Below, piece after piece: positions 1 to 64,000 of a DNA stretch of 64,000 nt. The stretch is from Desulfomicrobium sp. ZS1. Lineage in GTDB: Bacteria; Desulfobacterota; Desulfovibrionia; Desulfovibrionales; Desulfomicrobiaceae. A program made the translations under genes and the position numbers. Below the pieces are notes generated by a model that worked only from the letters and a program-made list of their open reading frames with translations, did no database searches and was not told where the DNA came from. The stretch spans positions 62,001 to 126,000 of the forward strand of contig NZ_CP100351.1 of NCBI RefSeq assembly GCF_024204645.1, in the 5' to 3' direction. Numbering within the stretch: position 1 is the stretch's first letter; every line of letters starts with the position of its first letter.

Positions 1-264
1 ATCATGCGGAACGGCCGGGCTGAAATCGTGAGCTGGGACCAGTTGCAGGGGCCGTATAATCGGGATGAATTCTGTCCCAAGGATGGCCGGATGTTGAAAG
101 TTTGCGATCACCTGGCCGCGTTTCTCGAAGCCTATACGGCCTTGTCCAACGGCATCACCAACGCCCATCTGCAACAGGCTTCGTGGCGCATCAGGACACT
201 GTACCAGAATCAGTCTCTGACCGAGGAACTGCACATCGGCGCTCTGCTGGCCGACTTTGATTGA
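1..264 (+). CDS. HD-domain hydrolase, C-terminal end (cut by window edge)
   Basis: The frame is open from the first base, so the start lies upstream and only about 87 C-terminal residues are seen. The stretch with K-x-CD-x-LAAFLEAY followed by an amphipathic helix resembles the tail of HD_3/YfbR-type nucleotide phosphohydrolases, where a Lys-x-x-Asp-x-Leu-x-x-x-x-Glu helix follows the metal-binding HD core. The core itself is outside the window, so activity and substrate cannot be judged. It is followed 55 bases later by a CBS-domain gene on the same strand. The family call is a resemblance and not a certainty. Confidence 0.5.
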   Translation: MMRNGRAEIVSWDQLQGPYNRDEFCPKDGRMLKVCDHLAAFLEAYTALSNGITNAHLQQASWRIRTLYQNQSLTEELHIGALLADFD

Positions 265-319
265 GGACGCGTCTTAAGGGCCGCTGGGCCTGTTACTCAT
301 TACCATAGAGGAAATAATC

Positions 320-796
320 ATGATGTTACGCAAACGGGTCTGGGATATCATGCGTGAGGATTTCGCCTCTGTCCGCGAGGATGCGACACTTTCCGAGGCT
401 ATCACGGCCTTGCGCGAGATCCGTTCCAGGCAGGCGGACACAAGCTTCGTGCTGGTCTTTTCGAAGAACGACAAATTCATGGGCGTTCTGTCCATGTGGA
501 ATCTGATCCAGGGCATCGGCCCCTGCCTGCTCAAAGGGTCGGTCCTGGACGGCAACGAGGTTGACTGGGACAGCGCCTTTGCTTCGGCCTGTCGCAGTTG
601 CTCGCAGGTACGCATCTCGGACTGCCTGCAGCATGACATCCCCATGCTCAAACCCAACGACCCGCTGGCCAGGGTGCTTGAGGTCTTTCTCGACTACCGC
701 CGTGGACGGGCCGTGGTCGAAGAGGGCGGGCGCATCATCGGCGTGGTCTGCATGGCCGACCTGTTCAAGGAAATCAGCGATTCGCTCATGCCGTAG
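320..796 (+). CDS. CBS-domain protein
   Basis: A 158-residue soluble protein made almost entirely of a CBS pair (Bateman module). The first repeat covers about residues 5-60 and the second about 95-155, ending in the typical GVVCMADLFKEI strand-helix. CBS pairs bind adenine nucleotides and act as energy or ligand sensors. No enzymatic or membrane domain is attached, so it is likely a stand-alone regulatory subunit. The start is supported by a GAGGAAAT ribosome binding site just upstream. The histidine kinase gene begins 47 bases after the stop, so the two may be co-transcribed and functionally linked; that link is inference. Confidence 0.85.
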   Translation: MMLRKRVWDIMREDFASVREDATLSEAITALREIRSRQADTSFVLVFSKNDKFMGVLSMWNLIQGIGPCLLKGSVLDGNEVDWDSAFASACRSCSQVRISDCLQHDIPMLKPNDPLARVLEVFLDYRRGRAVVEEGGRIIGVVCMADLFKEISDSLMP

Positions 797-843
797 CCGG
801 ACTTTTCACTTCAGCCATGCCTGGCGGCGAGGGGAGCTTGACC

Positions 844-3303
844 GTGACGACCGGGATTTTATTCCTTTTCGGGTTTGTGAGCCTTTCGCTCGCGCTGGTC
901 GCTACCATGGTCTGGAACCGTCGCCTTCACCGCACGATCCAGACCATGGCCGATGATCTGGAGGGGTCGCGGCGGGCGTCTGCGGAGAGGGAGGACAAAT
1001 ATCGTCTTCTCGTCGAGCATCAGACCGATCTGGTGGTCAAGGTCGATGTCGAGGGGCGGTTCCAGTACGTCAGTCCGACCTACTGCCGGGTTTTCGGCCG
1101 CTCCGAGGAGGAACTGCTGGGCATGGCGTTCATGCCGCTGGTCTTTGAAGATGATCGGCAATCGACACAGGAGGCCATGCAGAGCCTCTTCGTCCCGCCC
1201 CATACTGCGTACATGGAGCAGCGTGCCATGACCGTTAGCGGCTGGCGCTGGCTGGCCTGGAACGATTCGGCCATCCTGGGGCCCGGCGGGGAAATCGAGG
1301 CCATCATCGGTGTGGGTCGGGATATCTCCGAACGCAAGCAGGCCGAGGAACTGTTGCGCCAGAGTGAGGAGCGCTTCGCCAAGGCCTTCCACTCCAGCCC
1401 AGCCCCTCTGATTATCTCCGACATAGCGAGCGGCCGCTTCATCGACGTCAATGCGCGCTGGGTGGACATGCTCGGTCACGCCAAGGAAGAGCAGATCGGC
1501 CGGACTTCGAAGGAGGTCGGTATCTGGGCCGATCCGCGCCAAAGGGACGAAGCCATACAGATCCTGCGCAAGGACGGTTTTTTCAAGGAGTTTCCCATCG
1601 AGTTTCTGACCAAGACGGGAGAAATCCGTTCGGCCCTCTGGTCTGCCGAAATTATCATTCTTCAGGATCGGGAGGTCATGCTGTCCCTGATTCTCGACTA
1701 CACGGAGAGAAAAAGGGCTGAGGAAGCCCTGCGCAAAAGCGAGAAATTATATCGCTCCGTCATCGACAACATACATGACGTTTTCTACCGCACCGACGCT
1801 AAGGGGCGTCTGGTCATGGTCAGTCCTTCGGGAGTCCGCCTGCTCGCCTACGAGCACGCGGAGGAGATGCTCGGGAGATCCAACGAGGAATTCTGGTTTG
1901 ACCCTGCAGCCCGTCAGGCATTTTTGGAGCGCATCCAAAGGGATGGCTTTGTCGCGGATTTCGAGGTGGTGCTCAAACGAAAAGATGGCGAACCCGTGCT
2001 CGTGGCTACGTCGAGCGGGTTTTATCGTGATGAGGAGGGGATGGTTCTCGGGGTGGAGGGGATTTTTCGCGACATCACCGAACGCAAGCGCACAGAGGAA
2101 CGGCTGCGCCAGTCCGAGGACAAATTTTCTCGCCTTTTCAAACTGTCCCCGGACGCCATTTCTCTTTCGGACCCGCAGAGCGGTTTGCTGCTGGAGATAA
2201 ATGACGCCTATGCCGACGTGACCGGATACGAGTCGGCGGAGCTTCTTGGCAAGACTTCCGTGGAACTGGGCCTTTTCGTCAACCCGCAGAGCCGCAGACG
2301 GGTGGTTGAAGAGCTTGAGCGTATTGGCCATGTCAAAAACATGGAGGTCGAATTCAGGCGTAAGAACGGCAGTCATGTGCTGTGCAGCGTTTCGGGCCAG
2401 TTCATAACCATCGGGCAGGAGCGTTTTCTTCTCTCTGTGATACGGGACGTGACGGAGTTGAGGCGCATGCAGGAGATGATGATCCAAACTGAGAAGATGG
2501 TCTCGGTGGGAGGAATCGCGGCCGGGATCGCCCATGAGATCAACAACCCCTTGGGGATCATCGTGCAGACGGCGCAGAATCTGGTGCAGCGCACGCGGCC
2601 GGATTTTCAAAAGAATATCGAAGTGGCCCAGAGTATCGGCCTTGATATGGCTTTGCTGGAAAAATACATGCAGGCCCGCAAGATTCTGCCCTTTGTGCAG
2701 GACATGCAGGCTGCGGCGCTGCGGGCAGCGGACATTATCCGCCATATGCTCGATTTCAGCCGCCGCAGCGAATCCAGACGCACCAGTTGCGCAGTACCGG
2801 CAATTGTGGACCGGGCCGTTGCCCTGGCGCAGAGCGATTATGACCTTAAAAAGAGTTTCGATTTCAAGAGAATCCGCATCGTCAAGGAGTATCCTCCGGA
2901 TCTCACAAGGGTCGAATGCACGGAGACGGAACTCGAACAGGTGTTTCTGAATTTGTTGCGCAACGCGGCCCAGGCCATGAGCATGGATGAATCTGCGTCT
3001 GTCGACCCGAGGATCGTAATCCGTTTGTCGAACGCGGCTTCGGGCGTGCGCTGCGAGTTCGAGGATAATGGCCCGGGCATTTCGGCGGAGGTCCGCCGCA
3101 GGGTCTTTGAGCCGTTCTACACCACCAAGCCTCCGGGAATCGGGACCGGGCTCGGGCTTTCCGTGTCCTATTTTATTGTGACCAGCGGACACGGCGGCAA
3201 GATGTGGGTGGAGTCGGCTCCCGGCGCCGGGACTAGGTTCATCATCGAGTTGCCCGGCAACGGATTGCGGAGCGAAGAGGGGCCGGACGCAAATCCCGCA
3301 TGA
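844..3303 (+). CDS. Multi-PAS sensor histidine kinase
   Basis: A membrane-anchored hybrid-free sensor kinase of about 819 residues. One N-terminal transmembrane helix is followed by four consecutive PAS domains (each with an ...VSP/VN...G...EELLG-type core and a following R-D-I-[ST]-E-R-K PAC end), then HisKA and HATPase_c. The phospho-acceptor His sits in GIAHEINNPLG (codon at 2533), the N box in NLLRNAAQAM, and the G boxes in DNGPGI and GTGLGLS. There is no receiver domain, so a separate response regulator is expected, and none is adjacent. The GTG at 844 was chosen because GAGGGGAG lies 7 bases upstream; an in-frame ATG at 817 has no ribosome binding site. The signal sensed is unknown. Confidence 0.9.
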   Translation: MTTGILFLFGFVSLSLALVATMVWNRRLHRTIQTMADDLEGSRRASAEREDKYRLLVEHQTDLVVKVDVEGRFQYVSPTYCRVFGRSEEELLGMAFMPLVFEDDRQSTQEAMQSLFVPPHTAYMEQRAMTVSGWRWLAWNDSAILGPGGEIEAIIGVGRDISERKQAEELLRQSEERFAKAFHSSPAPLIISDIASGRFIDVNARWVDMLGHAKEEQIGRTSKEVGIWADPRQRDEAIQILRKDGFFKEFPIEFLTKTGEIRSALWSAEIIILQDREVMLSLILDYTERKRAEEALRKSEKLYRSVIDNIHDVFYRTDAKGRLVMVSPSGVRLLAYEHAEEMLGRSNEEFWFDPAARQAFLERIQRDGFVADFEVVLKRKDGEPVLVATSSGFYRDEEGMVLGVEGIFRDITERKRTEERLRQSEDKFSRLFKLSPDAISLSDPQSGLLLEINDAYADVTGYESAELLGKTSVELGLFVNPQSRRRVVEELERIGHVKNMEVEFRRKNGSHVLCSVSGQFITIGQERFLLSVIRDVTELRRMQEMMIQTEKMVSVGGIAAGIAHEINNPLGIIVQTAQNLVQRTRPDFQKNIEVAQSIGLDMALLEKYMQARKILPFVQDMQAAALRAADIIRHMLDFSRRSESRRTSCAVPAIVDRAVALAQSDYDLKKSFDFKRIRIVKEYPPDLTRVECTETELEQVFLNLLRNAAQAMSMDESASVDPRIVIRLSNAASGVRCEFEDNGPGISAEVRRRVFEPFYTTKPPGIGTGLGLSVSYFIVTSGHGGKMWVESAPGAGTRFIIELPGNGLRSEEGPDANPA

Positions 3304-3328
3304 AGCCGTCCCGCCAGTGGCATGAAAA

Positions 3329-3366
3329 CGAAAGCCCCCGCGACATCAGTGTCGCGGGGGCTTTCG
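3329..3366. terminator. Bidirectional intrinsic terminator between the histidine kinase and lon
   Basis: A perfect 17-bp inverted repeat with a 4-base loop separates two convergent genes. The arms are GC-rich in the centre (GCCCCCGCGACA / TGTCGCGGGGGC) with A/T-containing ends. A short T stretch follows on each strand, so it can stop both transcripts. Confidence 0.85.
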
Positions 3367-3385
3367 CTTTCATTTTGAGTGGAGG

Positions 3386-5800
3386 CTACTCGCTTTTCAG
3401 GGAGCGCACTTCCGGCCAGATCTCGTCGATGGCTTCGACGGTCTTGACCGTGATGCGCTTTCTGAGTTCCTTGGGGATCTCGTCCAGGTCATGGGCGTTA
3501 CGGGCCGGGATGAGCACCTTTTTGACCCCGTGGCTGACCGCAGCCAGGATTTTTTCCTTGATGCCGCCCACGGGCATGACCCTGCCGCGCAGGGTGATCT
3601 CGCCGGTCATGGCCACGTCCGAGGCCACAGGCTCGTTGCTGATGGCCGACATCAGCGCCGTGACCAGGGTTACGCCAGCGGACGGCCCGTCCTTGGGCGT
3701 GGCACCGGCCGGGACGTGGATGTGGATGTCGTGCGTTTCGAAGAAGTCGTCGGCAAGTTTCAGGCTCGCGCTCTTGGTGCGGGCATAGCTCAGGGCCGCC
3801 TGGGCGCTTTCCTTCATCACCTCACCGAGCTTTCCGGTCAGGATGAGCTTGCCCTTGCCCGGCAAGAGGCTGCACTCGATGTGCAGGATCTCGCCGCCGT
3901 AAGGCGTCCAGGCGAGGCCCAGGGCCACTCCAGGAGGCATGGAACTTTCACGCTCCTCATCCATGAATTTGGGCTGCCCCAGAAGCTTGATGAGCGCGGA
4001 GGTGGTCACGCGGAATGGCCCCTTCTTGCCTTCGGCCACCCGGCGCGCGTATTTGCGGCAGATGGACCCGATTTCCCGTTCCAGGTTGCGCAGGCCCGCC
4101 TCGCGCGTGTAGCCCCGGATGATTTCGGCCAGCACGGCGTCGGAGATGATCAGGGTGTCGCCCGTGAGGCCGTTTTCCTTGATCTGCCGGGTCAACAGGT
4201 AGCGCCTGGCGATGATGGTCTTTTCCTGCTCCGTGTAGCCGGGGATGCGGATGACCTCCATGCGGTCCAGCAGTGCCGACGGGATGGTGTCGAGCATGTT
4301 GGCCGTGCATATGAACATGACCTTGGACAGGTCGTAGGGCACGTTCAGGTAATGATCCGTGAAGGAGTTGTTCTGTTCCGGATCAAGCACTTCCAAGAGG
4401 GCCGAGGACGGATCGCCCCTGAAATCGTTGCCGAGCTTGTCGATTTCATCCAGCATGATGACCGGGTTGATCGTTCCGGCGTCCTTCATGGACTGGATGA
4501 TGCGGCCGGGCATGGCCCCGATGTACGTGCGGCGGTGGCCGCGGATTTCAGCCTCGTCACGCATTCCGCCCAGGGACATGCGCACGAATTTGCGCCCCAG
4601 CGACCGGGCGATGGATTTGCCCAGCGACGTCTTGCCCACGCCGGGAGGGCCGACGAAGCACAGGATCGGTCCCTTCATGGACGGGTTGAGTTTGCGCACG
4701 CTCAAGTATTCGAGGATGCGCTCCTTGACCTTTTCCAGGTTGTAGTGGTCCTCGTGCAGGATCTTGGCTGCTTCCTTGATGTCGAGCCGGTCCTTGGATG
4801 TTTTCTTCCAGGGCAGGTCGATAAGCCAGTCGATGTAGGTTCGCAGGATCGTTGCTTCGGAGCTGTCCGGGTGCATGGACTCCAGCCGCGAGAGCTGCTT
4901 GTCCGCTTCTTTTTTCACCTTTTTCGGCAGGCCGAGGGCGTTCAGCGTTTTTCTGAGCTCTTCCATCTCCTCGCCTTCGCCGCCCTTGTCGCCAAGTTCG
5001 CGGCGGATGGCTTTGAGCTGCTCGCGCAGGAAATATTCCCGCTGCGCCTTGTCCATCCCTTCCTTGGCCATGCTCTGGATCTTGGCCTGCATGGAGGCCA
5101 CTTCCACTTCCTTGACCAGTTGCGAGTTGACCAGGTTCAGTCGCTCGATGGGGTCGTGGCTCTCAAGGATGCGCTGGGCCTCGGAGGACTTCATGCGCAG
5201 GTTGGACGCGACCAGGTCGGCCAAGCGTCCATGCTCGCTGACGGCGTTGAGCACATTCATGATCTCGCCGGCGTCGATGCCGCGCAGGGTCAGGATTTTT
5301 TCGCTTTGTTCCTTGACCGAACGCAGCAATGCTTCCTCTTCGGGTCCGGGATTTTCGACGACAAGTTCGTCGATGGTCTCGATGTTGACCATGTCGAAGG
5401 GGTCGTGCTGCACAAAATCAATGATTTTGGCGCGGGTCAGACCCTGGACCAGGACTTTCAGCCGGCCGTCGGGCATTTTGAGCATGCGCATGATCATGGC
5501 CACGGTGCCGGTGGTGTAGAGGTCTTCGGGAGAGGGGTCGTCCACGCCCTCGTCTTTTTGCGTGCTGATGAAGATGTACCGGCTGCCGTTAAGGGCCGCG
5601 TCCACTGCCTGCACGCTTTTTTCGCGTCCGACAAAGAGGGGCAGGATCATGTAATTGAAGACAACGATGTCCCTGACCGCCAGAAGCGGCATGGTGGTCG
5701 GGATTTCCGCTTCCTGGACGGAGCTGTCGGCGCTGGCTGTATCTGAATTTTCGCCCTGAAGTTTTTCTTTTTCCGGGGAAAACGTTTTTTTGTCGCTCAT
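3386..5800 (-). CDS. lon: ATP-dependent Lon protease
   Basis: Cytoplasmic AAA+ protease that degrades misfolded and short-lived regulatory proteins. The 804 residues have the standard layout: N-terminal substrate-binding LON domain (about 36-230), a helical region, the AAA+ module with Walker A GPPGVGKT at 384-391 and Walker B VIMLDEID near 447-454, and the C-terminal protease domain. The catalytic dyad is Ser707 in PKDGPSAG and Lys about 750 in GGIKEK. The first 35 residues are a polar extension, which is common in the family. A GGAGA site precedes the ATG. It has its own promoter (5862-5889) and converges with the histidine kinase gene at a shared terminator, so it is probably monocistronic. 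Confidence 0.98.
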   Translation of the reverse strand: MSDKKTFSPEKEKLQGENSDTASADSSVQEAEIPTTMPLLAVRDIVVFNYMILPLFVGREKSVQAVDAALNGSRYIFISTQKDEGVDDPSPEDLYTTGTVAMIMRMLKMPDGRLKVLVQGLTRAKIIDFVQHDPFDMVNIETIDELVVENPGPEEEALLRSVKEQSEKILTLRGIDAGEIMNVLNAVSEHGRLADLVASNLRMKSSEAQRILESHDPIERLNLVNSQLVKEVEVASMQAKIQSMAKEGMDKAQREYFLREQLKAIRRELGDKGGEGEEMEELRKTLNALGLPKKVKKEADKQLSRLESMHPDSSEATILRTYIDWLIDLPWKKTSKDRLDIKEAAKILHEDHYNLEKVKERILEYLSVRKLNPSMKGPILCFVGPPGVGKTSLGKSIARSLGRKFVRMSLGGMRDEAEIRGHRRTYIGAMPGRIIQSMKDAGTINPVIMLDEIDKLGNDFRGDPSSALLEVLDPEQNNSFTDHYLNVPYDLSKVMFICTANMLDTIPSALLDRMEVIRIPGYTEQEKTIIARRYLLTRQIKENGLTGDTLIISDAVLAEIIRGYTREAGLRNLEREIGSICRKYARRVAEGKKGPFRVTTSALIKLLGQPKFMDEERESSMPPGVALGLAWTPYGGEILHIECSLLPGKGKLILTGKLGEVMKESAQAALSYARTKSASLKLADDFFETHDIHIHVPAGATPKDGPSAGVTLVTALMSAISNEPVASDVAMTGEITLRGRVMPVGGIKEKILAAVSHGVKKVLIPARNAHDLDEIPKELRKRITVKTVEAIDEIWPEVRSLKSE

Positions 5801-5861
5801 GAAGGTCTCCTCGTGGTGTTGTATTCGCGTAATTGTAATCCGCGAAAAGCAAATTCAGTCA

Positions 5862-5889
5862 ATTATAAGGCTCTTAGAGCCTCAGGCAA
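5862..5889 (-). promoter_or_regulatory. lon promoter with palindromic spacer
   Basis: On the minus strand a TTGCCT -35 box and a perfect TATAAT -10 box are separated by 16 bases. The spacer is almost filled by an interrupted palindrome, AGGCTC-TAA-GAGCCT (5868-5882), which could be a repressor or activator site. The predicted start lies about 55 bases before the lon ATG. This is a sigma-70-type promoter by pattern; no sigma-32 pattern was seen. Confidence 0.6.
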
Positions 5890-5929
5890 GAAAAAAAATG
5901 GATTTTTTCCCTTTTGGGAATAAAAAATC
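5889..5929 (-). terminator. Intrinsic terminator after radC
   Basis: On the minus strand an imperfect hairpin (GATTTTTTATTCCC / GGGAAAAAATC, loop AAAA) begins at the radC stop codon and is followed by a run of T. It marks the end of the long yceD-to-radC gene run and overlaps the -35 region of the lon promoter. Confidence 0.6.
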
Positions 5930-6611
5930 AGAGCAGGCCTTGGGCGCGGAAGCTGGAGTAGGTCTCGGCGGTCACGATGATGTGGTCGAGCAGGCGCAGG
6001 CCGAGGTCATCAGCCAGGCGGGCAATGGTCTCGGTCAGGGCCTTGTCCTGCGAGGAGGGGACGGGGTTGCCGCCGGGATGGTTGTGAACCAGGATCAGTC
6101 CGCCGGCATGGTGGCGCAAGGCCAGTTCAAGGATTTCGCGCGGGTAGGCCGCGGTTTGATCCACGGTGCCCTGAAAGATGCGTTCGAAGGAGATGAGCCT
6201 GTTCTGGTTGTCGACGAGGATGACCCAGAATTCCTCCTTGGTCAGATGCCCCAGGCGAGAGCAGACCATGTCCCGGACCTGGTCCGGGGAGGAGAATTTT
6301 TCTCTGCGGGCGATTGAACCGCAGGCCTTGCGCGCGCGGCATTCGTGCAGGGTCCGCCAGAATCTGGCTGCGCCTTCGCCAAGGCCCGGTATCTCGGCGA
6401 TGCGCCCGGGATCGGCAAGCAGCGCGTCGCCAAGCGATCCGAAGCGGGAGAGCATTTCCTTGGCGATGGGCTTGGTGTCCTTGCGGGGCAGGGCATAGGT
6501 CAGCAGCAATTCCAGCACTTCATAATCGGACAAGGCCCGGGGGTCGTTATCCAGACGCTCGCGCAGACGTTCGCGGTGCCCCAGATAGTGGGCGGTGTCC
6601 TCTTTCACCAC
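5928..6611 (-). CDS. radC: RadC-family (JAB/MPN) protein
   Basis: A 227-residue RadC protein: N-terminal UPF0758 helix-hairpin-helix part (about 5-100, with IAEIPGLGEGAA) and C-terminal JAB1/MPN metalloprotease-like domain. The JAMM zinc motif is intact: His176-x-His178 in HNHPGG and Asp189. Despite its name the family has no proven role in repair; it is often linked to recombination or mobile DNA. It is the last gene of the long operon. The start is a GTG that overlaps the end of holA by 7 bases, with no strong ribosome binding site, which suggests translational coupling. Confidence 0.92.
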   Translation of the reverse strand: MVKEDTAHYLGHRERLRERLDNDPRALSDYEVLELLLTYALPRKDTKPIAKEMLSRFGSLGDALLADPGRIAEIPGLGEGAARFWRTLHECRARKACGSIARREKFSSPDQVRDMVCSRLGHLTKEEFWVILVDNQNRLISFERIFQGTVDQTAAYPREILELALRHHAGGLILVHNHPGGNPVPSSQDKALTETIARLADDLGLRLLDHIIVTAETYSSFRAQGLL

Positions 6612-7558
6612 AGGCGCTGGGCTTCCTTGACCAGGTTCTCCATGGCCTGAGCGGGCTTTAGCCGCCCGGTCTTGATGTCCGTGTCGGCCTGCAGCACGAT
6701 ATCCCAGAAGCGGCTGATGCGCGCAGGCCCTAGGCGCTGGGCCAGGCGTTTCTTTTCCGTCTTCAGGCTTGGATAGAGTTGCACCTTGCCGTCTTCTCCG
6801 TGCAGAAGCTGCCAGAGCTGACGGGCTTCGCGCAGCATGAGCGAGGAGACCGGGAAGACCATGTCCCCGCCGGCCATGGCGGGATCGTTCAGGAGCCGGT
6901 CCCAGGCCTTCTGGCGACCGGCGGGAGTCTGCAGGGAGCGCAGAAAGGCGAACAGATCAAATGCCTCTTCGGCATCAAGGGCTTCGAGGTGTTCCGGCTG
7001 GATTGATTTTTCCGTGCCGGCCAGGAGCAGAATTTTTTCCAGCTCGTTGCGCAGGGCGATGGTGCTGAGCGGCAGGGATTCGGCCAGGATTTTCTTGACG
7101 CCATGGGCGTAGGTCAGCCCGTGGCGCGCGGCGAAACGATCCAGTTCCTGGCCGATGGTGGCGCGCGAGAGTCCGGGGTGTTCCCAAACCCAGCCCCTTT
7201 TTTGCGCGGCGTCCCAGTATTTGCCCTTGCTCACAGTCTTCGGCACAGCGGATTTGCCGGACTTCCATTCGCCTTCAAGACAGAAAATGGGCCAGACCGA
7301 GGGTCTGGCCATGGCCAGGAGGGCTCCCATCCGTGTCCAGAATTCGTCATTCTGGTCCTGCGCCCGGCGCAGGACCACGGCGTTGGGCGGCCCCATCATG
7401 GAGGGAACGGTCAGGGTTTGCCAGAAGCGGTCCGGAAGTTCTTCGTCTCCCCAAAAGATGCGGACGGCAAAGCCATGGCCTTCGAGGAGTTCGTCCACCC
7501 GGTCTTTGAGGAGCTCGGGGTCCGCGCAGACGAGAAAGGAAAATCCCTGTCTGGTCAT
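6605..7558 (-). CDS. holA: DNA polymerase III delta subunit
   Basis: The delta subunit opens the beta clamp within the clamp loader. The 317 residues match the divergent HolA family: an N-terminal domain with an early LVCADPELLKDRVDELL helix, a Rossmann-like middle (VLRRAQDQNDEFW), and a C-terminal helical domain with LLxEARQLWQLL and the RxSRFWDIVLQADTDIKTG region typical of delta C-termini. Sequence conservation in this family is low, so the call rests on length, pattern and the leuS-lptE-holA order, which is a classic arrangement in Gram-negative bacteria. The ATG is 8 bases after the lptE stop. Confidence 0.85.
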   Translation of the reverse strand: MTRQGFSFLVCADPELLKDRVDELLEGHGFAVRIFWGDEELPDRFWQTLTVPSMMGPPNAVVLRRAQDQNDEFWTRMGALLAMARPSVWPIFCLEGEWKSGKSAVPKTVSKGKYWDAAQKRGWVWEHPGLSRATIGQELDRFAARHGLTYAHGVKKILAESLPLSTIALRNELEKILLLAGTEKSIQPEHLEALDAEEAFDLFAFLRSLQTPAGRQKAWDRLLNDPAMAGGDMVFPVSSLMLREARQLWQLLHGEDGKVQLYPSLKTEKKRLAQRLGPARISRFWDIVLQADTDIKTGRLKPAQAMENLVKEAQRLW

Positions 7559-7566
7559 GTGGCGAA

Positions 7567-8145
7567 TCAGAACTTCTGGCCCAGCTGGTCGGCCACTTTG
7601 CGCATCGCGAGGTCAATGGCTTCCTGGGTCGCTTCGCGTTTGCCGCTGGTAGACTGCAGCGTGCCGGAGCTCGACTGGGTTTCGCTGGGACCCCGATAGG
7701 ACTCAGAGGCCATGATCGGGCCGGAGGTCCAGATCAGGGCGTTGGTCTTGGTGCTGAAAAAGGTCACAACCATCTGAATGCTTGCTGCGGACTTGAGGGT
7801 TACGTCATCGCGGCCTTTAAGAGAGTCGGCGGTGCTGTACGAGCGCACGTCGATATTGACCGTGGCCTCAGCCTCGCTGCGGTCCACCCAGGTCACGTTG
7901 CCGCGACGGGTCAGCTCGTCGCGCAGGCTGCTCCGGAGCATGGGTTCTATCCATGTTTCCGTGGTCGGATTGGTGACCTTGTCCAGGTAGAGGCGCGTGC
8001 TGTCCTGGGGCAGTTGAATGGGAGCCCGGGCAGTGAGCTCATATCCGCATGCGGGCAGCGACAGGGCGATGCAAAGCACCGCCCACAAGATGTTACCTGA
8101 CAACCACGTTGACCAGTTTTCCGGGAATGACGATTGTTTTGACAA
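7567..8145 (-). CDS. lptE: LPS-assembly lipoprotein LptE
   Basis: Outer-membrane lipoprotein that plugs and supports LptD during insertion of lipopolysaccharide. A signal peptide ends in the lipobox LPAC, with Cys33 as the lipidation site followed by GYEL, the characteristic LptE start of the mature chain. The remainder has the LptE pattern of a short alpha/beta fold with a terminal [14 protein letters not shown] helix. As drawn the ATG start overlaps the end of leuS by 53 bases. A TTG at 8103 would give a shorter but still complete signal peptide and a smaller overlap, and neither start has an obvious ribosome binding site. Confidence 0.88.
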
Positions 8146-10582
8146 TTGTTTTGCCCTCGATGTGTCGTGAGACGTTTTGATCGTTCATGGCCTGAGTCTT
8201 TATCTCTTCCGAGGTCGCATCCGCCGCCACGGTTATCTGGCTGCGAAGCTTGCCGTTGACCTGCAGAACCACGGTCACCTCGCTCGTCCTGAGGGCTTCC
8301 GGGTCGTGCGCGGGCCATGGCTCGGCGGCCAGGGTCCGGGTGTATCCCATGCGGTCCCAGACCTCTTCGCAGATATGCGGAGCGATGGGCGACAGGGTCA
8401 CCAGGAGGGAGGAGATGGCCGATGACAGGAGGCGCGGGCCGTTTTTAGTTCCGCGCAGGTCGTCCTTGGTCGCGTAGAGGGTGTTGACCAGCTCCATCAT
8501 GGCGGCAATGGCCGTGTTGAACTGGAATTTGTTTTCGATGTCGCGCTCCACCCGGCGCACGGTATCGTGCTCCTTGCGGCGCAGTTCGGCTTCGCTTTCG
8601 CCGAGCGTTCCTTCCACGCCTACACACGTGCCGACAGGGGAGAGGACGTCATCGAGCTCGTCCACCAGACGCCAGAGACGGTTCAGAAAGCGGCTCGCGC
8701 CTTCGATGCCCTTGTCGTTCCATTCCAGATCCTTTTCCGGCGGAGCGGCGAAAAGACAGAACAGGCGGACCGTGTCCGCTCCGTACTTGGCGATCATCTC
8801 GTCGGGATCGACCACGTTGCCCTTGGACTTGGACATCTTGGAACCATGCAGCAGGACCATGCCCTGGGTCAGCAGGTTCTTGAAGGGCTCGTCATGGGTC
8901 AGGTAGCCCTCGTCGCGCAGGGCCTTGACGAAAAAGCGCGAATACAAAAGGTGCAGGATGGCATGCTCGATACCCCCGATGTACTGGTCCACGGGCATCC
9001 AGTAGGCGACCTCGGCCGGGTCGAAAGCCGTGGTCTCGTTGCGGGCCGAGGTGTAGCGGGCGAAATACCAGGATGACTCCACGAACGTGTCCATGGTGTC
9101 CGTCTCGCGCCGGGCGGGCTTGCCGCAGGTCGGACAGGGTACGTTCACGAAGCTTTCACATCCGGGCAGGGGTGAGCGTCCGTCGGCGTTGACCTTGACG
9201 TCCAGGGGCAGCTCCACCGGAAGCTGGCTGGCGGGCACTGGCACGATGCCGCAGTCATCGCAATAGATGACCGGGATGGGCGCGCCCCAGTAGCGCTGGC
9301 GGGAAATATTCCAGTCGCGCAGCCTGTAGTTGACCGTGGGCTTACCCAGATTCCGGGCCGCGAGCATGTCGACGATGCCCTTTTTGGCCTCTTCGTTGCT
9401 CATGCCGTCGAATTGCCCCGAATTGGTCATTATGCCCAGGTCGGAATAGGCCTCAGTCATGGTTTGGGGGTCAAGATTTGCGTCTTTGGGGTTTATGACC
9501 ACCTGCACGGGCAGCTTGTATTTGGCCGCGAATTCGAAATCGCGCTGGTCGTGAGCCGGCACCGCCATGACTGCGCCTGTGCCGTAGCCCATGAGCACGA
9601 AGTTGGCCACATAGATGGGCATCAGAAGTCCGTTCAGGGGATTGATGCAGTACTGTCCGGTGAAGACGCCTTCTTTTTCCAGGTCATCGGCGGTGCGGAC
9701 GATGCGGTCCATTTTGGCGATGCGGTCCACGAATTCGCCTACAGCGGCTTCCTGGGCGGTTCCGGTGACAAGCTTCTCTACCAGAGGATGCTCCGGAGCC
9801 AGGCTCATGAACGTCGCGCCGAAGAGCGTATCGGGCCGGGTCGTGAACACGGGGATCTCTTCGTCCAGATCCTTGACCTTGAAGGATATCTCGGCACCGA
9901 TGCTTTTGCCGATCCAGTTGCGCTGCATGGTCAGCACCCGCTCGGGCCAGCCGGCGGTCAGCTTGTCCAGATCCGCCAGAAGCTCCTCGGCATAGTCGGT
10001 GATGCGCAGGAACCACTGCGAGAGCTGCTTCTGCTGCACCTCGGAGTCGCAGCGCCAGCACAGCCCTTCCTCGACCTGTTCGTTGGCCAGCACGGTGTGG
10101 CAGCTCGGGCACCAGTTGACCGGCGCGTTCTTGCGATAAACCAGGCCTTTTTCCAGGAATTTCAGAAAAAATTCCTGTTCGAAACGGTAGTATCCCGGGT
10201 GGCAGGTCGCGATTTCCCGGTCCCAGTCATAGGAGTAGCCCAAACGTTTCAGCTGGGCGCGCATGTAGGCGATGTTTTCGTAGGTCCACTTGGCGGGGTG
10301 GGTGTTGTTCTTGATGGCCGCGTTCTCGGCGGGCAGACCGAAGGCGTCCCAGCCCATGGGATGGAAGACGTTGAAACCCTGCATGCGCTTGTAACGGGCG
10401 ACCACGTCGCCGATGGAGTAGTTGCGCACATGTCCCATGTGGATGCGTCCCGACGGATAGGGGAACATTTCCAGGACATAGTATTTTTCGCCGTCCCGGG
10501 ACATGTCGGTCCGAAAACAGGCCTTCTCTTCCCAGGCCTGCTGCCATTTTTCCTCGATCTGCTTGAAATCGTAATGCCTCAT
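8093..10582 (-). CDS. leuS: Leucyl-tRNA synthetase
   Basis: Class I aminoacyl-tRNA synthetase charging tRNA-Leu. It has 829 residues with the HIGH-type motif HMGH at 48-51, a CP1 editing domain in the middle, zinc-binding cysteine pairs ([13 protein letters not shown]), the KMSKS loop (KMSKSKGN) near residue 580 and the C-terminal anticodon-binding domain. The start at MRHYDF is supported by TTGAGGAAAG immediately upstream; that site overlaps the nusB stop, only 7 bases away. A longer open frame exists upstream but runs through nusB and has no support. Confidence 0.98.
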
Positions 10583-10589
10583 GCTTTCC

Positions 10590-11054
10590 TCAAGATTCCA
10601 TGTTGCCGGATTGAATTGTCTTGTGTTCGTTACGCTGGGCACCCTTGGCTGCGGCGTCGAGCACTCCGTTGACAAAAGTCTTGGAGTTGTCGTCTCCGAA
10701 ATCCTTGGCCAGTTCGATGGCCTCGTTCATGGCCACTTTGATGGGAATGTCGGGACAGAAGAGCATCTCAAAGAGGGAGAGCCGCAGAATGGTCAGTTCG
10801 ACCTTGGCGATGCGATTGAGTTTCCAGTGTTGCGAATGCTGGGTGATGATCTCGTCGATGCTGTCGTAATTGTCGAACACTCCTTCGACCAGGGTCCAGG
10901 CGTAGGAATCCTGGCGCTCCATGTCGAATTCCTCTTCGGTCCAGAAATTGTCGAAGGACTTTATGAGTGCGTCCTTGGACATTTTCTGGCCGAAAACCAG
11001 CGAATAGATGACCTGAAAGGCGAAACGGCGTTGATGCCGACGGTTGTGCGTCAC
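10590..11054 (-). CDS. nusB: Transcription antitermination factor NusB
   Basis: A 154-residue all-helical RNA-binding protein. NusB pairs with NusE (S10) on boxA RNA to form antitermination complexes on rRNA operons. The N-terminal [15 protein letters not shown] helix and the C-terminal [25 protein letters not shown] segment are family hallmarks. The start is a GTG with AGGGGAAC upstream, placed 10 bases after the ribH stop. The ribH-nusB neighbourhood is a very common arrangement in bacteria and supports the call. Confidence 0.97.
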
Positions 11055-11064
11055 GAAAGTTCCC

Positions 11065-11535
11065 CTAGATCTGCTGGAGTACGCGCAGGGTTTCCAGGGC
11101 CGCGGCCGCGGCTTCCACGCCTTTGTTCCCGCCCTTGCTGCCGGCGCGTTCGATGGACTGCTCCAGCGTGTCCGTGGTCAGGAGGCCAAAGCCGATGGGT
11201 ACGCCTGTGTCCATGGATACATGGGCGATGCCCTTGGTCGCTTCGCTGCAGACATAGTCGAAATGCGGGGTGGCGCCACGGATGACCGCGCCCACGCAGA
11301 TGATGGCGTCGGCCTTGCCGCTTTTGGCGACTTTCTGGGCCACCAGCGGCATCTCGAATGCGCCGGGGACGCGAATGAGGGTGATGTTCTCGCGGACGGC
11401 ACCGTGACGAAGCAGATAATCCACGGCCCCGCCGATGAGGCGGTCGACGATGAAATCATTGAAGCGGCTGGCAATGATCGTGAACTTTTGGTCTTGGGCC
11501 TGCATCTGGCCCTCGATGGTTTTGACGTGCAGCAT
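11065..11535 (-). CDS. ribH: 6,7-dimethyl-8-ribityllumazine synthase
   Basis: Penultimate enzyme of riboflavin synthesis; it condenses 5-amino-6-ribitylaminouracil with 3,4-dihydroxy-2-butanone 4-phosphate. The 156-residue chain carries the family blocks [36 protein letters not shown] and [12 protein letters not shown], which form the pentamer active site. The ATG has a GGGAG site upstream and lies 20 bases after ribBA. With ribBA, ribE and ribD it completes most of the pathway within one operon; a dedicated phosphatase and the RibF kinase are not in this window. Confidence 0.97.
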
Positions 11536-11555
11536 GTCTCTACTCCCTTAAGAAA

Positions 11556-12770
11556 TTATTTGTTTTCGGCTTCAAATTGCAACAGATGGCCGAGTTTTGA
11601 ATGCTTGGTGTGCAGATAGCACTTGTTTTCGTCACAGGCCGGGATTTCGATGGATACCCGCTCCTCGACTTTAAGGCCGTAGCCTTCGAGGCCGATGATC
11701 TTCTTGGGGTTGTTGGTCAAAAGGCGCATGCGTTTTACGCCCAAGTCGACCAGGATCTGCGCCCCGAGGCCGTAATCGCGCAGGTCGGGGGCGAAGCCCA
11801 GTTCCAGATTGGCTTCCACGGTGTCGCGGCCTTCGTCCTGCAGGTGGTAGGCCTTGATCTTGTTGCCAAGGCCAATGCCGCGGCCTTCCTGGCGCATGTA
11901 GAGGATGACGCCCGCGCCCTCGTCGTTGACCATCTGCATGGCCCGCTGCAACTGGCTGCCGCAGTCGCAGCGCATGGAGCCGAACACGTCTCCGGTCAGG
12001 CATTCGCTGTGCACCCGCACCAGCACGGGAGTCTCTTCGTTTATCTCGCCTTTGACCAGGGCGATGTGGGTGTGGTTGTCTATATCGTTCTCGTAAGCCA
12101 CGATGGTGAATTCTCCGTAGCAGGTGGGCATGCGCGCCTCGGCCACGCGGCGGACCAGGGAGTCCTTGCGGGAGCGGTAGGCGATGAGATCGGCGATGGT
12201 GGCGATCTTCATGTCGTGCTCTTCGGCGAACTTCCTGAGATCGGGCATGCGCGACATGGTGCCGTCATCGTTCATGATCTCGCAGATGACGGCCGCGCCC
12301 TTGAGCCCGGCCAGGCGGGACAGGTCCACGGAACCTTCGGTCTGTCCGGCGCGGACCAGGACCCCGCCGGGCTTGGCGCGCAGGGGAAAGATATGGCCAG
12401 GAGTGGCCAGGTCTTCGGGGGTGGTCTGGTCGGCCACGGCGGTCTGGATGGTCAGGGCCCGGTCATGGGCGGAGATGCCCGTGGTCACGCCTTGCTTGGC
12501 CTCGATGGATACGGTGAAGTTGGTTCCGAATTTGGAGGTGTTGCGCCGGGCCATGAGCGGTAGTTCCAGCTTGTCCACCAGAGCCGGTTCCAGGGCGAGG
12601 CAGATCAGGCCACGGCCGTATTTGGCCATGAAATTGATGGCCTCGGGAGTGACCATTTCGGCGGCGATGGTCAGATCGCCTTCATTTTCCCGGTCCTCGT
12701 CATCGACCAGGATGATCATCTTCCCGGCCTTTATTTCCTTGATGGCCTCTTCGGCTGAACATTTGTGCAT
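11556..12770 (-). CDS. ribBA: Bifunctional DHBP synthase / GTP cyclohydrolase II
   Basis: Starts both branches of riboflavin synthesis. Residues about 1-200 are the RibB part ([46 protein letters not shown] and E-x-M-NDDGTM), making DHBP from ribulose 5-phosphate. Residues about 205-404 are the RibA part, with the zinc cluster C-x10-C-x-C in [14 protein letters not shown] and the active-site segment [10 protein letters not shown] and LTNNPKKI. Both halves keep their key residues, so both activities are expected. It lies between ribE and ribH in the same transcription unit. Confidence 0.98.
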
Positions 12771-12809
12771 GCTTATCCTCTTTTATGGGCTTTTCCGGCT
12801 TGGGGGAAC

Positions 12810-13466
12810 TTAAAATCCGTGTTCTTTAAGAAAATCAGGGGTGATGGCCGATGACGCGCCCGTGGAGCGACCCTCGCGCCACGGTTCGAGCATGCGCTGT
12901 ACATACTTGCCGATGACATCGGTCTCCATGTTGATTCGCCGTCCCTGCGCCCAGTCCGAAATGGTTGTTTCCCGTTGCGTAGCCGGGATGATGTTTACTT
13001 CCAAATATCCCTGACCGCAATCGTTGACTGTCAGGCTGATCCCGTCCAGGGCCACGGAGCCCTTGGGGATGACCTGGCTCGAATAGGAGGCTGGGAAACC
13101 CAGACGGTAGATCTGGGACTGACCGGCCTGACGGATGGACAGGACCTCTGCCAGACAATCGACATGCCCGGAGACGATGTGGCCGCCAAGACGGTCTCCC
13201 ATGGCCAGGGCCCGTTCGAGATTGACCGCCGAGGATACGCCAAGCGCGCTGAGGTTGGTCACGGACATGGTCTCGCCCGAAGCATAGGCCGTGAACCAGC
13301 CGGCACCGAACGTTTCCACGGTCAGGCAGACCCCGTTTACGGCGATGGATTCGCCAAGGGCGTAGTTGGTCAGGGCAAAGTCCGGACGCACGGTGAAGCG
13401 GGTCTCGCTGCCGCGTCGGTCCATGGCTGCCACTCGACCCAAACCCTGGATGATACCTGTGAACAT
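12810..13466 (-). CDS. ribE: Riboflavin synthase (alpha chain)
   Basis: Catalyses dismutation of two lumazine molecules into riboflavin and a pyrimidine that is recycled. The 218 residues show two tandem lumazine-binding beta barrels: MFTGIIQGLG...NGVCLTV in the first and HIVSGHVD...ALDGISLTVND in the second. The N-terminal MFTGII is invariant in the family and fixes the start. It sits 2 bases downstream of ribD, so the pair is translationally coupled. Length is typical. Confidence 0.97.
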   Translation of the reverse strand: MFTGIIQGLGRVAAMDRRGSETRFTVRPDFALTNYALGESIAVNGVCLTVETFGAGWFTAYASGETMSVTNLSALGVSSAVNLERALAMGDRLGGHIVSGHVDCLAEVLSIRQAGQSQIYRLGFPASYSSQVIPKGSVALDGISLTVNDCGQGYLEVNIIPATQRETTISDWAQGRRINMETDVIGKYVQRMLEPWREGRSTGASSAITPDFLKEHGF

Positions 13467-13468
13467 TC

Positions 13469-14593
13469 CTACTCCTTTGCTCGTAGCCGCAGATAGAGAT
13501 CTGTTTCGAAAAATCCCTGCTCGACGAGCCGAAATACCCAGCAGTCCTGCATGGACAGGGCCTTGCGGCCGGCAAAGGCCGACCTGGCCTCTTCATCGCC
13601 CAGGACCTTCATGGCCTGAAAGATGCGCAGTTCATCGACCAGCCCCTGCCTTTTCATGGACCCGGCCAGATGTCCGCCGCCCTCGGTCAGGGTGTAGTGG
13701 CATCCGCGGTCCTTGCGCAGCAGCTGCAGCCCCGCGTCCAGGTCAAGGGTTTCGGCCGGAGTCTTCAAGAAAGGCAGACCCCAGACCGTCACGCCCAGGT
13801 CCGTCAGACGCGTGGCGCGAATGGAGCGGCTTTGCGCCACGGTTGTCCAGAAAATGGTCTGGTCCGGCCGGGTGGACAGAAGATTCGAGCCCTGGGCCGG
13901 ATCCGGAAGAGAGCGGGACACGATCACGGCCAGCGGCTGCGGGCCGTCGTATCCTGGCAGCCGGCAGGTCAGGGTCGGGTTGTCGGCGCGGAAAGTGCCC
14001 CCGCCGACGATGACAGCTTGGCACCAGGTCCGCAGCCTGTGCACTTCGCGGCGCGAAGCCTCACCCGAGATCCAGGCCGCCTGGCCGTCACGGGTGGCGA
14101 TTTTGCCATCGAGAGTGGTGGCCAGTTTGAGGATGGAATAGGGGCGGGCCGTGGTCTGCCAGATCAGAAAATCAGCGATCACGTCCCGGCATTCCTGTTC
14201 ACGTACGCCCATGCGCACGCTCACGCCCCGGCCGCGCAGAAAGTCGGCGCCGCCCCCGGCGACCGTGGGATTGGGATCGGCGCAGCCCACGACCACTTCC
14301 GGTACCCCGGCTTTCAGGATGGCCTGGGTGCAGGGCGGCGTCTTGCCGTGGTGGTTGCAGGGCTCAAGGGTGACGTAGAGGGTGCATCCGCGGGGATCAA
14401 CACCCTTGCCCTGCGCATCGCGCAGGGCTTCGACTTCGGCGTGAGGCTGTCCGCAGGCCGTATGCCAGCCCTCGGCCACGACCTCGCCATCGCGCACCAG
14501 AACCGCGCCGACGCAGGGGTTGGGAGCGGTGCGGCCCCGGCCCTGTTCGGCTAGGCGGATGGCCTGATCCATGAACGCGCGTTCGTCATGCAT
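13469..14593 (-). CDS. ribD: Bifunctional pyrimidine deaminase/reductase RibD
   Basis: Second and third steps of the GTP branch of riboflavin synthesis. The N-terminal deaminase domain (about 1-145) carries the zinc motif H-A-E in QPHAEVEAL and [11 protein letters not shown]. The C-terminal reductase domain (about 150-374) starts with [17 protein letters not shown] and has the NADPH-binding [13 protein letters not shown] block and EGGGHLAGS. Both domains look intact. The ATG overlaps the end of the deoxycytidylate deaminase gene by 8 bases, which suggests coupled translation of two zinc deaminases. Confidence 0.97.
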
Positions 14594-15047
14594 CGCTAGG
14601 CATCTCCAGTCGCGTATAGGGGATTTTTGCTTCGTCGAGCATTTCCCGGGACATATCGTCGGGGTAGCCTTCGGCGAAGAAAATGGCCCGCACCCGGCAG
14701 TTGATGAGCATTTTTGCGCAAAGGATGCATGGCTGGGTCGTGCAGAAGATATCCGCGCCCTCGATACTCACCCCGTGGATGGCGGCCTGGATGATGACGT
14801 TCTGCTCGGCGTGCAGGGCGCGGCAGAGTTCATGGCGCTGGCCCGAGGGGATGCCGAGCTTTTCGCGCATGCAGCCCAGGTCGAGGCAATGCGCCAGCCC
14901 CGCGGGCGCACCGTTGTATCCTGTGGCCAGAATGCGTTTGTCCTTGACGGCCAGGGCTCCGACCTTTCGCCGCAAACAGGTGGAGCGCTCGGCCACCAGG
15001 TAGGCGATGCTCATGAAATACTGCGGCCAGGGGATGCGGTTGTCCAT
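14586..15047 (-). CDS. Deoxycytidylate deaminase family protein
   Basis: A 153-residue zinc-dependent deaminase of the dCMP deaminase/ComEB group, expected to make dUMP for thymidylate synthesis. The zinc site is HAEQN (His-Ala-Glu) with PCILCAK (Cys-x-x-Cys), and the substrate part [12 protein letters not shown] is typical of dCMP deaminases. The ATG at 15047 was preferred over a GTG 6 bases upstream because AGAGGTG serves as ribosome binding site for the ATG. Neighbouring glyA supplies one-carbon units for the thymidylate reaction, so the context is coherent. Confidence 0.92.
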
Positions 15048-15070
15048 GGTCACCTCTTTGGAAACGAATC

Positions 15071-15102
15071 AACCACAGGGCCTGCAGATTGGCCCTGTGG
15101 TT
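15071..15102. repeat. 12-bp inverted repeat between glyA and the dCMP deaminase gene
   Basis: Perfect inverted repeat AACCACAGGGCC / GGCCCTGTGGTT with an 8-base loop in a 77-bp gap inside the operon. No T run follows it on the minus strand, so it is not a clear intrinsic terminator. It may stabilise the upstream glyA message or act as a processing site. Confidence 0.6.
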
Positions 15103-15130
15103 GGAGAAAGGTGGTAGAAAAAAGAGTGGT

Positions 15131-16369
15131 CTACCAGGCGAAAAGCGGGAACTGGCCCGCGAATTTCTCCACGTCAAGCCGGATCTCGGTCAGCCTGGAC
15201 TCGTTGTTCAGGTTTTCCAGGATGGCGACAATCCATTTGGCCACCTTGCGCATGTCGTCGCTCTTCATGCCGCGCGTGGTCAAGGCCGGCGTGCCCAGAC
15301 GCACCCCGGAGGTGACAAAGGGCGAGCGGGTTTCGAAAGGCACGGTATTCTTGTTGACGGTGATGCCGCCCTTGTCCAGGCCTATCTCGGCGTCCTTGCC
15401 GGTGATGTCCTGGGCGGTCAAGTCCACCAGCATGAGGTGGTTGTCCGTTCCGCCGGAGACCAGATGGTACCCGGCTGCCGTCAGTTCGGCTGCCAGGGTC
15501 TGGGCGTTGGCGACGACCTGCTGCTGATAATCCTTGAATTCAGGGCGCAGCGCCTCGGCAAAGGCTACGGCCTTGGCCGCGATGACGTGCATGAGCGGGC
15601 CGCCCTGGATGCCGGGGAAAATCTGGGAGTTGAGGGTCTTGCCGAACTCCTCGGTGCTCAGGATCATGCCGCCGCGAGGCCCGCGCAATGTTTTGTGCGT
15701 GGTCGTAGTGGTGTAATGGGCGTGCTCGATGGGCGAGGGGTGCAGACCCGTGGCCACCAGGCCCGCGATGTGTGCCATGTCCACCAGCAGTTTGGCCCCC
15801 ACTTTGTCGGCGATGGCCCGGAAGCGGGCAAAATCGAGGGTGCGCGGATAGGCGCTGGCTCCGGCGATGATCATCTGGGGCTTGTGTTCAAGGGCCAGGG
15901 CTTCGACCTCGTCATAGTTGATCTGGCCGGTTTCCTTCTCCACCCCGTAAAAGGCTGTCTTGAACAGGCGGCCCGAAAAATTGACCGGGCTGCCATGGGT
16001 CAGGTGACCGCCATGGGACAGATTCATGCCCAGAATGGTGTCGCCGGGCTGGATGGCCGCAAAATACGCGCCCATGTTGGCCTGGGAACCGGAGTGGGGC
16101 TGGACGTTGGCGTATTCGGCTCCAAAGAGCTGGCAGGCCCGCTCAATGGCCAGGTTTTCAGCCATGTCCACGAACTCGCAGCCGCCGTAATAGCGCTTGC
16201 CCGGATAGCCTTCGGCGTATTTGTGGGTCATGATGCTGCCCATGGCGGCGCGGACCGCAAGGGAGGTGAAGTTCTCCGAAGCGATGAGCTCGAGTTTGGT
16301 GATCTGGCGGTTGGTTTCCAGCTGGATCGCTTTGGCGATCTGCGGATCCTGGCGGGTGAGTTCGTCCAT
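15131..16369 (-). CDS. glyA: Serine hydroxymethyltransferase
   Basis: PLP enzyme converting serine and tetrahydrofolate to glycine and methylene-tetrahydrofolate. The 412-residue chain contains [22 protein letters not shown], the PLP-contacting DMAHIAGL and the Schiff-base lysine Lys226 in [14 protein letters not shown]. Length and motifs are fully standard. It lies between fabF and the dCMP deaminase gene, in the order seen in many Desulfovibrionales. Confidence 0.98.
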
Positions 16370-16410
16370 GGTGCCTCCACTCTGTTGAGCCGCGCATTGG
16401 CGGCGGATCG

Positions 16411-17652
16411 TTATTTGAAGCTGCGCAGGATGATGGAGGCGTTGGTGCCGCCGAATCCGAACGAGTTGCTGATGCCGTATTCCAGGTCCATCTTCCTGCT
16501 TGCGCCCGGCGTGTAGTCAAGGTCGCAGTCCGGGTCCGGGGTGTCCTGATTGATGGTTCCGGGCACAATGCCGGTGGTCAGGCTCATGGCCGTGAAGACC
16601 GCCTCGGCGCCGCCGGCGGCACCAAGCAGGTGCCCGATCATGCTTTTGTTGGCGGTGATGGGCATCTTGTAGGCGTGATCTCCGAAGACGGCCTTGAGGG
16701 CTTTGGTTTCGGTCTTGTCGTTGAGCTTGGTCGATGTGCCGTGCGCGTTGACGAAGGTGACCTGTTCGGGTGCCAATTCGGAGTCGCGCAGGGCGCATTT
16801 CATGGCCCAAGCCATGCCCGTGCCCGACTCTTCGGGAGCGGCGATGTGATACGCGTCCCCGGAAGCGCCGTAGCCGACGACTTCGGCGTAGATTTTGGCT
16901 CCACGCGCCAGCGCGTGTTCAAGCTCTTCGAGCATGAGCAGGCCCGCGCCCTCGCCGATGACGAAGCCGGTGCGGTCGGCGTCAAAGGGGCGACTGGCCT
17001 TTTGCGGTTCGTCGTTGCGGGTGGACAGCGCCTTCATGGCCGTGAAACCGGACACGCCCATGGGCGTGATGGTCGACTCCACGCCGCCGGTGATGCAGGC
17101 CTTGACTCGGCCGAGCTTGATGTCGGAATATGCGTAGCCGATGGCGTGGGTGCCCGAGGCGCAGGCCGATGTGGTGACCAGGTTCGGGCCCTTGGCCCCG
17201 GTGTGGATCGAAATCTGTCCTGAAGCCATGTTCGCGATGAGCATGGGTATGTAGAAGGGCGAAATCCTGCCCGGTCCGGATTTGAGCAGCTTGCTGTGGA
17301 AATCCTCGATGGTGGACAGCCCGCCCAGGCCGCAGCCCAGCAGCACGCCCACTTCAGGGGCCATGGTTTCGTCCATGACCATTTTGCAGTCTTCCATGAG
17401 TTGCTTGCCAGCGGCCACGGCGATCTGGACAAAACGGTCCATGCGCTTGGCATCCTTGACCCCGACATAATCCGTCGGATCGAAATTTTTCAGTTCCCCT
17501 GCGATTTTCGCATCGAATTCGCAGCAGTCGAAGAGAGTGATGGGGCCAATGCCGCAAACTCCTCCGATAAGGTTGGTCCAGCTTTCCTGCAAGGAATTGC
17601 CAATGGGGGTCATGGCCGCAAGGCCTGTAATGACAACGCGTTTTCCAATCAT
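16411..17652 (-). CDS. fabF: 3-oxoacyl-ACP synthase II
   Basis: Elongating condensing enzyme of type II fatty acid synthesis. The 413 residues carry the thiolase-fold catalytic triad: Cys164 in SACASGTHA, His in [12 protein letters not shown] and His in IGHLLGAAG, plus the [12 protein letters not shown]-terminal loop. The motifs fit FabF (Cys-His-His) and not FabH. It follows acpP after a terminator-like hairpin, so its expression is probably lower than that of acpP. Confidence 0.97.
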
Positions 17653-17708
17653 GATCTTCTCGAAAATTTAGGACGTGCCTGACGGAACATTCCACCCGGC
17701 TGTGCATG

Positions 17709-17741
17709 AAAAAAAAGGTACCCCAGACGGACCGGGGTACC
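17709..17741 (-). terminator. Intra-operon terminator between acpP and fabF
   Basis: On the minus strand the hairpin GGTACCCC / GGGGTACC (9-base loop) is followed by eight consecutive T. This looks like a genuine intrinsic terminator, but fabF and the remaining operon continue in the same direction beyond it. Partial read-through would give an excess of acpP message over the genes downstream. Confidence 0.75.
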
Positions 17742-17764
17742 GTGTCATGGCGACGATACGGGTC

Positions 17765-17995
17765 CTAGGACTTGGACTTGATATAATTGATGGCGTCCTG
17801 GACTGTGGCGATCTTCTGTGCGTCTTCGTCATCGATCTCGACGTCGAATTCTTCTTCCATGGCCATGATCAGTTCGGTCAGATCCAGGGAATCGGCGCCC
17901 AGGGACTCCACAAAGGAGGACTCAAGCTTTACTTCTTCCGCGGATACGCCCAGCTGCTCGACAACCAGTTCTTTGACTTTTTCTTCAATAGACAT
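17765..17995 (-). CDS. acpP: Acyl carrier protein
   Basis: A 76-residue acidic four-helix carrier. The phosphopantetheine attachment residue is Ser36 in the invariant GADSLDL motif. The start was set at the second ATG: the first one (18001) directly abuts the GGAGG ribosome binding site, whereas the second has a proper 6-base spacing. It lies between fabG and fabF, the common fatty acid synthesis order. A terminator directly after the gene should allow high, separate accumulation of this abundant protein. Confidence 0.97.
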
Positions 17996-18039
17996 TTTCA
18001 TCCTCCAAAGTGTGTATTCGTACGTAATGTGGAATCAGG

Positions 18040-18783
18040 CTACAGATACATGCCGCCATTGATTCCGAGCACCTGACCGGTGATGTATTCAGCCTGGTCG
18101 GATGCAAGATAGGCCACGGCATCGGCGATTGCCTGCGCCGAACCGAGGCGTCCCAGAGGAATGCGTTCAAGATATTTGTCCCGCACGTCCTGGGGGAGAG
18201 TTTCAGTCATGTCGGTCTCGATGAACCCCGGCGCGATGGCGTTGACGGTGATGCCGCGTGATCCGAGCTCAAGAGCTGCGGCCTTGGTCAGCCCGATGAG
18301 GCCGGCCTTGGATGCGCAGTAATTGGCTTGCCCGGCATTGCCCATCTGCCCCACGACGGAGGAAATATTGACGATGCGCCCTTTTCGCTGCTTGAGCATG
18401 ATCTTGGCGGCCTGTTGCAGACAAACGAAGGCTCCGGTCAGGTTGATTTGGATCACCTGCTCCCACTGCTCGCGCTTCATGCGCATGATCAGGCCGTCTT
18501 TGGTGATGCCCGCATTGTTGACCAGAAGTTCAAGGCTGACCTTGTCCTTGATCTCGGTCGCAAAAAAATCGGCGACGGCGTCCCAGTCGCTGGCGTCAAG
18601 CAAAAAGGCCCGGGCTACGCCACCATCAGCCGTGACTTCGGTGCATACGGCTTCGGCCAGTTCCGGTCTACTGACATAGGTGAAATAAACCTGGTACCCC
18701 AAGCCTGCAAGTTTTTTTACGATCGCCTTGCCGATCCCTCGTGTGCCGCCTGTGACCAGGGCGGTCCTGACCAGTTCGCTCAT
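18040..18783 (-). CDS. fabG: 3-oxoacyl-ACP reductase
   Basis: NADPH-dependent short-chain dehydrogenase reducing the keto group in each elongation cycle. It has the Rossmann motif TGGTRGIGKAI near residue 12, NNAG, the catalytic Ser (NISSVVG) and the Tyr-x-x-x-Lys pair in YCASKAG, and the C-terminal GQVLGINGGMYL typical of FabG. The 247-residue length is standard. It is followed within 50 bases by acpP. Confidence 0.96.
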   Translation of the reverse strand: MSELVRTALVTGGTRGIGKAIVKKLAGLGYQVYFTYVSRPELAEAVCTEVTADGGVARAFLLDASDWDAVADFFATEIKDKVSLELLVNNAGITKDGLIMRMKREQWEQVIQINLTGAFVCLQQAAKIMLKQRKGRIVNISSVVGQMGNAGQANYCASKAGLIGLTKAAALELGSRGITVNAIAPGFIETDMTETLPQDVRDKYLERIPLGRLGSAQAIADAVAYLASDQAEYITGQVLGINGGMYL

Positions 18784-18838
18784 GAATGACCTCGTGGATT
18801 GCTTGAAAAGTGCGAATTGAGTGGTTACTCAATGACCA

Positions 18839-19828
18839 CTAAAATTGCAACAAGGCCGATGCCCAGGTAAACCCGCCGCCAAATGCCGTGAGCAGAACTT
18901 TCATTCCGGGCTGGATACGGCCGCTGGCCTCGGCTTCGGTCAGGGCGATGGGTATGGAAGCCGCCGAAGTATTGCCGATTCGGTCCACATTGACGTAGAT
19001 TTTATCCGAGTCCACATTCAATTTTTTGCCGATGGCTTCGATGATGCGGATATTGGCCTGATGAGGAATGATGAGGTCGATGTCGTCGGTGGTCAGTCCG
19101 TTCCGTTCCAGCAGAGTTCCGGAAATTTCGACCATGCAGCGCACGGCGTGTTTGAAGACATCGCGTCCGTTCATCTCGACAAAATATTCCGGTCCGATGG
19201 ACTGCCCAAGCACCGGTTTGCAGGCCGAACCGCCGCCATGGATGGTCAGGAGGCCGCCCACGGAACCGTCGGCCTTGAGCATGGCGTCAAGGACCTTGAT
19301 CCGGCCTGGATTTCCCTGTCCGGTGACAATGGCCGCGCCCGCCCCATCTCCGAAGAGCACGCAGGTCGTGCGGTCCTCGAAGTTGAGGCGGGAGGTGGTC
19401 ACTTCACTGCCGACGATCAGGATCTTGGCATCCGGATACATGCAGGTGTAGGCCCGGGCCGTCTCCATGCAATACAGAAAGCCGGAGCAGGCAGCGGCCA
19501 GATCAAAGGCCGGGAGGCCTTTGAGGCCCAGCATGTCCTGGAGCAGGCAGGACGTGGTCGGGAGATTGTAGTCTCCGGAAAAGGTGCCGACAAAAATATG
19601 TGTGAGGTCCTGGGCGGTCATTCCCGCATCCTCCAGGGCCTTGCATGCGGCATGGTAGGCCAGCACTGAGCAGGGTTCGTCTGCCTCGGCGAAATGTCTG
19701 GTTACGATGCCGGTGCGCGTGCGGATCCATTCGTCGGAAGTGTCGACGATATGTTCGAGGTCCGAATTCGTTACAAGTGTCCGGGGCAGGTGCATACCCA
19801 GCCCCGAAATGAAGCACGGTGAAGACAT
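18839..19828 (-). CDS. fabH: 3-oxoacyl-ACP synthase III
   Basis: Initiating condensing enzyme joining acetyl-CoA to malonyl-ACP. The 329 residues have the FabH triad: Cys114 in AAACSGFLYC, His in IPHQANIRI and Asn in GNTSAASIP, and the early TSDEWIRTRTGI block. The start at MSSPCFISGLG fits the family N-terminus and has AGGA upstream. A longer upstream open frame exists but overlaps nothing useful and lacks conservation. Gene order plsX-fabH-fabG-acpP-fabF is classical. Confidence 0.97.
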   Translation of the reverse strand: MSSPCFISGLGMHLPRTLVTNSDLEHIVDTSDEWIRTRTGIVTRHFAEADEPCSVLAYHAACKALEDAGMTAQDLTHIFVGTFSGDYNLPTTSCLLQDMLGLKGLPAFDLAAACSGFLYCMETARAYTCMYPDAKILIVGSEVTTSRLNFEDRTTCVLFGDGAGAAIVTGQGNPGRIKVLDAMLKADGSVGGLLTIHGGGSACKPVLGQSIGPEYFVEMNGRDVFKHAVRCMVEISGTLLERNGLTTDDIDLIIPHQANIRIIEAIGKKLNVDSDKIYVNVDRIGNTSAASIPIALTEAEASGRIQPGMKVLLTAFGGGFTWASALLQF

Positions 19829-19875
19829 GAGAGGATTCCTACATTCCCTTGAGGGGCGCTGCGTCACGTTGCAAG

Positions 19876-20943
19876 CTAAAGGCCCGCGGCTTCCTGCCTG
19901 AGGGCGGTGGCCTTGCCGGTCCGGGAGAAAAGGCTCAATTCCGTGTTGGCGTGCAAGCCTTCCACGAGGTAGTCGTTGGCCTTCTTTTCGACGAAAATAG
20001 CGGCTTGCTGCAGTGCGGTGGTGATGGCCCGCGCATTGGATTTACCATGGCAGACAATGGCGATGCCGTTCAAGCCAAGAATGGGCGCGCCGCCGTATTC
20101 GGCGTAGTCGATTTTCTTGGCGAAACGCTTGAAAGCGGGCAGGGCGATGAGCGTGCCCAGGCGTGACCAGATGGACTTTTTGAGCTCCGTCTTGAGCATG
20201 GACGCCAGGGCCGAACCCAGCCCTTCGCTCAGCTTGAGGGCCACGTTGCCCACGAAACCGTCGCAGACGATGACGTCGGTTTCGCCGGTGAAGACGTCCC
20301 GACCTTCGACGTTACCGATAAAATTGAGCGAGGAGCCTTTGAGCAGGGTAAAGGCATCCTTGGTCAGGCTGTTGCCCTTGCCTTCTTCTTCTCCGATGCT
20401 CAAAATGCCGACTTTCGGGTTGGCGATGCCCAGCACGCAACGGGCCAGGACTTCGGCCATGAGGCCGAACTGGACCAGATTGTACGGCTTGCAGTCCGCG
20501 TTGGCGCCAACGTCGATGAGCACGATGGGCTTTTTGAGCGTCGGCATGATGGAGGCCAGCGCCGGTCTGTCCACCCCGCCGATGCGGCCGAGGATGAACA
20601 TGCCGCAGGCCAGGGCCGCTCCGGAGTTTCCGGCCGTGACCACGCCGTGCGCCCGGCCTTCGCGCACAAGACGAAAGGCCACCTGCATGGAGCTGTCCTT
20701 CTTGCGCCGAAGCACATCCGAAGGCTTTTCCGCCATGCCGGCCACCTGCGTGGTGTGAACGATTTCAAAGCGCACGTCCGCGTGGGCGTGCCGTTCCAGC
20801 TCCTTGCGGATGGACGGTTCGTCGCCCACAAGGATGAGCCGGACTCCTGTCTCACGGGCAGCCGCGAGGGAGCCCGGAACATTAATTTCCGGGCCGAAGT
20901 CTCCCCCCATGGCGTCCACGGCGAGACAGATGTCTTTAGGCAT
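19876..20943 (-). CDS. plsX: Phosphate acyltransferase PlsX
   Basis: Converts acyl-ACP to acyl-phosphate at the membrane surface as the first step of phosphatidic acid synthesis with PlsY. The 355 residues start with ICLAVDAMGGDFGPE and contain GNSGAALACGMFILGRI and VCDGFVGNVALKLSEG, both diagnostic. The true start is the ATG overlapping the rpmF stop (ATGCCTAA); a longer open frame reads through rpmF out of frame. The overlap with rpmF suggests tight translational coupling. Confidence 0.97.
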   Translation of the reverse strand: MPKDICLAVDAMGGDFGPEINVPGSLAAARETGVRLILVGDEPSIRKELERHAHADVRFEIVHTTQVAGMAEKPSDVLRRKKDSSMQVAFRLVREGRAHGVVTAGNSGAALACGMFILGRIGGVDRPALASIMPTLKKPIVLIDVGANADCKPYNLVQFGLMAEVLARCVLGIANPKVGILSIGEEEGKGNSLTKDAFTLLKGSSLNFIGNVEGRDVFTGETDVIVCDGFVGNVALKLSEGLGSALASMLKTELKKSIWSRLGTLIALPAFKRFAKKIDYAEYGGAPILGLNGIAIVCHGKSNARAITTALQQAAIFVEKKANDYLVEGLHANTELSLFSRTGKATALRQEAAGL

Positions 20944-21115
20944 CTGCAGCCTTGGTGTACTGGCGTCCTTTGTATTTGCCGCAACCGGGGCAGATGCAAT
21001 GGGACAGGCTGGCTTCACCGCATTCGCAGTACACGACGTTGGGGATGGCGACGTGGTCATGGGACCGACGCATGTTTCTTCTGGACTTGGATGTTTTCTT
21101 CTTAGGCAATGGCAT
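20936..21115 (-). CDS. rpmF: 50S ribosomal protein L32
   Basis: A 59-residue basic protein beginning MPLPKKKTSKSRRNMRRSHD, the L32 signature, followed by a zinc-ribbon part with cysteines in VYCECG, HCIC and PGCGKYKGR. An AGAGGTG site precedes the ATG. It lies between yceD and plsX, an order conserved across many bacteria (yceD-rpmF-plsX), and overlaps plsX by 8 bases. Translated by hand from the minus strand because of its small size. Confidence 0.96.
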   Translation of the reverse strand: MPLPKKKTSKSRRNMRRSHDHVAIPNVVYCECGEASLSHCICPGCGKYKGRQYTKAADA

Positions 21116-21141
21116 GATGGCACCTCTATCTTGAAAGCGAT

Positions 21142-21672
21142 CTAATTGGTTTTGATTTTAAGCCCTTGCAACGCCTTGGCCAAAGGAGATTGGCTGTCGG
21201 GATTGTTGCAGGCGCATGATTCCAGGTTCCTGTTTTTTCCGCACTGCGGGCATAGCCCCAAACACGTATCGGCGCAAAGTATTTTTTCGGGCAGGGCCAG
21301 CAGGAATTCTTCCCACAAAAGGCCCGCCGCGTCCAACTCCCAGCCGGTGTCGACGTTGCGCAGGTGGCTCGGTTCGTCTTCGAGCAGGTCCACGTCTTCA
21401 TGGGCTTCATAGGCATCGAAGTCGTGATCGATAACCACTTCGGCCTCTTCCAGACATCGGTGACACACGGTTTTGACGGTGCCGCCAAGATGGCCTTGAA
21501 TCAGGTATCCGTCCTGCTGAGGGACGATGTTCAGCTTGGCCGTGAGGGGGATGACGATATTCATATCATAGTGGAATTCTTTCCAGAATTCCCGCCAGAC
21601 ATCCTGGTCGTCAAATGAAAATTCCCGACCATGTGCCGGGAGATTCGTCAGTCCAATCCAATGTTCAACCAT
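21142..21672 (-). CDS. yceD: DUF177/YceD family protein
   Basis: A 176-residue protein with the DUF177 features: a central VCHRCLEEAEVVIDHDF block and a cysteine-rich C-terminal part (LCADTCLGLCPQCGKN), likely metal binding, ending in a PLAKALQGLK helix. Family members influence 23S rRNA accumulation, and the gene is almost always directly before rpmF, as here. The function is by family association. The ATG has GAGGTG upstream and the predicted promoter places the transcript start only about 16 bases away. It is the first gene of the long operon. Confidence 0.9.
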   Translation of the reverse strand: MVEHWIGLTNLPAHGREFSFDDQDVWREFWKEFHYDMNIVIPLTAKLNIVPQQDGYLIQGHLGGTVKTVCHRCLEEAEVVIDHDFDAYEAHEDVDLLEDEPSHLRNVDTGWELDAAGLLWEEFLLALPEKILCADTCLGLCPQCGKNRNLESCACNNPDSQSPLAKALQGLKIKTN

Positions 21673-21694
21673 GTGTGCACCTCGAAACGGGACG

Positions 21695-21722
21695 TGTATA
21701 TGGGGATTCTTTTTCCTGTCAA
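21695..21722 (-). promoter_or_regulatory. Promoter of the yceD-rpmF-plsX-fab-rib operon
   Basis: On the minus strand a consensus TTGACA -35 box and a TATACA -10 box are 16 bases apart. The expected start is near 21688, giving a leader of about 16 bases before yceD. It is the only strong sigma-70 pattern I recognised ahead of this roughly 16-kb run of genes. Confidence 0.7.
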
Positions 21723-21732
21723 GGATTTTTAC

Positions 21733-21759
21733 TTGCCATCCCCGGCGTCCGGATATATG
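21733..21759 (+). promoter_or_regulatory. Possible rpmB promoter
   Basis: A TTGCCA box followed after 15 bases by TATATG lies back-to-back with the yceD promoter. Spacing is short and the -10 is imperfect, so this is tentative. It would leave a leader of about 100 bases before rpmB. Confidence 0.3.
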
Positions 21760-21867
21760 GGTCCAAATTCCTCTGGCGGCAAATCATGATCATGGCCGGC
21801 CGGAACGTCTCGGAGCTGCCAGGCCATGACAGCTTAAGATATTAAAGCACTATTTTAGGAGGACGTT

Positions 21868-22068
21868 ATGTCAAAAGTTTGCGATATTTGCGGGAAGGGC
21901 CCCCAGGTCGGCAACAATGTCAGCCATGCCAACAATAAGACCAAGCGGCGCTTCATGCCCAATCTTCAGTCTGTTCGCGCTCAGCTGAAGTCCGGCGAAG
22001 TGAAGCGGTTGAAGGTCTGCACCCAGTGCATCCGCTCTGGCGCTGTGACCAAGCCCGCAGTCAACTAG
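21868..22068 (+). CDS. rpmB: 50S ribosomal protein L28
   Basis: A 66-residue ribosomal protein with the L28 N-terminus [19 protein letters not shown] followed by [11 protein letters not shown]. Four cysteines (5, 8, 51, 54) form a zinc ribbon, so this is the zinc-containing form. A consensus AGGAGG site precedes the ATG. The gene is divergent from the yceD operon and ends at a strong terminator, so it is probably transcribed alone. Confidence 0.97.
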
Positions 22069-22087
22069 GCTTCCCTGTTTTCCCAGC

Positions 22088-22116
22088 AAAAAAGGCGACT
22101 TGAAGTCGCCTTTTTT
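22088..22116. terminator. Bidirectional terminator between rpmB and sodB
   Basis: Hairpin with stem AAAAAAGGCGAC / GTCGCCTTTTTT and a 5-base loop between two convergent genes. Its A and T tails make it functional on both strands. Confidence 0.9.
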
Positions 22117-22129
22117 GTTGCCTGCCGTA

Positions 22130-22726
22130 CTACTTGGCCAGCTGCTGGTTGACGAATTCCCAGTTGATCAGCTTGCCTAAAAAATCCTGCAGGTAATCGG
22201 CCCGCCGGTTCTGGTAATCGAGGTAATAGGCGTGCTCCCAGACATCTGCGGTGAGCAGGGCCTTGGCCCCGTGCACCATGGGCGTGTCGGCATTGCCGGT
22301 CTTCATGATCTCAAGCTTTCCGTTTTTTTCCACCAGCCACGCCCACCCGCTGCCAAACTGGGTCATGCCGGCTTCCTTGAAGGCCTTGGCGAAATTTTCG
22401 TAGTTGCCAAATGCCTTGTTGATGCCTTCGGCTACGGCTCCGGTGGGTGCTCCGCCACCGCCTGCCTTCATGCAGCGCCAGTAGAAAGAGTGGTTCCATA
22501 CTTGGGCAGCGTTATTGAAAATGCCTGCCTTGGCTGGATCGTTCGCCGTGGCCATGACAATTTCCCGCAACGTCTGTCCTTCGAGATCCGTGCCCGCGAT
22601 CAGCTTGTTGGTATTGTCGATATAGAGCTGATGGTGTTTGCCATGATGAAAGTCCAAGGTCTTGGCGCTGATGCACGGACTCAAAGCGTCTTTGGAGTAG
22701 GGAAGATCCGGGAGCACGAAGATCAT
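22130..22726 (-). CDS. sodB: Superoxide dismutase, Fe type
   Basis: Cytoplasmic dismutase of 198 residues without a signal peptide. Metal ligands are His27 (FHHGKHH), His79 (QVWNHSFYW), Asp161 and His165 (DVWEHAYYLDY). GGGGAPTGAV and FGSGWAW fit the iron type more than manganese, though a cambialistic enzyme cannot be excluded. AGGAGG precedes the ATG. In an anaerobe it protects against transient oxygen exposure and complements the rubrerythrin gene elsewhere in the window. Confidence 0.95.
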   Translation of the reverse strand: MIFVLPDLPYSKDALSPCISAKTLDFHHGKHHQLYIDNTNKLIAGTDLEGQTLREIVMATANDPAKAGIFNNAAQVWNHSFYWRCMKAGGGGAPTGAVAEGINKAFGNYENFAKAFKEAGMTQFGSGWAWLVEKNGKLEIMKTGNADTPMVHGAKALLTADVWEHAYYLDYQNRRADYLQDFLGKLINWEFVNQQLAK

Positions 22727-22887
22727 ACAAGCCTCCTATTAATGTATAGAACGTGATGCCAATTCGGGCGCGATTCCTGCCCGTAAAGCGGGCAGGGCGT
22801 GGAAATTGGAAGGTAGTTCAAAGTGAATCAATGAAGGTAATCTGTCAACAGGAGGCCGCGAAAATGTGTGCTCACTTTCCGGTGCGG

Positions 22888-24018
22888 TCAGTACAGGACA
22901 AACTTGGCCAGACGGCCGTCAAGCCCCCCGTTTTTGAGGGGTTTTTTCCACTGCGGCTTCAGGCCGATGCATTTGAGCCACGCCCTGTCCCCGAAATAGA
23001 TGTAGGCTGTTGAGCCGGCGCAACGCTGTTTCAAGTGGTCTCCGAATTTCTTGAACCAGAGCGACATGTCTTCGTTTTTGCCCAGGCGGATACCGTAAGG
23101 CGGATTGCAGATGATGGTCGTGCCTGTCATGTCGCTACGCTCAAAAAAATCCCTGCGGCCGACGATCACTTCGTCCCCGCCAGGCAGCCTGGACATATTG
23201 ACCCGCGTTGCTTCCACTGCGATGGCGTCGATGTCGCTCCCGCGCAGATCGGCCTCAAGTTCCACCGTGGTCTCGGAGGCGAGTTCCAGATCCCATAGCC
23301 GGGGGTTGAAATCCGGCATCCGGTTGAAGCCGAATTTGCGGCGCAGCAGCCCGGCCGGAAGGTTGGTGGCATGCATGAAGGCTTCGCACAGGATGGTCCC
23401 CGAACCGCAGAGCGGATCAATGAGGGAGGATTTGCCGTCCCATTCACTCATGCGGATTATCGCCGCAGCCACGGTTTCGTTCATGGGCGCTTCCACGCTC
23501 TGCACGCGGTAGCCGCGCCGGTGCATGGATCCGCCGGAGACATCAAGGCTGATCGTGCCTACGTTTTCGTGGATGTGCAGGTGCAGCCACAGGTCGGGGT
23601 CGCGGGGATCGACGCTGGGTCGGATGCCGGTGTGATCCCGGAACCAGTCCGCCACGGCGTCCTTGAGCTTCAGGCCTGCGTATTGCGAATGACCGATGGC
23701 GCTCTTGGAGACATTGGCGAAGATCGCGAAGGTCTGGTCCGGACTCAGGAAATCCGACCAGCGCAGCTCCACGCCTGCGTTGTACAAGGCCTGGTCCGTC
23801 GGGCAGGCGAAGCGGACTAGCGGGGCCAGGACGCGCGAGATCAGCCGCGCGCGGTAGACGATGCGGTACAAAACCCGGGCTGTGGCCTTGAAATGCACAT
23901 AGCGAAAGCCGCACGCGCATTCGGTGGCCCCGAGTTCCTGGAGTTCGGTCCGGGCCAGATCCTCGATGCCGTCCGCCACTTGGGCGGTGTAGGTGTGTTC
24001 TTGCTGATATATATACAT
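22888..24018 (-). CDS. THUMP-domain class I RNA methyltransferase (RlmL/YpsC type)
   Basis: SAM-dependent methyltransferase of 376 residues. An N-terminal THUMP-like RNA-binding region (about 10-155) precedes a Rossmann methyltransferase domain with LIDPLCGSGTILCEA as the SAM-binding motif, a D-I-D acidic turn (GSDIDAIAVEA) and the catalytic NPPYGIRLG. NPPY enzymes of this group methylate guanine N2 in 23S rRNA (RlmL N-domain, YpsC). The specific target base is not determined here. It lies between sodB and gltX on the same strand. Confidence 0.88.
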   Translation of the reverse strand: MYIYQQEHTYTAQVADGIEDLARTELQELGATECACGFRYVHFKATARVLYRIVYRARLISRVLAPLVRFACPTDQALYNAGVELRWSDFLSPDQTFAIFANVSKSAIGHSQYAGLKLKDAVADWFRDHTGIRPSVDPRDPDLWLHLHIHENVGTISLDVSGGSMHRRGYRVQSVEAPMNETVAAAIIRMSEWDGKSSLIDPLCGSGTILCEAFMHATNLPAGLLRRKFGFNRMPDFNPRLWDLELASETTVELEADLRGSDIDAIAVEATRVNMSRLPGGDEVIVGRRDFFERSDMTGTTIICNPPYGIRLGKNEDMSLWFKKFGDHLKQRCAGSTAYIYFGDRAWLKCIGLKPQWKKPLKNGGLDGRLAKFVLY

Positions 24019-24046
24019 GAAAAAGCCCGGTTGCCCGGGCTGTGCG

Positions 24047-25441
24047 CTAAAGGGTCAGGGCCTTGCGGAAGCGCGCCCGGGTGCGGTCGCGTCCGAGAAC
24101 TTCCATGGTTTCAAAGAGGCCGGGGCTCATGGTCGTGCCGGTGATGGCCACGCGGATGGGCTGGGCCAGGGCCTTGAACTTGAGGCCGGTTTTTTCCAGA
24201 TAGGCGGTGACCATCTCTTCGAGGCTCTGGTGGTCAAAAGCCGGCAGGGCTTCCATGCGTTCGGCCAGGACGCTAAGATGCTCTCTGGTTTCCGCGGTGA
24301 GAAATTTGGTCACCGCCGCCTCGGCATAGGGCAGACTCTCGGCGTCGTGCAGGAAGAAGGTCGCCTGTTCGGCCATTTCTTTGAGAGTCTTGGCCCGTGG
24401 CTGGAACAGGGGCACGATGGCCTCGAGGTAGTCCCGCGCCGGTTCAAAGTCCGTATTTTGGCGGATCATTTCGTCCAGCAGATTTGCCAGCCTTGGCACA
24501 TCGCCGATCTTGATGAAGTGGCTGTTGGTCCAGTTGAGCTTGTCCATGTCGAAGACCGAGGCGGATTTGCCCAGGCCGCCGAGGGAGAACTTCTCCAGCA
24601 GTTCGGCCATGGTGAAAAGTTCGTCGTCGCCGTGAGACCAGCCCAGGCGCACCAGATAACTGAGCATGGCCTCGGGCAGGTAGCCGAGGTCCTTGTACAT
24701 CATGACCGAGGTCGCGCCGTGGCGCTTGCTCATTTTTTTCTTGTCGGGCCCAAGGATCATGGGCACGTGGCCGAACGTGGGCAGGGGAAATCCCAGCGCC
24801 TCGTAGATGAGGATCTGCTTGGGCGTGTTGTTCTGGTGGTCGTCGCCGCGCAGGACGTGGGTCACTCCCATGAGCGCGTCGTCCACGACCACGGCCATCT
24901 GGTAGATGGCGGAGCCGTCGGCCCGGCGGATGACGAAATCGTCCATTTCCTGCACGTCCCAGGAGATGGGGCCCTTGATGGCGTCGTCGAAAACCACCTT
25001 GCCAGTAAGCGGAGTCTTGAAACGGACCACCCGTCCCGGTCCGGGTCCAAGGCCCAGTTCCCGGCATTTGCCGTTGTACTTGGGCTTGAGTCCCGCCGCG
25101 CGGGCCGTCTCGCGCATGGCTTCCACTTCCTCTGACGTGCAGGAGCAGTAGTAGGCTTTGCCCGTTTCCACGAGCTTGTCCACGTAGGTGTTGTAGAGGT
25201 CGCCGCGTTCGCTCTGGAAATAGGGGCCTTCGTCGAAATCCAGCCCGAGCCAGTGCATGGCGTCGATGATGGCGTCGGTCATTTCCTGGGTCGAGCGGGC
25301 CTGGTCCGTGTCCTCGATGCGCAGGATGAACTTGCCGCCGTTTTGGCGGGCGTAAAGATAGTTGAAAAGCGCCGTGCGGGCGCCTCCGATATGCAGATAC
25401 CCCGTGGGACTGGGGGGGAAACGGGTCACTATTTGGGTCAT
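24047..25441 (-). CDS. gltX: Glutamyl-tRNA synthetase
   Basis: Class I synthetase of 464 residues. The HIGH region is PSPTGYLHIGGARTAL near residue 10, the KMSKS-type loop is KMSKRHGA near 236, and cysteines in YYCSCTS and NGKCREL could bind zinc as in E. coli-type enzymes. C-terminal helical anticodon-binding domain is present. A GGAAGAG site precedes the ATG. Whether it is discriminating or also charges tRNA-Gln cannot be decided from the sequence alone. Confidence 0.97.
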   Translation of the reverse strand: MTQIVTRFPPSPTGYLHIGGARTALFNYLYARQNGGKFILRIEDTDQARSTQEMTDAIIDAMHWLGLDFDEGPYFQSERGDLYNTYVDKLVETGKAYYCSCTSEEVEAMRETARAAGLKPKYNGKCRELGLGPGPGRVVRFKTPLTGKVVFDDAIKGPISWDVQEMDDFVIRRADGSAIYQMAVVVDDALMGVTHVLRGDDHQNNTPKQILIYEALGFPLPTFGHVPMILGPDKKKMSKRHGATSVMMYKDLGYLPEAMLSYLVRLGWSHGDDELFTMAELLEKFSLGGLGKSASVFDMDKLNWTNSHFIKIGDVPRLANLLDEMIRQNTDFEPARDYLEAIVPLFQPRAKTLKEMAEQATFFLHDAESLPYAEAAVTKFLTAETREHLSVLAERMEALPAFDHQSLEEMVTAYLEKTGLKFKALAQPIRVAITGTTMSPGLFETMEVLGRDRTRARFRKALTL

Positions 25442-25572
25442 GTTGCTCTTCCAAAAAATCGGCGCAAAGCACCGGCTGGTTCCGTACCTGGGTTTGCTTG
25501 GCCTGCAGGTGCGGGATGAGTGTTGCGATGAAAATATGCGGCCGCTCGTTCGGGCCGGACGGCTTGGACCGG

Positions 25573-25794
25573 CTAGACGGCTTCGACAGCCTTGACGCCG
25601 GGGACCATCTTCTTGACGGCGCGTTCGATGCTGCTTTTGAGCGTCATCTGCGCCATGGGACAGCCTTTGCAGGCTCCGGACATGCGCACCTGCACGATGC
25701 CGCTGGGTAGGATGTTCACCAGTTCGACGTAGCCACCGTCAGCTTGCAGAATGGGGCGCACGGTATCAAGCGCCTTTTCGACCTGTTCTCGCAT
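25573..25794 (-). CDS. NifU C-terminal domain (Nfu-type) Fe-S protein
   Basis: A 73-residue stand-alone NifU C-terminal domain. It carries the Cys-x-x-Cys in GACKGCPMAQMTLK and the family N-terminus VRPILQADGGYVELV. Such proteins hold and deliver [4Fe-4S] clusters. A GGAGCAAG site precedes the ATG. The next gene upstream encodes a [4Fe-4S] FTR-type reductase subunit, a plausible client, but this link is inference. Confidence 0.93.
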   Translation of the reverse strand: MREQVEKALDTVRPILQADGGYVELVNILPSGIVQVRMSGACKGCPMAQMTLKSSIERAVKKMVPGVKAVEAV

Positions 25795-25842
25795 GGCTTG
25801 CTCCGGGGCCGGCGCATCAGAAACAGCGCCAGCCGATTTTGA

Positions 25843-26196
25843 TCATTTTTCGAAAAGAAGGCCCGCCATCAGCTTTTCAGGATCGCGCCTCTCCGGAACG
25901 GTTTCCTGGGGGATGCTGCCGTCATTCCATTCTTTGGAGACATAGAGCCCGCAGTAACAGGCTCCGAATTCGGCCACATCCGCTTCGCGGTATTCGCAGG
26001 GACAGAAAATGTCCTTGTCCAGGTCTCGGTTGCCCGAGGCCAGGCGGCACGGGCAGGCCATGTAACCGTAACGCTCGCGGTTGATGAGCAGGCTCTCCAT
26101 GAGGTCAAGCACGAATGCCTTGTCCTTGTTGAAGAAATAGCCCTTGGCTTCTTGCAGGGGGCGCAGCTTTTCGTAAAGTTCTTCGGGAGTCATCAT
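25843..26196 (-). CDS. Ferredoxin-thioredoxin reductase catalytic-subunit-like protein
   Basis: A 117-residue protein with the three cysteine pairs of the FTR beta subunit: CPC at 48-50, CPC at 65-67 and CYC at 80-82. In plant and cyanobacterial FTR these hold a [4Fe-4S] cluster next to a redox-active disulfide that reduces thioredoxin with ferredoxin electrons. Here the spacings are 14 and 12 residues rather than 16 and 8, and the His of the usual CHC is Tyr. No variable (alpha) chain is nearby. The ATG overlaps the stop of the glutaredoxin-like gene, so the two are probably made together and may be redox partners. Confidence 0.88.
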   Translation of the reverse strand: MMTPEELYEKLRPLQEAKGYFFNKDKAFVLDLMESLLINRERYGYMACPCRLASGNRDLDKDIFCPCEYREADVAEFGACYCGLYVSKEWNDGSIPQETVPERRDPEKLMAGLLFEK

Positions 26197-26447
26197 CTCT
26201 CCAGGGCTTCTTTGATCTGCTCCTGTTTGAAGCCGACAATGGCTTCCTCATCCACAAGCAGGGTCGGGAAGGACAGTTTGGGATTGATTTTTTTGATGGC
26301 CTCGATGATCTGCTTGCGTTCGTCGCCTTCGAGCTTGTCGACAAAGATGCAGTCATATTTGGCACCGCAGTCGTCAAGATACTCTTTGGTTTTTTTGCAA
26401 TGGATACAGGTGCTTAATGCATAGAGCGTGATGACTTTGTCAGGCAT
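26193..26447 (-). CDS. Glutaredoxin-like protein
   Basis: An 84-residue thioredoxin-fold protein with the active site Cys-Ile-His-Cys at 14-17 (ALSTCIHCKKTKEYL), a cis-proline region FPTLLVDEEAIVGF and a terminal helix. It resembles glutaredoxin/NrdH-type proteins. A strong AAGGAGG site precedes the ATG. The 4-base overlap with the FTR-like gene makes it the obvious candidate substrate of that reductase; a ferredoxin-to-glutaredoxin electron path is inferred, not shown. Confidence 0.9.
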   Translation of the reverse strand: MPDKVITLYALSTCIHCKKTKEYLDDCGAKYDCIFVDKLEGDERKQIIEAIKKINPKLSFPTLLVDEEAIVGFKQEQIKEALER

Positions 26448-26571
26448 GGATCCTCCTTGCTATGTCGTGGGCGTTGCGATAGCCCTTGGCCTTCTCTTTG
26501 ATAGGGATGCTATAAAGATTAATCGCCCCGTCGTCCACGCCGGGATGGGGGCATATCGCGGGAGAACAATC

Positions 26572-27726
26572 ATGCGCGAAAAATTTTTGGTTTTCGGATC
26601 GCCCCGGATCTCTGAGGATGAGATCGAAGAAGTCGTCTCCTGCCTGCGTAGCGGCTGGATCGGAACCGGCCCGCGGGTGGCCGAGTTCGAGCGGCGCTTT
26701 GCCGCATACAAGGACGCAGAGCATGCCGTGGCCGTCAATTCCTGTACCGCCGCCCTGCATCTGAGCATCCTGGCTGCCGGGATCAAACCCGGCGACGAGG
26801 TCATCACCACGCCGTTGACCTTTTGCGCCTCGGTCAACGCCATTATCCATGCCGGGGCCACTCCTGTTCTGGCCGACGTGGATCCGCGCAGCATGAATAT
26901 CGATCCAAAGAGCGTGAAGACAAAGATCACCTCCCGCACCAAGGCCATACTACCCGTGCATTTTGCGGGTCGGGCCTGCGACATGGATCCGCTCTGCGCC
27001 CTGGCTGACGAGCATGGCCTGACGATCATCGAGGACTGCGCCCACGCCATCGAGACCGAGTACCATGGCCGCAAGGCAGGGCGTTTTGGGGATTTCGGCT
27101 GTTTCAGCTTCTACGTGACCAAAAACATCATCACCGGCGAGGGCGGACTCATTCTCGCCCGAAAGCCGGAGCATGCCGCCCGGCTCAAGGTTCTGGCCCT
27201 GCACGGCATGTCCAGCGACGCCTGGAACCGTTTCGGCGATTCGGGCTACAAGCATTATCTCGTGACCGAGGCCGGGTTCAAATACAACATGATGGATTTG
27301 CAGGCGTCCCTGGGCCTGCGCCAGCTCGACAAGGCCGAAGCGTACTGGTTGCGGCGGGAGGCTATCTGGGCCCGCTACATGGATGCCCTGGCCGATCTGC
27401 CGCTGACTTTGCCCGCTCCCGTCGAAGCGAATACCCGGCATGCGTACCACCTTTATTCCGTGATGGTCGACGAGACGCGAACCGGGATCAGCCGCGATGC
27501 CTTCCTGACGGCCATGACGGGGCGCAAGATCGGAGTCGGCGTGCACTATCTCTCCATCCCCGAGCATCCGTACTATCAGGAGCGCTTCGGGTGGTCGCCG
27601 CAGGATTACCCGCACGCGCGTGATATCGGCCGTCAGACCGTGAGTCTTCCTCTTTCGGCCAAACTGACGGATGAGGATGTGGATGACGTGATCACGGCCG
27701 TGCGCGAGGTGCTGGCCAAATTCTGA
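26572..27726 (+). CDS. DegT/DnrJ/EryC1/StrS family aminotransferase
   Basis: PLP-dependent aminotransferase of 384 residues acting on nucleotide-linked keto-sugars in surface polysaccharide or glycan synthesis. Evidence is VNSCTAALHLSILAAGI, TPLTFCASVNAI, EDCAHAIETEYHGRKAG and the PLP lysine Lys184 in SFYVTKNIITGEGG. The start at MREKFLVFG has GGGAGA upstream; the open frame extends further 5' but through the promoter region of the divergent glutaredoxin gene. No other sugar-nucleotide genes are adjacent, so its exact substrate is unknown. Confidence 0.92.
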   Translation: MREKFLVFGSPRISEDEIEEVVSCLRSGWIGTGPRVAEFERRFAAYKDAEHAVAVNSCTAALHLSILAAGIKPGDEVITTPLTFCASVNAIIHAGATPVLADVDPRSMNIDPKSVKTKITSRTKAILPVHFAGRACDMDPLCALADEHGLTIIEDCAHAIETEYHGRKAGRFGDFGCFSFYVTKNIITGEGGLILARKPEHAARLKVLALHGMSSDAWNRFGDSGYKHYLVTEAGFKYNMMDLQASLGLRQLDKAEAYWLRREAIWARYMDALADLPLTLPAPVEANTRHAYHLYSVMVDETRTGISRDAFLTAMTGRKIGVGVHYLSIPEHPYYQERFGWSPQDYPHARDIGRQTVSLPLSAKLTDEDVDDVITAVREVLAKF

Positions 27727-27756
27727 ATTGTGGCAGACCTGATGTTGGTTTGACGA

Positions 27757-27800
27757 GGACGGAAAAAAGCAGGTTCATCCGGCTTTTTTCCGTCCTTTTT
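27757..27800. terminator. Bidirectional terminator between the aminotransferase and rarD
   Basis: A 14-bp perfect stem (GGACGGAAAAAAGC / GCTTTTTTCCGTCC) with an 11-base loop is followed by five T on the plus strand. It separates convergent genes. Confidence 0.88.
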
Positions 27801-28677
27801 ACGTGAGATGGCTCAGTTTGCGCCCAAAGCTCCAGCGTTCGATCCAGAACAGAAGCACCGCCAGCCAGACCATGCCAAAGCCCGTGAACTGGGTGCGGGA
27901 AAAAGGCTCGTGGTACAGGAAGACGCCGATGAGGAACTGGATGGTCGGCGCGATGTATTGCAGGATGCCGATCATGGACAGGGGGATGCGGTGCGCGGCG
28001 GCCGCGAACATGACCAGGGGCACGGTGGTGACCACGCCCGCGCCGACCAGCAGCAGGTCCGAACCGGCGCCTGCATGCAGGAACGCGCTCGTGCCCGCGA
28101 CCTCGCTCCAGCCAAGCCAGACCAGGGCGGGGGCAAGCAGCAGCCCCGTCTCCAGAGTCAGGCCTTCAAAAGCGCCGAGCGGCGCCTTTTTCTTGACCAG
28201 CCCGTAGAGGCTGAAGGTCGTGGCCAGGGACAAGGCGATCCAGGGCAGGCGGCCATAGTCGAAGGTCAGGTAGATTACGCCCGCCGCCGCCAGCCCCAGA
28301 GGCACCCATTGCAGGGGGCGCAGCCTTTCGCGCATGAAAAAGACGCCAAGCAAGACTGAGAGCAGGGGATTTATGAAATATCCCAGGCTTGCCTCCACGA
28401 TATAGCCCGCGTTGACGCTCCAGACATAGATGAACCAGTTCACGCCGATGAGCAGGCTGGCCAAAACGTAGCTGCTCCACACCGCAGGACTCAGGCTGCT
28501 GCGCAATTTCGCGACGCGCCGGGTCAGGCTCAGAAAGGCGGCCAGGACCACGAAGGACCAGGTTATGCGGTGGCAGAGCAGTTGGGCGGTGGGCACGTGA
28601 CCCAGAAGCTTCCAGTAGATGGGCAGCATGCCCCAGCTGACATAGGCTCCGATGGCGGCGACAATGCCTGGGTTCAT
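27799..28677 (-). CDS. rarD: RarD-type EamA transporter
   Basis: An inner-membrane permease of 292 residues with about ten transmembrane helices in two EamA repeats. RarD-specific blocks are YVSWGMLPIYWKLL, RITWSFV, NWFIYVWSVN and ASLGYFINPLL. RarD (chloramphenicol-sensitive protein family) exports or imports small metabolites that are not well defined. The start at MNPGIVAAIGAY has AAGGAG upstream. It is convergent with the aminotransferase gene. Confidence 0.92.
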   Translation of the reverse strand: MNPGIVAAIGAYVSWGMLPIYWKLLGHVPTAQLLCHRITWSFVVLAAFLSLTRRVAKLRSSLSPAVWSSYVLASLLIGVNWFIYVWSVNAGYIVEASLGYFINPLLSVLLGVFFMRERLRPLQWVPLGLAAAGVIYLTFDYGRLPWIALSLATTFSLYGLVKKKAPLGAFEGLTLETGLLLAPALVWLGWSEVAGTSAFLHAGAGSDLLLVGAGVVTTVPLVMFAAAAHRIPLSMIGILQYIAPTIQFLIGVFLYHEPFSRTQFTGFGMVWLAVLLFWIERWSFGRKLSHLT

Positions 28678-28730
28678 GCTTTTTTCTCCTTGGCGGAACG
28701 GATGGCGGACATGCGTAATCTCTTTGGCGC

Positions 28731-29492
28731 TCAGTGCCACGCGATGTGGTTTGGCCCCAGTTGCCTCATTTGGGTCTGCACCCACTGCGCTCTTTGCCGC
28801 AGATAGGCGGACGGACGGGATGGCGAAAATTTTCTGGGGCTCGGGAGCGCAGCGGCCAGCAGGGCCGCCTCGTGCGTGGTCAGTCTGGCGGGCGTCTTGC
28901 CGAAGAATCGTTTGGAGGCCGCCCCGACACCGTACGTGCCGTCACCGAATTCGGCAATATTCAAGTAGACTTCCAAAATCCTTTCCTTGGACCATAGGAG
29001 TTCGATCAGCACCGTGAATCCGGCTTCCAGGGCCTTGCGCACATAGCTGCGCCCGGACCACAGAAAAAGATTCTTGGCCGTTTGCTGAGAGATGGTGCTA
29101 GCCCCCCGGACTTTTTGATTCTTTTTGTTATGCTCCACGGCCCGCGCGATGGCATCGACGTCGAAGCCGAAATGGTTCGGGAAATTCTGATCCTCCGCCG
29201 CCACCACGGCCAGCGCCATGTGCTTCGGGATGCGTCGCAAGGGTGTCCATTCATGCATAACGGCAGGGCCGGGAGCTGAATCGAGCATCCGCTCCGCATG
29301 GCGGGTGAGGATGAAGGCGCTGGTGGGCGGCGGCACGAAGCGCAGGATCAGGATGACCGCCACTATTCCCGGCAGAATCCAGCCGGCCACGCGCAGGACA
29401 CGGCGAAGCAGGCCCTTTGATGCGGCGTGCTTTTTCGCGGCTGGGCGAGGCTGGTTGCGCCGGGGGCTGGAAGTGGTTGTCTTGCGTGCCAT
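28731..29492 (-). CDS. mtgA: Monofunctional peptidoglycan glycosyltransferase
   Basis: GT51 enzyme polymerising lipid II into glycan strands without a transpeptidase domain. After a basic N-terminal tail and one transmembrane helix (about 38-56) come the GT51 motifs: the catalytic Glu in AAEDQNFPNHFGFD, GASTISQQTAKNLFLW, RKALEAGFTVLIE and KERILEVYLNIAEFGDGTYGVGAAS. Length of 253 fits MtgA. The start codon is uncertain: no good ribosome binding site is visible and an alternative lies 15 codons upstream. Confidence 0.93.
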   Translation of the reverse strand: MARKTTTSSPRRNQPRPAAKKHAASKGLLRRVLRVAGWILPGIVAVILILRFVPPPTSAFILTRHAERMLDSAPGPAVMHEWTPLRRIPKHMALAVVAAEDQNFPNHFGFDVDAIARAVEHNKKNQKVRGASTISQQTAKNLFLWSGRSYVRKALEAGFTVLIELLWSKERILEVYLNIAEFGDGTYGVGAASKRFFGKTPARLTTHEAALLAAALPSPRKFSPSRPSAYLRQRAQWVQTQMRQLGPNHIAWH

Positions 29493-29601
29493 GTTGGAGC
29501 TAGTAGATGTTGCATCAAGGGCGGCGTGCCCGGCCATCGCTTGTGCGCCGCCGTCATGCCAAAGTCAATCCGCCTTGCGATCCGTAAAACAAAGGACGAA
29601 G

Positions 29602-30207
29602 ATGAATCATATCCACAATGAAACTCTGGCCACCATCCATGCACGGCACAGCATCCGTCAGTTTGAACCCCGCGACCTGTCCGAGGACATGGTCATGGCC
29701 ATGCTCGACGCCGCCAATCAGGCCCCTTCGGCTCATAACCGCCAGTCCTGGAAGTTTGTCATTCTGGAAGGGGACGCCAGGAGCAATCTGGCCGAACTGG
29801 TTTCTTCAGCCTCCAAGACGTTCCAGAAACCGGCTTCGTCGCTACTGCGCATGGCCGCGCGCAGCATTGCCTCGGCCCCGGTGACGATCGCCGTGGTCAA
29901 CACCGGCGACCTGATCAGCCACGGCACGGATCTTTTTCATGTCGACCGGGAAATGGGCTTTGATTTTTTCCGCACCATGGAGATCCAAAGCTCGGCCGCG
30001 GCCGTGGAAAACCTGCTGCTGGCCGCGACTTCCATGGGCCTTGGGGCGGTGTGGCTTGGCATTTTGTACCTGATCAAGGACGAAATCCTGAGCTTTCTGC
30101 AGGAGCCCAAGGGCGAGTTCATGGCCGTCATCCCCGTGGGGCACCCCGTACGGCCGACCCAGGGGCCCAGCAAGAAGTCTCTTGAGAACGTGATCAAGAA
30201 AATTTGA
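29602..30207 (+). CDS. Nitroreductase family protein
   Basis: FMN-dependent oxidoreductase of 201 residues. The FMN phosphate-binding [13 protein letters not shown], the [13 protein letters not shown] block and the C-terminal [10 protein letters not shown] and IPVGHPVR segments are standard for the family. Physiological substrates of such proteins are usually unknown. An AAAGGACG site supports the ATG. The fumarase gene starts 18 bases downstream, so they form a small operon. Confidence 0.9.
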
Positions 30208-30224
30208 ATTTCGCGGGGGGCATC

Positions 30225-31625
30225 ATGATGAAAACGCGCATCGAGACCGACAGCATGGGGCCCGTCGAGGTGCCGCAGGATCGCTACTGGGGGGCGCAGA
30301 CCCAGCGCTCTCTGAAATACTTCCGCATAGGCGGCGACCTCATGCCCCCGGAGATCATCCACGCCTTCGGCATTTTGAAACTCGCGTCGGTGCAGGCCAA
30401 TCTGGAATTGGGCAAGCTGTCCCCCCACGTGGCCGAGCCCATCATGGCGGCCTGCCGGGAAGTCATGGACGGAAAGCTGGCCGGGCATTTTCCCCTGCAT
30501 GTCTGGCAGACGGGCAGCGGCACCCAGACCAACATGAACGTGAACGAGGTCGTGGCCAACCGGGCAATCGAGCTGATTGGCGGGGTGCTCGGCAGCAAGA
30601 CGCCCGTGCATCCCAATGATCACGTCAACATGTCCCAGTCCTCCAACGACACCTTTCCGGCGGCCATGCACATTGCGGCCGTGCTCATGCTCACGGGTAC
30701 GTTGATCCCGGCCGTGACGGCCATGCATGCCGAGCTTGCACGCAAGGCCGGGGAGTGGAGCGGCATCGTCAAGATCGGCCGCACCCATCTGCAGGACGCC
30801 GTGCCCATGACCCTGGGTCAGGAGTTTTCGGGATACGCGGCCCTGCTGGAGGATAATCTGGAGCGGCTGCGGGGCTGCCTGCCGCATCTGTACCGCCTGG
30901 CGCTGGGCGGGACGGCGGTGGGCACGGGACTGGGCACGCCCCTGGATTTCGCCGAACTGGCCACGAGTCGGATCGTCGCGCTGACGGGGCTGCCGTTCGT
31001 GCCGGCCCCGAATTTTTTCGCCGCTCTTTCAGCCCATGACGCCGTGGTCATGGCTTCGGGAGCCCTCAAAACCCTGGCCGCCTCGCTCATGAAGATCGCC
31101 AACGACATCCGCTGGCTGGCTTCGGGTCCGCGCGCGGGGCTCGGCGAGCTCATCCTGCCTGCCAACGAGCCCGGCTCGTCCATCATGCCCGGCAAGGTCA
31201 ACCCGACCCAGTCCGAGGCCATGACCATGGTCTGCGTGCAGGTCATGGGCCTGGACGCGGCCATCGGGTTCGCCGGTTCCCAGGGAAATTTCGAGCTGAA
31301 CGTCTTCAAACCCGTCATGATCTTCAATCTGCTGACGGGCATGCGCCTTTTGGCCGATGCCTGCGCAAGCTTCACGGCTCACGCGCTGAAGGGTCTTGCG
31401 CCCGACGTGAACGTCATTGCCCGGCATGTGGGGAATTCGCTCATGCTGGTCACGGCCCTCTCGCCGGTCATCGGTTACGACAAGGCTGCCGAAGTGGCGC
31501 ACAAGGCGCACGCCGAGGGCACAAGCCTGAAAGAGGCTTGCCTTGAACTCGGCTATCTGGACGGGGAGACGTTCGACGGATTGGTCCGGCCGCTTCGGAT
31601 GGCCAGACCGCATGAGGCCGGGTGA
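30225..31625 (+). CDS. fumC: Class II fumarate hydratase
   Basis: Iron-independent fumarase of 466 residues interconverting fumarate and malate. Motifs are [51 protein letters not shown] and the superfamily signature [15 protein letters not shown]. The ATG follows a GGGGGG stretch acting as ribosome binding site; a second ATG directly adjoins it. Aspartase is excluded by the fumarase-type [17 protein letters not shown] region and the overall length. It would work in the reductive or oxidative C4 branch together with the Kor complex. Confidence 0.96.
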
Positions 31626-31649
31626 GGCCGGGTGAGAACGGATGAGGTG

Positions 31650-31679
31650 CCCGCCATTCCTGTTTTCAAGAGTGGCGGG
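31650..31679. repeat. Stem-loop between fumC and the sugar transferase gene
   Basis: A 7-bp perfect stem (CCCGCCA / TGGCGGG) with a 16-base loop lies between convergent genes. No T run follows, so it is at best a weak terminator. Confidence 0.4.
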
Positions 31680-31687
31680 TCAAAGTA

Positions 31688-32455
31688 TCAGGAGTCGCGG
31701 TGTTTCGCGGTTCCAAGCTCCGCCAGCCGGATATACTTCTGGAACGCGTAGAAAAACGAATTGACCGCCAGCACGAAGCCGGCCTTGCCGTCCAGAAATC
31801 CGCGCCGGAAGAAATAGATCTTCATGAATCTGGCCAGCCCGTGGCCGACCGCCGTGGCCACGCCCGCCCGCTTTCCCTTGGCGTGCATCTCCTCGGCGGC
31901 GATCTGCGTGTAGTAGTTTATCTTGTCCACATGCTGCTTCAGGTTTTCGTACGGGTAGTGGATGATGTCTCCGGCCAGACGCCGGGTTTTTCCTTTTGGT
32001 TCAAATCCATAGTGCGGACCCGAAACATGCACGCCCGTGTCGGCCAGTTTGAAGACGCGGGGCAGCAGATCCGGGTACCAGCCGCTGTGCCGCAGGAACC
32101 GGTCGAAATAGAAGGACGTGCGGGGGCAGAGAAAGGCGCTCATGTCCCCCGGGTCCTGCAGCGCGTTGATGACCGAGGCGCGCAGTTCTTTCGACAATAT
32201 CTCGTCCTGGTCGAGGGAGACCACCCAGGGCGTGGTAATGTGCGTGAACGCGAACTCGAACTGTTTCTTGGGCCCGGGCCAGGGGTTGACCAGCACGCGG
32301 GCCTTGCGGGCGGCGGCGATATCGTGCGTCGCGTCTGTGCTGCCAGAGTCCACGACCAGGATCTGGTCGCAGAAATCAAGGGAGGCGAGGCAGGCGTCGA
32401 GATGCTTTGCTCCGTTCAGGGTCAGGATCAGGCCTGTGACTTCCGGCTTAGCCAA
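31688..32455 (-). CDS. Family 2 glycosyltransferase (WaaE/KdtX-like)
   Basis: GT-A fold transferase of 255 residues. The N-terminal [33 protein letters not shown] and the DxD-like motif SLDQDEIL are typical for GT2, and the C-terminal [21 protein letters not shown] and Y[16 protein letters not shown] blocks are those of lipopolysaccharide core transferases such as WaaE. The start is taken as the TTG of TTGGCTAA, which overlaps the tmk stop and has GGAGG upstream. The acceptor is not known. Confidence 0.88.
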
Positions 32456-33083
32456 GGCCTTTTTCCTCCAGGCCGCGCAGGATGGAATCAAACACGGCAT
32501 CCGGATTCCTGCCCGCGTCCACGACCAGAAAGCGGCTGCGGTGCAGAGCGGCCCAGGTCAGATAACCTTCGCGGATGCGGGTGTGGAAGGCCATGCTCTC
32601 GGCTTCGAAGCGGCCTTCGGTGGCAGTCTTGTTGTCCTGCATGTTGCGGGTCAGGGCGCGCTTCAGGCCGATCTCCGGTTCCACGTCCAGGAGGATCGTC
32701 ACGTCGGGCCAGAGTCCCTGTACCGCAACGTCGTTCAAGTGGTGCAACAGGCTCGGATCAAGGCCGCGTCCGTAGCCCTGGTAGACCACGGTGGAGTCGG
32801 CAAAGCGGTCGCAGATCACGGTGCGTCCGTCTTCCATGGCCGGCCGGATGACTGAGGACACGTGCTGGGCGCGGTCGGCCAGATACAGAAAAAGTTCGCT
32901 GGTGGAGGACAGGTCGCTGTTCTTGGGGTCGAGCAGGATGCGGCGCAATTCTTTGCCCAGGCGGCAGCCGCCGGGTTCAAGAGTGTGCAGGACGTCGTGT
33001 CCCTGACGCACGAAATGTTCGATGAGCTTTTTGCACTGCGTTGATTTTCCGCAGCCCTCCATGCCTTCAAAAGTTAGAAACAT
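32448..33083 (-). CDS. tmk: Thymidylate kinase
   Basis: Phosphorylates dTMP to dTDP. The 211 residues have the P-loop [11 protein letters not shown] near 6-15, the DR-F[15 protein letters not shown] substrate region with the DR(F/Y) signature, and a [16 protein letters not shown] strand-helix. Arg-containing lid segment follows. The gene ends within the TTG start of the glycosyltransferase and follows the yhaM-like gene by 12 bases, so the three form one transcription unit. Confidence 0.97.
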
Positions 33084-33095
33084 GCCTCCCCCTCC

Positions 33096-34181
33096 TTACG
33101 AGTTGCCGGATGTTGCGGTGATGCCCATGGCCTTCAAAAGCGGCGATTCCTCGGACCTGGGCGCCGTCTTCTTCGGCGTTTTGGGTTCGGGCTCCGGCGC
33201 CTTGGCCGAGACCGGCGTGCGCATGGGTTGGTACAGATATCGGCCAAGAGTGCGGTGATATTCGCTCCAGCCGCTGATCTCCTCACCATCGGGCGCGGTC
33301 AGGGCTCCATGCACGGTATTGACCTTGGCGTCCAGATTATCCGCGTAGTGCAGGATGAAAGCCTCCACGGTCTGCGGCAGGCAGGGCGAACCAAAGGCCA
33401 ACTCGCCGTGATGGGCGACGATGAGGTGCTTGAGGTGCATGGCCAGTGCTTCAGGCAGGTCTTTGGTCTTGCGCAGAAAAGGCTCCAGAGTCTCCAGACC
33501 GAGCTGGATGTGCCCCAGCAGGCGGCCGGCATCGGTGTATTCGCGGCTGATGCCGTGGGAAAGTTCAAACGCCTTGCCCAGATCGTGGAACAGGGCGGCC
33601 ACGAGCAGAATTTCCTTATCCACCTGCGGATAAAGCTGGGACAAGGCCTTGCAGATGCGCATGATGGCCAGGGTGTGCTCCAGCAGCCCTCCGGCGTAGG
33701 CGTGATGAATGGATTTGGCTCCGGGCGCGCTCAAAATGGACGCGCGGATGTGTTCGTCGTGCAGCACGCTCTTGCACAGGGCCTTCCATGGCTTGAAGGT
33801 CAGCTCGGCGTGCAGGAATTCTTCCATTTCCTGCAGGAGTTCCTCCGGGGGAATGGTGGAGGACGGCACGAAGTCGGTCAGGTCCAGGCCCACTTCGCGC
33901 GGGTCGATGACGGCCATGTCGCTTATGTTCATCTGCAGCTGGTCCTTGAAGGAGGCCACCTGTCCGTTTACGGCCACGAATTGCTCGGGCTGGAGGGTTT
34001 CGAATTGTTGGCTCTGGGGGAACCAGATCCGGGCCTCGATGTTGCCGGTGCGGTCCGTCAGGGTCAGTTGCCAATAGGGGCCGTTCTTGGCTTCTTTCCG
34101 CTGGGCCTTGGAAAGGGCAAATACCTCGGAAATCGAATTTCCTTCAGCCAAATCGCGTACGTAGGTTTTTTTGTGCTTCAT
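33096..34181 (-). CDS. YhaM-type 3'-5' exoribonuclease (OB-fold plus HD domain)
   Basis: A 361-residue protein with an N-terminal OB-fold of the tRNA_anti type (about 8-100, WQLTLTDRTGNIEARIW) followed by an HD phosphohydrolase domain (about 140-290) whose metal ligands appear in HHAYAGGLLEHTL, AALFHDLGKAFEL, IVAHHGELAFGSP and HYADNLDAK. This pair of domains is that of YhaM/CBF1-like nucleases that trim RNA or single-stranded DNA from the 3' end. A low-complexity Pro/Lys tail ends the chain. It is first in a transcription unit with tmk and the GT2 gene. Confidence 0.9.
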   Translation of the reverse strand: MKHKKTYVRDLAEGNSISEVFALSKAQRKEAKNGPYWQLTLTDRTGNIEARIWFPQSQQFETLQPEQFVAVNGQVASFKDQLQMNISDMAVIDPREVGLDLTDFVPSSTIPPEELLQEMEEFLHAELTFKPWKALCKSVLHDEHIRASILSAPGAKSIHHAYAGGLLEHTLAIMRICKALSQLYPQVDKEILLVAALFHDLGKAFELSHGISREYTDAGRLLGHIQLGLETLEPFLRKTKDLPEALAMHLKHLIVAHHGELAFGSPCLPQTVEAFILHYADNLDAKVNTVHGALTAPDGEEISGWSEYHRTLGRYLYQPMRTPVSAKAPEPEPKTPKKTAPRSEESPLLKAMGITATSGNS

Positions 34182-34429
34182 TAAGTTGCTATTCCTGCAT
34201 GCATGGGGTAATGGCGCAAACGAGGACAAGGTCAATATTTTCTATAATAATTGGGCAGTTGCACAATATTTAAAAGATTTTCGCGTGATCGTTTCCCACA
34301 TCGTCTACAGGCAAGTTTTCAACTTTGGCAAGAGGCCGGGTGTATCCGGCCGGATTGACGACCAGAATTGGCGGGGCGTGTCCTTTTTTCATACCCACGA
34401 AAGAAACCCCAACACTTTATCGAGCGGTT
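34182..34429. other. AT-richer divergent intergenic region before the kor operon
   Basis: About 248 bases separate the yhaM-like gene from korD. The part around 34230-34290 is clearly AT-rich, with a TATAAT hexamer on the plus strand at 34243-34248 but no convincing -35 box at 17 bases. It should contain the promoters for both directions. No gene, RNA gene or strong repeat was recognised. Confidence 0.5.
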
Positions 34430-34774
34430 ATGTCCAAAAAGAAAGGTCAAGCAAAGGTGACGATTTATCCGGATTGGTGTAAAGGCTGCGGTATATGCGC
34501 GGCTTTTTGCCCGTCCAAGGTGCTCGAACTCTGGCCGGATGGCAAAGCACATGTGGTGCGCGAGGAAGACTGCGTGAATTGCGGATTCTGTGAGTTGCAT
34601 TGCCCGGATTTCGCGATTTCCGTGACCCCCAAGGAGGTCAGCCGCAGAAAGACCGACGCGTTTGATGCCTCGCACGGCGGGCCTTTGGACCCGTCCGCAG
34701 GCACCGACCCGGGGCCGGAAGAAAATGTTGGAACACCTAACCGGGAAGACGAACATGGCGACAAAAAAGCGTAA
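34430..34774 (+). CDS. korD: 2-oxoacid:ferredoxin oxidoreductase, ferredoxin-type delta subunit
   Basis: A 114-residue 2x[4Fe-4S] ferredoxin-like subunit. The two cluster motifs are CKGCGICAAFCP and CVNCGFCELHCP. It passes electrons from the TPP active site of the complex to soluble ferredoxin. The C-terminal tail after residue 70 is polar and probably disordered. It overlaps korA by 20 bases, so translation is coupled. The korD-A-B-C order is the usual one for 2-oxoglutarate ferredoxin oxidoreductase. Confidence 0.92.
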   Translation: MSKKKGQAKVTIYPDWCKGCGICAAFCPSKVLELWPDGKAHVVREEDCVNCGFCELHCPDFAISVTPKEVSRRKTDAFDASHGGPLDPSAGTDPGPEENVGTPNREDEHGDKKA

Positions 34775-35903
34775 GAAAACGGAAATATTCGCCCTCGGCA
34801 ACGAGGCTGTGGTCGAGGGAGCGCTCCTGGCGGGCTGCAATTTCTATGCGGGCTACCCCATAACGCCGTCCACGGAAATCGCCGAGGTCATGTCCTCGCG
34901 GCTGCCCCTGGTCAAGGACGGGGTGTTCATCCAGATGGAGGACGAGATCGCCAGCATGGGCGCCATCATCGGTGCGTCCCTGGCCGGGCGCAAGGCCATG
35001 ACCGCTACCTCGGGACCGGGCTTTTCCCTCATGCAGGAGAATCTCGGCTACGCCTGCATGACCGAAGTGCCCCTGGTCGTGGTCAACGTCATGCGCGGGG
35101 GACCCAGCACCGGGCTGCCGACAAGCCCGGCCCAGGGCGATGTGCAGCAGGCCCGCTGGGGCTGTCATGGCGACCATCCCATCATCGTCCTTTCGGCCAG
35201 CGACGTGCAGGAATGTTTGGAAATGACCGTGGTCGCCTTCAATTTCGCCGAGAAATACCGCACTCCGGTCATTTTGCTTCTGGACGAGATCACGGCCCAT
35301 ACGAGGGAGAAGATCTCCATCCCGGGCCCCGAAGATTTTGAGATCCTGGCGCGGGTCACTCCGGCCATGCCCCCGGAGTGGTACGTCTCCTACGAGGAGA
35401 CCATGCGCGGGGTGCCGGCCCTGCCGCCGCTCGGTTCCGGCTACCGCTTCCACGTCACGGGTCTGACCCACGACCAGAACGGATTCCCGACTTCCAAGCC
35501 GGACGAGGTCAAGGCGCTGATGCATAGGCAGTTCCGCAAGATCGACCAGTTTTTTTACGATATTCAGCTTTTCGACGAGGTTGGTTGCGAGGACGCCGAA
35601 GTGGTCGTCGTGGCTTACGGCTGCGTGGCCCGTTCGGCCGAGCTTGCCGTGCACATGGCCCGGGAGCGCGGGGTCAAGGCCGGGCTTTTGAAGCTCAGGA
35701 CTCTTTTTCCGTTCCCCAAGACCGCGGTGCAGGCCCTGGCCCGGCAGTGCAAGGCTCTGGTCGTGCCGGAGATGAACATGGGCCAGATCTCGCGCGAGGT
35801 GAAGCGGGTCAACAACGGCCTGACCCACGTCATTACCAACAACCGCGTCGACGGCCAGATCATCACCCCTTCGGAAATCTTCAAAAACATCATGCAGGCG
35901 TGA
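34755..35903 (+). CDS. korA: 2-oxoacid:ferredoxin oxidoreductase alpha subunit
   Basis: Pyrimidine-binding and domain II/III part of the complex, 382 residues. It begins with GNEAVVEGALLAGCNFYAGYPITPSTEIAE and has the SGPGFSLMQENLGYA and RGGPSTGLPTSPAQGD blocks. These fit KorA rather than pyruvate-specific PorA. The product would be 2-oxoglutarate synthase in the reductive direction or 2-oxoglutarate oxidation; branched-chain or other 2-oxoacids cannot be excluded. GGAAGAC precedes the ATG inside korD. Confidence 0.94.
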   Translation: MATKKRKKTEIFALGNEAVVEGALLAGCNFYAGYPITPSTEIAEVMSSRLPLVKDGVFIQMEDEIASMGAIIGASLAGRKAMTATSGPGFSLMQENLGYACMTEVPLVVVNVMRGGPSTGLPTSPAQGDVQQARWGCHGDHPIIVLSASDVQECLEMTVVAFNFAEKYRTPVILLLDEITAHTREKISIPGPEDFEILARVTPAMPPEWYVSYEETMRGVPALPPLGSGYRFHVTGLTHDQNGFPTSKPDEVKALMHRQFRKIDQFFYDIQLFDEVGCEDAEVVVVAYGCVARSAELAVHMARERGVKAGLLKLRTLFPFPKTAVQALARQCKALVVPEMNMGQISREVKRVNNGLTHVITNNRVDGQIITPSEIFKNIMQA

Positions 35904-35905
35904 CC

Positions 35906-36742
35906 ATGGCACAGGTAACACAACTCATTCACGACTACCTTCGGCACAACAAGAAGTTTCCCCATGTCTACTGCGCGGGCTGCGGCCACGGCATCGTGCT
36001 TGGATCGCTCATCCGCAGCGTCCACGGTTTGGGCTACGCCAAGGATGACATCGTGCTCGTGGCCGGTATCGGCTGTTCCGGGCGCATGGCCGTGTACGTG
36101 GACTTCAACACCGTGCACACTACCCACGGCCGGGCTCTGACCTTCGCCACGGGCATCAAGATGGCCAATCCTGCGCTCAAAGTCATTGTGGTCATGGGGG
36201 ATGGCGACGCCATGTCCATCGGCGGCAACCATCTCATCCACGCGGCCCGTCGTAACATCGGCCTGACCGCGTTGGTCCTGAACAACAATATCTACGGCAT
36301 GACCGGCGGCCAGGCCTCACCGACCAGCCCCGAGGGGACCATCTCCGCGACGTCGCCTTTCGGTCAGCTTGAGCGCAGCTTCGACATCGTGGACATGGCC
36401 ATGGCCAGCGGTGCCAGTTATGTTGCCCGCGGCACGGTTCTGCACGCGAATATGCTCGACGGCCTCATCTCCGACGCCCTGGAAAAGCCCGGCTTCAACC
36501 TGGTGGAGGTCATGACACCCTGCCACACCCAGTACGGTCGCAAGAACAAGTTCAAGACCGTGGTGGACATGTATCAGTGGTACAAGAAGAATACCATGAA
36601 GCTTGATCGCTATGGGCAGCTTTCCCCGGAAGAACAGGAAAAGTTCACACCCATCGGCGTGTTCAGGAACGAGATGCGCCCCGGCCTCGAAGTGCGATAC
36701 GAGGAACTGCGCAACAAGCTTCAGGAGCAGCCAAATGCCTAA
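35906..36742 (+). CDS. korB: 2-oxoacid:ferredoxin oxidoreductase beta subunit (TPP binding)
   Basis: The 278-residue subunit that binds thiamine diphosphate. The metal/TPP motif is GDGDAMSIGGNHLIHAARRN-like, here at GDGDAMSIGGN followed by NNNIYGMTGGQASPT. The conserved CAGCGHG near residue 23 and GIGCSGR are also typical. The ATG lies 2 bases after the korA stop. Together with korA it makes the catalytic core. Confidence 0.95.
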   Translation: MAQVTQLIHDYLRHNKKFPHVYCAGCGHGIVLGSLIRSVHGLGYAKDDIVLVAGIGCSGRMAVYVDFNTVHTTHGRALTFATGIKMANPALKVIVVMGDGDAMSIGGNHLIHAARRNIGLTALVLNNNIYGMTGGQASPTSPEGTISATSPFGQLERSFDIVDMAMASGASYVARGTVLHANMLDGLISDALEKPGFNLVEVMTPCHTQYGRKNKFKTVVDMYQWYKKNTMKLDRYGQLSPEEQEKFTPIGVFRNEMRPGLEVRYEELRNKLQEQPNA

Positions 36743-37346
36743 ACAGCACGAACTGAATCGATTTGAAATACGGCTTTCCGGTACGGGCGGCCAGGGTATC
36801 CTGACCCTGGGCAAGATCATGGGCCAGGTGCTGGCCATCGATCACGGCTTTTTCGTCACGCAGACTCAGAGCTACGGTCCCGAGGCCCGAGGCGGAGCAA
36901 GCCGGGCCGATCTGGTCATAAGTTCACACAGAATCAGCTATCCAAAGCCCGTGAATCTTGACATGCTCGTGGCTCTCAGTCAGGAGGCCTGCAACCTGTA
37001 TTTTCGCAACTTGAAGCCTGTCGGCTTCCTGCTGGTGGATACCTCGCTCGTGACCCAGACCCCGTCCAACATATATTGGGGATTGCCGTTCACGAGCATG
37101 GCCCGGGACAAGATCGGCATGCCTCAGACCACCAACATCATCTGTCTGGGGGCGCTGAGTCATTTTCTGCCGTTCATGAATTTTGCCAACGTGAAAAAAG
37201 CCCTGGCATCCGTCTTGCCGGCCAAGATCCTGGATGTGAACGTCAAGGCGCTGACCCTTGGACATAGCCAGGCCAAGAAACTTTATCCGGACGCACCCGA
37301 AAAATGGACATTCTTCTCACCAACGACGATGGAATCAGAGCAGTAG
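36735..37346 (+). CDS. korC: 2-oxoacid:ferredoxin oxidoreductase gamma subunit
   Basis: A 203-residue gamma domain (POR/KOR family) with the N-terminal SGTGGQGILTLGKIMGQ and the QTQSYGPEARGGASRADLVIS motif, both characteristic. CAGGAG lies upstream of the ATG, which overlaps the korB stop in ATGCCTAA. Its last 14 codons overlap the start of surE by 43 bases in another frame, which is an unusually long overlap for this kind of operon. Confidence 0.94.
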   Translation: MPKQHELNRFEIRLSGTGGQGILTLGKIMGQVLAIDHGFFVTQTQSYGPEARGGASRADLVISSHRISYPKPVNLDMLVALSQEACNLYFRNLKPVGFLLVDTSLVTQTPSNIYWGLPFTSMARDKIGMPQTTNIICLGALSHFLPFMNFANVKKALASVLPAKILDVNVKALTLGHSQAKKLYPDAPEKWTFFSPTTMESEQ

Positions 37347-38065
37347 GACTGCGAGCCCTGTACGGCGCGTTGATCAAGGCCGGACACCGGGTGCACGTGG
37401 CTGCGCCCATGACCGAGCAGAGCGCGGTGGGGCATTCGGTGACCCTGTTTTCCCCCCTGCGGGTTAAGCAGGTGGAGGAAACAGGGTTTTCCGGCCTCGG
37501 CATTTCCGGAACGCCGGCGGATTGCGTCAAGCTGGCCCTGAGCCATCTTTTGCCCAAGCGGCCGGACATGATCGTGTCGGGAATCAACTCGGGCGCTAAC
37601 GTGGGCGTGGACGTGCTCTATTCGGGCACGGTGTCTGCGGCCACCGAAGGAGCCTTGGCCGGTATACCGGCCATGGCCGTGTCCGTAGACGACTTCCACC
37701 CCGAGGAACTTTCCGCCCAGGCCGAATACGCAACGCAAATGCTTGACTGCGAATTCTGGTCTTCCTTTCCCCGGCATTGCGTGCTGAACCTGAACTTTCC
37801 CGCCGGTCCGTTCGAGAACGCCAAAGGACTCAAGGTCTGCGGCCAGACCTCATCCACCTACCGGGATTGGTACGACGAGAGGAACGATCCCCGGGGGAAT
37901 CCCTACTACTGGCTGTGCGGGGTCATCCCGCCGGAAAATGTGGAGCCCGATTCGGATCGCGGGTATCTGAGCCGCGGTTACATAACCGCCACCCCTTTGA
38001 CTTTTGACCTGACTCATGCCGGGTATCTTCAGACCCTGACCAGGCATCTGGCAGAGAACGATTAA
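37304..38065 (+). CDS. surE: 5'/3'-nucleotidase SurE
   Basis: Survival protein E, a metal-dependent nucleoside monophosphatase of 253 residues. The invariant N-terminus MDILLTNDDG (Asp8, Asp9) binds the metal, followed by EQSAVGHSVT, GTPADCVKLA and VSGINSGANVG. The N-terminal position of the active-site Asp pair means the start cannot be moved downstream, so the 43-base overlap with korC is real. The ribosome binding site inside korC is weak, so translation may depend on ribosomes finishing korC. Confidence 0.96.
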   Translation: MDILLTNDDGIRAVGLRALYGALIKAGHRVHVAAPMTEQSAVGHSVTLFSPLRVKQVEETGFSGLGISGTPADCVKLALSHLLPKRPDMIVSGINSGANVGVDVLYSGTVSAATEGALAGIPAMAVSVDDFHPEELSAQAEYATQMLDCEFWSSFPRHCVLNLNFPAGPFENAKGLKVCGQTSSTYRDWYDERNDPRGNPYYWLCGVIPPENVEPDSDRGYLSRGYITATPLTFDLTHAGYLQTLTRHLAEND

Positions 38066-39010
<945 letters not shown>

Positions 39011-39028
39011 GCGCAAGAGGAAGGGAAC

Positions 39029-40024
39029 ATGGCTGTCAAAATCGCACTCAACGGCTTCGGACGCATCGGACGCTATCTGGCCCGCATCCTGGCCGGAAAC
39101 AAGGATGTCGAACTGGTCTGCGTCAACGCGCGTGGCGACAACGCGTCGCTGGCGTACCTGCTTAAATATGATTCCGTCCACGGCACCTTTGCCGGTGAGG
39201 TCGAGCCCAACGAACAGGGTTTTCTGCTGAACGGAAAGCAGGTGCTGGTCACCCGCAACGCTCCCGACGCCTGGGACTGGAAAGACATCGACATCGTGGT
39301 CGAATCCACCGGCAAGTTCACGGACCGCGAAAGCTGCGAAAAGCATCTGGCCGCCGGCGCGAAAAAGGTGCTCATCTCCGCCCCCGGCAAGAACGCCGAC
39401 CTGACCGTGGTCATGGGCGTCAATGACGGCCTCTACGATTCGGCCAAGCACAACATCATCTCCAATGCCTCCTGCACCACCAACTGTCTGGCACCTGCGG
39501 CCAAGGCGCTGAACGACACCTTTGGCATCAGGCACGGTCTCATGACCACCATCCATTCCTACACCATGAGCCAGCGCATGCTCGACGGCACCCACAAGGA
39601 CATCCGCCGCGGCCGCGCCGGGGCCATGAACATGCTGCCCACGACCACGGGCGCGGCCAAGGCCGTGAGCATGGTCATCCCGGCCCTGGCGGGCAAGCTC
39701 GACGGCATGGCCGTGCGTGTGCCCACGCCCAACGTGTCCCTGGTGGACCTGGTGGTGGAAGTGGAGAAGAAGGCCACCGTGGCCGAGGTCAACGCGGTCC
39801 TGAAGGCCGCGGCCAGCGGGCCCGAAGGCGGGGCCATGGGCTACACGGAAGTGCCGCTGGTCTCCATGGACTACGTCGGCAGCATCTACGGCGGCGTGGT
39901 CGACGGCCTGTGCACCTCGGTCATGAACGGCAGCATGGTCAAGATCATCGTCTGGTACGACAACGAGGCCGGCTTCACCAACCAGCTGCTGCGTCTGATC
40001 AGGCTGGTCGCGGGCTCGCTCTAG
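39029..40024 (+). CDS. gap: Glyceraldehyde-3-phosphate dehydrogenase
   Basis: Phosphorylating GAPDH of 331 residues. The NAD-binding N-terminus is NGFGRIGR, the catalytic Cys149 lies in SNASCTTNCLAP, and the HSYT and R-x-PT-x-x-x-S-x-x-DL segments are in place. The Asp usually found near residue 32 in NAD-specific enzymes is replaced here by a VNARGDNA stretch, so cofactor preference (NAD versus NADP) is open. GAGGAAGG precedes the ATG. It is the last gene of the kor-surE-fba-gap run. Confidence 0.96.
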   Translation: MAVKIALNGFGRIGRYLARILAGNKDVELVCVNARGDNASLAYLLKYDSVHGTFAGEVEPNEQGFLLNGKQVLVTRNAPDAWDWKDIDIVVESTGKFTDRESCEKHLAAGAKKVLISAPGKNADLTVVMGVNDGLYDSAKHNIISNASCTTNCLAPAAKALNDTFGIRHGLMTTIHSYTMSQRMLDGTHKDIRRGRAGAMNMLPTTTGAAKAVSMVIPALAGKLDGMAVRVPTPNVSLVDLVVEVEKKATVAEVNAVLKAAASGPEGGAMGYTEVPLVSMDYVGSIYGGVVDGLCTSVMNGSMVKIIVWYDNEAGFTNQLLRLIRLVAGSL

Positions 40025-40060
40025 CCTTCAGTTGACCAATGCCTCGGGAACAAGTGAGGA

Positions 40061-40093
40061 AGGGATTTTGGTGGAAGGCCGAAATCCCTTTTT
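40061..40093 (+). terminator. Terminator after gap
   Basis: Hairpin AGGGATTT / AAATCCCT with a 13-base loop followed by TTTTTCT. It ends the kor-surE-fba-gap transcript and separates it from the accessory islet. Confidence 0.75.
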
Positions 40094-40106
40094 CTATTAT
40101 ACGCCC

Positions 40107-40236
40107 CTGCAAAAAGTCGGAAAAGAGCCTGCGTGACATTCCCGCGAAGGCGGGCAATGGTATGAAATTCCTTTTTTTTCCGTATAGTTAAAAAAGGCGC
40201 AGCTCCCCTTTTCAAGGGGATGGCGACTTTTTGCAG
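40107..40236. repeat. MITE-like repeat element with 13-bp terminal inverted repeats
   Basis: Perfect terminal inverted repeats CTGCAAAAAGTCG (40107-40119) and CGACTTTTTGCAG (40224-40236) enclose about 104 bases. Inside lie an 18-base sequence CATTCCCGCGAAGGCGGG (40137-40154), which also occurs at 63325, and a hairpin CCCCTT-TTC-AAGGGG. No coding potential is seen. The structure suggests a small non-autonomous mobile repeat or a composite of REP-type units. It sits directly before the accessory gene pair and may carry its promoter. Confidence 0.6.
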
Positions 40237-40274
40237 TGCTGTCTGACAAACGTGCGGAGCCTGTAGGAGCGGAT

Positions 40275-41291
40275 ATGGCCAAAGACCTGACGACTTCTGC
40301 CATAGATCGGCAGAACATCCTGAATAATCCATACGCCTTGGCCGAGATTGAAAAAGCGGCAGGCGTTCGGGGCATTCCCTTCGAAGGGAAATTCGTGCTC
40401 TTGGAAGAGCAGGTTGCTGATTTCTTTGAGGTGACCCCTCGAACTATTGATAATTACATCGAACAATTCGGGGATGAACTGCGCCACAATGGCTATGCGG
40501 TTTTGAAGGGTAATAGGCTGAAAGAATTGAAGCAATCTCTTAAGGAACAGTTTGGTGACGAAATTGATTTCGTTACCAAAACGACGGTTCTTGGGGTCTT
40601 CGATTTTAGATCGTTTTTGAATCTGGCCATGCTGCTTTCAGAGAGTGATCGTGCCCGTCTTCTGCGGCAGGCCATACTCGATATCGTGATTGACACGATT
40701 AACCTGCGCAGTGGCGGTGGCACCAAGTACATCAACCAACGTGACGAGGATTTTCTTCATTCTGCCTTTGAAGAAGAAAATTATCGTAAGCAGTTTACGG
40801 ATGCCTTGCGCGATCATGTCGCCATGGGAAATTTCAAGTACGCAGTCTACACCGATAAGATCTATCTAAGTATTTTTCGTGAAAAGGCCAAAGAATATCG
40901 GGCAATTCTCAAATTACAGAGCCAAGAACGCGTCCGCTCGACGTTATATGCGGAAGTGCTGGACGTGATTGCCGCGTATGAATGCGGCTTCGCGGATGTT
41001 ATGACCCAAGAGGCGCAGTCTTTAGGGCGCCAGTTGTCTGCTCTGGAAGTTGATGTTCTGTTCAGGAAATTCGAAGCGCAAGCTCATTGGAAACCTTTGA
41101 TTGAGAAAGCTCGTATGAAGATGGCCAGCCGCGATCTGGCTTTTCGCGACACATTGCATCTCCAGCTTAAGGAATATGTGAATCCGTTGCAGCGAGAAGA
41201 TTTTGAACGCTTTCTTGGCGAAAAAAGCAAGGAATTGGCGGAGCGTTTGGAAGATGCCAAGGATGTTTTGAAGCGCCTCAAGGACCGTTAG
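40275..41291 (+). CDS. DNA-binding protein of a Fic/Doc-associated pair (possible antitoxin)
   Basis: A 338-residue protein I do not recognise with certainty. Residues about 38-75 (LEEQVADFFEVTPRTIDNYIEQFG) look like a helix-turn-helix that reads as a phage- or RhuM-type DNA-binding start. The middle contains ILDIVIDTIN and GGGTKYINQRDEDFL, followed by long charged helices with coiled-coil character to the end. AGGAGCGG precedes the ATG. The codon use and base composition are more AT-rich than the neighbours. The Fic/Doc-like gene starts 2 bases after its stop, so the pair is clearly a module; the antitoxin or regulator role is inferred from this arrangement. Confidence 0.6.
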   Translation: MAKDLTTSAIDRQNILNNPYALAEIEKAAGVRGIPFEGKFVLLEEQVADFFEVTPRTIDNYIEQFGDELRHNGYAVLKGNRLKELKQSLKEQFGDEIDFVTKTTVLGVFDFRSFLNLAMLLSESDRARLLRQAILDIVIDTINLRSGGGTKYINQRDEDFLHSAFEEENYRKQFTDALRDHVAMGNFKYAVYTDKIYLSIFREKAKEYRAILKLQSQERVRSTLYAEVLDVIAAYECGFADVMTQEAQSLGRQLSALEVDVLFRKFEAQAHWKPLIEKARMKMASRDLAFRDTLHLQLKEYVNPLQREDFERFLGEKSKELAERLEDAKDVLKRLKDR

Positions 41292-41293
41292 GC

Positions 41294-41734
41294 ATGAATG
41301 TTACGTATCCGACGATTGAAATGATCAAGGAAGTTCATGCCAAGACTGTTGATTTAAGCGGTGGTGGGATGATTAGCATTCTGGATTCTGGACGACTGGA
41401 AAGTGTTTTGCAACATATTCAAAATGACGATAATTATCCCACTTTTGAAGAGAAACTGGCGCATTTGTTTTATTGTGTATGCAAGTTTTATTGTTTTTCT
41501 GATGGCAATAAACGTTTGGCTATAACCGCTTCTGCCTTGATGCTGCTTCACAATGGCTATCTCTATTGTTCTGTATCGTTCATAAGAGAGATGGAGAATG
41601 TGAGCTATCATGTGGCTGCCGGGAATATCAGCAAGGAGTTGTTGCTTGAGATTATCACCGCGCACCTTGCCCAGACATCCGATGACGAAGAATTGAAGCT
41701 CAAAATTTTGCACGCGATTGCACCCTTGGGATGA
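41294..41734 (+). CDS. Fic/Doc-family protein with Tyr in place of the motif His
   Basis: A 146-residue protein of the Doc (death-on-curing) size class. The Fic loop is present as YCFSDGNKRLA at 66-76, where canonical Doc/Fic proteins have H-x-F-x-[D/E]-G-N-[G/K]-R; the catalytic His position is Tyr66. The preceding helix (FEEKLAHLFYCVCKF) and following helix (AITASALMLLHNGY) match the Fic fold. Doc-type enzymes phosphorylate EF-Tu and Fic enzymes AMPylate proteins, both using the His as base, so this protein may be inactive or chemically different. Translation is coupled to the upstream DNA-binding gene. Confidence 0.78.
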   Translation: MNVTYPTIEMIKEVHAKTVDLSGGGMISILDSGRLESVLQHIQNDDNYPTFEEKLAHLFYCVCKFYCFSDGNKRLAITASALMLLHNGYLYCSVSFIREMENVSYHVAAGNISKELLLEIITAHLAQTSDDEELKLKILHAIAPLG

Positions 41735-41779
41735 GAGCAAAAATTGGGTTTGTTGAGCTAAGCTTCTGTTTATTTAGCC

Positions 41780-41808
41780 ACGCTTAGCTAAGAGAATTAG
41801 CTAAGCGT
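41780..41808. repeat. 12-bp perfect inverted repeat after the Fic/Doc gene
   Basis: ACGCTTAGCTAA and TTAGCTAAGCGT with a 5-base loop; each arm contains the small palindrome TTAGCTAA. A related AGCTAAGCTT lies at about 41756-41765. There is no T run typical of a terminator. It could be a protein-binding or recombination site at the right end of the islet. Confidence 0.55.
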
Positions 41809-41847
41809 TAAGCATAATATTTTAAAATAATAAGATATTTGTTTGCT

Positions 41848-42099
41848 ATGAAATTTCATTTTGAACCCGACTTCGACTACCAGCACGCCGCCATCGAAGC
41901 CGTGTGCGCTCTGTTTCAGGGCCAGGAAACATGCCAGACCGAGTTCACGGTGAATCTTGGCAGGGGGCATCTGCCCCTGGCGCGGAGCTCTGTCGGCGTC
42001 GGCAATCGGTTGACCCTGCTGGATGATGAGATTCTTGGAAATCTGCATCAGGTTCGGATCCAGCATCTCCTTCTTGCGAATCCAGCCAACCTCTTCTAG
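41848..42099 (+). pseudogene. Remnant of a type III restriction enzyme Res subunit (N-terminus only)
   Basis: An 83-residue open frame starting MKFHFEPDFDYQHAAIEAVCALFQGQE followed by TEFTVN and GVGNRLTLLDDEILGNLHQVR. This is the N-terminus of type III restriction Res subunits, which normally exceed 900 residues and continue with a DEAD/helicase core. Here it stops at a TAG after a short unrelated tail, and neither the helicase part nor a mod methylase follows; dnaE begins 45 bases on. It is therefore a decayed fragment, pointing to past insertion and loss at this site. Confidence 0.75.
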
Positions 42100-42144
42100 T
42101 CTCTATTTCCCCGACCCGAAAATCCCGTTTCCCCCGAGAGCACC

Positions 42145-45100
42145 ATGAGCGGTTTCACCCATCTGCATTGCCATTCCGAGTACAGCCTTCTTGACGGCGC
42201 CATTCGCCTGAAAGACCTGTGCGCCCGGGCCGTTGATTTCGGCTTTTCATCGGCCGCCATTACCGACCATGGCAATCTCTTCGGCTCCGTACCCTTCTAC
42301 CTTGAGGCCAAGAAGCACGGCATAAAACCCATCATCGGCAGCGAGGTCTACATCGCCGACGATATGTTCGAGCGGGAAAACAAAAAGCGCTTTCACCTTG
42401 TTCTTCTGGCCCAGAATCTCATCGGCTATCACAATCTGGTCAAGATCGTGTCCGCCGGTTTCCTGGAAGGGTTTTATTACAAGCCCCGGGTGGACAAGAA
42501 ATACCTGCGCGCCCATAGCGAGGGCCTTATCTGCCTGTCGGCCTGCCTGCAGGGCGAAGTGCCCTATGCCCTGCGCCACGGGACCTTCGACAGCGCCCTT
42601 TTGAAGGCGCGCGAATACATGGAGATTTTTCCGGACCGGTTTTACCTGGAGCTGCAGTCCAACGGCCTCAAAGAACAGGAAGTGGTCAACGACAGACTCA
42701 TGGAACTGGCCAAGGAGACCGGGCTGCCTCTGGTAGCCACCAACGATTGCCACTATCTGGACAAGGACGATTACGAGGCCCACGATATCCTCCTGTGCGT
42801 GGGCACAGGCAAGATCGCCTCGGAAAAGCAGCGTCTCAAATTCGACACCAACGAATTCTACTACAAGGCCCCGGAAGAGATGGAGGCTGCCTTTGCCCAT
42901 TGCCCCGAAGCCGTGGAAAATGCGGGTCGTATTGCGGACATGTGCGAGGTGGAGCTGACGCTCAAGCAGCATTTCTTTCCGGTCTACGACGTGCCCGAAG
43001 GCGTGACCCTGGATCAGGAATTCCGCCGCCTGTCCGAAGAGGGGCTGAAGGAGCGCATCGCGGCCCTGCCTTACGAGGTGGACGAGTCCGTTTACCGCGA
43101 GCGCCTGGAACTCGAACTTGGCGTCATCATCGAGAAGGGCTTTCCGGCTTATTTTCTGATCGTGCAGGACTTCATCAACTGGGCGAAATCAAAGAGTATC
43201 CCAGTCGGTCCTGGCCGTGGATCGGCGGCCGGGTCGCTGGTCTCGTACGCGCTGAGGATCACGGACCTGGATCCCATTCGCTACGCGCTCTTCTTCGAGC
43301 GGTTTTTGAATGTGGAGCGTGCGTCCATGCCTGATATCGACGTGGACTTCTGTTACAACCGTCGCGACGAGGTCATCAAATACGTCTCGGAAAAATACGG
43401 GGCCGACCATGTGGCCCAGATCGTGGCCTTCGGGACCATGAAGGCCAAGGGCGCCATCCGCGACGTGGCCAGGGCCCTTGATGTCAGTCTTAAAGACGCC
43501 GATCGTATCGCCAAGCTCATTCCCGACGACTTGAAGATGACCCTGACCAAGGCCCTGGACGAAGAGCCGGAGCTGAGGAATCTCATCGACAGCGATCCGC
43601 AGTTCAAGAAGCTTTACGACGTGGCTCGCCGTCTGGAGGGCCTGGCCCGGCATTCGTCCATCCACGCCGCCGGCATCGTCATTTCCCAGAAGCCCATGGT
43701 CGAGTACCTGCCCTTGCACAAGGGCAAGAACGGGGAGGTCGTGACCCAGCTCGACATGAAGAAGGTAGAGCTTATCGGCCTGATCAAATTCGACTTTCTG
43801 GGTCTTAAAACCCTGACCGTGATCGACGATGCCTTGAAGCTCATTCGCAAGAACAACAAGCCCGTGCCGATCCTGGAAAAGCTGCCCCTCGACGACCCGC
43901 AGACCTTCGAACTCTTGTGCCGGGGTGAGACGGACGGCGTGTTCCAGCTGGAATCCGACGGCATGCGCCGGGTGCTGCGTGGCCTCAAGCCTTCCTGCTT
44001 CGAGGACATCATCGCGCTTTTGGCCCTGTACCGCCCGGGGCCGCTGGAATCCGGCATGGTCGACGACTTCATCGGCCGCAAGCACGGCCTGCGCAAGGTC
44101 GAGTACGAATTCGAGGAGCTGGCCCCGGTGGTCCACCCCATTCTGGAGGATACGTATGGGGTCATCCTGTACCAGGAACAGGTCATGAAGATCGCCTCGG
44201 ACCTGGCCAAGTATTCTCTGGGCGAGGGCGACAACCTGCGCCGGGCCATGGGCAAGAAGGATCCGGCGGAGATGGCCAAGCAGCGGGTGCGTTTTCTGGA
44301 CGGCGCGCGCGAGAACAACATTTCCCAGGAGGCCGCCGAATACATCTTCGACCTCATGGAGAAATTCGCGGGCTACGGGTTCAACAAATCCCACAGCGCG
44401 GCCTACGCGGTCATCTCCTACCAGACCGCCTACGTGAAGGCCCATTACCCGGCCGAGTTCATGGCCGCCATCATCACCTCGGAAGTGTCCAACACCGACA
44501 AGATCCTGGCCCATGTCAGCGCCTGCCGGGACATGGACATCGAAGTCCTGCCCCCGGACGTGAACCGGAGTTTCAACGAATTCACCGTCGAGGGCGAGTC
44601 CATCCGCTACGGTCTTTCCGGCATCAAGGGCGTGGGCGAGGGGGCTGTCGAGTCCATCGAGGAGGAACGGGAGAAGGGCGGGGATTTCACCAGTCTGCTT
44701 GATTTCTGCCAGCGCGTGAATCTGCGCAAGGTCAACAAGAGGGTGCTCGACTCCCTCATCAAGTCGGGAGCCATGGACAGCTTCGGGTGCTCGCGGCGGG
44801 CGCTGCTGGAGGGCCTCGACAAGGTCCAGGCCATGGCCCAGAAGCGGGCCAAGCGCAAAACCTCCGGCCAGCTCTCGTTCATGGGCATGGTGGAAGAGAA
44901 CACCTGCAATCTGACGGGGCTGGGCATCGAGGACGAAGAGGCCGTTCTGCCGGAATTCGGGGATGACGAGAAATGCCGCATGGAGAAGGAGGCTTTCGGA
45001 TTCTTCCTCATCGGCCATCCGTTGCAGCCCTTCCGCCAGGAGATCAGGCGGCTCGGCTATCCGTCCCTGGCGCAGTGCGCAGACATGACGGAGAAGTCGC

Positions 45101-45600
45101 CCGTGCAGGTGCCTGTCCTGGTCACGTCGATGAAGACCATCAATACCAAGAAGGGCGACCGCATGGCCTTTTGCGGCATCGAGGATCTGAGCGGTTCGGG
45201 CGAGGCCATTGTTTTTTCGGAGCCGTACGTGACCTACCGTGAGCTCTTGACCTGCGAGGAGCCGCTGCTCATGACCGGCGTGGTGGCCAAGCGCGATTCC
45301 ATGAACGAGGAGAGCGAGGACGGGCCCAAAAAGTCCAAGATCCTGGCCGAGTCCTTCAAGCTGCTCTCGGAGGTGGTCGGGTCGGGCACGGAGCCGGTGG
45401 TCCTTTTTGTGCGCGCCAATGGAAAGGATCCCGACTGGATCGGGCTGGGGGAGATCGTCAAGCGGTATCCGGGACAGGCCCCGGTGCAGGTCGATCTTGC
45501 TCGCGGGGAATATGTGTGCCGACTGCAATTCGGCCCGGACTTCATGGTTGCGCCGTGTCCGGATTTTTGGCGGGATTTTGAACAGTGGCGGCAGATCTGA
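42145..45600 (+). CDS. dnaE: DNA polymerase III alpha subunit
   Basis: The replicative polymerase, 1151 residues. The N-terminal PHP domain (THLHCHSEYSLLDGAIR, AITDHGNLFG) is followed by the polymerase core with the catalytic acidic motif PDIDVDFCYNRRDEV near 400 and the GKGP-GRGSAAGSL-type finger region. The GYGFNKSHSAAYA block, the tandem HhH region and a C-terminal OB fold (VPVLVTSMKTINTKKGDRMAF) complete the DnaE1 type. Length is typical. It begins just after the restriction remnant and is followed by queD 17 bases downstream. Confidence 0.98.
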   Translation: MSGFTHLHCHSEYSLLDGAIRLKDLCARAVDFGFSSAAITDHGNLFGSVPFYLEAKKHGIKPIIGSEVYIADDMFERENKKRFHLVLLAQNLIGYHNLVKIVSAGFLEGFYYKPRVDKKYLRAHSEGLICLSACLQGEVPYALRHGTFDSALLKAREYMEIFPDRFYLELQSNGLKEQEVVNDRLMELAKETGLPLVATNDCHYLDKDDYEAHDILLCVGTGKIASEKQRLKFDTNEFYYKAPEEMEAAFAHCPEAVENAGRIADMCEVELTLKQHFFPVYDVPEGVTLDQEFRRLSEEGLKERIAALPYEVDESVYRERLELELGVIIEKGFPAYFLIVQDFINWAKSKSIPVGPGRGSAAGSLVSYALRITDLDPIRYALFFERFLNVERASMPDIDVDFCYNRRDEVIKYVSEKYGADHVAQIVAFGTMKAKGAIRDVARALDVSLKDADRIAKLIPDDLKMTLTKALDEEPELRNLIDSDPQFKKLYDVARRLEGLARHSSIHAAGIVISQKPMVEYLPLHKGKNGEVVTQLDMKKVELIGLIKFDFLGLKTLTVIDDALKLIRKNNKPVPILEKLPLDDPQTFELLCRGETDGVFQLESDGMRRVLRGLKPSCFEDIIALLALYRPGPLESGMVDDFIGRKHGLRKVEYEFEELAPVVHPILEDTYGVILYQEQVMKIASDLAKYSLGEGDNLRRAMGKKDPAEMAKQRVRFLDGARENNISQEAAEYIFDLMEKFAGYGFNKSHSAAYAVISYQTAYVKAHYPAEFMAAIITSEVSNTDKILAHVSACRDMDIEVLPPDVNRSFNEFTVEGESIRYGLSGIKGVGEGAVESIEEEREKGGDFTSLLDFCQRVNLRKVNKRVLDSLIKSGAMDSFGCSRRALLEGLDKVQAMAQKRAKRKTSGQLSFMGMVEENTCNLTGLGIEDEEAVLPEFGDDEKCRMEKEAFGFFLIGHPLQPFRQEIRRLGYPSLAQCADMTEKSPVQVPVLVTSMKTINTKKGDRMAFCGIEDLSGSGEAIVFSEPYVTYRELLTCEEPLLMTGVVAKRDSMNEESEDGPKKSKILAESFKLLSEVVGSGTEPVVLFVRANGKDPDWIGLGEIVKRYPGQAPVQVDLARGEYVCRLQFGPDFMVAPCPDFWRDFEQWRQI

Positions 45601-45617
45601 AAACGACAGGAGAGGGC

Positions 45618-46010
45618 ATGACACAAGGGCAATGGCGGCTTCGAGTGAGCTCGGATTTCAGCTCTTCGCACCAGCTGCGGCATTACGAGGGCAAGTGCGA
45701 GAACATGCACGGCCACAATTTCACGGTGGAGGTCGATGTGGTCGGCGAGAGCCTTGACCCGAAGCTCGGCATCCTCATGGATTTCAAGGCGCTCAAGCGT
45801 CTGCTGAAAGAGGTGACCGACGAACTCGATCACCGGCATCTGAACGACCTGCCGGATTTCGCCGAGCAGAATCCCTCTTCCGAGCTGCTGGCCCGCTTTG
45901 TGTTTTTGCGCATGAAGGACCTGCTCGTCCCGTACCCGGTCCGCCTGACGGAGGTCATGGTTTCGGAAAAGGCGAGTTCCAGAGCCTATTACTCGGAAGG
46001 ACAGGGCTGA
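45618..46010 (+). CDS. queD: 6-carboxytetrahydropterin synthase / 6-pyruvoyltetrahydropterin synthase family
   Basis: A 130-residue zinc protein of the PTPS/QueD family. The zinc ligands are His18 (SSHQL) and His31/His33 (NMHGHNF), with the catalytic Cys27 in GKCENMHGHN. The DHRHLND and S-E-K-A elements are also present. QueD makes the 6-carboxytetrahydropterin precursor of queuosine; a pterin role is the alternative. GGAGAGGG precedes the ATG. Other queuosine genes are not in the window. The dtd start overlaps its stop (TGATG). Confidence 0.9.
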   Translation: MTQGQWRLRVSSDFSSSHQLRHYEGKCENMHGHNFTVEVDVVGESLDPKLGILMDFKALKRLLKEVTDELDHRHLNDLPDFAEQNPSSELLARFVFLRMKDLLVPYPVRLTEVMVSEKASSRAYYSEGQG

Positions 46011-46471
46011 TGCGGGCGGTCCTGCAGCGGGTGCGCTCGGCTTCCGTTTCCGTCAAGGGCCGCACTGTGGGCGAAATTGGACCGGGCATCGCCGTGCTGC
46101 TCGGCTTCGGCGGCAATGACGATCCGGGCATGGTCGGCGGGCCTGTCTGGAACAAATTCATGCAGAAGCTCCTTGGCCTGCGGCTTTTTCCTGACGCGGG
46201 CGGGCCCATCAACGCGAGCCTGGCCGATCACGGCGGCGCCATCCTGGTGGTCTCGCAATTCACCCTCTACGCCGATGTCAAAAAGGGCCGCCGCCCCTCC
46301 TTTTCAAAAGCCGCCCAGCCCGAGGCCGCCTTGACCCTGTACACGTCCTTTGTGGCCGATTTGCGTCGGCAGTGGCCGCTGGTGGCCGAAGGTGAATTCG
46401 GCGCGGACATGGACGTGTCTCTGGTCAACTGGGGTCCGGTCACTATCTGGCTGGACAGCGACGAACTCTAG
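46010..46471 (+). CDS. dtd: D-aminoacyl-tRNA deacylase
   Basis: Removes D-amino acids and glycine from mischarged tRNA. The 153 residues contain the two active-site motifs of DTD: VSQFTLYADVKKGRRPSF and the C-terminal GPVTIWLDSDEL, where the family has a Gly-cisPro-Val-Thr motif. The residue before GPVT is Trp rather than the common Asp or His, a minor change. The ATG shares a base with the queD stop, giving a coupled pair. Confidence 0.95.
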   Translation: MRAVLQRVRSASVSVKGRTVGEIGPGIAVLLGFGGNDDPGMVGGPVWNKFMQKLLGLRLFPDAGGPINASLADHGGAILVVSQFTLYADVKKGRRPSFSKAAQPEAALTLYTSFVADLRRQWPLVAEGEFGADMDVSLVNWGPVTIWLDSDEL

Positions 46472-46607
46472 TTTCGTCTTGGCAGGCATGTTGCTAGCAT
46501 GTTGGCGAACGTTCATTTTTTGACAGGACACAGCATGCATGTCGCCATCCCGATTTTAATCCTCCCGCAAGCCGCCCGTGGTGCGGCCCGCGGTGCGGTC
46601 TGAAGCC

Positions 46608-48284
46608 ATGACCGCCGAAACAGACTACTCCGCCGAACGCGTCCAGTTGACCGACGGGTCCGTGGACGTGCGCATCCTGCGCGACGGCCGCGTCCAGCAC
46701 TTGGGCGGCAAGCGCGGAGCCGAGAACGAATTGCGCAGGGTGGCTCAGATTCCGGCCGACGGCGTTTTGCCCGTCTTTTTGGGTTCCGGACTGGGAGCGG
46801 GCCTGGCCGATATGCTGGCCAGGACTGCGGGCCCGGTGGCCGTGGTCGATGCCGAATCCGCCATTGGCGCGTTGACCGGAGTGCCGGGGAATTGGCGAAA
46901 CGATCCCCGGGTGTTCTGGATTGACGAGGCGGACCCCGCGGCGGCTCTGGACCTGTTGACCCGCTGGCAGATCCGGCACGGCGGCCTTCCTTTCGCGCCG
47001 GTGCGCGATCCGTTTTATGCCCGGCTGCGGCCCGGTCTGTATCGCGATCTGGCCGACCGTCTGGAGGTCAGCCGCAAGGTCGATTTCTGGAGCCGGGCGC
47101 GTTATCCCAAGTTCCGCTCCAGCGTCCCGCGCGTGCTGCTCCTGACCAGCTCCTATTTTCTGATGGGCGAGCTGGAGGCCGCCTTCACCCGCCTGGGCTA
47201 CGCGACCTGCCTGGTGCAACTGCCCAGCCAGGAAGTGGGCAGCCAGGAATTCGTCGAATCCATTCTTTCGGAAATTCTGACTTTTCGTCCGGATTTCGTG
47301 CTGACCATCAATCATCTCGGCGTGGACAAAGAGGGCATTCTGACCGCGCTTCTGGCGCGCATGGAGTTGCCCCTGGCGTCGTGGTTCGTGGATAATCCGC
47401 ACCTCATTCTCTACGTTTACGAAAATCTGGCCTCGGACTGGGTCACGCTCTTCACCTGGGATGTGGACAACATCGAGTCCCTGAAAGCGCAGGGGTTTTC
47501 ACGCGTTCATTACCTGCCGCTGGCCACGGATCCGCACCGCTTCGCCTACGCGCCGGACACGGCATTTAAGCGTGATGTCGCCTTTGTCGGCAACTCCATG
47601 CTCTACAAGGTGCACGCCAAATTGCGGCATTACGACTTTCCCCCAGCCCTGCTTGGTGATTTCGAAGATCTTGGGCAGGCCTTCATGGAGAGCGGAAGCC
47701 TGTCCGTGAAGCGTTTTCTGGAGGAGGAACGGCCGGGGCATCTGGCGGCCTTCCAGGCGCTGCCCGATGTGGATACCCGGCTTGCCTTCGAGACCCTGAT
47801 CACCTGGCAGGCGACCCTTTTGTACCGCTTGCGGCGGGTCCGCGAGCTCTTGCCCTTCAATCCCCTGCTGGTCGGCGATCCGGGCTGGCGCGAGCTTCTG
47901 CCCGAGGGCGGCTGGACCTATCACCGCGAACTCAACTACTACGCGGACCTGCCCGGATTTTACCCGGCCACGCGCATCAATTTCAACTGCACCAGCCAGC
48001 AGATGAAGGGCGCGGTCAACCAGCGCGTCTTTGACGTGCCGGTCTGCGGCGGTTTTCTGCTCACGGACCACCGGCGGCAGATGGAGGCGCTTTTCGAACC
48101 GGGCCGGGAGATCGTCTGCTATCAGGAGCCGGGCGAGATCGCGGGGCTTGTCCGTCATTACCTCCGCCACGACGGTGAGCGGGCAAAGATTATTCAGGCC
48201 GCGCGTTCCCGCATTCTGGCCGAACACACCTACGACCTGCGCCTAGAGTCCCTGGTCCGGACCATGCGCTCCATCTACGGATAG
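46608..48284 (+). CDS. CgeB-family glycosyltransferase (DUF3880 type)
   Basis: A 558-residue protein without transmembrane segments. The N-terminal 150 residues look like a sugar- or nucleotide-binding part (LGSGLGAGLADML). The middle has VDNPHLI and FTWDVDNIESLKAQGFSRVHYLPLATDP, typical of CgeB/DUF3880 proteins. The C-terminal third (INFNCTSQQMKGAVNQRVFDVPVCGGFLLTDHR) is the GT-B donor-binding Glyco_trans_1_2 region. Such proteins act in flagellin, spore or surface glycosylation. The ribosome binding site is weak. It is followed 3 bases later by a GT9 gene. Confidence 0.82.
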   Translation: MTAETDYSAERVQLTDGSVDVRILRDGRVQHLGGKRGAENELRRVAQIPADGVLPVFLGSGLGAGLADMLARTAGPVAVVDAESAIGALTGVPGNWRNDPRVFWIDEADPAAALDLLTRWQIRHGGLPFAPVRDPFYARLRPGLYRDLADRLEVSRKVDFWSRARYPKFRSSVPRVLLLTSSYFLMGELEAAFTRLGYATCLVQLPSQEVGSQEFVESILSEILTFRPDFVLTINHLGVDKEGILTALLARMELPLASWFVDNPHLILYVYENLASDWVTLFTWDVDNIESLKAQGFSRVHYLPLATDPHRFAYAPDTAFKRDVAFVGNSMLYKVHAKLRHYDFPPALLGDFEDLGQAFMESGSLSVKRFLEEERPGHLAAFQALPDVDTRLAFETLITWQATLLYRLRRVRELLPFNPLLVGDPGWRELLPEGGWTYHRELNYYADLPGFYPATRINFNCTSQQMKGAVNQRVFDVPVCGGFLLTDHRRQMEALFEPGREIVCYQEPGEIAGLVRHYLRHDGERAKIIQAARSRILAEHTYDLRLESLVRTMRSIYG

Positions 48285-48287
48285 CCG

Positions 48288-49676
48288 GTGAAAAAGCCCA
48301 TCCTGGTCATCCAGATGCAGCGCATGGGGGACCTGATCCTGTCCTTCCCTCTTTTTTTGTGGCTGGAACGGGCATTTCCCGGCCACCCGGTCTGGGTCAT
48401 GGCCGAGCCGGGTTTTGCCCAGCCGCTCGCGCGCCTGAGTCCGCAGGTGCGCTATTTCGGTTATGGGCAGGCCGGGGATGTGCGCAGCGAAGCGTTTCAT
48501 CTGGTCATAAATCTCAGTCACCGGGCCGAAAGCATGGCCTTGGCCGGCAGCCTGCGCTGCGACGCTCTGGTTGGCGGATACCTTCGGGACGGAGTGACCC
48601 GCATCGAGGGAGACTGGCAGGAATACCGGGCCTCGCTGACCCACAACAACCGGCACAACCGTTTTCATTGGGCCGATCTCAATGCCCTGGACGTGATCCC
48701 GCACGGGATCATGGGCCAGACCCGCTGGCCCGCGCCGCGTCAGATGCCCCCGGGCATCCGTCATGTAGGCCTTTTTCTTGGCGCAAGCGAAGCGGACAAA
48801 AGGCCCGGCGCCGCGTTTTGGGTCGGACTCATCGCGGAGCTGGAGCGGCACGGCTTCGTGCCGGTGCTCCTGGGCGGACCGGGCGAGCGGGAATTGTGCC
48901 GCGAGGTGCTCCGCCTCGCCGCGCGACCGGTGGCCAGCGCCTGCGGGTCCCTGGGGCTGGATGCGTTTGCCGTGTACGGACAGACCCTGGCCGCCATGAT
49001 CACCCCCGACACCGGACCCATGCACCTGGCGGCCTGGTCGGGGCTCAAAGTGCTCAATCTGTCCATGGGCCCGGTGCATGCCTTTGAGACCGGCCCCTAC
49101 CAGCCGGGGCACGTGGTGCTGCGCAGTTCAAGGGATTGCGTTGGTTGCTGGCGCTGCCGTTTTGATCTTCCGCGTTGTCATGAACGATTCAAGCCCGCAC
49201 GGGTGGTTCGCGTGCTAGAGGCCATGCTTGGGCGCAAGGGCAATCTCTCAGGATTGCGGCTTCCCGGACTTGAGATTTTTGCCACTGGCCGCAAGGGCGG
49301 TCTCTATGACCTGATACCCCTCTCCGCCCACGCCAAGGCCGGGCAGCGACTGTCCGCATACTGGCAGGCATTCTGGCTGCACGCCTTTGGGCGAGGCTCC
49401 CTGGACGACTGCCTGGCTGCGGCCGGGAAGCTGCGCGATGACCATGCCGCCTTGGTGCGTGTCATGGCAGTCGGCGCACTGCGATTTTTTCGCGCCGCGA
49501 GCAGTGCCTCCGACTCCCTGCGGCTTGTGCGGGACTGGGACCGCGCATCTTTGGCCCTGCGTCCTTTAAGTGGGTACGCCGCCGTTCACCTGTCCAATCA
49601 TGACTGCACCTTGGCCAGCCGCAAGCGCGTGCTGGCCCTGGCCGAGGCGCATTTCGGCTTTCTTCGTCAATCCTGA
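48288..49676 (+). CDS. GT9-family heptosyltransferase-like protein
   Basis: A 462-residue GT-B glycosyltransferase starting with GTG. The N-terminal VIQMQRMGDLILSFPLFLWLERAFP and the C-terminal ITPDTGPMHLAAWSGLKVLNLSMGP are the two hallmarks of the ADP-heptose:LPS heptosyltransferase family (GT9). A cysteine group CVGCWRC-x6-CHERF follows, seen in relatives. The last 110 residues beyond the GT9 fold are helical and of unknown role. With the CgeB-like gene it forms a two-gene unit likely dedicated to one surface glycan; the acceptor is unknown. Confidence 0.85.
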   Translation: MKKPILVIQMQRMGDLILSFPLFLWLERAFPGHPVWVMAEPGFAQPLARLSPQVRYFGYGQAGDVRSEAFHLVINLSHRAESMALAGSLRCDALVGGYLRDGVTRIEGDWQEYRASLTHNNRHNRFHWADLNALDVIPHGIMGQTRWPAPRQMPPGIRHVGLFLGASEADKRPGAAFWVGLIAELERHGFVPVLLGGPGERELCREVLRLAARPVASACGSLGLDAFAVYGQTLAAMITPDTGPMHLAAWSGLKVLNLSMGPVHAFETGPYQPGHVVLRSSRDCVGCWRCRFDLPRCHERFKPARVVRVLEAMLGRKGNLSGLRLPGLEIFATGRKGGLYDLIPLSAHAKAGQRLSAYWQAFWLHAFGRGSLDDCLAAAGKLRDDHAALVRVMAVGALRFFRAASSASDSLRLVRDWDRASLALRPLSGYAAVHLSNHDCTLASRKRVLALAEAHFGFLRQS

Positions 49677-49689
49677 TTCGGTAACAACT

Positions 49690-49728
49690 ACAACAAAAAA
49701 GGCGGCCATTGGCCGCCTTTTTTGTTGT
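49690..49728. terminator. Bidirectional terminator between the GT9 gene and the efflux operon
   Basis: An 18-bp perfect stem (ACAACAAAAAAGGCGGCC / GGCCGCCTTTTTTGTTGT) with a 3-base loop separates convergent genes. A and T tails lie within the stem, as in other strong two-way terminators. Confidence 0.9.
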
Positions 49729-49743
49729 GATTTTAGGTGGTTG

Positions 49744-51162
49744 TTATTGCGCTGAGGCCTGTAACCCGTTTTCCTGCCAGCCGCCGCCAAGAGCGGTGAA
49801 AAGCTCGACCGTGGCCAGTTTCCGGGCCAGGCGGGCATCGAGCAGGTTCTGTCTGGCCGTGAACAGGGTGCGTTCGGCGTCGTGCACGGCAAAGGCGCTC
49901 TCAAGACCTGCCGAAAAGCGCTGATCGACCAGCAGTCGGCTTTTTTCGGCACTGGCCGCACGACGGGCCTGGGCCTGGACCTGTCCCTCGTAGCCCTGGT
50001 TTTTGGCCAGGGCGTCGGAGACTTCGCGAAAGGCGTTCTGGATGGTCTCTTCGTACTGCGCGATGCGGATTTGCTGTTCGGCCTTGGCGGCTTCAAGCTT
50101 GGCTTTATTCCGGCCTGCGTCGAAGATGGGCAAGGTGATGCTGGGCACGAAAGTCCAGACCCGCTGGGCCGAATCGAACAGGTCGGTCAGCTCCAGGCTG
50201 GCCAGGCCCGCCGTCGTGGTCAGACCGATGCGCGGGAAGAACGCGGCCCGCGCCGCGCCGATTTCGGCGCCCGCGGCCCACAGACGGTGCTCGGCTTCAA
50301 GGATGTCGGGGCGGCGGGTCAGGAGTTCCGATGGCAGCCCCGGCGTGACTGCCGTGTTCAGAACCACGTCGTTGATGGCCTGCGCCGGGAGGAACAGGTC
50401 CGAGATCGGCACTCCGGCCAGCACGGCCAGGGCGTTTTCGTCCATGTTCACCTGGGCCGTGAGCCGCGCGACCTCGGCCTGGGCCACGGCCACGACTTCT
50501 TCGGCCTGATGGCGGGCCAGCTCCGTGCTCATGCCGTGGGCCAGTTGCGCCAGGGTCAGGTCCAGGGTTGCCTGGCGGCTCTCCAGGGTTTCCCGGGCCA
50601 GGGCCAGATGCTCGCGGTCCCCGGCCAGGGTCAGGTAGCCCCTGGCGATCTGGGACACGAGGCTGATGTGCGCGGCCCGGCGGGCCTCCTCAGTGGCCAG
50701 GTAGCTTTCCAGGGCCGAATCTTCCAGGCTTTTGACCCGGCCGAAGAAATCAAGCTCGAAGGACGAGATGCCAAGGCCCACGTTCCACTGCCGATCGATC
50801 CCTTCGATCCCGCCGCGCAGATCGCCGGGCGATCGCGTGTTGGAGTTGACGCCCGAAGCGTCAACGTTCGGGACACGGTCGGCGCGGGCGATGCCGAATT
50901 GCGCCCGGGCTTTGTCCATGGCCAGCACGGCCTGGCGCAGGCTTCTGTTCTGGCCCAGCGCGGTGGCGATGAGTTCCTGCAGGGCCGGATCGGGAAAGGC
51001 GTCCCGCCAGCCGAGTTCGTCGACTCCGGCCTGGACTGGGCCGGACTGGGCCGGTGCATTCCACGCTTCAGGTACGGGCATGGCCGGGCGCTCCCGTTCA
51101 GGAGCGAGAGTGGCGCAGCCGCCAAGCGTGACGAGCGCGATCACGAGTATCAATCTTCGCAT
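49744..51162 (-). CDS. RND efflux outer-membrane lipoprotein (NodT/OprM family)
   Basis: Outer-membrane channel of a tripartite pump, 472 residues. The signal peptide ends in the lipobox LGGC (Cys16), followed by the OEP repeats typical of NodT/Opr[10 protein letters not shown]-like [56 protein letters not shown] and [16 protein letters not shown] precedes the ATG, which lies within the last codons of the RND gene. Longer open frames upstream belong to the RND coding region. It is the last gene of the efflux operon. Confidence 0.94.
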
Positions 51163-54100
51163 GGGTGGCCTCCGGGGATTATGGCGCGAGTGGTCGCGTT
51201 TTTGGGTTCCTTGCGGGAGAGTCCCCTCTTGGCCACGATGACGAAGAAGACCGGGATAAGCAGGGAGCCGATGATGGTCGAGGCGATGGTGCCGCCGATA
51301 ACGCCCGTGCCGATGGAGTTCTGACCGCCGGACCCCGCGCCGGAGTTCAGGGCCAGCGGCAGAACGCCCAGGCCAAAGGCCAGGGAGGTCATGAGGATGG
51401 GACGCAGGCGCTGTCTGGCCGCCTCGACTACCGCGGTCATGATGTCCATGCCCGATTCGACTAGGCTCTTGGCGAACTCGACGATGAGGATGGCGTTTTT
51501 GGCAGCCAGGCCCATGGTCGTGAGCAGACCGACCTGGAAGTAGACGTCGTTGGTCAGGCCGCGCAGGCTGACGGCGGCCAGGGCCCCGACGACGCCGATG
51601 GGCACGACCAGGATGACCGATGCCGGCAGGCTCCAGCTTTCGTACAGGGCCGCGAGGCAAAGGAAGACCACGAGGATGGAGAGGCCGTAGAGCAGGGCGG
51701 TCTGGGAACCGGCCTGGCGTTCCTGGAAGGACAGGCCCGTCCAGGAGTAGCCGATGCCTTCAGGCAACTGGCCGGCCAGGTTCTCCATGGTCGCCATGGC
51801 CTGGCCGGAGCTTTTGCCCGGCGCGGGCGCGCCGAGGATCTGCATGGCCGGGACGCCGTTGTAGCGTTCCAGACGGGGCGAGCCCGAAGTCCAGTGCGCC
51901 GTGGCGAAGCTCGACATGGGTACCATCTGTCCGGACTTGCCGCGCACGTGCCAGCGGGTGAGGTCTTCGGGCATCATGCGGTAGGGCGCCTCGCCCTGCA
52001 TGATGACCTTTTTGACGCGACCTTTGTCCAGGAAGTCGTTGACATAGGAGCTGCCCCAGGCCGTAGCGATAACGCCGGTCACGTCGGACACGGCCAGGCC
52101 CAGGGCGCCGGCCTTGTCCCAGTCGATGTCGATGCGGTACTGCGGCGTGTCGTCCAGGCCGTTGGGGCGGACCATGGCCAGATCCGGATGCTGGCTGGCC
52201 ATGCCGAGAAGCTGGTTGCGGGCGGCGGTGAGCTTTTCGTGGCCAAGTCCGGCCATGTCCTGCAACTCGAAGTCGAAGCCGGCCGCGTTGCCCAGTTCCA
52301 TCACCGCCGGCGGAGCAAAGGCGAAGACCTGCGCGTCGCGGTACTGCGAGAAAGCGGCCATGGCCCGTCCGGCAATGGCCTTGACGTGCGTGTCGGGACC
52401 CTTGCGCATGCTCCAGTCTTTCAGGCGCACGAAGCACATGGCCGTGTTCTGGCCGCTGCCGGCGAAACTGAAGCCCGCCACGGCCATGAGCGATTGCACG
52501 GAGTCCTTCTCGGCTTCCAGGAAGTGGGTTTCGATGCGTTCCAGCACATTCAGGGCGCGGTCCTGGGTCGCGCCGATGGGCAACTGGACCTGCACGAACA
52601 GCATGCCCTGGTCCTCGTCCGGGAGAAAGCCCGTGGGCAGCCGCTGGAACAGGAACATCATGGCGGCCAGGATGAGCGCGTAGAGAATTATCGATCGCCC
52701 CCAGCGCCGGGTCATCGAGCCGACCAGCTTCTGATAGCCATTCGCGGTGCGGTCGAAGCCGCGGTTGAACAGGCCGAAGAAGCCGCGCTTGCCTTGTCCG
52801 GGCTTGGCGGGTTTGAGCATGGTGGCGCACAGGGCCGGGGTCAGGATCAGGGCCACCAGGACGGAGAGGACCATGGCTGAGACCACGGTGATGGAGAACT
52901 GGCGGTAAATGACGCCCGTGGAGCCGCCGAAGAAGGCCATGGGCACGAAGACGGCGGACAGCACCAGGGCGATGCCGACCAGGGCTCCGGAGATCTGGGT
53001 CATGGACAGGTGGGTCGCGTCCCTGGCCGACAAGCCGTCTTCATGCATGATGCGTTCGACGTTTTCGACCACGACGATGGCGTCGTCCACCAGCAGGCCG
53101 ATGGCCAGGACCATGGCGAACATGGTCAGGGTGTTGATGGAGTAGCCAAAGGCTGCCAGCACCCCGAAGGTGCCGAGCAGAACCACGGGCACGGCGATGG
53201 TCGGGATGAGCGTGGCCCGGAAGTTCTGCAGAAAGAGGTACATGACCAGAAAGACCAGCACCACGGCCTCCAGCAGGGTGCGGACCACCTCTTCGATGGA
53301 GATGCGCACGAAGGGCGTGGTGTCGAATGCTTCTACGACCTTCAATCCGGCGGGAAAGGTCGAACTGATGCTGTCCGTGTATTCGGCGATGGCCTCGACG
53401 GTCTTCAGCGCATTGGCGCCGGTGGCCAGCTTGATGGCCAGGGCCGCCGCGGGCTGGCCGTTGTAGCGGGAGACGACCTGTGAATTTTCCGCCCCCAATT
53501 CAACCTTGGCGACGTCACCCAGGCGCACCGTGGACCCGTCGGTGTTCGTCTTTAAGAGGACGTTCCGGAATTGTTCGGGAGTCTGAAGGCGGTCCTGGAC
53601 GCTGACCGTGAAGTTGATGCGCTGCTCTTCCACCGAGGGCAGTCCGCCGAGCTGACCGGCGGAGATCTGGGCGTTCTGGGCCTTGATGGCGGCGGCGACA
53701 TCCGCCGGGGTGAGGCTGTAGGTATGCAACTGATCAGGATTGAGCCAGATGCGCATGGCGTGCTGCGAGCCGAACAGGGTGACCTCGCCGACGCCTTCCA
53801 CGCGGCTCATGCCGTCAAGAACATTGGCGGCCACATAGTCGGCCAGCTGCGCCCTGGCCATGGACCCGTCTTCGGAAACGAAGCCGAGCACCTGCACGAA
53901 ATTCCTGACCGCCTTGGTGACCTGCACGCCCTGGGCCTGCACTTCCTGCGGCAACAGCGCCATGGCCAGTTGCAGCTTGTTCTGGACCTGCACCTGGGCA
54001 ATGTCCGGGTTGGTGCCGGCCTTGAAGGTCAGGGTGATTTCGGCCTGACCCGAGGATTGGCTGGTCGAGGACATGTAGTCCAGATTGTCGATGCCCTTCA

Positions 54101-54305
54101 TCTTCTGTTCGATGACCTGGGTGACCGCGTCTTCCAGGGTCTTGGCCGACGCGCCTGGATAGGTCGCGCTGATGGCCACCGATGGCGGAGCGATGGGCGG
54201 ATACTGGGAGATGGGCAGGCCCGTTATGGCCAGCACGCCGCCAAGCATGGCGGCGATGGCCAGAACCCAGGCGAATACCGGGCGATTGATGAAAAAATGT
54301 GCCAT
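51150..54305 (-). CDS. RND multidrug efflux pump, inner-membrane permease (HAE1/AcrB type)
   Basis: Proton-driven exporter of 1051 residues with the 12-helix, two-repeat layout and two large periplasmic loops. N-terminal [32 protein letters not shown] and [13 protein letters not shown] are typical. The proton-relay Asp pair lies in [17 protein letters not shown] near 406-407. HAE1 motifs fit drug and hydrophobic compound export, not heavy metals. Its start is 9 bases after the adaptor gene and its end overlaps the outer-membrane channel gene by 13 bases. Confidence 0.96.
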
Positions 54306-54314
54306 GATAGTTCC

Positions 54315-55463
54315 TTACATCGCGTCTTGGGCAACACGGACCTGCACGCCGGGGCGCGCCTTCTGCAAACCTTCAATGACCACGCGATCCCCGGCGGCCA
54401 GCCCCTCACGAACAATCCAGTCACCGCCGACCGCACGGTCCAGTTCCAGGGGACGGGCAGCCACCTTTTCCTCGCCGTCAACGACCATGGCCTGGGGTTG
54501 ACCCTGCGCATTGCGGACCACGGCCTGTTGCGGGATGAGCAGCGCGCTGGCCAGCACCCCTTCCTCGACGACGGCGCGGACATACATGCCCGGCAGAAGG
54601 TCGCGCTCGGGATTGGGGAAGACGGCGCGCAGCGTGACGGAGCCGGTGCTCTGATCGACACTGGCCTCGGCCAGCTGCAGGACGCCTTCATGGGCGTAGA
54701 CCGCGCCGTCTTCAAGGATGAGGCTCACTTTCGTCGCGGCCTCGCCTGCGGACTGGACGGCCCCGCTTTTCAGGGCGTGCTTCATGCGCAAAAGTTCCGT
54801 GTTGGACTGGGTCAGGTCGACATAGATGGGGTCGAGTTGCTGCACGGTGGCCATTGTCTGGGCCTGATTGGCCGTGACCAGTGCGCCGGGGGTGATGGTG
54901 GATCGGCCGATGCGGCCGCTTATGGGCGAGAGGACTTTGGTCCGCTCAAGATCGATGTGGGCGGCTCCAAGCTCGGCCTGAGCCGCGGCCACATTGGCCT
55001 CGGCCAGGGCCAGGGCAGCCTGCACTTCGTCATGGTCCTGCTGGCTGACGGCCTTGGTACGGATCAGGTCGCGGTAGCGCACGGCCTTGAGCCGAGCCGG
55101 CTCCAGTTCGGCCTTGGCCTTGGCCACGGCGGCCTTGGCGCGGGCCACGGCCACTTCATAGGTGGATGGGTCGATCTGATACAGGAGCTGGCCGGCCTTG
55201 ATCTCAGCGCCTTCGGTAAAGGCCCGCTTCTGGATGATACCGCCGACCTGCGGCCGGATTTCAGCTGTCTGGTACGCAGCGGTGCGTCCCGGCAACTCCG
55301 TAGTCAGCCGGACCTCCTTTTCCTGCATGGTCACCACGGCCACTTCCGGTGCCGGAGCAACCCGGGCCGCAGTGGGCTGGTTGGCCTGAGATGGGCTGTT
55401 CCAGACAAGATAGCCAAGGCCGACGGCGACCACTATGACAACGGGAATGAGTATTTTCTTCAT
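54315..55463 (-). CDS. RND efflux periplasmic adaptor (AcrA/MexA type)
   Basis: Membrane fusion protein of 382 residues. An N-terminal transmembrane anchor or signal (about 4-22) precedes the barrel-sandwich lipoyl domain (PGRTAAYQTAEIRPQVGGIIQKRAFTEG region), an alpha hairpin with heptads (VARAKAAVAKAKAELEPARLK), and beta-barrel and membrane-proximal domains (LLPGMYVRAVVEEG). No lipobox Cys is present, unlike AcrA, so it is probably anchored by the uncleaved helix. A TetR operator lies about 40 bases upstream. Confidence 0.94.
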   Translation of the reverse strand: MKKILIPVVIVVAVGLGYLVWNSPSQANQPTAARVAPAPEVAVVTMQEKEVRLTTELPGRTAAYQTAEIRPQVGGIIQKRAFTEGAEIKAGQLLYQIDPSTYEVAVARAKAAVAKAKAELEPARLKAVRYRDLIRTKAVSQQDHDEVQAALALAEANVAAAQAELGAAHIDLERTKVLSPISGRIGRSTITPGALVTANQAQTMATVQQLDPIYVDLTQSNTELLRMKHALKSGAVQSAGEAATKVSLILEDGAVYAHEGVLQLAEASVDQSTGSVTLRAVFPNPERDLLPGMYVRAVVEEGVLASALLIPQQAVVRNAQGQPQAMVVDGEEKVAARPLELDRAVGGDWIVREGLAAGDRVVIEGLQKARPGVQVRVAQDAM

Positions 55464-55499
55464 TTTGTCCTTCCTGGAGTACGGTTTTGAAAATTGTAT

Positions 55500-55515
55500 G
55501 TGAACGAATGTTCAC
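55500..55515 (-). promoter_or_regulatory. TetR operator upstream of the adaptor gene
   Basis: A 16-base palindrome GTGAAC-GAAT-GTTCAC lies between tetR and the efflux operon. On the minus strand it directly abuts a TACAAT -10-like hexamer (55493-55498), so a bound repressor would cover the promoter. It matches the site before tetR at 13 of 16 positions, which supports a shared regulator. Confidence 0.72.
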
Positions 55516-55532
55516 TTCGTTGGCAAAAAAAA

Positions 55533-56129
55533 TCAGGGGGTCACGCCTTGGGCAAACATTTTCCAGTTGGCCTCAGCCTGGGTTTTGGGATCGATCATGT
55601 CGCCGCGCCTGCTGTACAGGATGGCGATGGTCAGGAATTGTCCCAGAAACTGCACGAATATCTGATCCGCATCGATATCGGCGCGGATTTCTCCGGCAGC
55701 CTGCCCCTGGCGGATGATGCCGGCCACCTCGGACTGGTGCTGCTGATGATTGGCAAGCAGCCGGTCCCGCAAGTGGGTCTCGTCGCTCCACAGCGCATCC
55801 GAGAGCACTAGGTTCGGCAGCGCGCGGTAACGTTCAACCACGCTGATGTGCAGGTCGTAGCAGCGGCGCAACTTGGTCAGGGCCGGGCCCGGTTCTTCGA
55901 GGGCCTGACGGATTCCTTCGGTCTTGACGTCGTCGAGCAGGTCCAGGACGCTGGCCAGGATGTCGGCCTTGCCGCCGGGGAAATGTCTGTACAGGGCCGG
56001 CGCGGTCACACCCACGGCGCGGGCCACGTTGCGTGCGGTCAGCGCCCCGACACCCAGGTCGGCAACCAGCGCCAGGGCCGCTTCGGCGATCTGTTCGCGG
56101 CGAATTATTGTGGTCAGTCGTTTTGCCAT
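55533..56129 (-). CDS. TetR-family repressor of the efflux operon
   Basis: A 198-residue regulator. The N-terminal HTH runs from about residue 12 to 55 (REQIAEAALALVADLGVGALTARNVARAVGVTAPALYRHFPGGK, shown here in outline), followed by an all-helical ligand-binding domain. It lies directly upstream of, and in the same direction as, the adaptor-RND-channel genes. Two matching palindromes, one in its own promoter and one before the adaptor gene, indicate autoregulation and repression of the pump. The predicted transcription start is only about 2 bases before the ATG, so the message may be leaderless. Confidence 0.92.
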   Translation of the reverse strand: MAKRLTTIIRREQIAEAALALVADLGVGALTARNVARAVGVTAPALYRHFPGGKADILASVLDLLDDVKTEGIRQALEEPGPALTKLRRCYDLHISVVERYRALPNLVLSDALWSDETHLRDRLLANHQQHQSEVAGIIRQGQAAGEIRADIDADQIFVQFLGQFLTIAILYSRRGDMIDPKTQAEANWKMFAQGVTP

Positions 56130-56137
56130 GGAGGGCT

Positions 56138-56166
56138 TAGTTAACGATCGTTCACTTTGCCGTCAA
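56138..56166 (-). promoter_or_regulatory. tetR promoter with operator in the spacer
   Basis: On the minus strand a TTGACG -35 box and a TAACTA -10 box are 17 bases apart. The palindromic site GTGAACGATCGTTAAC (56140-56155) fills most of the spacer, the classic place for a repressor that blocks RNA polymerase. Confidence 0.65.
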
Positions 56167-56285
56167 GAGTAAATTGAAAGATAAAATGAAGAAATTTCGT
56201 TGCGGCAAATGGTCCTTCAGACAACGATTGAAAAGAAAAACAGGGTGGAAAGAAGACGTTTTGTTCTGGAGCGGCAGGCGGCCCG

Positions 56286-56311
56286 TTGCTGACAAGGCCT
56301 TGTGTTATAAA
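56286..56311 (+). promoter_or_regulatory. Possible rubrerythrin promoter with palindrome
   Basis: A perfect 12-base palindrome ACAAGGCCTTGT (56292-56303) is flanked by TTGCTG and TATAAA. The 14-base spacing between the two hexamers is shorter than usual, so the promoter call is weak, but a regulator-binding palindrome here is plausible for an oxidative stress gene. Confidence 0.3.
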
Positions 56312-56394
56312 AAAAAGTACTTGCAACTTTGAAAGGCATTCAGTAGCAAGATGGGAATCATTCCTGATAATCAAAACATCAAAGGAGAATACCG

Positions 56395-56889
56395 ATGAGC
56401 AAGACGACCGATAATTTGAAAGAGGCCTTTGCCGGAGAATCCCAGGCTAACCGCAAATATCTGGCTTTCGCCAAAAAGGCTGAAGAAGAGGGGCTCCCGC
56501 AGGTCGCCAAGTTGTTTCGGGCTGCGGCTCACGCCGAGACCATCCACGCCCATGCCCATTTGCGCCTCATGAAGGGAGTCGGCTCCACGGCCGAGAACCT
56601 CAAAGAGGCTGTGGCTGGTGAAACCCATGAATTCAAGTCCATGTATCCGGCCATGATCGCCGACGCCAAGGCCGAAGGCGAAAAAGCCGCCGAAAAATAT
56701 TTCGGTTTCGCCAACCAGGCCGAGGAATGCCACGCAAACCTCTACTCCAAGGCGGCGGAGCAGATGAGCGAACTGGCGGCCGTGGACTACTACGTCTGCA
56801 GCATCTGCGGGCACATCCACGAAGGTGAGCCCACCGATAAATGTCCGATCTGCGGCGCGCCCCCCAAGGCATATGGCGTCGTAGCCTAA
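56395..56889 (+). CDS. Rubrerythrin
   Basis: Peroxide-reducing non-haem iron protein of 164 residues. The four-helix domain (1-125) provides the diiron ligands in EAFAGESQANRKY, HAETIHAHAH, AVAGETHEF and NQAEECH. The C-terminal rubredoxin-like domain has CSICGHIHEG and CPICGAPPKAY for one FeS4 iron. It accepts electrons from rubredoxin or similar and detoxifies H2O2 in anaerobes. AAAGGAGAA precedes the ATG. The gene is flanked by a regulator-free 240-base upstream region and a terminator, so it is probably monocistronic. Confidence 0.97.
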   Translation: MSKTTDNLKEAFAGESQANRKYLAFAKKAEEEGLPQVAKLFRAAAHAETIHAHAHLRLMKGVGSTAENLKEAVAGETHEFKSMYPAMIADAKAEGEKAAEKYFGFANQAEECHANLYSKAAEQMSELAAVDYYVCSICGHIHEGEPTDKCPICGAPPKAYGVVA

Positions 56890-56914
56890 GGGCCTGCCTG
56901 TCGGTCCGGACTAA

Positions 56915-56949
56915 AAAAGCCGCGTTCCCTGCCTGGGAGCGCGGCTTTT
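56915..56949 (+). terminator. Terminator after rubrerythrin
   Basis: Hairpin AAAAGCCGCGTTCCC / GGGAGCGCGGCTTTT with a 5-base loop and one G-T wobble, preceded by A and followed by TTTTC. It ends the rubrerythrin message. Confidence 0.8.
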
Positions 56950-56955
56950 CAAATG

Positions 56956-56989
56956 AAAAAGGCCATGCATCGCTGCACGGCCTTTTTTT
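56956..56989 (-). terminator. Terminator after the DEAD-box helicase gene
   Basis: Hairpin AAAAAGGCC-a-TGCA / TGCA-c-GGCCTTTTT on the minus strand side, with T residues following. It lies back-to-back with the rubrerythrin terminator between convergent genes. Confidence 0.75.
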
Positions 56990-57005
56990 CGTAATTTTTC
57001 CGGCC

Positions 57006-58598
57006 CTATCTTCTGGGGGCCGGGGCGCTGGGCCGGGCTTTGGCCTTGGTGAAGGCAAGCTCGGTGCCTTTGCCCTTGTTGAACATAGCCAGGACCCTCT
57101 CGGCATCCTGGAAGGGCAATGAAACAAAGGCGAAGGTTTCCATGATCTGGATGTCCCAAATTTTCTTGGGCGGGATGTTGCACTTGTCGCCCAGGAAGGT
57201 CAGCAGGCGCTTGGGCGTCATGCCGTCCTTGCGGCCCTGGGTCACGAAGAGGCGGGTCTTGCCCGTCTTGTCGACCACGAAGGCGTCGCCGATCTCCTTG
57301 TAGTTGGAGGCGTCCAGCTCTTCCTGAAACATGTACTGCAAGAGGGCGGCCAGGGTTTCGCGGGGCTTGCTCTGGTCGAGGAGCTCCTGGGCCATGCCCA
57401 TGAACTCAAGCTCCGGCTCCGTAGTCATGATCTCCTGCAGCTCCGCCCGGATCCGGCCTTTCTTCATATTGATGACATCGGAGACCTTGGGCAGCCGAGC
57501 CTTGCGGATGTCCGTGCGGGCGTGCTTGCTGATGAACTGCAGGCGGCGGTACTCCGAGGGCGTGATGAAGGTGATGGCGATGCCCTGCTTGCCGGCGCGT
57601 CCGGTGCGGCCAATGCGGTGCACGTAGGCTTCCGGATCGTGGGGCAGATCGAAATTGATGACGTGGGTCAGGTCATGCACGTCGATGCCGCGCGCGGCCA
57701 CGTCGGTGGCGACCAGGATCGTGACCAGCTTCTTTTTGAATTTGATCAGCATCTTTTCGCGCAGGCTCTGGGACATGTCGCCGTGCAGGGTGTCGGCCTC
57801 GTAGCCGCGTTCCATCAGACGCTGGGATACGGCGTCGGCGTCGATCTTGGTGCGGGTGAAGACAAGTCCGTAGAAGTCCGGCTCCATGTCGATGATCCGG
57901 CACAGGGCCTCGAATTTGTCGCTCATGGCGACCTCGAAGTAGATCTGGTCGGTCTGGGTAGCCGTGAGCTGCTCGGAGACAGCCTTGATGATCTGATAGT
58001 CGCCCATGTATTTTTTGGCGATGCGCAGGATTTCAGGCGGCATGGTCGCGGAGAAAAGCATGGTGCGCTTTTCGGTGGCCGTCTGCTCCATGATTTCCAG
58101 CACGTCGTCCAGAAAGCCCATGTTCAGCATTTCGTCCGCTTCGTCGAGAATGAGAAAGCGGATGCCGGAGAGATTCAGGCTGCCCCGGCGCAGATGGTCG
58201 AGCACGCGGCCCGGTGTTCCGACAACCACGGACACCCCTTTCTTGAGGCTCCGAAGCTGAATCTCCATGGACTGGCCGCCGTAGATGGGGGCGACATTGA
58301 TGGTCCGGCCGCCACGCAGGGAGTTGACCTCCTCCGCGACCTGGATGGCCAGTTCGCGGGTGGGGGCGAGCACCAGCGCCTGTACCGTCCGGATGTCCGG
58401 GTCCAGCATTTCGAGCAGCGGCAGGCCAAAGGCCGCGGTCTTGCCCGTGCCGGTCTGGGCCTGGGCCACGATGTCGCTATCGCCGGTCAGTACGGCCGGG
58501 ATGGTCTTGATCTGGATGGGAGTCGGTTCTTCAAAACCCTTGCGGGCCAGAGCCTGGATGCTCAGTTCGGATAAGCCTAATTCAGAAAATGTAGTCAT
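57006..58598 (-). CDS. deaD: DEAD-box RNA helicase (DeaD/CsdA type)
   Basis: ATP-dependent RNA helicase of 530 residues for ribosome assembly and RNA decay, often cold-induced. The Q motif is FEEPTPIQ, Walker A AQTGTGKT at 47-54, the DEAD box at 152-155 (ILDEADEM), SAT in LFSATMPPE, and motifs V/VI in DVAARGIDV and HRIGRTGRAG. A C-terminal DbpA-type RNA-binding domain (LFVTQGRKDGMTPKRLLTFL...IWDIQIMETFAFV) follows, as in CsdA. AAGGTATT precedes the ATG. A leader of about 186 bases with a terminator-like hairpin lies upstream. Confidence 0.94.
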   Translation of the reverse strand: MTTFSELGLSELSIQALARKGFEEPTPIQIKTIPAVLTGDSDIVAQAQTGTGKTAAFGLPLLEMLDPDIRTVQALVLAPTRELAIQVAEEVNSLRGGRTINVAPIYGGQSMEIQLRSLKKGVSVVVGTPGRVLDHLRRGSLNLSGIRFLILDEADEMLNMGFLDDVLEIMEQTATEKRTMLFSATMPPEILRIAKKYMGDYQIIKAVSEQLTATQTDQIYFEVAMSDKFEALCRIIDMEPDFYGLVFTRTKIDADAVSQRLMERGYEADTLHGDMSQSLREKMLIKFKKKLVTILVATDVAARGIDVHDLTHVINFDLPHDPEAYVHRIGRTGRAGKQGIAITFITPSEYRRLQFISKHARTDIRKARLPKVSDVINMKKGRIRAELQEIMTTEPELEFMGMAQELLDQSKPRETLAALLQYMFQEELDASNYKEIGDAFVVDKTGKTRLFVTQGRKDGMTPKRLLTFLGDKCNIPPKKIWDIQIMETFAFVSLPFQDAERVLAMFNKGKGTELAFTKAKARPSAPAPRR

Positions 58599-58618
58599 GA
58601 TAATACCTTGCGGGCATG

Positions 58619-58673
58619 GGCCTCGCGGTCAAAAGAAAACCCGGCTCTGGAACCGGGCCTTTACCGTGAGGCC
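58619..58673 (-). promoter_or_regulatory. Attenuator-like structured leader of the DEAD-box gene
   Basis: On the minus strand the leader holds CCCGG-TTCCAGAG-CCGGG (58640-58657) followed by TTTTCTTTT, resembling an intrinsic terminator, ending about 30 bases before the ATG. An upstream GGCCT-CACGGTAA-AGGCC hairpin (58656-58673) shares bases with its first arm, and a GAGGCC after the T run (58619-58624) can pair with the same GGCCTC. The competing pairings look like an attenuator. Confidence 0.5.
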
Positions 58674-58790
58674 GACTGTCCAAGGCGGGAAAATAAGCAT
58701 TTCGAAAACGTGTGGAACCAAATCGAAGAGCGAACATGCTCAAGAAGGGTCGTGCGGAAAAGGAAGAATTCCCTCAAGAAATGCTCGGGG

Positions 58791-58819
58791 TATATATATG
58801 TGTGTTTTAGGTTTGGCAA
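58791..58819 (-). promoter_or_regulatory. Promoter of the DEAD-box helicase gene
   Basis: On the minus strand TTGCCA and TATATA are separated by 17 bases. The start would be near 58784, giving a leader of about 186 bases, as is known for cold-shock RNA helicase genes in other bacteria. Confidence 0.6.
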
Positions 58820-58843
58820 GAATTAATTTTGAATAGTGCGCAC

Positions 58844-58869
58844 AAAAAAGGGCGAATCCAGGTTCGCCC
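58844..58869 (-). terminator. Terminator after the TrmO-aldolase fusion gene
   Basis: Hairpin GGGCGAA / TTCGCCC with a 6-base loop, followed on the minus strand by six T. It lies 20 bases after the stop codon and insulates the DEAD-box gene promoter from upstream transcription. Confidence 0.85.
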
Positions 58870-58888
58870 CTCGGGGTAGGCTTTAAGC

Positions 58889-59863
58889 TCAGCGCGTCAT
58901 CGCGATCCCGGCCAGGCTCTCGAGTTCTTCGGAGAGCCCCAACGCTTGGATCATGGAGCCTCCCCAACAGACCAGCCCGTGGTTGTCCATGAACACGGCC
59001 TCGAAGTCCCGGCTGGCCAGACCCACGGCCTGGGCCAGTTCCGGAGTGCCGGGCCGGTGGGCGGGCACGCGGGTCAGCTTGTCGGCGAAGACCCGGCCTT
59101 CAAAGAGCGGGAGGTCAAGCAAAGGACCCTCGCCGCGCAGGGACAGGGCCAGAAGCTTTGGCGGGTGGGTGTGCACGATGGCTTTTGCCTGGGGCTGATT
59201 GCGATAGATATCAAGATGCACGGCAAGTTCCGATGAGGCCCGTACCGATGACAGGGGTGTTCCCGTGGCCAGGTCGACCACGGCCAGATCCTTCGGGGAG
59301 AGATGCCCTTTGGCGCTGCCGGTCGCCGTGATTATGACGCGTTCTCCTTGGCGCATGCTCACGTTGCCGTTGAATCCGGCGAAGAGGCCGCGCTGCCAGC
59401 CGTCGCGGCCGGCCGTAAGGATGGCCTGGCCCGTGTCGGGATTTACCAGGGATGAGAATTCGGTTTGGGTTGGGCTAGGGGTGTTGTCGGGCTTGATGTC
59501 GATGACGGGGGTGCCGTCGATGACCTCCAGGGGATGCACTTTGAGACGCAGTTCCTCGCGGCCGAGGATGCGCACCGCATGCAGGCCTATGGGCGTGGGG
59601 CGGTCGGGGGAGCGGGTCGAGAAGATACCGCGCATGGGCAGTTCCCTGTTTCCCTGAGGGTGGCAGCGCAGCACGCTCTGGTCGCCCTGGTGCATCCAGG
59701 TCAGGACCAGAATGGCGTCTCCGACCTGCAGGTCCGTGGCTGCCGGTTCAAAATCCGGGGTCAGTTCAATCCAAACTGGAGGCATCGAGGTCTGGCCGTA
59801 TTTTGGACACTGCTCGCGGCTTACGAGATGGGAGCGAACGGTGCCGATGACGCGAGGGTTCAT
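58889..59863 (-). CDS. TrmO (tRNA m6t6A37 methyltransferase) fused to a class II aldolase/adducin domain
   Basis: A single 324-residue frame with two unrelated domains. Residues 1-126 are TrmO/TsaA (UPF0066): the core TRSPDRPTPIGLHAVRIL and VHPLEVIDGTPVIDIKP are diagnostic for the SAM-dependent enzyme that methylates t6A37 in tRNA-Thr. Residues about 141-324 are a complete class II aldolase domain: GFNGNVSM, SSELAVHLDIY, the zinc ligands His231 and His233 in VHTHPP, Glu212 and His295 in DNHGLV. Both domains keep their key residues. The aldolase part may act on a sugar phosphate or pentulose; the reason for the fusion is unknown. AAGGATA precedes the ATG. Confidence 0.88.
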   Translation of the reverse strand: MNPRVIGTVRSHLVSREQCPKYGQTSMPPVWIELTPDFEPAATDLQVGDAILVLTWMHQGDQSVLRCHPQGNRELPMRGIFSTRSPDRPTPIGLHAVRILGREELRLKVHPLEVIDGTPVIDIKPDNTPSPTQTEFSSLVNPDTGQAILTAGRDGWQRGLFAGFNGNVSMRQGERVIITATGSAKGHLSPKDLAVVDLATGTPLSSVRASSELAVHLDIYRNQPQAKAIVHTHPPKLLALSLRGEGPLLDLPLFEGRVFADKLTRVPAHRPGTPELAQAVGLASRDFEAVFMDNHGLVCWGGSMIQALGLSEELESLAGIAMTR

Positions 59864-60016
59864 GAAAATATCCTTGCTGCGGGTTCTGGGGCAGGGGTGC
59901 GGACGTATCTTTACTGCCCGTCATTTTGTCCGTCAAACATCAGACGATCTTGAATCGCTCCAGATGCGTCCCTCGCCCTCCTGGCCGCAAATCCCGGGAC
60001 TGTTGCCTGGTGAATT

Positions 60017-60033
60017 TTGGTACGATGCTTGTC
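60017..60033 (+). promoter_or_regulatory. Possible sigma-54-type site upstream of the universal stress protein
   Basis: TTGGTACG-ATGC-TTGTC resembles the -24/-12 consensus YTGGCACG-N4-TTGCW with two mismatches. The GG of the -24 part is kept, while the C of the -12 GC is T. The start would be about 48 bases before the ATG. Tentative. Confidence 0.25.
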
Positions 60034-60091
60034 TTGAAATTGTGAAAAGGGTAGCAATGATGACGTTTTCAACCATAACCTCGGAGCGCGC

Positions 60092-60943
60092 ATGAACCGC
60101 TTCTCCACCAGCCTTCTGGGTGAAGCCAAGACTCTGCTTCTGGCCACGGACGGTTCCCGTTTCAGCGAAGGGGCGCTGCAGGAGGCTATCTTTTTCGGCC
60201 AGGCCTGCGCCGCCCGCTTGATAGTTCTGCACGTGGTCAAAGTCGATGTCGAATCCCTCAAATCCGCCAACGCCAAGGTCACGCGCAAGCAGCAGGAGAT
60301 CGCTCCGTATCTGGAAGACGTTCGCAAGATGGCCAGGGACAGCGGGGTGGAGTGCGAAACCGTCGTGGTCGGCTCCTCGGTGCCTGAGCACGCCATCGTC
60401 GAGCAGGCCAGGAAGCGCAAGGTCGATGTCATCATCATGGGCCGTCATGGCCGGGCTGGACGGTTGTATCTGCTGGTGGGCAGCATGACCGCGAAGGTCA
60501 TCGGGCTCGGGTTTCCCATGGTGCTCATGCTCCCCAAGGATTTCACGATGACCGGGACCCATGTGCTGGTGGCCGTGGACGATTCACCGAACAGCCGTTT
60601 GGCCGTTGAGGAAGCCCTAAGCCTCGGGATGTGCTGCGTGACCCTGGAGCGACTGACCTTTGTGGCGGTCGCGCGGCGAGAGAGCGGTTTGCCCGAGGCC
60701 AGGAAAATGGTCGAGGACGTCTGTACCCGCGGCCGGGAGAAGTGGCCGCACCTTCATTTCGAGGCCGTGGCCGGGGTCGGGCATCCCTCGAACATCATCG
60801 TGCAGGCCGCCGAAGAGCGCGCTGTGGACATGATCATGATCGGCGGCATGGTCTCGGGGCCTCTGCCCAAGATGTTCAGCGGCCGGGTCACCAAGGAGGT
60901 CTGCGGCTGGGCGCACTGCGCCGTACTGGTAGTCACCGCCTAG
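60092..60943 (+). CDS. Tandem universal stress protein
   Basis: A 283-residue soluble protein of two UspA domains (about 11-147 and 153-283). Domain 1 starts TLLLATDGSRFSEGALQEA and has the nucleotide-binding-type loop MGRHGRAGRLYLLVGSMTAKVI; in domain 2 the corresponding loop is IGGMVSGPLPKMFSGRVTKEV, which lacks the usual G-x-R-G pattern. Domain 1 may bind ATP and domain 2 is less clear. Usp proteins act in stress survival. The gene lies between a divergent tRNA-modifying fusion gene and a large inverted repeat before sulP. Confidence 0.9.
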   Translation: MNRFSTSLLGEAKTLLLATDGSRFSEGALQEAIFFGQACAARLIVLHVVKVDVESLKSANAKVTRKQQEIAPYLEDVRKMARDSGVECETVVVGSSVPEHAIVEQARKRKVDVIIMGRHGRAGRLYLLVGSMTAKVIGLGFPMVLMLPKDFTMTGTHVLVAVDDSPNSRLAVEEALSLGMCCVTLERLTFVAVARRESGLPEARKMVEDVCTRGREKWPHLHFEAVAGVGHPSNIIVQAAEERAVDMIMIGGMVSGPLPKMFSGRVTKEVCGWAHCAVLVVTA

Positions 60944-61068
60944 GAAGCCTTTCAAAAAACGTTCTGGACTGCGTTGCTCCCCGATTCCGGAGGGCTCATG
61001 TAGGTAAGCTACACTTCACCCTCCGGAATCGGCTCGCGCCTTGCCAGAACGCTTTTTGAAAGGCTTCC
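60943..61068. repeat. 126-bp nested inverted repeat between usp and the SulP gene
   Basis: Outer arms of 25 bases (GGAAGCCTTTCAAAAAACGTTCTGG and CCAGAACGCTTTTTGAAAGGCTTCC, one mismatch, each quoted in part here as they are read on one strand) enclose inner arms of 14 bases (CCGATTCCGGAGGG / CCCTCCGGAATCGG) and a central TGTAG-GTAAG-CTACA. The result can fold into one long branched cruciform. It has the look of a dispersed, non-coding mobile or processing repeat, and could also end transcription from both sides. Confidence 0.75.
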
Positions 61069-61144
61069 GCGGAATTCAACAGTCGCCGGGTGCGTGCCGT
61101 GGGTTTTGGCTTCTTCTTCGAACCATTTGACAAGGAACGGTCTC

Positions 61145-63265
61145 ATGTCGGTCAGGCTTTTGCGATTCTTTCCCTTTCTCGCTTGGTTTCCGTTCAGCGC
61201 GCTGACCGTGCGGGCCGATCTCATGGCAGGCATCACCGGAGCTCTGGTGCTCGTGCCCAAGGCCATGGCCTATGCCCAGTTGTCCGGTCTGCCCCTCTAT
61301 TTCGGTCTGTACACCGCCTTCGTGCCTGCCATCATCGGTGCCATGTGGGGATCTTCCCGGCAATTGGCCACGGGGCCGGTCGCCATCGTCTCGCTCATGA
61401 CCGCCGCCGCCGTGACTCCGCTGGCGGTCTCGAACACGCCTGAATACATCGGTTTCGCGCTCCTTTTGACTTTCCTGGTTGGTCTCGTGCAGCTCCTTTT
61501 GGGGGTGGTCAAGCTTGGAACCATCGTCAATTTCGTGTCCCACCCGGTCATCCTCGGGTTCATGAACGCGGCCGCGATCATCATCGGATTGTCACAGCTG
61601 GACCTGTTGCTGGGTATTCCCAAAGGCCGCAGCGACTTTTTTCTGGGCGATGTCTGGGAGATGCTGCGCCTCCTTCCGCAGACCCATTTGCCGACCCTGG
61701 GGATGACCATCTTCGGGCTGGCCCTTATCCTCGCGATCAAGAGAGTTCCGGCCTTGGCCAAAGCCGGCGTTCTTGTCGCGGTGGTCATCACCATCATGGT
61801 CAGCGCCGCCATCGGTTACGATCAGCGCGGGACCGCCGTGCTGGAAGACATCGCAACCCCCCAGGCCCGGGAGCTGGTGGTTCAGTATGAAGAGAACCTG
61901 CGGCGGATGGAACAGCTGGGCGCCGAGGTGGCCGTGCTTTCCGCGCGGCAGCGGCAGGCGGAAAAGGATGATTCCGTCTGGATGGCCGCCGGACTGCGTC
62001 ATCAGACCGAGCTTGCGCAGCTGGACATGCGCTCCATGGAAAGGCGGCACAACGAGCTCCTGCGTGGCTTGCGGCAACTGCGTTTCGTGCGTCCCGAGGG
62101 CGAGGAGACCGGTCTTCTTTATCAGCGGGGCTCTTCTCCGGAGGGCATGAAGACCGATGACCGCGCTTGGCATATCAAAAGCGTCGATGGTGGCGTCATG
62201 AAGCTGGTCGGCGGCGGAGATGTTGTCGGGTCGGTTCCGGCGGGGCTGCCGGCCCTGACTCTTCCGACGTTCAGTTTCGATGCCGTGCGACAACTCCTGC
62301 CCTCGGCCCTGATCATCGCCCTGGTCGCCTTCATGGAGTCCATCTCCATGGCCAAGGCCATGGCCAGCAAGGCCCGGCAACACGTCGACCCCAACCAGGA
62401 GTTCATCGGCCAGGGTCTGGCTAACATCGGAGGGTCCTTTTTTCAGGCCTATCCGGCCTGCGGCTCGTTTACGGGGTCGGCCATCAACATGCAGGCCGGG
62501 GCAAAAACAGGGCTGGCCATGGTTTTCAATGGCATCTTCGTGGCCGTGACCCTTATGTTCTTCACGCCCTTGCTTTATCATCTGCCCAAAGCCGTGCTGG
62601 CCGTGACCATCGTCATGGCGGTAGCCAGTCTGATCACGCCCCATGCCTTCGTGCATACGTGGAAAGCCAATCGGGGAGACGGCGTTGTCGCGTTGGTGAC
62701 CTTTGCCGTGACGCTGCTCGCCGCGCCGCACCTGGACAAGGGCATCCTGACCGGCGCGGCCCTGTCCATCGGCCTCTACCTCTACCGCACCATGGCTCCG
62801 CGCGTGGCGGTGCTCGGCCGCTATACCGACGGGACCCTGCGGGATGTGAGCGTGCACCAAACCGTGGCCACCTCGACCCTGGTCACGGTTATGCGCTTTG
62901 ACGGCTCGCTGTATTTCGCCAACGTGACGTATTTTGAGGACATGGTGCTTAAAGCCGTGGCCGATCACAAGGACGCGAAGTTCCTGCTCGTGGTCGGGGA
63001 CGCCATCAATTCCATGGATTCTTCGGGAGAGGAGATGCTGCAGAATCTGGTGGGCCAGCTGCGCGAGACCGGAGTGCAGATCGTCTTTTCGGGGCTCAAG
63101 AAACAGGTCCTCGACGTGATGCGCGCCACCGGGCTTTTTGATCGCATCGGGGAAGAAAACATCTTCGCCACGGAATGCCAGGCCTTGAAGGCCATCTTCG
63201 ACCGCCTGGGTCAGGACGTGGAGGACGACGCGCTTTTCGCCCACGTCAAGGTCATGGTCTGCTAG
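61145..63265 (+). CDS. SulP-family anion transporter with a soluble insertion and STAS domain
   Basis: Inner-membrane transporter of 706 residues. The N-terminal half has the SulP signature region (GITGALVLVPKAMAYAQLSGLPLYFGLY), and membrane helices resume from about 380 to 545 (FMESISMAKAMASKARQHVDPNQE). A STAS domain fills about 575-690 (DGSLYFANVTYFED, DAINSMDSSGEEML). Unusually, about 130 residues (226-357) are inserted before VVGSVPAGLP; part of it (240-312) is strongly helical and charged, suggesting a coiled coil. Substrate may be sulfate, bicarbonate or another anion. AAGGA precedes the ATG. Confidence 0.9.
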   Translation: MSVRLLRFFPFLAWFPFSALTVRADLMAGITGALVLVPKAMAYAQLSGLPLYFGLYTAFVPAIIGAMWGSSRQLATGPVAIVSLMTAAAVTPLAVSNTPEYIGFALLLTFLVGLVQLLLGVVKLGTIVNFVSHPVILGFMNAAAIIIGLSQLDLLLGIPKGRSDFFLGDVWEMLRLLPQTHLPTLGMTIFGLALILAIKRVPALAKAGVLVAVVITIMVSAAIGYDQRGTAVLEDIATPQARELVVQYEENLRRMEQLGAEVAVLSARQRQAEKDDSVWMAAGLRHQTELAQLDMRSMERRHNELLRGLRQLRFVRPEGEETGLLYQRGSSPEGMKTDDRAWHIKSVDGGVMKLVGGGDVVGSVPAGLPALTLPTFSFDAVRQLLPSALIIALVAFMESISMAKAMASKARQHVDPNQEFIGQGLANIGGSFFQAYPACGSFTGSAINMQAGAKTGLAMVFNGIFVAVTLMFFTPLLYHLPKAVLAVTIVMAVASLITPHAFVHTWKANRGDGVVALVTFAVTLLAAPHLDKGILTGAALSIGLYLYRTMAPRVAVLGRYTDGTLRDVSVHQTVATSTLVTVMRFDGSLYFANVTYFEDMVLKAVADHKDAKFLLVVGDAINSMDSSGEEMLQNLVGQLRETGVQIVFSGLKKQVLDVMRATGLFDRIGEENIFATECQALKAIFDRLGQDVEDDALFAHVKVMVC

Positions 63266-63324
63266 GGTCCGTTCCTTCGGGATGCGAGGCGAGTCGGTAA
63301 AAAACGGGAAACACAGTCACACGT

Positions 63325-63348
63325 CATTCCCGCGAAGGCGGGAATCCA
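63325..63348. repeat. Short dispersed repeat CATTCCCGCGAAGGCGGGAATCCA
   Basis: A GC-rich imperfect palindrome (CATTCCCGC-GAAG-GCGGGAATG-like) whose first 18 bases recur exactly at 40137-40154. Both copies lie near AAAAAGTCG / CGACTTTTT arms, so they probably belong to one repeat family. Confidence 0.65.
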
Positions 63349-63364
63349 GTGTCTTCAAAAGGGT

Positions 63365-63408
63365 AAAAAGTCGTCATTCCCTTCTCCAAAGGAATGACGA
63401 CTTTTTTG
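63365..63408. terminator. Bidirectional terminator between the SulP and UvrD-type genes
   Basis: A 16-bp perfect stem (AAAAAGTCGTCATTCC / GGAATGACGACTTTTT) with a 10-base loop and further T on the plus strand lies between convergent genes. Its AAAAAGTCG / CGACTTTTT ends match those of the element at 40107-40236. Confidence 0.85.
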
Positions 63409-63438
63409 TAATTGCTTCCAAAAAGTGCGCCCTGTTTT

Positions 63439-64000
63439 TTATTCCAGTTCCACGAAATCCTCGATGATGAGCTTCAGCCCGAATCCGGGGAAGTTGATCT
63501 TGTACTTGTTCGGTTCCACGCGCTGGACCACCTTGCCGCGGCCGAAGATCTTGTGGCGGCAGTAGGTGCCCTGCACCGGGGTCTGGGTGCTGGATGCGGG
63601 CCGTGGCGCCGGGGCCGCGAAATCTTCGCCCGGTCCCGGGCGCGAAATATGGGCCGATGTGCTCTCCGACGTGCGTCGGGGCGTGGGCAGGGTCTGCAGG
63701 CCCACGCCGCCCGTGAACTGCTCGCGGTAGCGGCTCAGCAGATGGGCGGGGATGTCCTGCAGGAAAGGGCTGACCCGGGCCGGGGTGGTGGCGGAGAGTT
63801 CGCGGCTGTAGAGGGTCTCGGGGGAGAAGAGGGTCAGGCTGTCGCGGGCGCGGGTGCAGGCCACGTACATGAGGCGGCGCTCCTCCTCGAAGTCGTCGTT
63901 GTCGTTCATGGCGTGGCGGGACGGGAAACGGTCCTCCACCAGGTCGATGACCAGCACCGCGTCCCACTCCAGGCCCTTGGCCGAATGCACCGTGGACAGG
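63439..64000 (-). CDS. UvrD/PcrA/Rep-type DNA helicase, C-terminal part (cut by window edge)
   Basis: The frame is open to the end of the window and covers about 187 C-terminal residues. They begin with LSTVHSAKGLEWDAVLVIDLVEDRFPS (helicase motif V) and continue with EERRLMYVACTRARDSLTLF (motif VI), diagnostic of superfamily 1A helicases. The C-terminal tail ends in a tudor-like segment (CRHKIFGRGKVVQRVEPNKYKINFPGFGLKLI), similar to the RNA-polymerase-interaction end of PcrA/UvrD. The ATPase half lies outside, so UvrD cannot be told from PcrA or Rep. Confidence 0.9.
   Translation of the reverse strand, partial: LSTVHSAKGLEWDAVLVIDLVEDRFPSRHAMNDNDDFEEERRLMYVACTRARDSLTLFSPETLYSRELSATTPARVSPFLQDIPAHLLSRYREQFTGGVGLQTLPTPRRTSESTSAHISRPGPGEDFAAPAPRPASSTQTPVQGTYCRHKIFGRGKVVQRVEPNKYKINFPGFGLKLIIEDFVELE

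Follow-up and report, generated by a model that had tools for sequence, protein, structure and literature searches.

A stretch of 64,000 nucleotides from Desulfomicrobium sp. ZS1 (hereafter the window) carries on its minus strand, at 58889..59863, a gene in which a TrmO-like methyltransferase domain is joined to a class II aldolase domain. The locus raises three questions: whether the fusion is a genuine and maintained protein, which reaction each half is likely to perform, and whether the pairing of the two has a functional meaning. The original prediction had taken the first half for the TrmO that makes m6t6A37 in tRNA-Thr, and had considered a chemical link between SAM use and the salvage of 5'-deoxy- or methylthio-sugars.

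Architecture and distribution of the fusion gene

The gene encodes 324 aa from an ATG start to a stop codon at 58889-58891 in one uninterrupted frame that holds both domains, as originally described. In the window protein, Pfam places TrmO_N (PF01980) on residues 28-125 (76.4 bits, cut-off 26.8) and Aldolase_II (PF00596) on residues 147-321 (139.1 bits, cut-off 22.2). We divided the protein into a TrmO_N-like domain with the fold of a short archaeal-type class VIII SAM methyltransferase (residues 1-125; 59489..59863, minus), a linker (residues 126-143; 59435..59488, minus) and a class II aldolase domain (residues 144-324; 58892..59434, minus). An AlphaFold2 model of the window protein reached a mean pLDDT of 89 and a pTM of 0.63, with low confidence at linker residues 129-132. 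In fold searches, its TrmO half resembled AF0241 with SAM (2nv4, E 4e-13) and its aldolase half resembled class II (fuculose-1-P) aldolases (2opi, E 7e-17). The gene is divergent from a universal-stress gene at 60092. Directly 3' of its stop lies a likely intrinsic terminator, a GC hairpin followed by six T (58844..58869, minus; folding energy -18.6 kcal/mol, z -1.8), which was spotted by reading the sequence and is absent from the pattern-scan list. By this layout, with a divergent neighbor and a 3' hairpin, the gene looks like a single unit. The two-domain protein is a new combination of two known families; the part of the literature that we covered contained no description of a TrmO-aldolase fusion, although an entry for the architecture may exist in domain databases.

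The original prediction had proposed a survey of how widespread the fusion is. Ours comprised 101 genomes, namely the window genome (G000) and 100 relatives from the Desulfovibrionales. A full-length, single-frame fusion was present in 54 of them, in 52 as one match and in two (G078, G082) as two matches. The carriers span all six Desulfovibrionales families and include Desulfomicrobium, Desulfonatronum, Desulfohalobiaceae and Halodesulfovibrio. Counted from the match list, a lone aldolase half occurs in 19 further genomes and a lone TrmO half in 18. Because the assembly of G000 is a single contig and more than half of the genomes carry full-length fusions, the gene is not an assembly error. 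Pairwise dN/dS values within Desulfomicrobium ranged from 0.07 to 0.21 in the TrmO half and from 0.10 to 0.21 in the aldolase half; the linker evolved faster in most pairs. Purifying selection acts on both halves, and both are maintained. Split genes in all relatives, which the original prediction had named as a sign of a sequencing artefact or a chance fusion, are not what the survey revealed. Single-frame fusions in so many genomes, one-contig genomes included, together with selection on both halves, rule out either explanation, and we regard its probability as negligible. The fusion is old and conserved within the Desulfovibrionales.

Elsewhere in the phylum, no full-length fusion appeared among the matches listed at E <= 1e-55 from roughly 380 other genomes, and no aldolase was found at 66 stand-alone TrmO loci outside the order. 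The phylum samples included just one Desulfovibrionales family and give no measure of the frequency of the fusion within the order. Rarer fusions in other lineages are possible. One genome labeled 'Desulfobacterales bacterium' (L134) carries the fusion, and its label may be wrong. In some members of the genus (L053, L015, L016) the open frame begins well before the presumed start codon (524 aa), which is probably no more than a long open frame at high G+C.

The TrmO-like half

Escherichia coli TrmO (YaeB), the m6t6A37 methyltransferase, has the TrmO_N domain and the critical Arg and Lys in common with the window protein, but it also has a C-terminal DPRxxY domain, which the window protein lacks. 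This domain is required in E. coli, where its mutation abolishes m6t6A, and Kimura et al. express doubt about m6t6A formation by archaeal YaeB, in which the domain is missing (PMC4132733). TrmO_C/DPRxxY was absent from 100 of the 101 genomes, G000 included, and was detected only in G090. Owing to this absence, a canonical m6t6A TrmO is not supported. On sequence grounds the label "m6t6A tRNA methyltransferase" finds no support for this half, and annotating the window protein as TrmO is unsafe.

With AF0241 of Archaeoglobus fulgidus (PDB 2nv4), a short archaeal-type YaeB/TrmO_N protein, the window protein has fold, length and most SAM-site residues in common, and neither possesses DPRxxY. Proteins of the AF0241 type stand alone, whereas the window protein has an aldolase attached and differs at two conserved SAM-site positions. 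Tyr22 (59798..59800, minus) occupies the place of the SAM-contacting Gln of most homologues, and Thr90 (59594..59596, minus), equivalent to Asn88 in AF0241, stands where nearly all homologues beyond the genus have Asn. Of the earlier statement that all key residues are present, the part on the aldolase (Glu212, His231, His233, His295) held and the part on the TrmO core did not. Arg82 and Lys122 (AF0241 numbering) are invariant and kept in the window protein, and Asp111 is replaced by Glu, as in most bacterial homologues. The window half is likely a short archaeal-type SAM methyltransferase, with predicted methyl transfer.

Two alternatives bear on this assignment. First, the half could be a true tRNA-Thr t6A37 N6-methyltransferase that works independently of DPRxxY, joined to the aldolase by operon history alone and with no functional meaning. 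In keeping with this, other fusions exceed the cut-off of the TrmO equivalog TIGR00104 (93.25 bits; L054 with 120 and L065 with 116 bits), and the invariant Arg82 and Lys122 are critical in E. coli TrmO. Against it stand the near-complete lack of a domain whose mutation kills m6t6A in E. coli, the score of the window protein just below the cut-off (91.3 bits) while two other TrmO_N proteins of G000 lie above it, and the recurrence of the aldolase-TrmO pairing elsewhere. We therefore consider this alternative improbable, though it is one to be kept in mind.

Second, the TrmO-like half of Desulfomicrobium may have given up methyl transfer and now serve the aldolase only as a module for binding or assembly. 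All 16 members of the genus have Tyr, His or Ser in place of Gln22 and Thr in place of Asn88, and one whole genus dispenses with the TrmO half. The low dN/dS across the half and the retention of Arg82 and Lys122 argue for continued activity instead, and Gln22 also varies in stand-alone TrmO relatives. Loss of activity is the more doubtful of the two alternatives, and a methyltransferase of the short archaeal type is the reading we retain. The two additional TrmO_N proteins of G000 (L067:4488-5237 and L068:4763-5254) pass the TrmO cut-off without DPRxxY, and the one at L068 keeps all four SAM-contact residues.

The aldolase half and its probable role in 5'-deoxynucleoside disposal

The predicted active site of the aldolase half comprises Glu212 (59228..59230, minus) as catalytic acid/base, His231-Thr-His233 (59165..59173, minus) as metal ligands and His295 (58979..58981, minus) as third metal ligand. 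In profile alignments, these residues fall on the SSE, HxH and HG (HHG) motifs of E. coli FucA, and none of the four varies among 20 fusion proteins. An inactive aldolase domain, which had been named as a point against the original prediction, is not what we found, the predicted catalytic residues being intact. Like FucA and the Bacillus 5-deoxyribulose-1-P aldolase DrdA (PDB 6btd), the window aldolase has the class II aldolase fold, a catalytic Glu and a triad of metal-binding His. Its identity to them is low (about 26-28% in the fold search), its C-terminus is shorter than that of FucA, and it is attached to TrmO_N. In our reading, the C-terminal domain is a metal-dependent, DHAP-type class II aldolase.

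The fusion is the sole class II aldolase (PF00596) in G000. Nearly every surveyed genome has exactly one such protein, and at least one was present in 80 of 82 good genomes. MtnA exceeded its cut-off in 94 of the 101 genomes, G000 included, and the small genome G090 has neither MtnA nor an aldolase. G000 also encodes a purine nucleoside phosphorylase that exceeds its cut-off and a deaminase-like protein that, at 336 bits, stays below its own; these two could feed MtnA. A pathway entry through MtnN and MtnK was rejected, since neither had a match over the cut-off in 31 genomes including G000. Canonical MtnP was likewise not found in G000, where the weak match belongs to a purine nucleoside phosphorylase of the general type. 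The fusion and mtnA are not neighbors in the genomes that carry both (they are 2.6 Mb from each other in G000), and the G000 fusion does not lie in a gene cluster of mtnA with mtnK, mtnP or a kinase.

We propose that 5'-deoxyadenosine and methylthioadenosine (MTA) would be disposed of anaerobically through the deaminase, the purine nucleoside phosphorylase, MtnA and finally the aldolase. The latter would act on the products of MtnA, 5-deoxyribulose-1-phosphate and/or 5-methylthioribulose-1-phosphate, and would release DHAP together with acetaldehyde or (methylthio)acetaldehyde. A class II aldolase is a step of the DHAP shunt (PMC10986504, PMC6079011), and this gene set has been discussed for the recycling of 5'-deoxyadenosine and MTA in Methanocaldococcus jannaschii (PMC6302742), a route of this kind having been proposed for methanogens. 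MtnA and a class II aldolase are common to the DHAP shunt (nucleosidase/kinase or MtnP, MtnA, Ald2), the M. jannaschii route and the putative G000 pathway. In G000 they are accompanied by a phosphorylase and a deaminase-like gene. The G000 set differs in lacking MtnN, MtnK and MtnP, in the scatter of its genes and in an aldolase fused to TrmO_N. Arabidopsis DEP1, in which a class II aldolase-family domain is combined with an HAD phosphatase (PMC6079011), sets a precedent for a fused domain in methylthioribulose-1-P metabolism, although its partner domain and reactions differ from those of the window fusion.

Genomes that have lost the aldolase half bear on this proposal. All 18 TrmO-only genomes had a strong match to canonical-type MtnP, with scores above the cut-off or slightly below it, compared to 3 of the 73 genomes in which this aldolase is retained (Fisher p about 3e-16, which is overstated, the 18 genomes being close relatives). 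For the same reason, few independent MtnP events are represented. In all six TrmO-only genomes that were checked (G025, G060, G079, G081, G087, G092), another class II aldolase is encoded shortly downstream of an aldehyde:ferredoxin oxidoreductase. This neighborhood fits an aldehyde-releasing cleavage by the replacement aldolase and, by analogy through the substitution, would fit such a cleavage by the fusion's own aldolase. The literature that we covered in part described no pairing of an aldehyde oxidoreductase with a class II aldolase. The replacement aldolases that were scanned are not MtnB; they match PRK08660-type aldolases below the cut-off, except in G099, where the match is FucA-type and over the cut-off. 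In TrmO-only Desulfovibrionaceae (L111, L113, L117, L119, L126, L045), the replacement aldolase lies behind an aldehyde:ferredoxin oxidoreductase gene and has an apparent extra N-terminal stretch.

The aldolase may have a different role. Its substrate could be fuculose-1-P, ribulose-1-P or some other sugar phosphate of the DHAP type, or it could decarboxylate a related acid, the link to MtnA being incidental. The window aldolase scores under every NCBIfam equivalog cut-off (57 bits against 400 for the L-fuculose-1-phosphate aldolase model TIGR01086). Its top families, all below cut-off, are unassigned aldolases (PRK08333, 115 bits), OtnC (96 bits) and methanogen FucA (92 bits), and the domain stops about 30 residues short of the FucA end, all of which leaves room for a different substrate. 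Yet no other class II aldolase accompanies MtnA, which is nearly universal and whose products require a subsequent enzyme, and the displacement pattern with MtnP also argues against an unrelated substrate, which we judge to be unlikely. Together, the co-occurrence with MtnA, the status as sole class II aldolase and the displacement pattern place the aldolase most likely in 5'-deoxy- and methylthio-sugar salvage, in line with the original suggestion. Overall, we assign a probability of about 60% to the reading that the fusion protein combines an aldolase cleaving MtnA products with a short archaeal-type SAM methyltransferase, and that it closes the disposal route for 5'-deoxyadenosine and MTA. 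The fusion aldolase is a candidate for the final, unassigned step by which anaerobic sulfate reducers would dispose of 5'-deoxyadenosine.

The pairing of the two domains

Methyltransferases release S-adenosylhomocysteine as their by-product, not 5'-deoxyadenosine or methylthioadenosine, and S-adenosylhomocysteine does not enter the aldolase route. The chemical link between SAM use and salvage that had been considered for the fusion therefore does not follow.

The two domains are also linked outside the fusion. Three genomes from a different lineage of the phylum (G179, G212, G293) have separate aldolase and TrmO genes, the former extending into the start of the latter. The gene order is phosphatidylinositol-phosphate-synthase-like gene, class II aldolase, TrmO, with overlapping ends (L220:2756-4378, L221:6150-7903, L222:4464-6100). 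The aldolases of these pairs form one clade in the aldolase tree, so the overlap is probably one event. At L235, the same synthase-like gene precedes TrmO and an aldolase is lacking. The oxidoreductase-aldolase cluster of G092 directly adjoins a TrmO gene at its start, an adjacency that may reflect the oxidoreductase instead. The fusion, the overlapping pair and G092 make two or three separate physical links between TrmO and an aldolase, which suggest a meaningful pairing but fall short of proof, and this recurrence offers a testable lead on the function of short archaeal-type TrmO_N proteins. One speculative explanation, to which we give little weight, is that these proteins are not RNA methyltransferases and act in or on 5'-deoxynucleoside salvage, for instance through methylation of one of its small molecules or proteins. 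If so, the fusion, the overlapping pair and the G092 cluster would be three traces of one link between TrmO_N and salvage, and a function would be indicated for a widespread unassigned protein family.

Within the order, the partners of this presumably bifunctional protein are made together and are not obligatory to each other. Either half has been lost in place at one uvrD-thiL locus. Downstream of uvrD and thiL, the full fusion is found at L032 and L062, the aldolase alone at all eight loci L033-L040, and TrmO alone at L043, L044 and L049; these one-half versions belong to some Desulfovibrionaceae. Where thiL occurs without a nearby uvrD, it is followed by the fusion (L050, L065) or by TrmO (L041, L042, L047). 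In the aldolase tree, stand-alone aldolases are scattered among the fusions, a pattern consistent with loss of the TrmO half. Some TrmO-only groups likewise fall between fusions in the TrmO tree, whose forks are weak and whose 130 columns are too few for resolution. As a whole genus has lost the TrmO half, this half is dispensable for the aldolase, and because each half survives alone in some relatives, no obligatory channel between them is needed. At L043 (4736-6154, minus; G081), a 473-aa frame matches ThiL (thiamine-phosphate kinase) together with a TrmO domain, possibly a second kind of TrmO fusion.

In the window itself, the end of uvrD was called from the sequence at 63439-64000 and is matched in the sister locus L051; two genes intervene. 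A long SulP-type transporter frame at 61094-63265 (plus strand) contains, within its membrane part, about 130 residues of unusual, charged and coiled-coil-like sequence.
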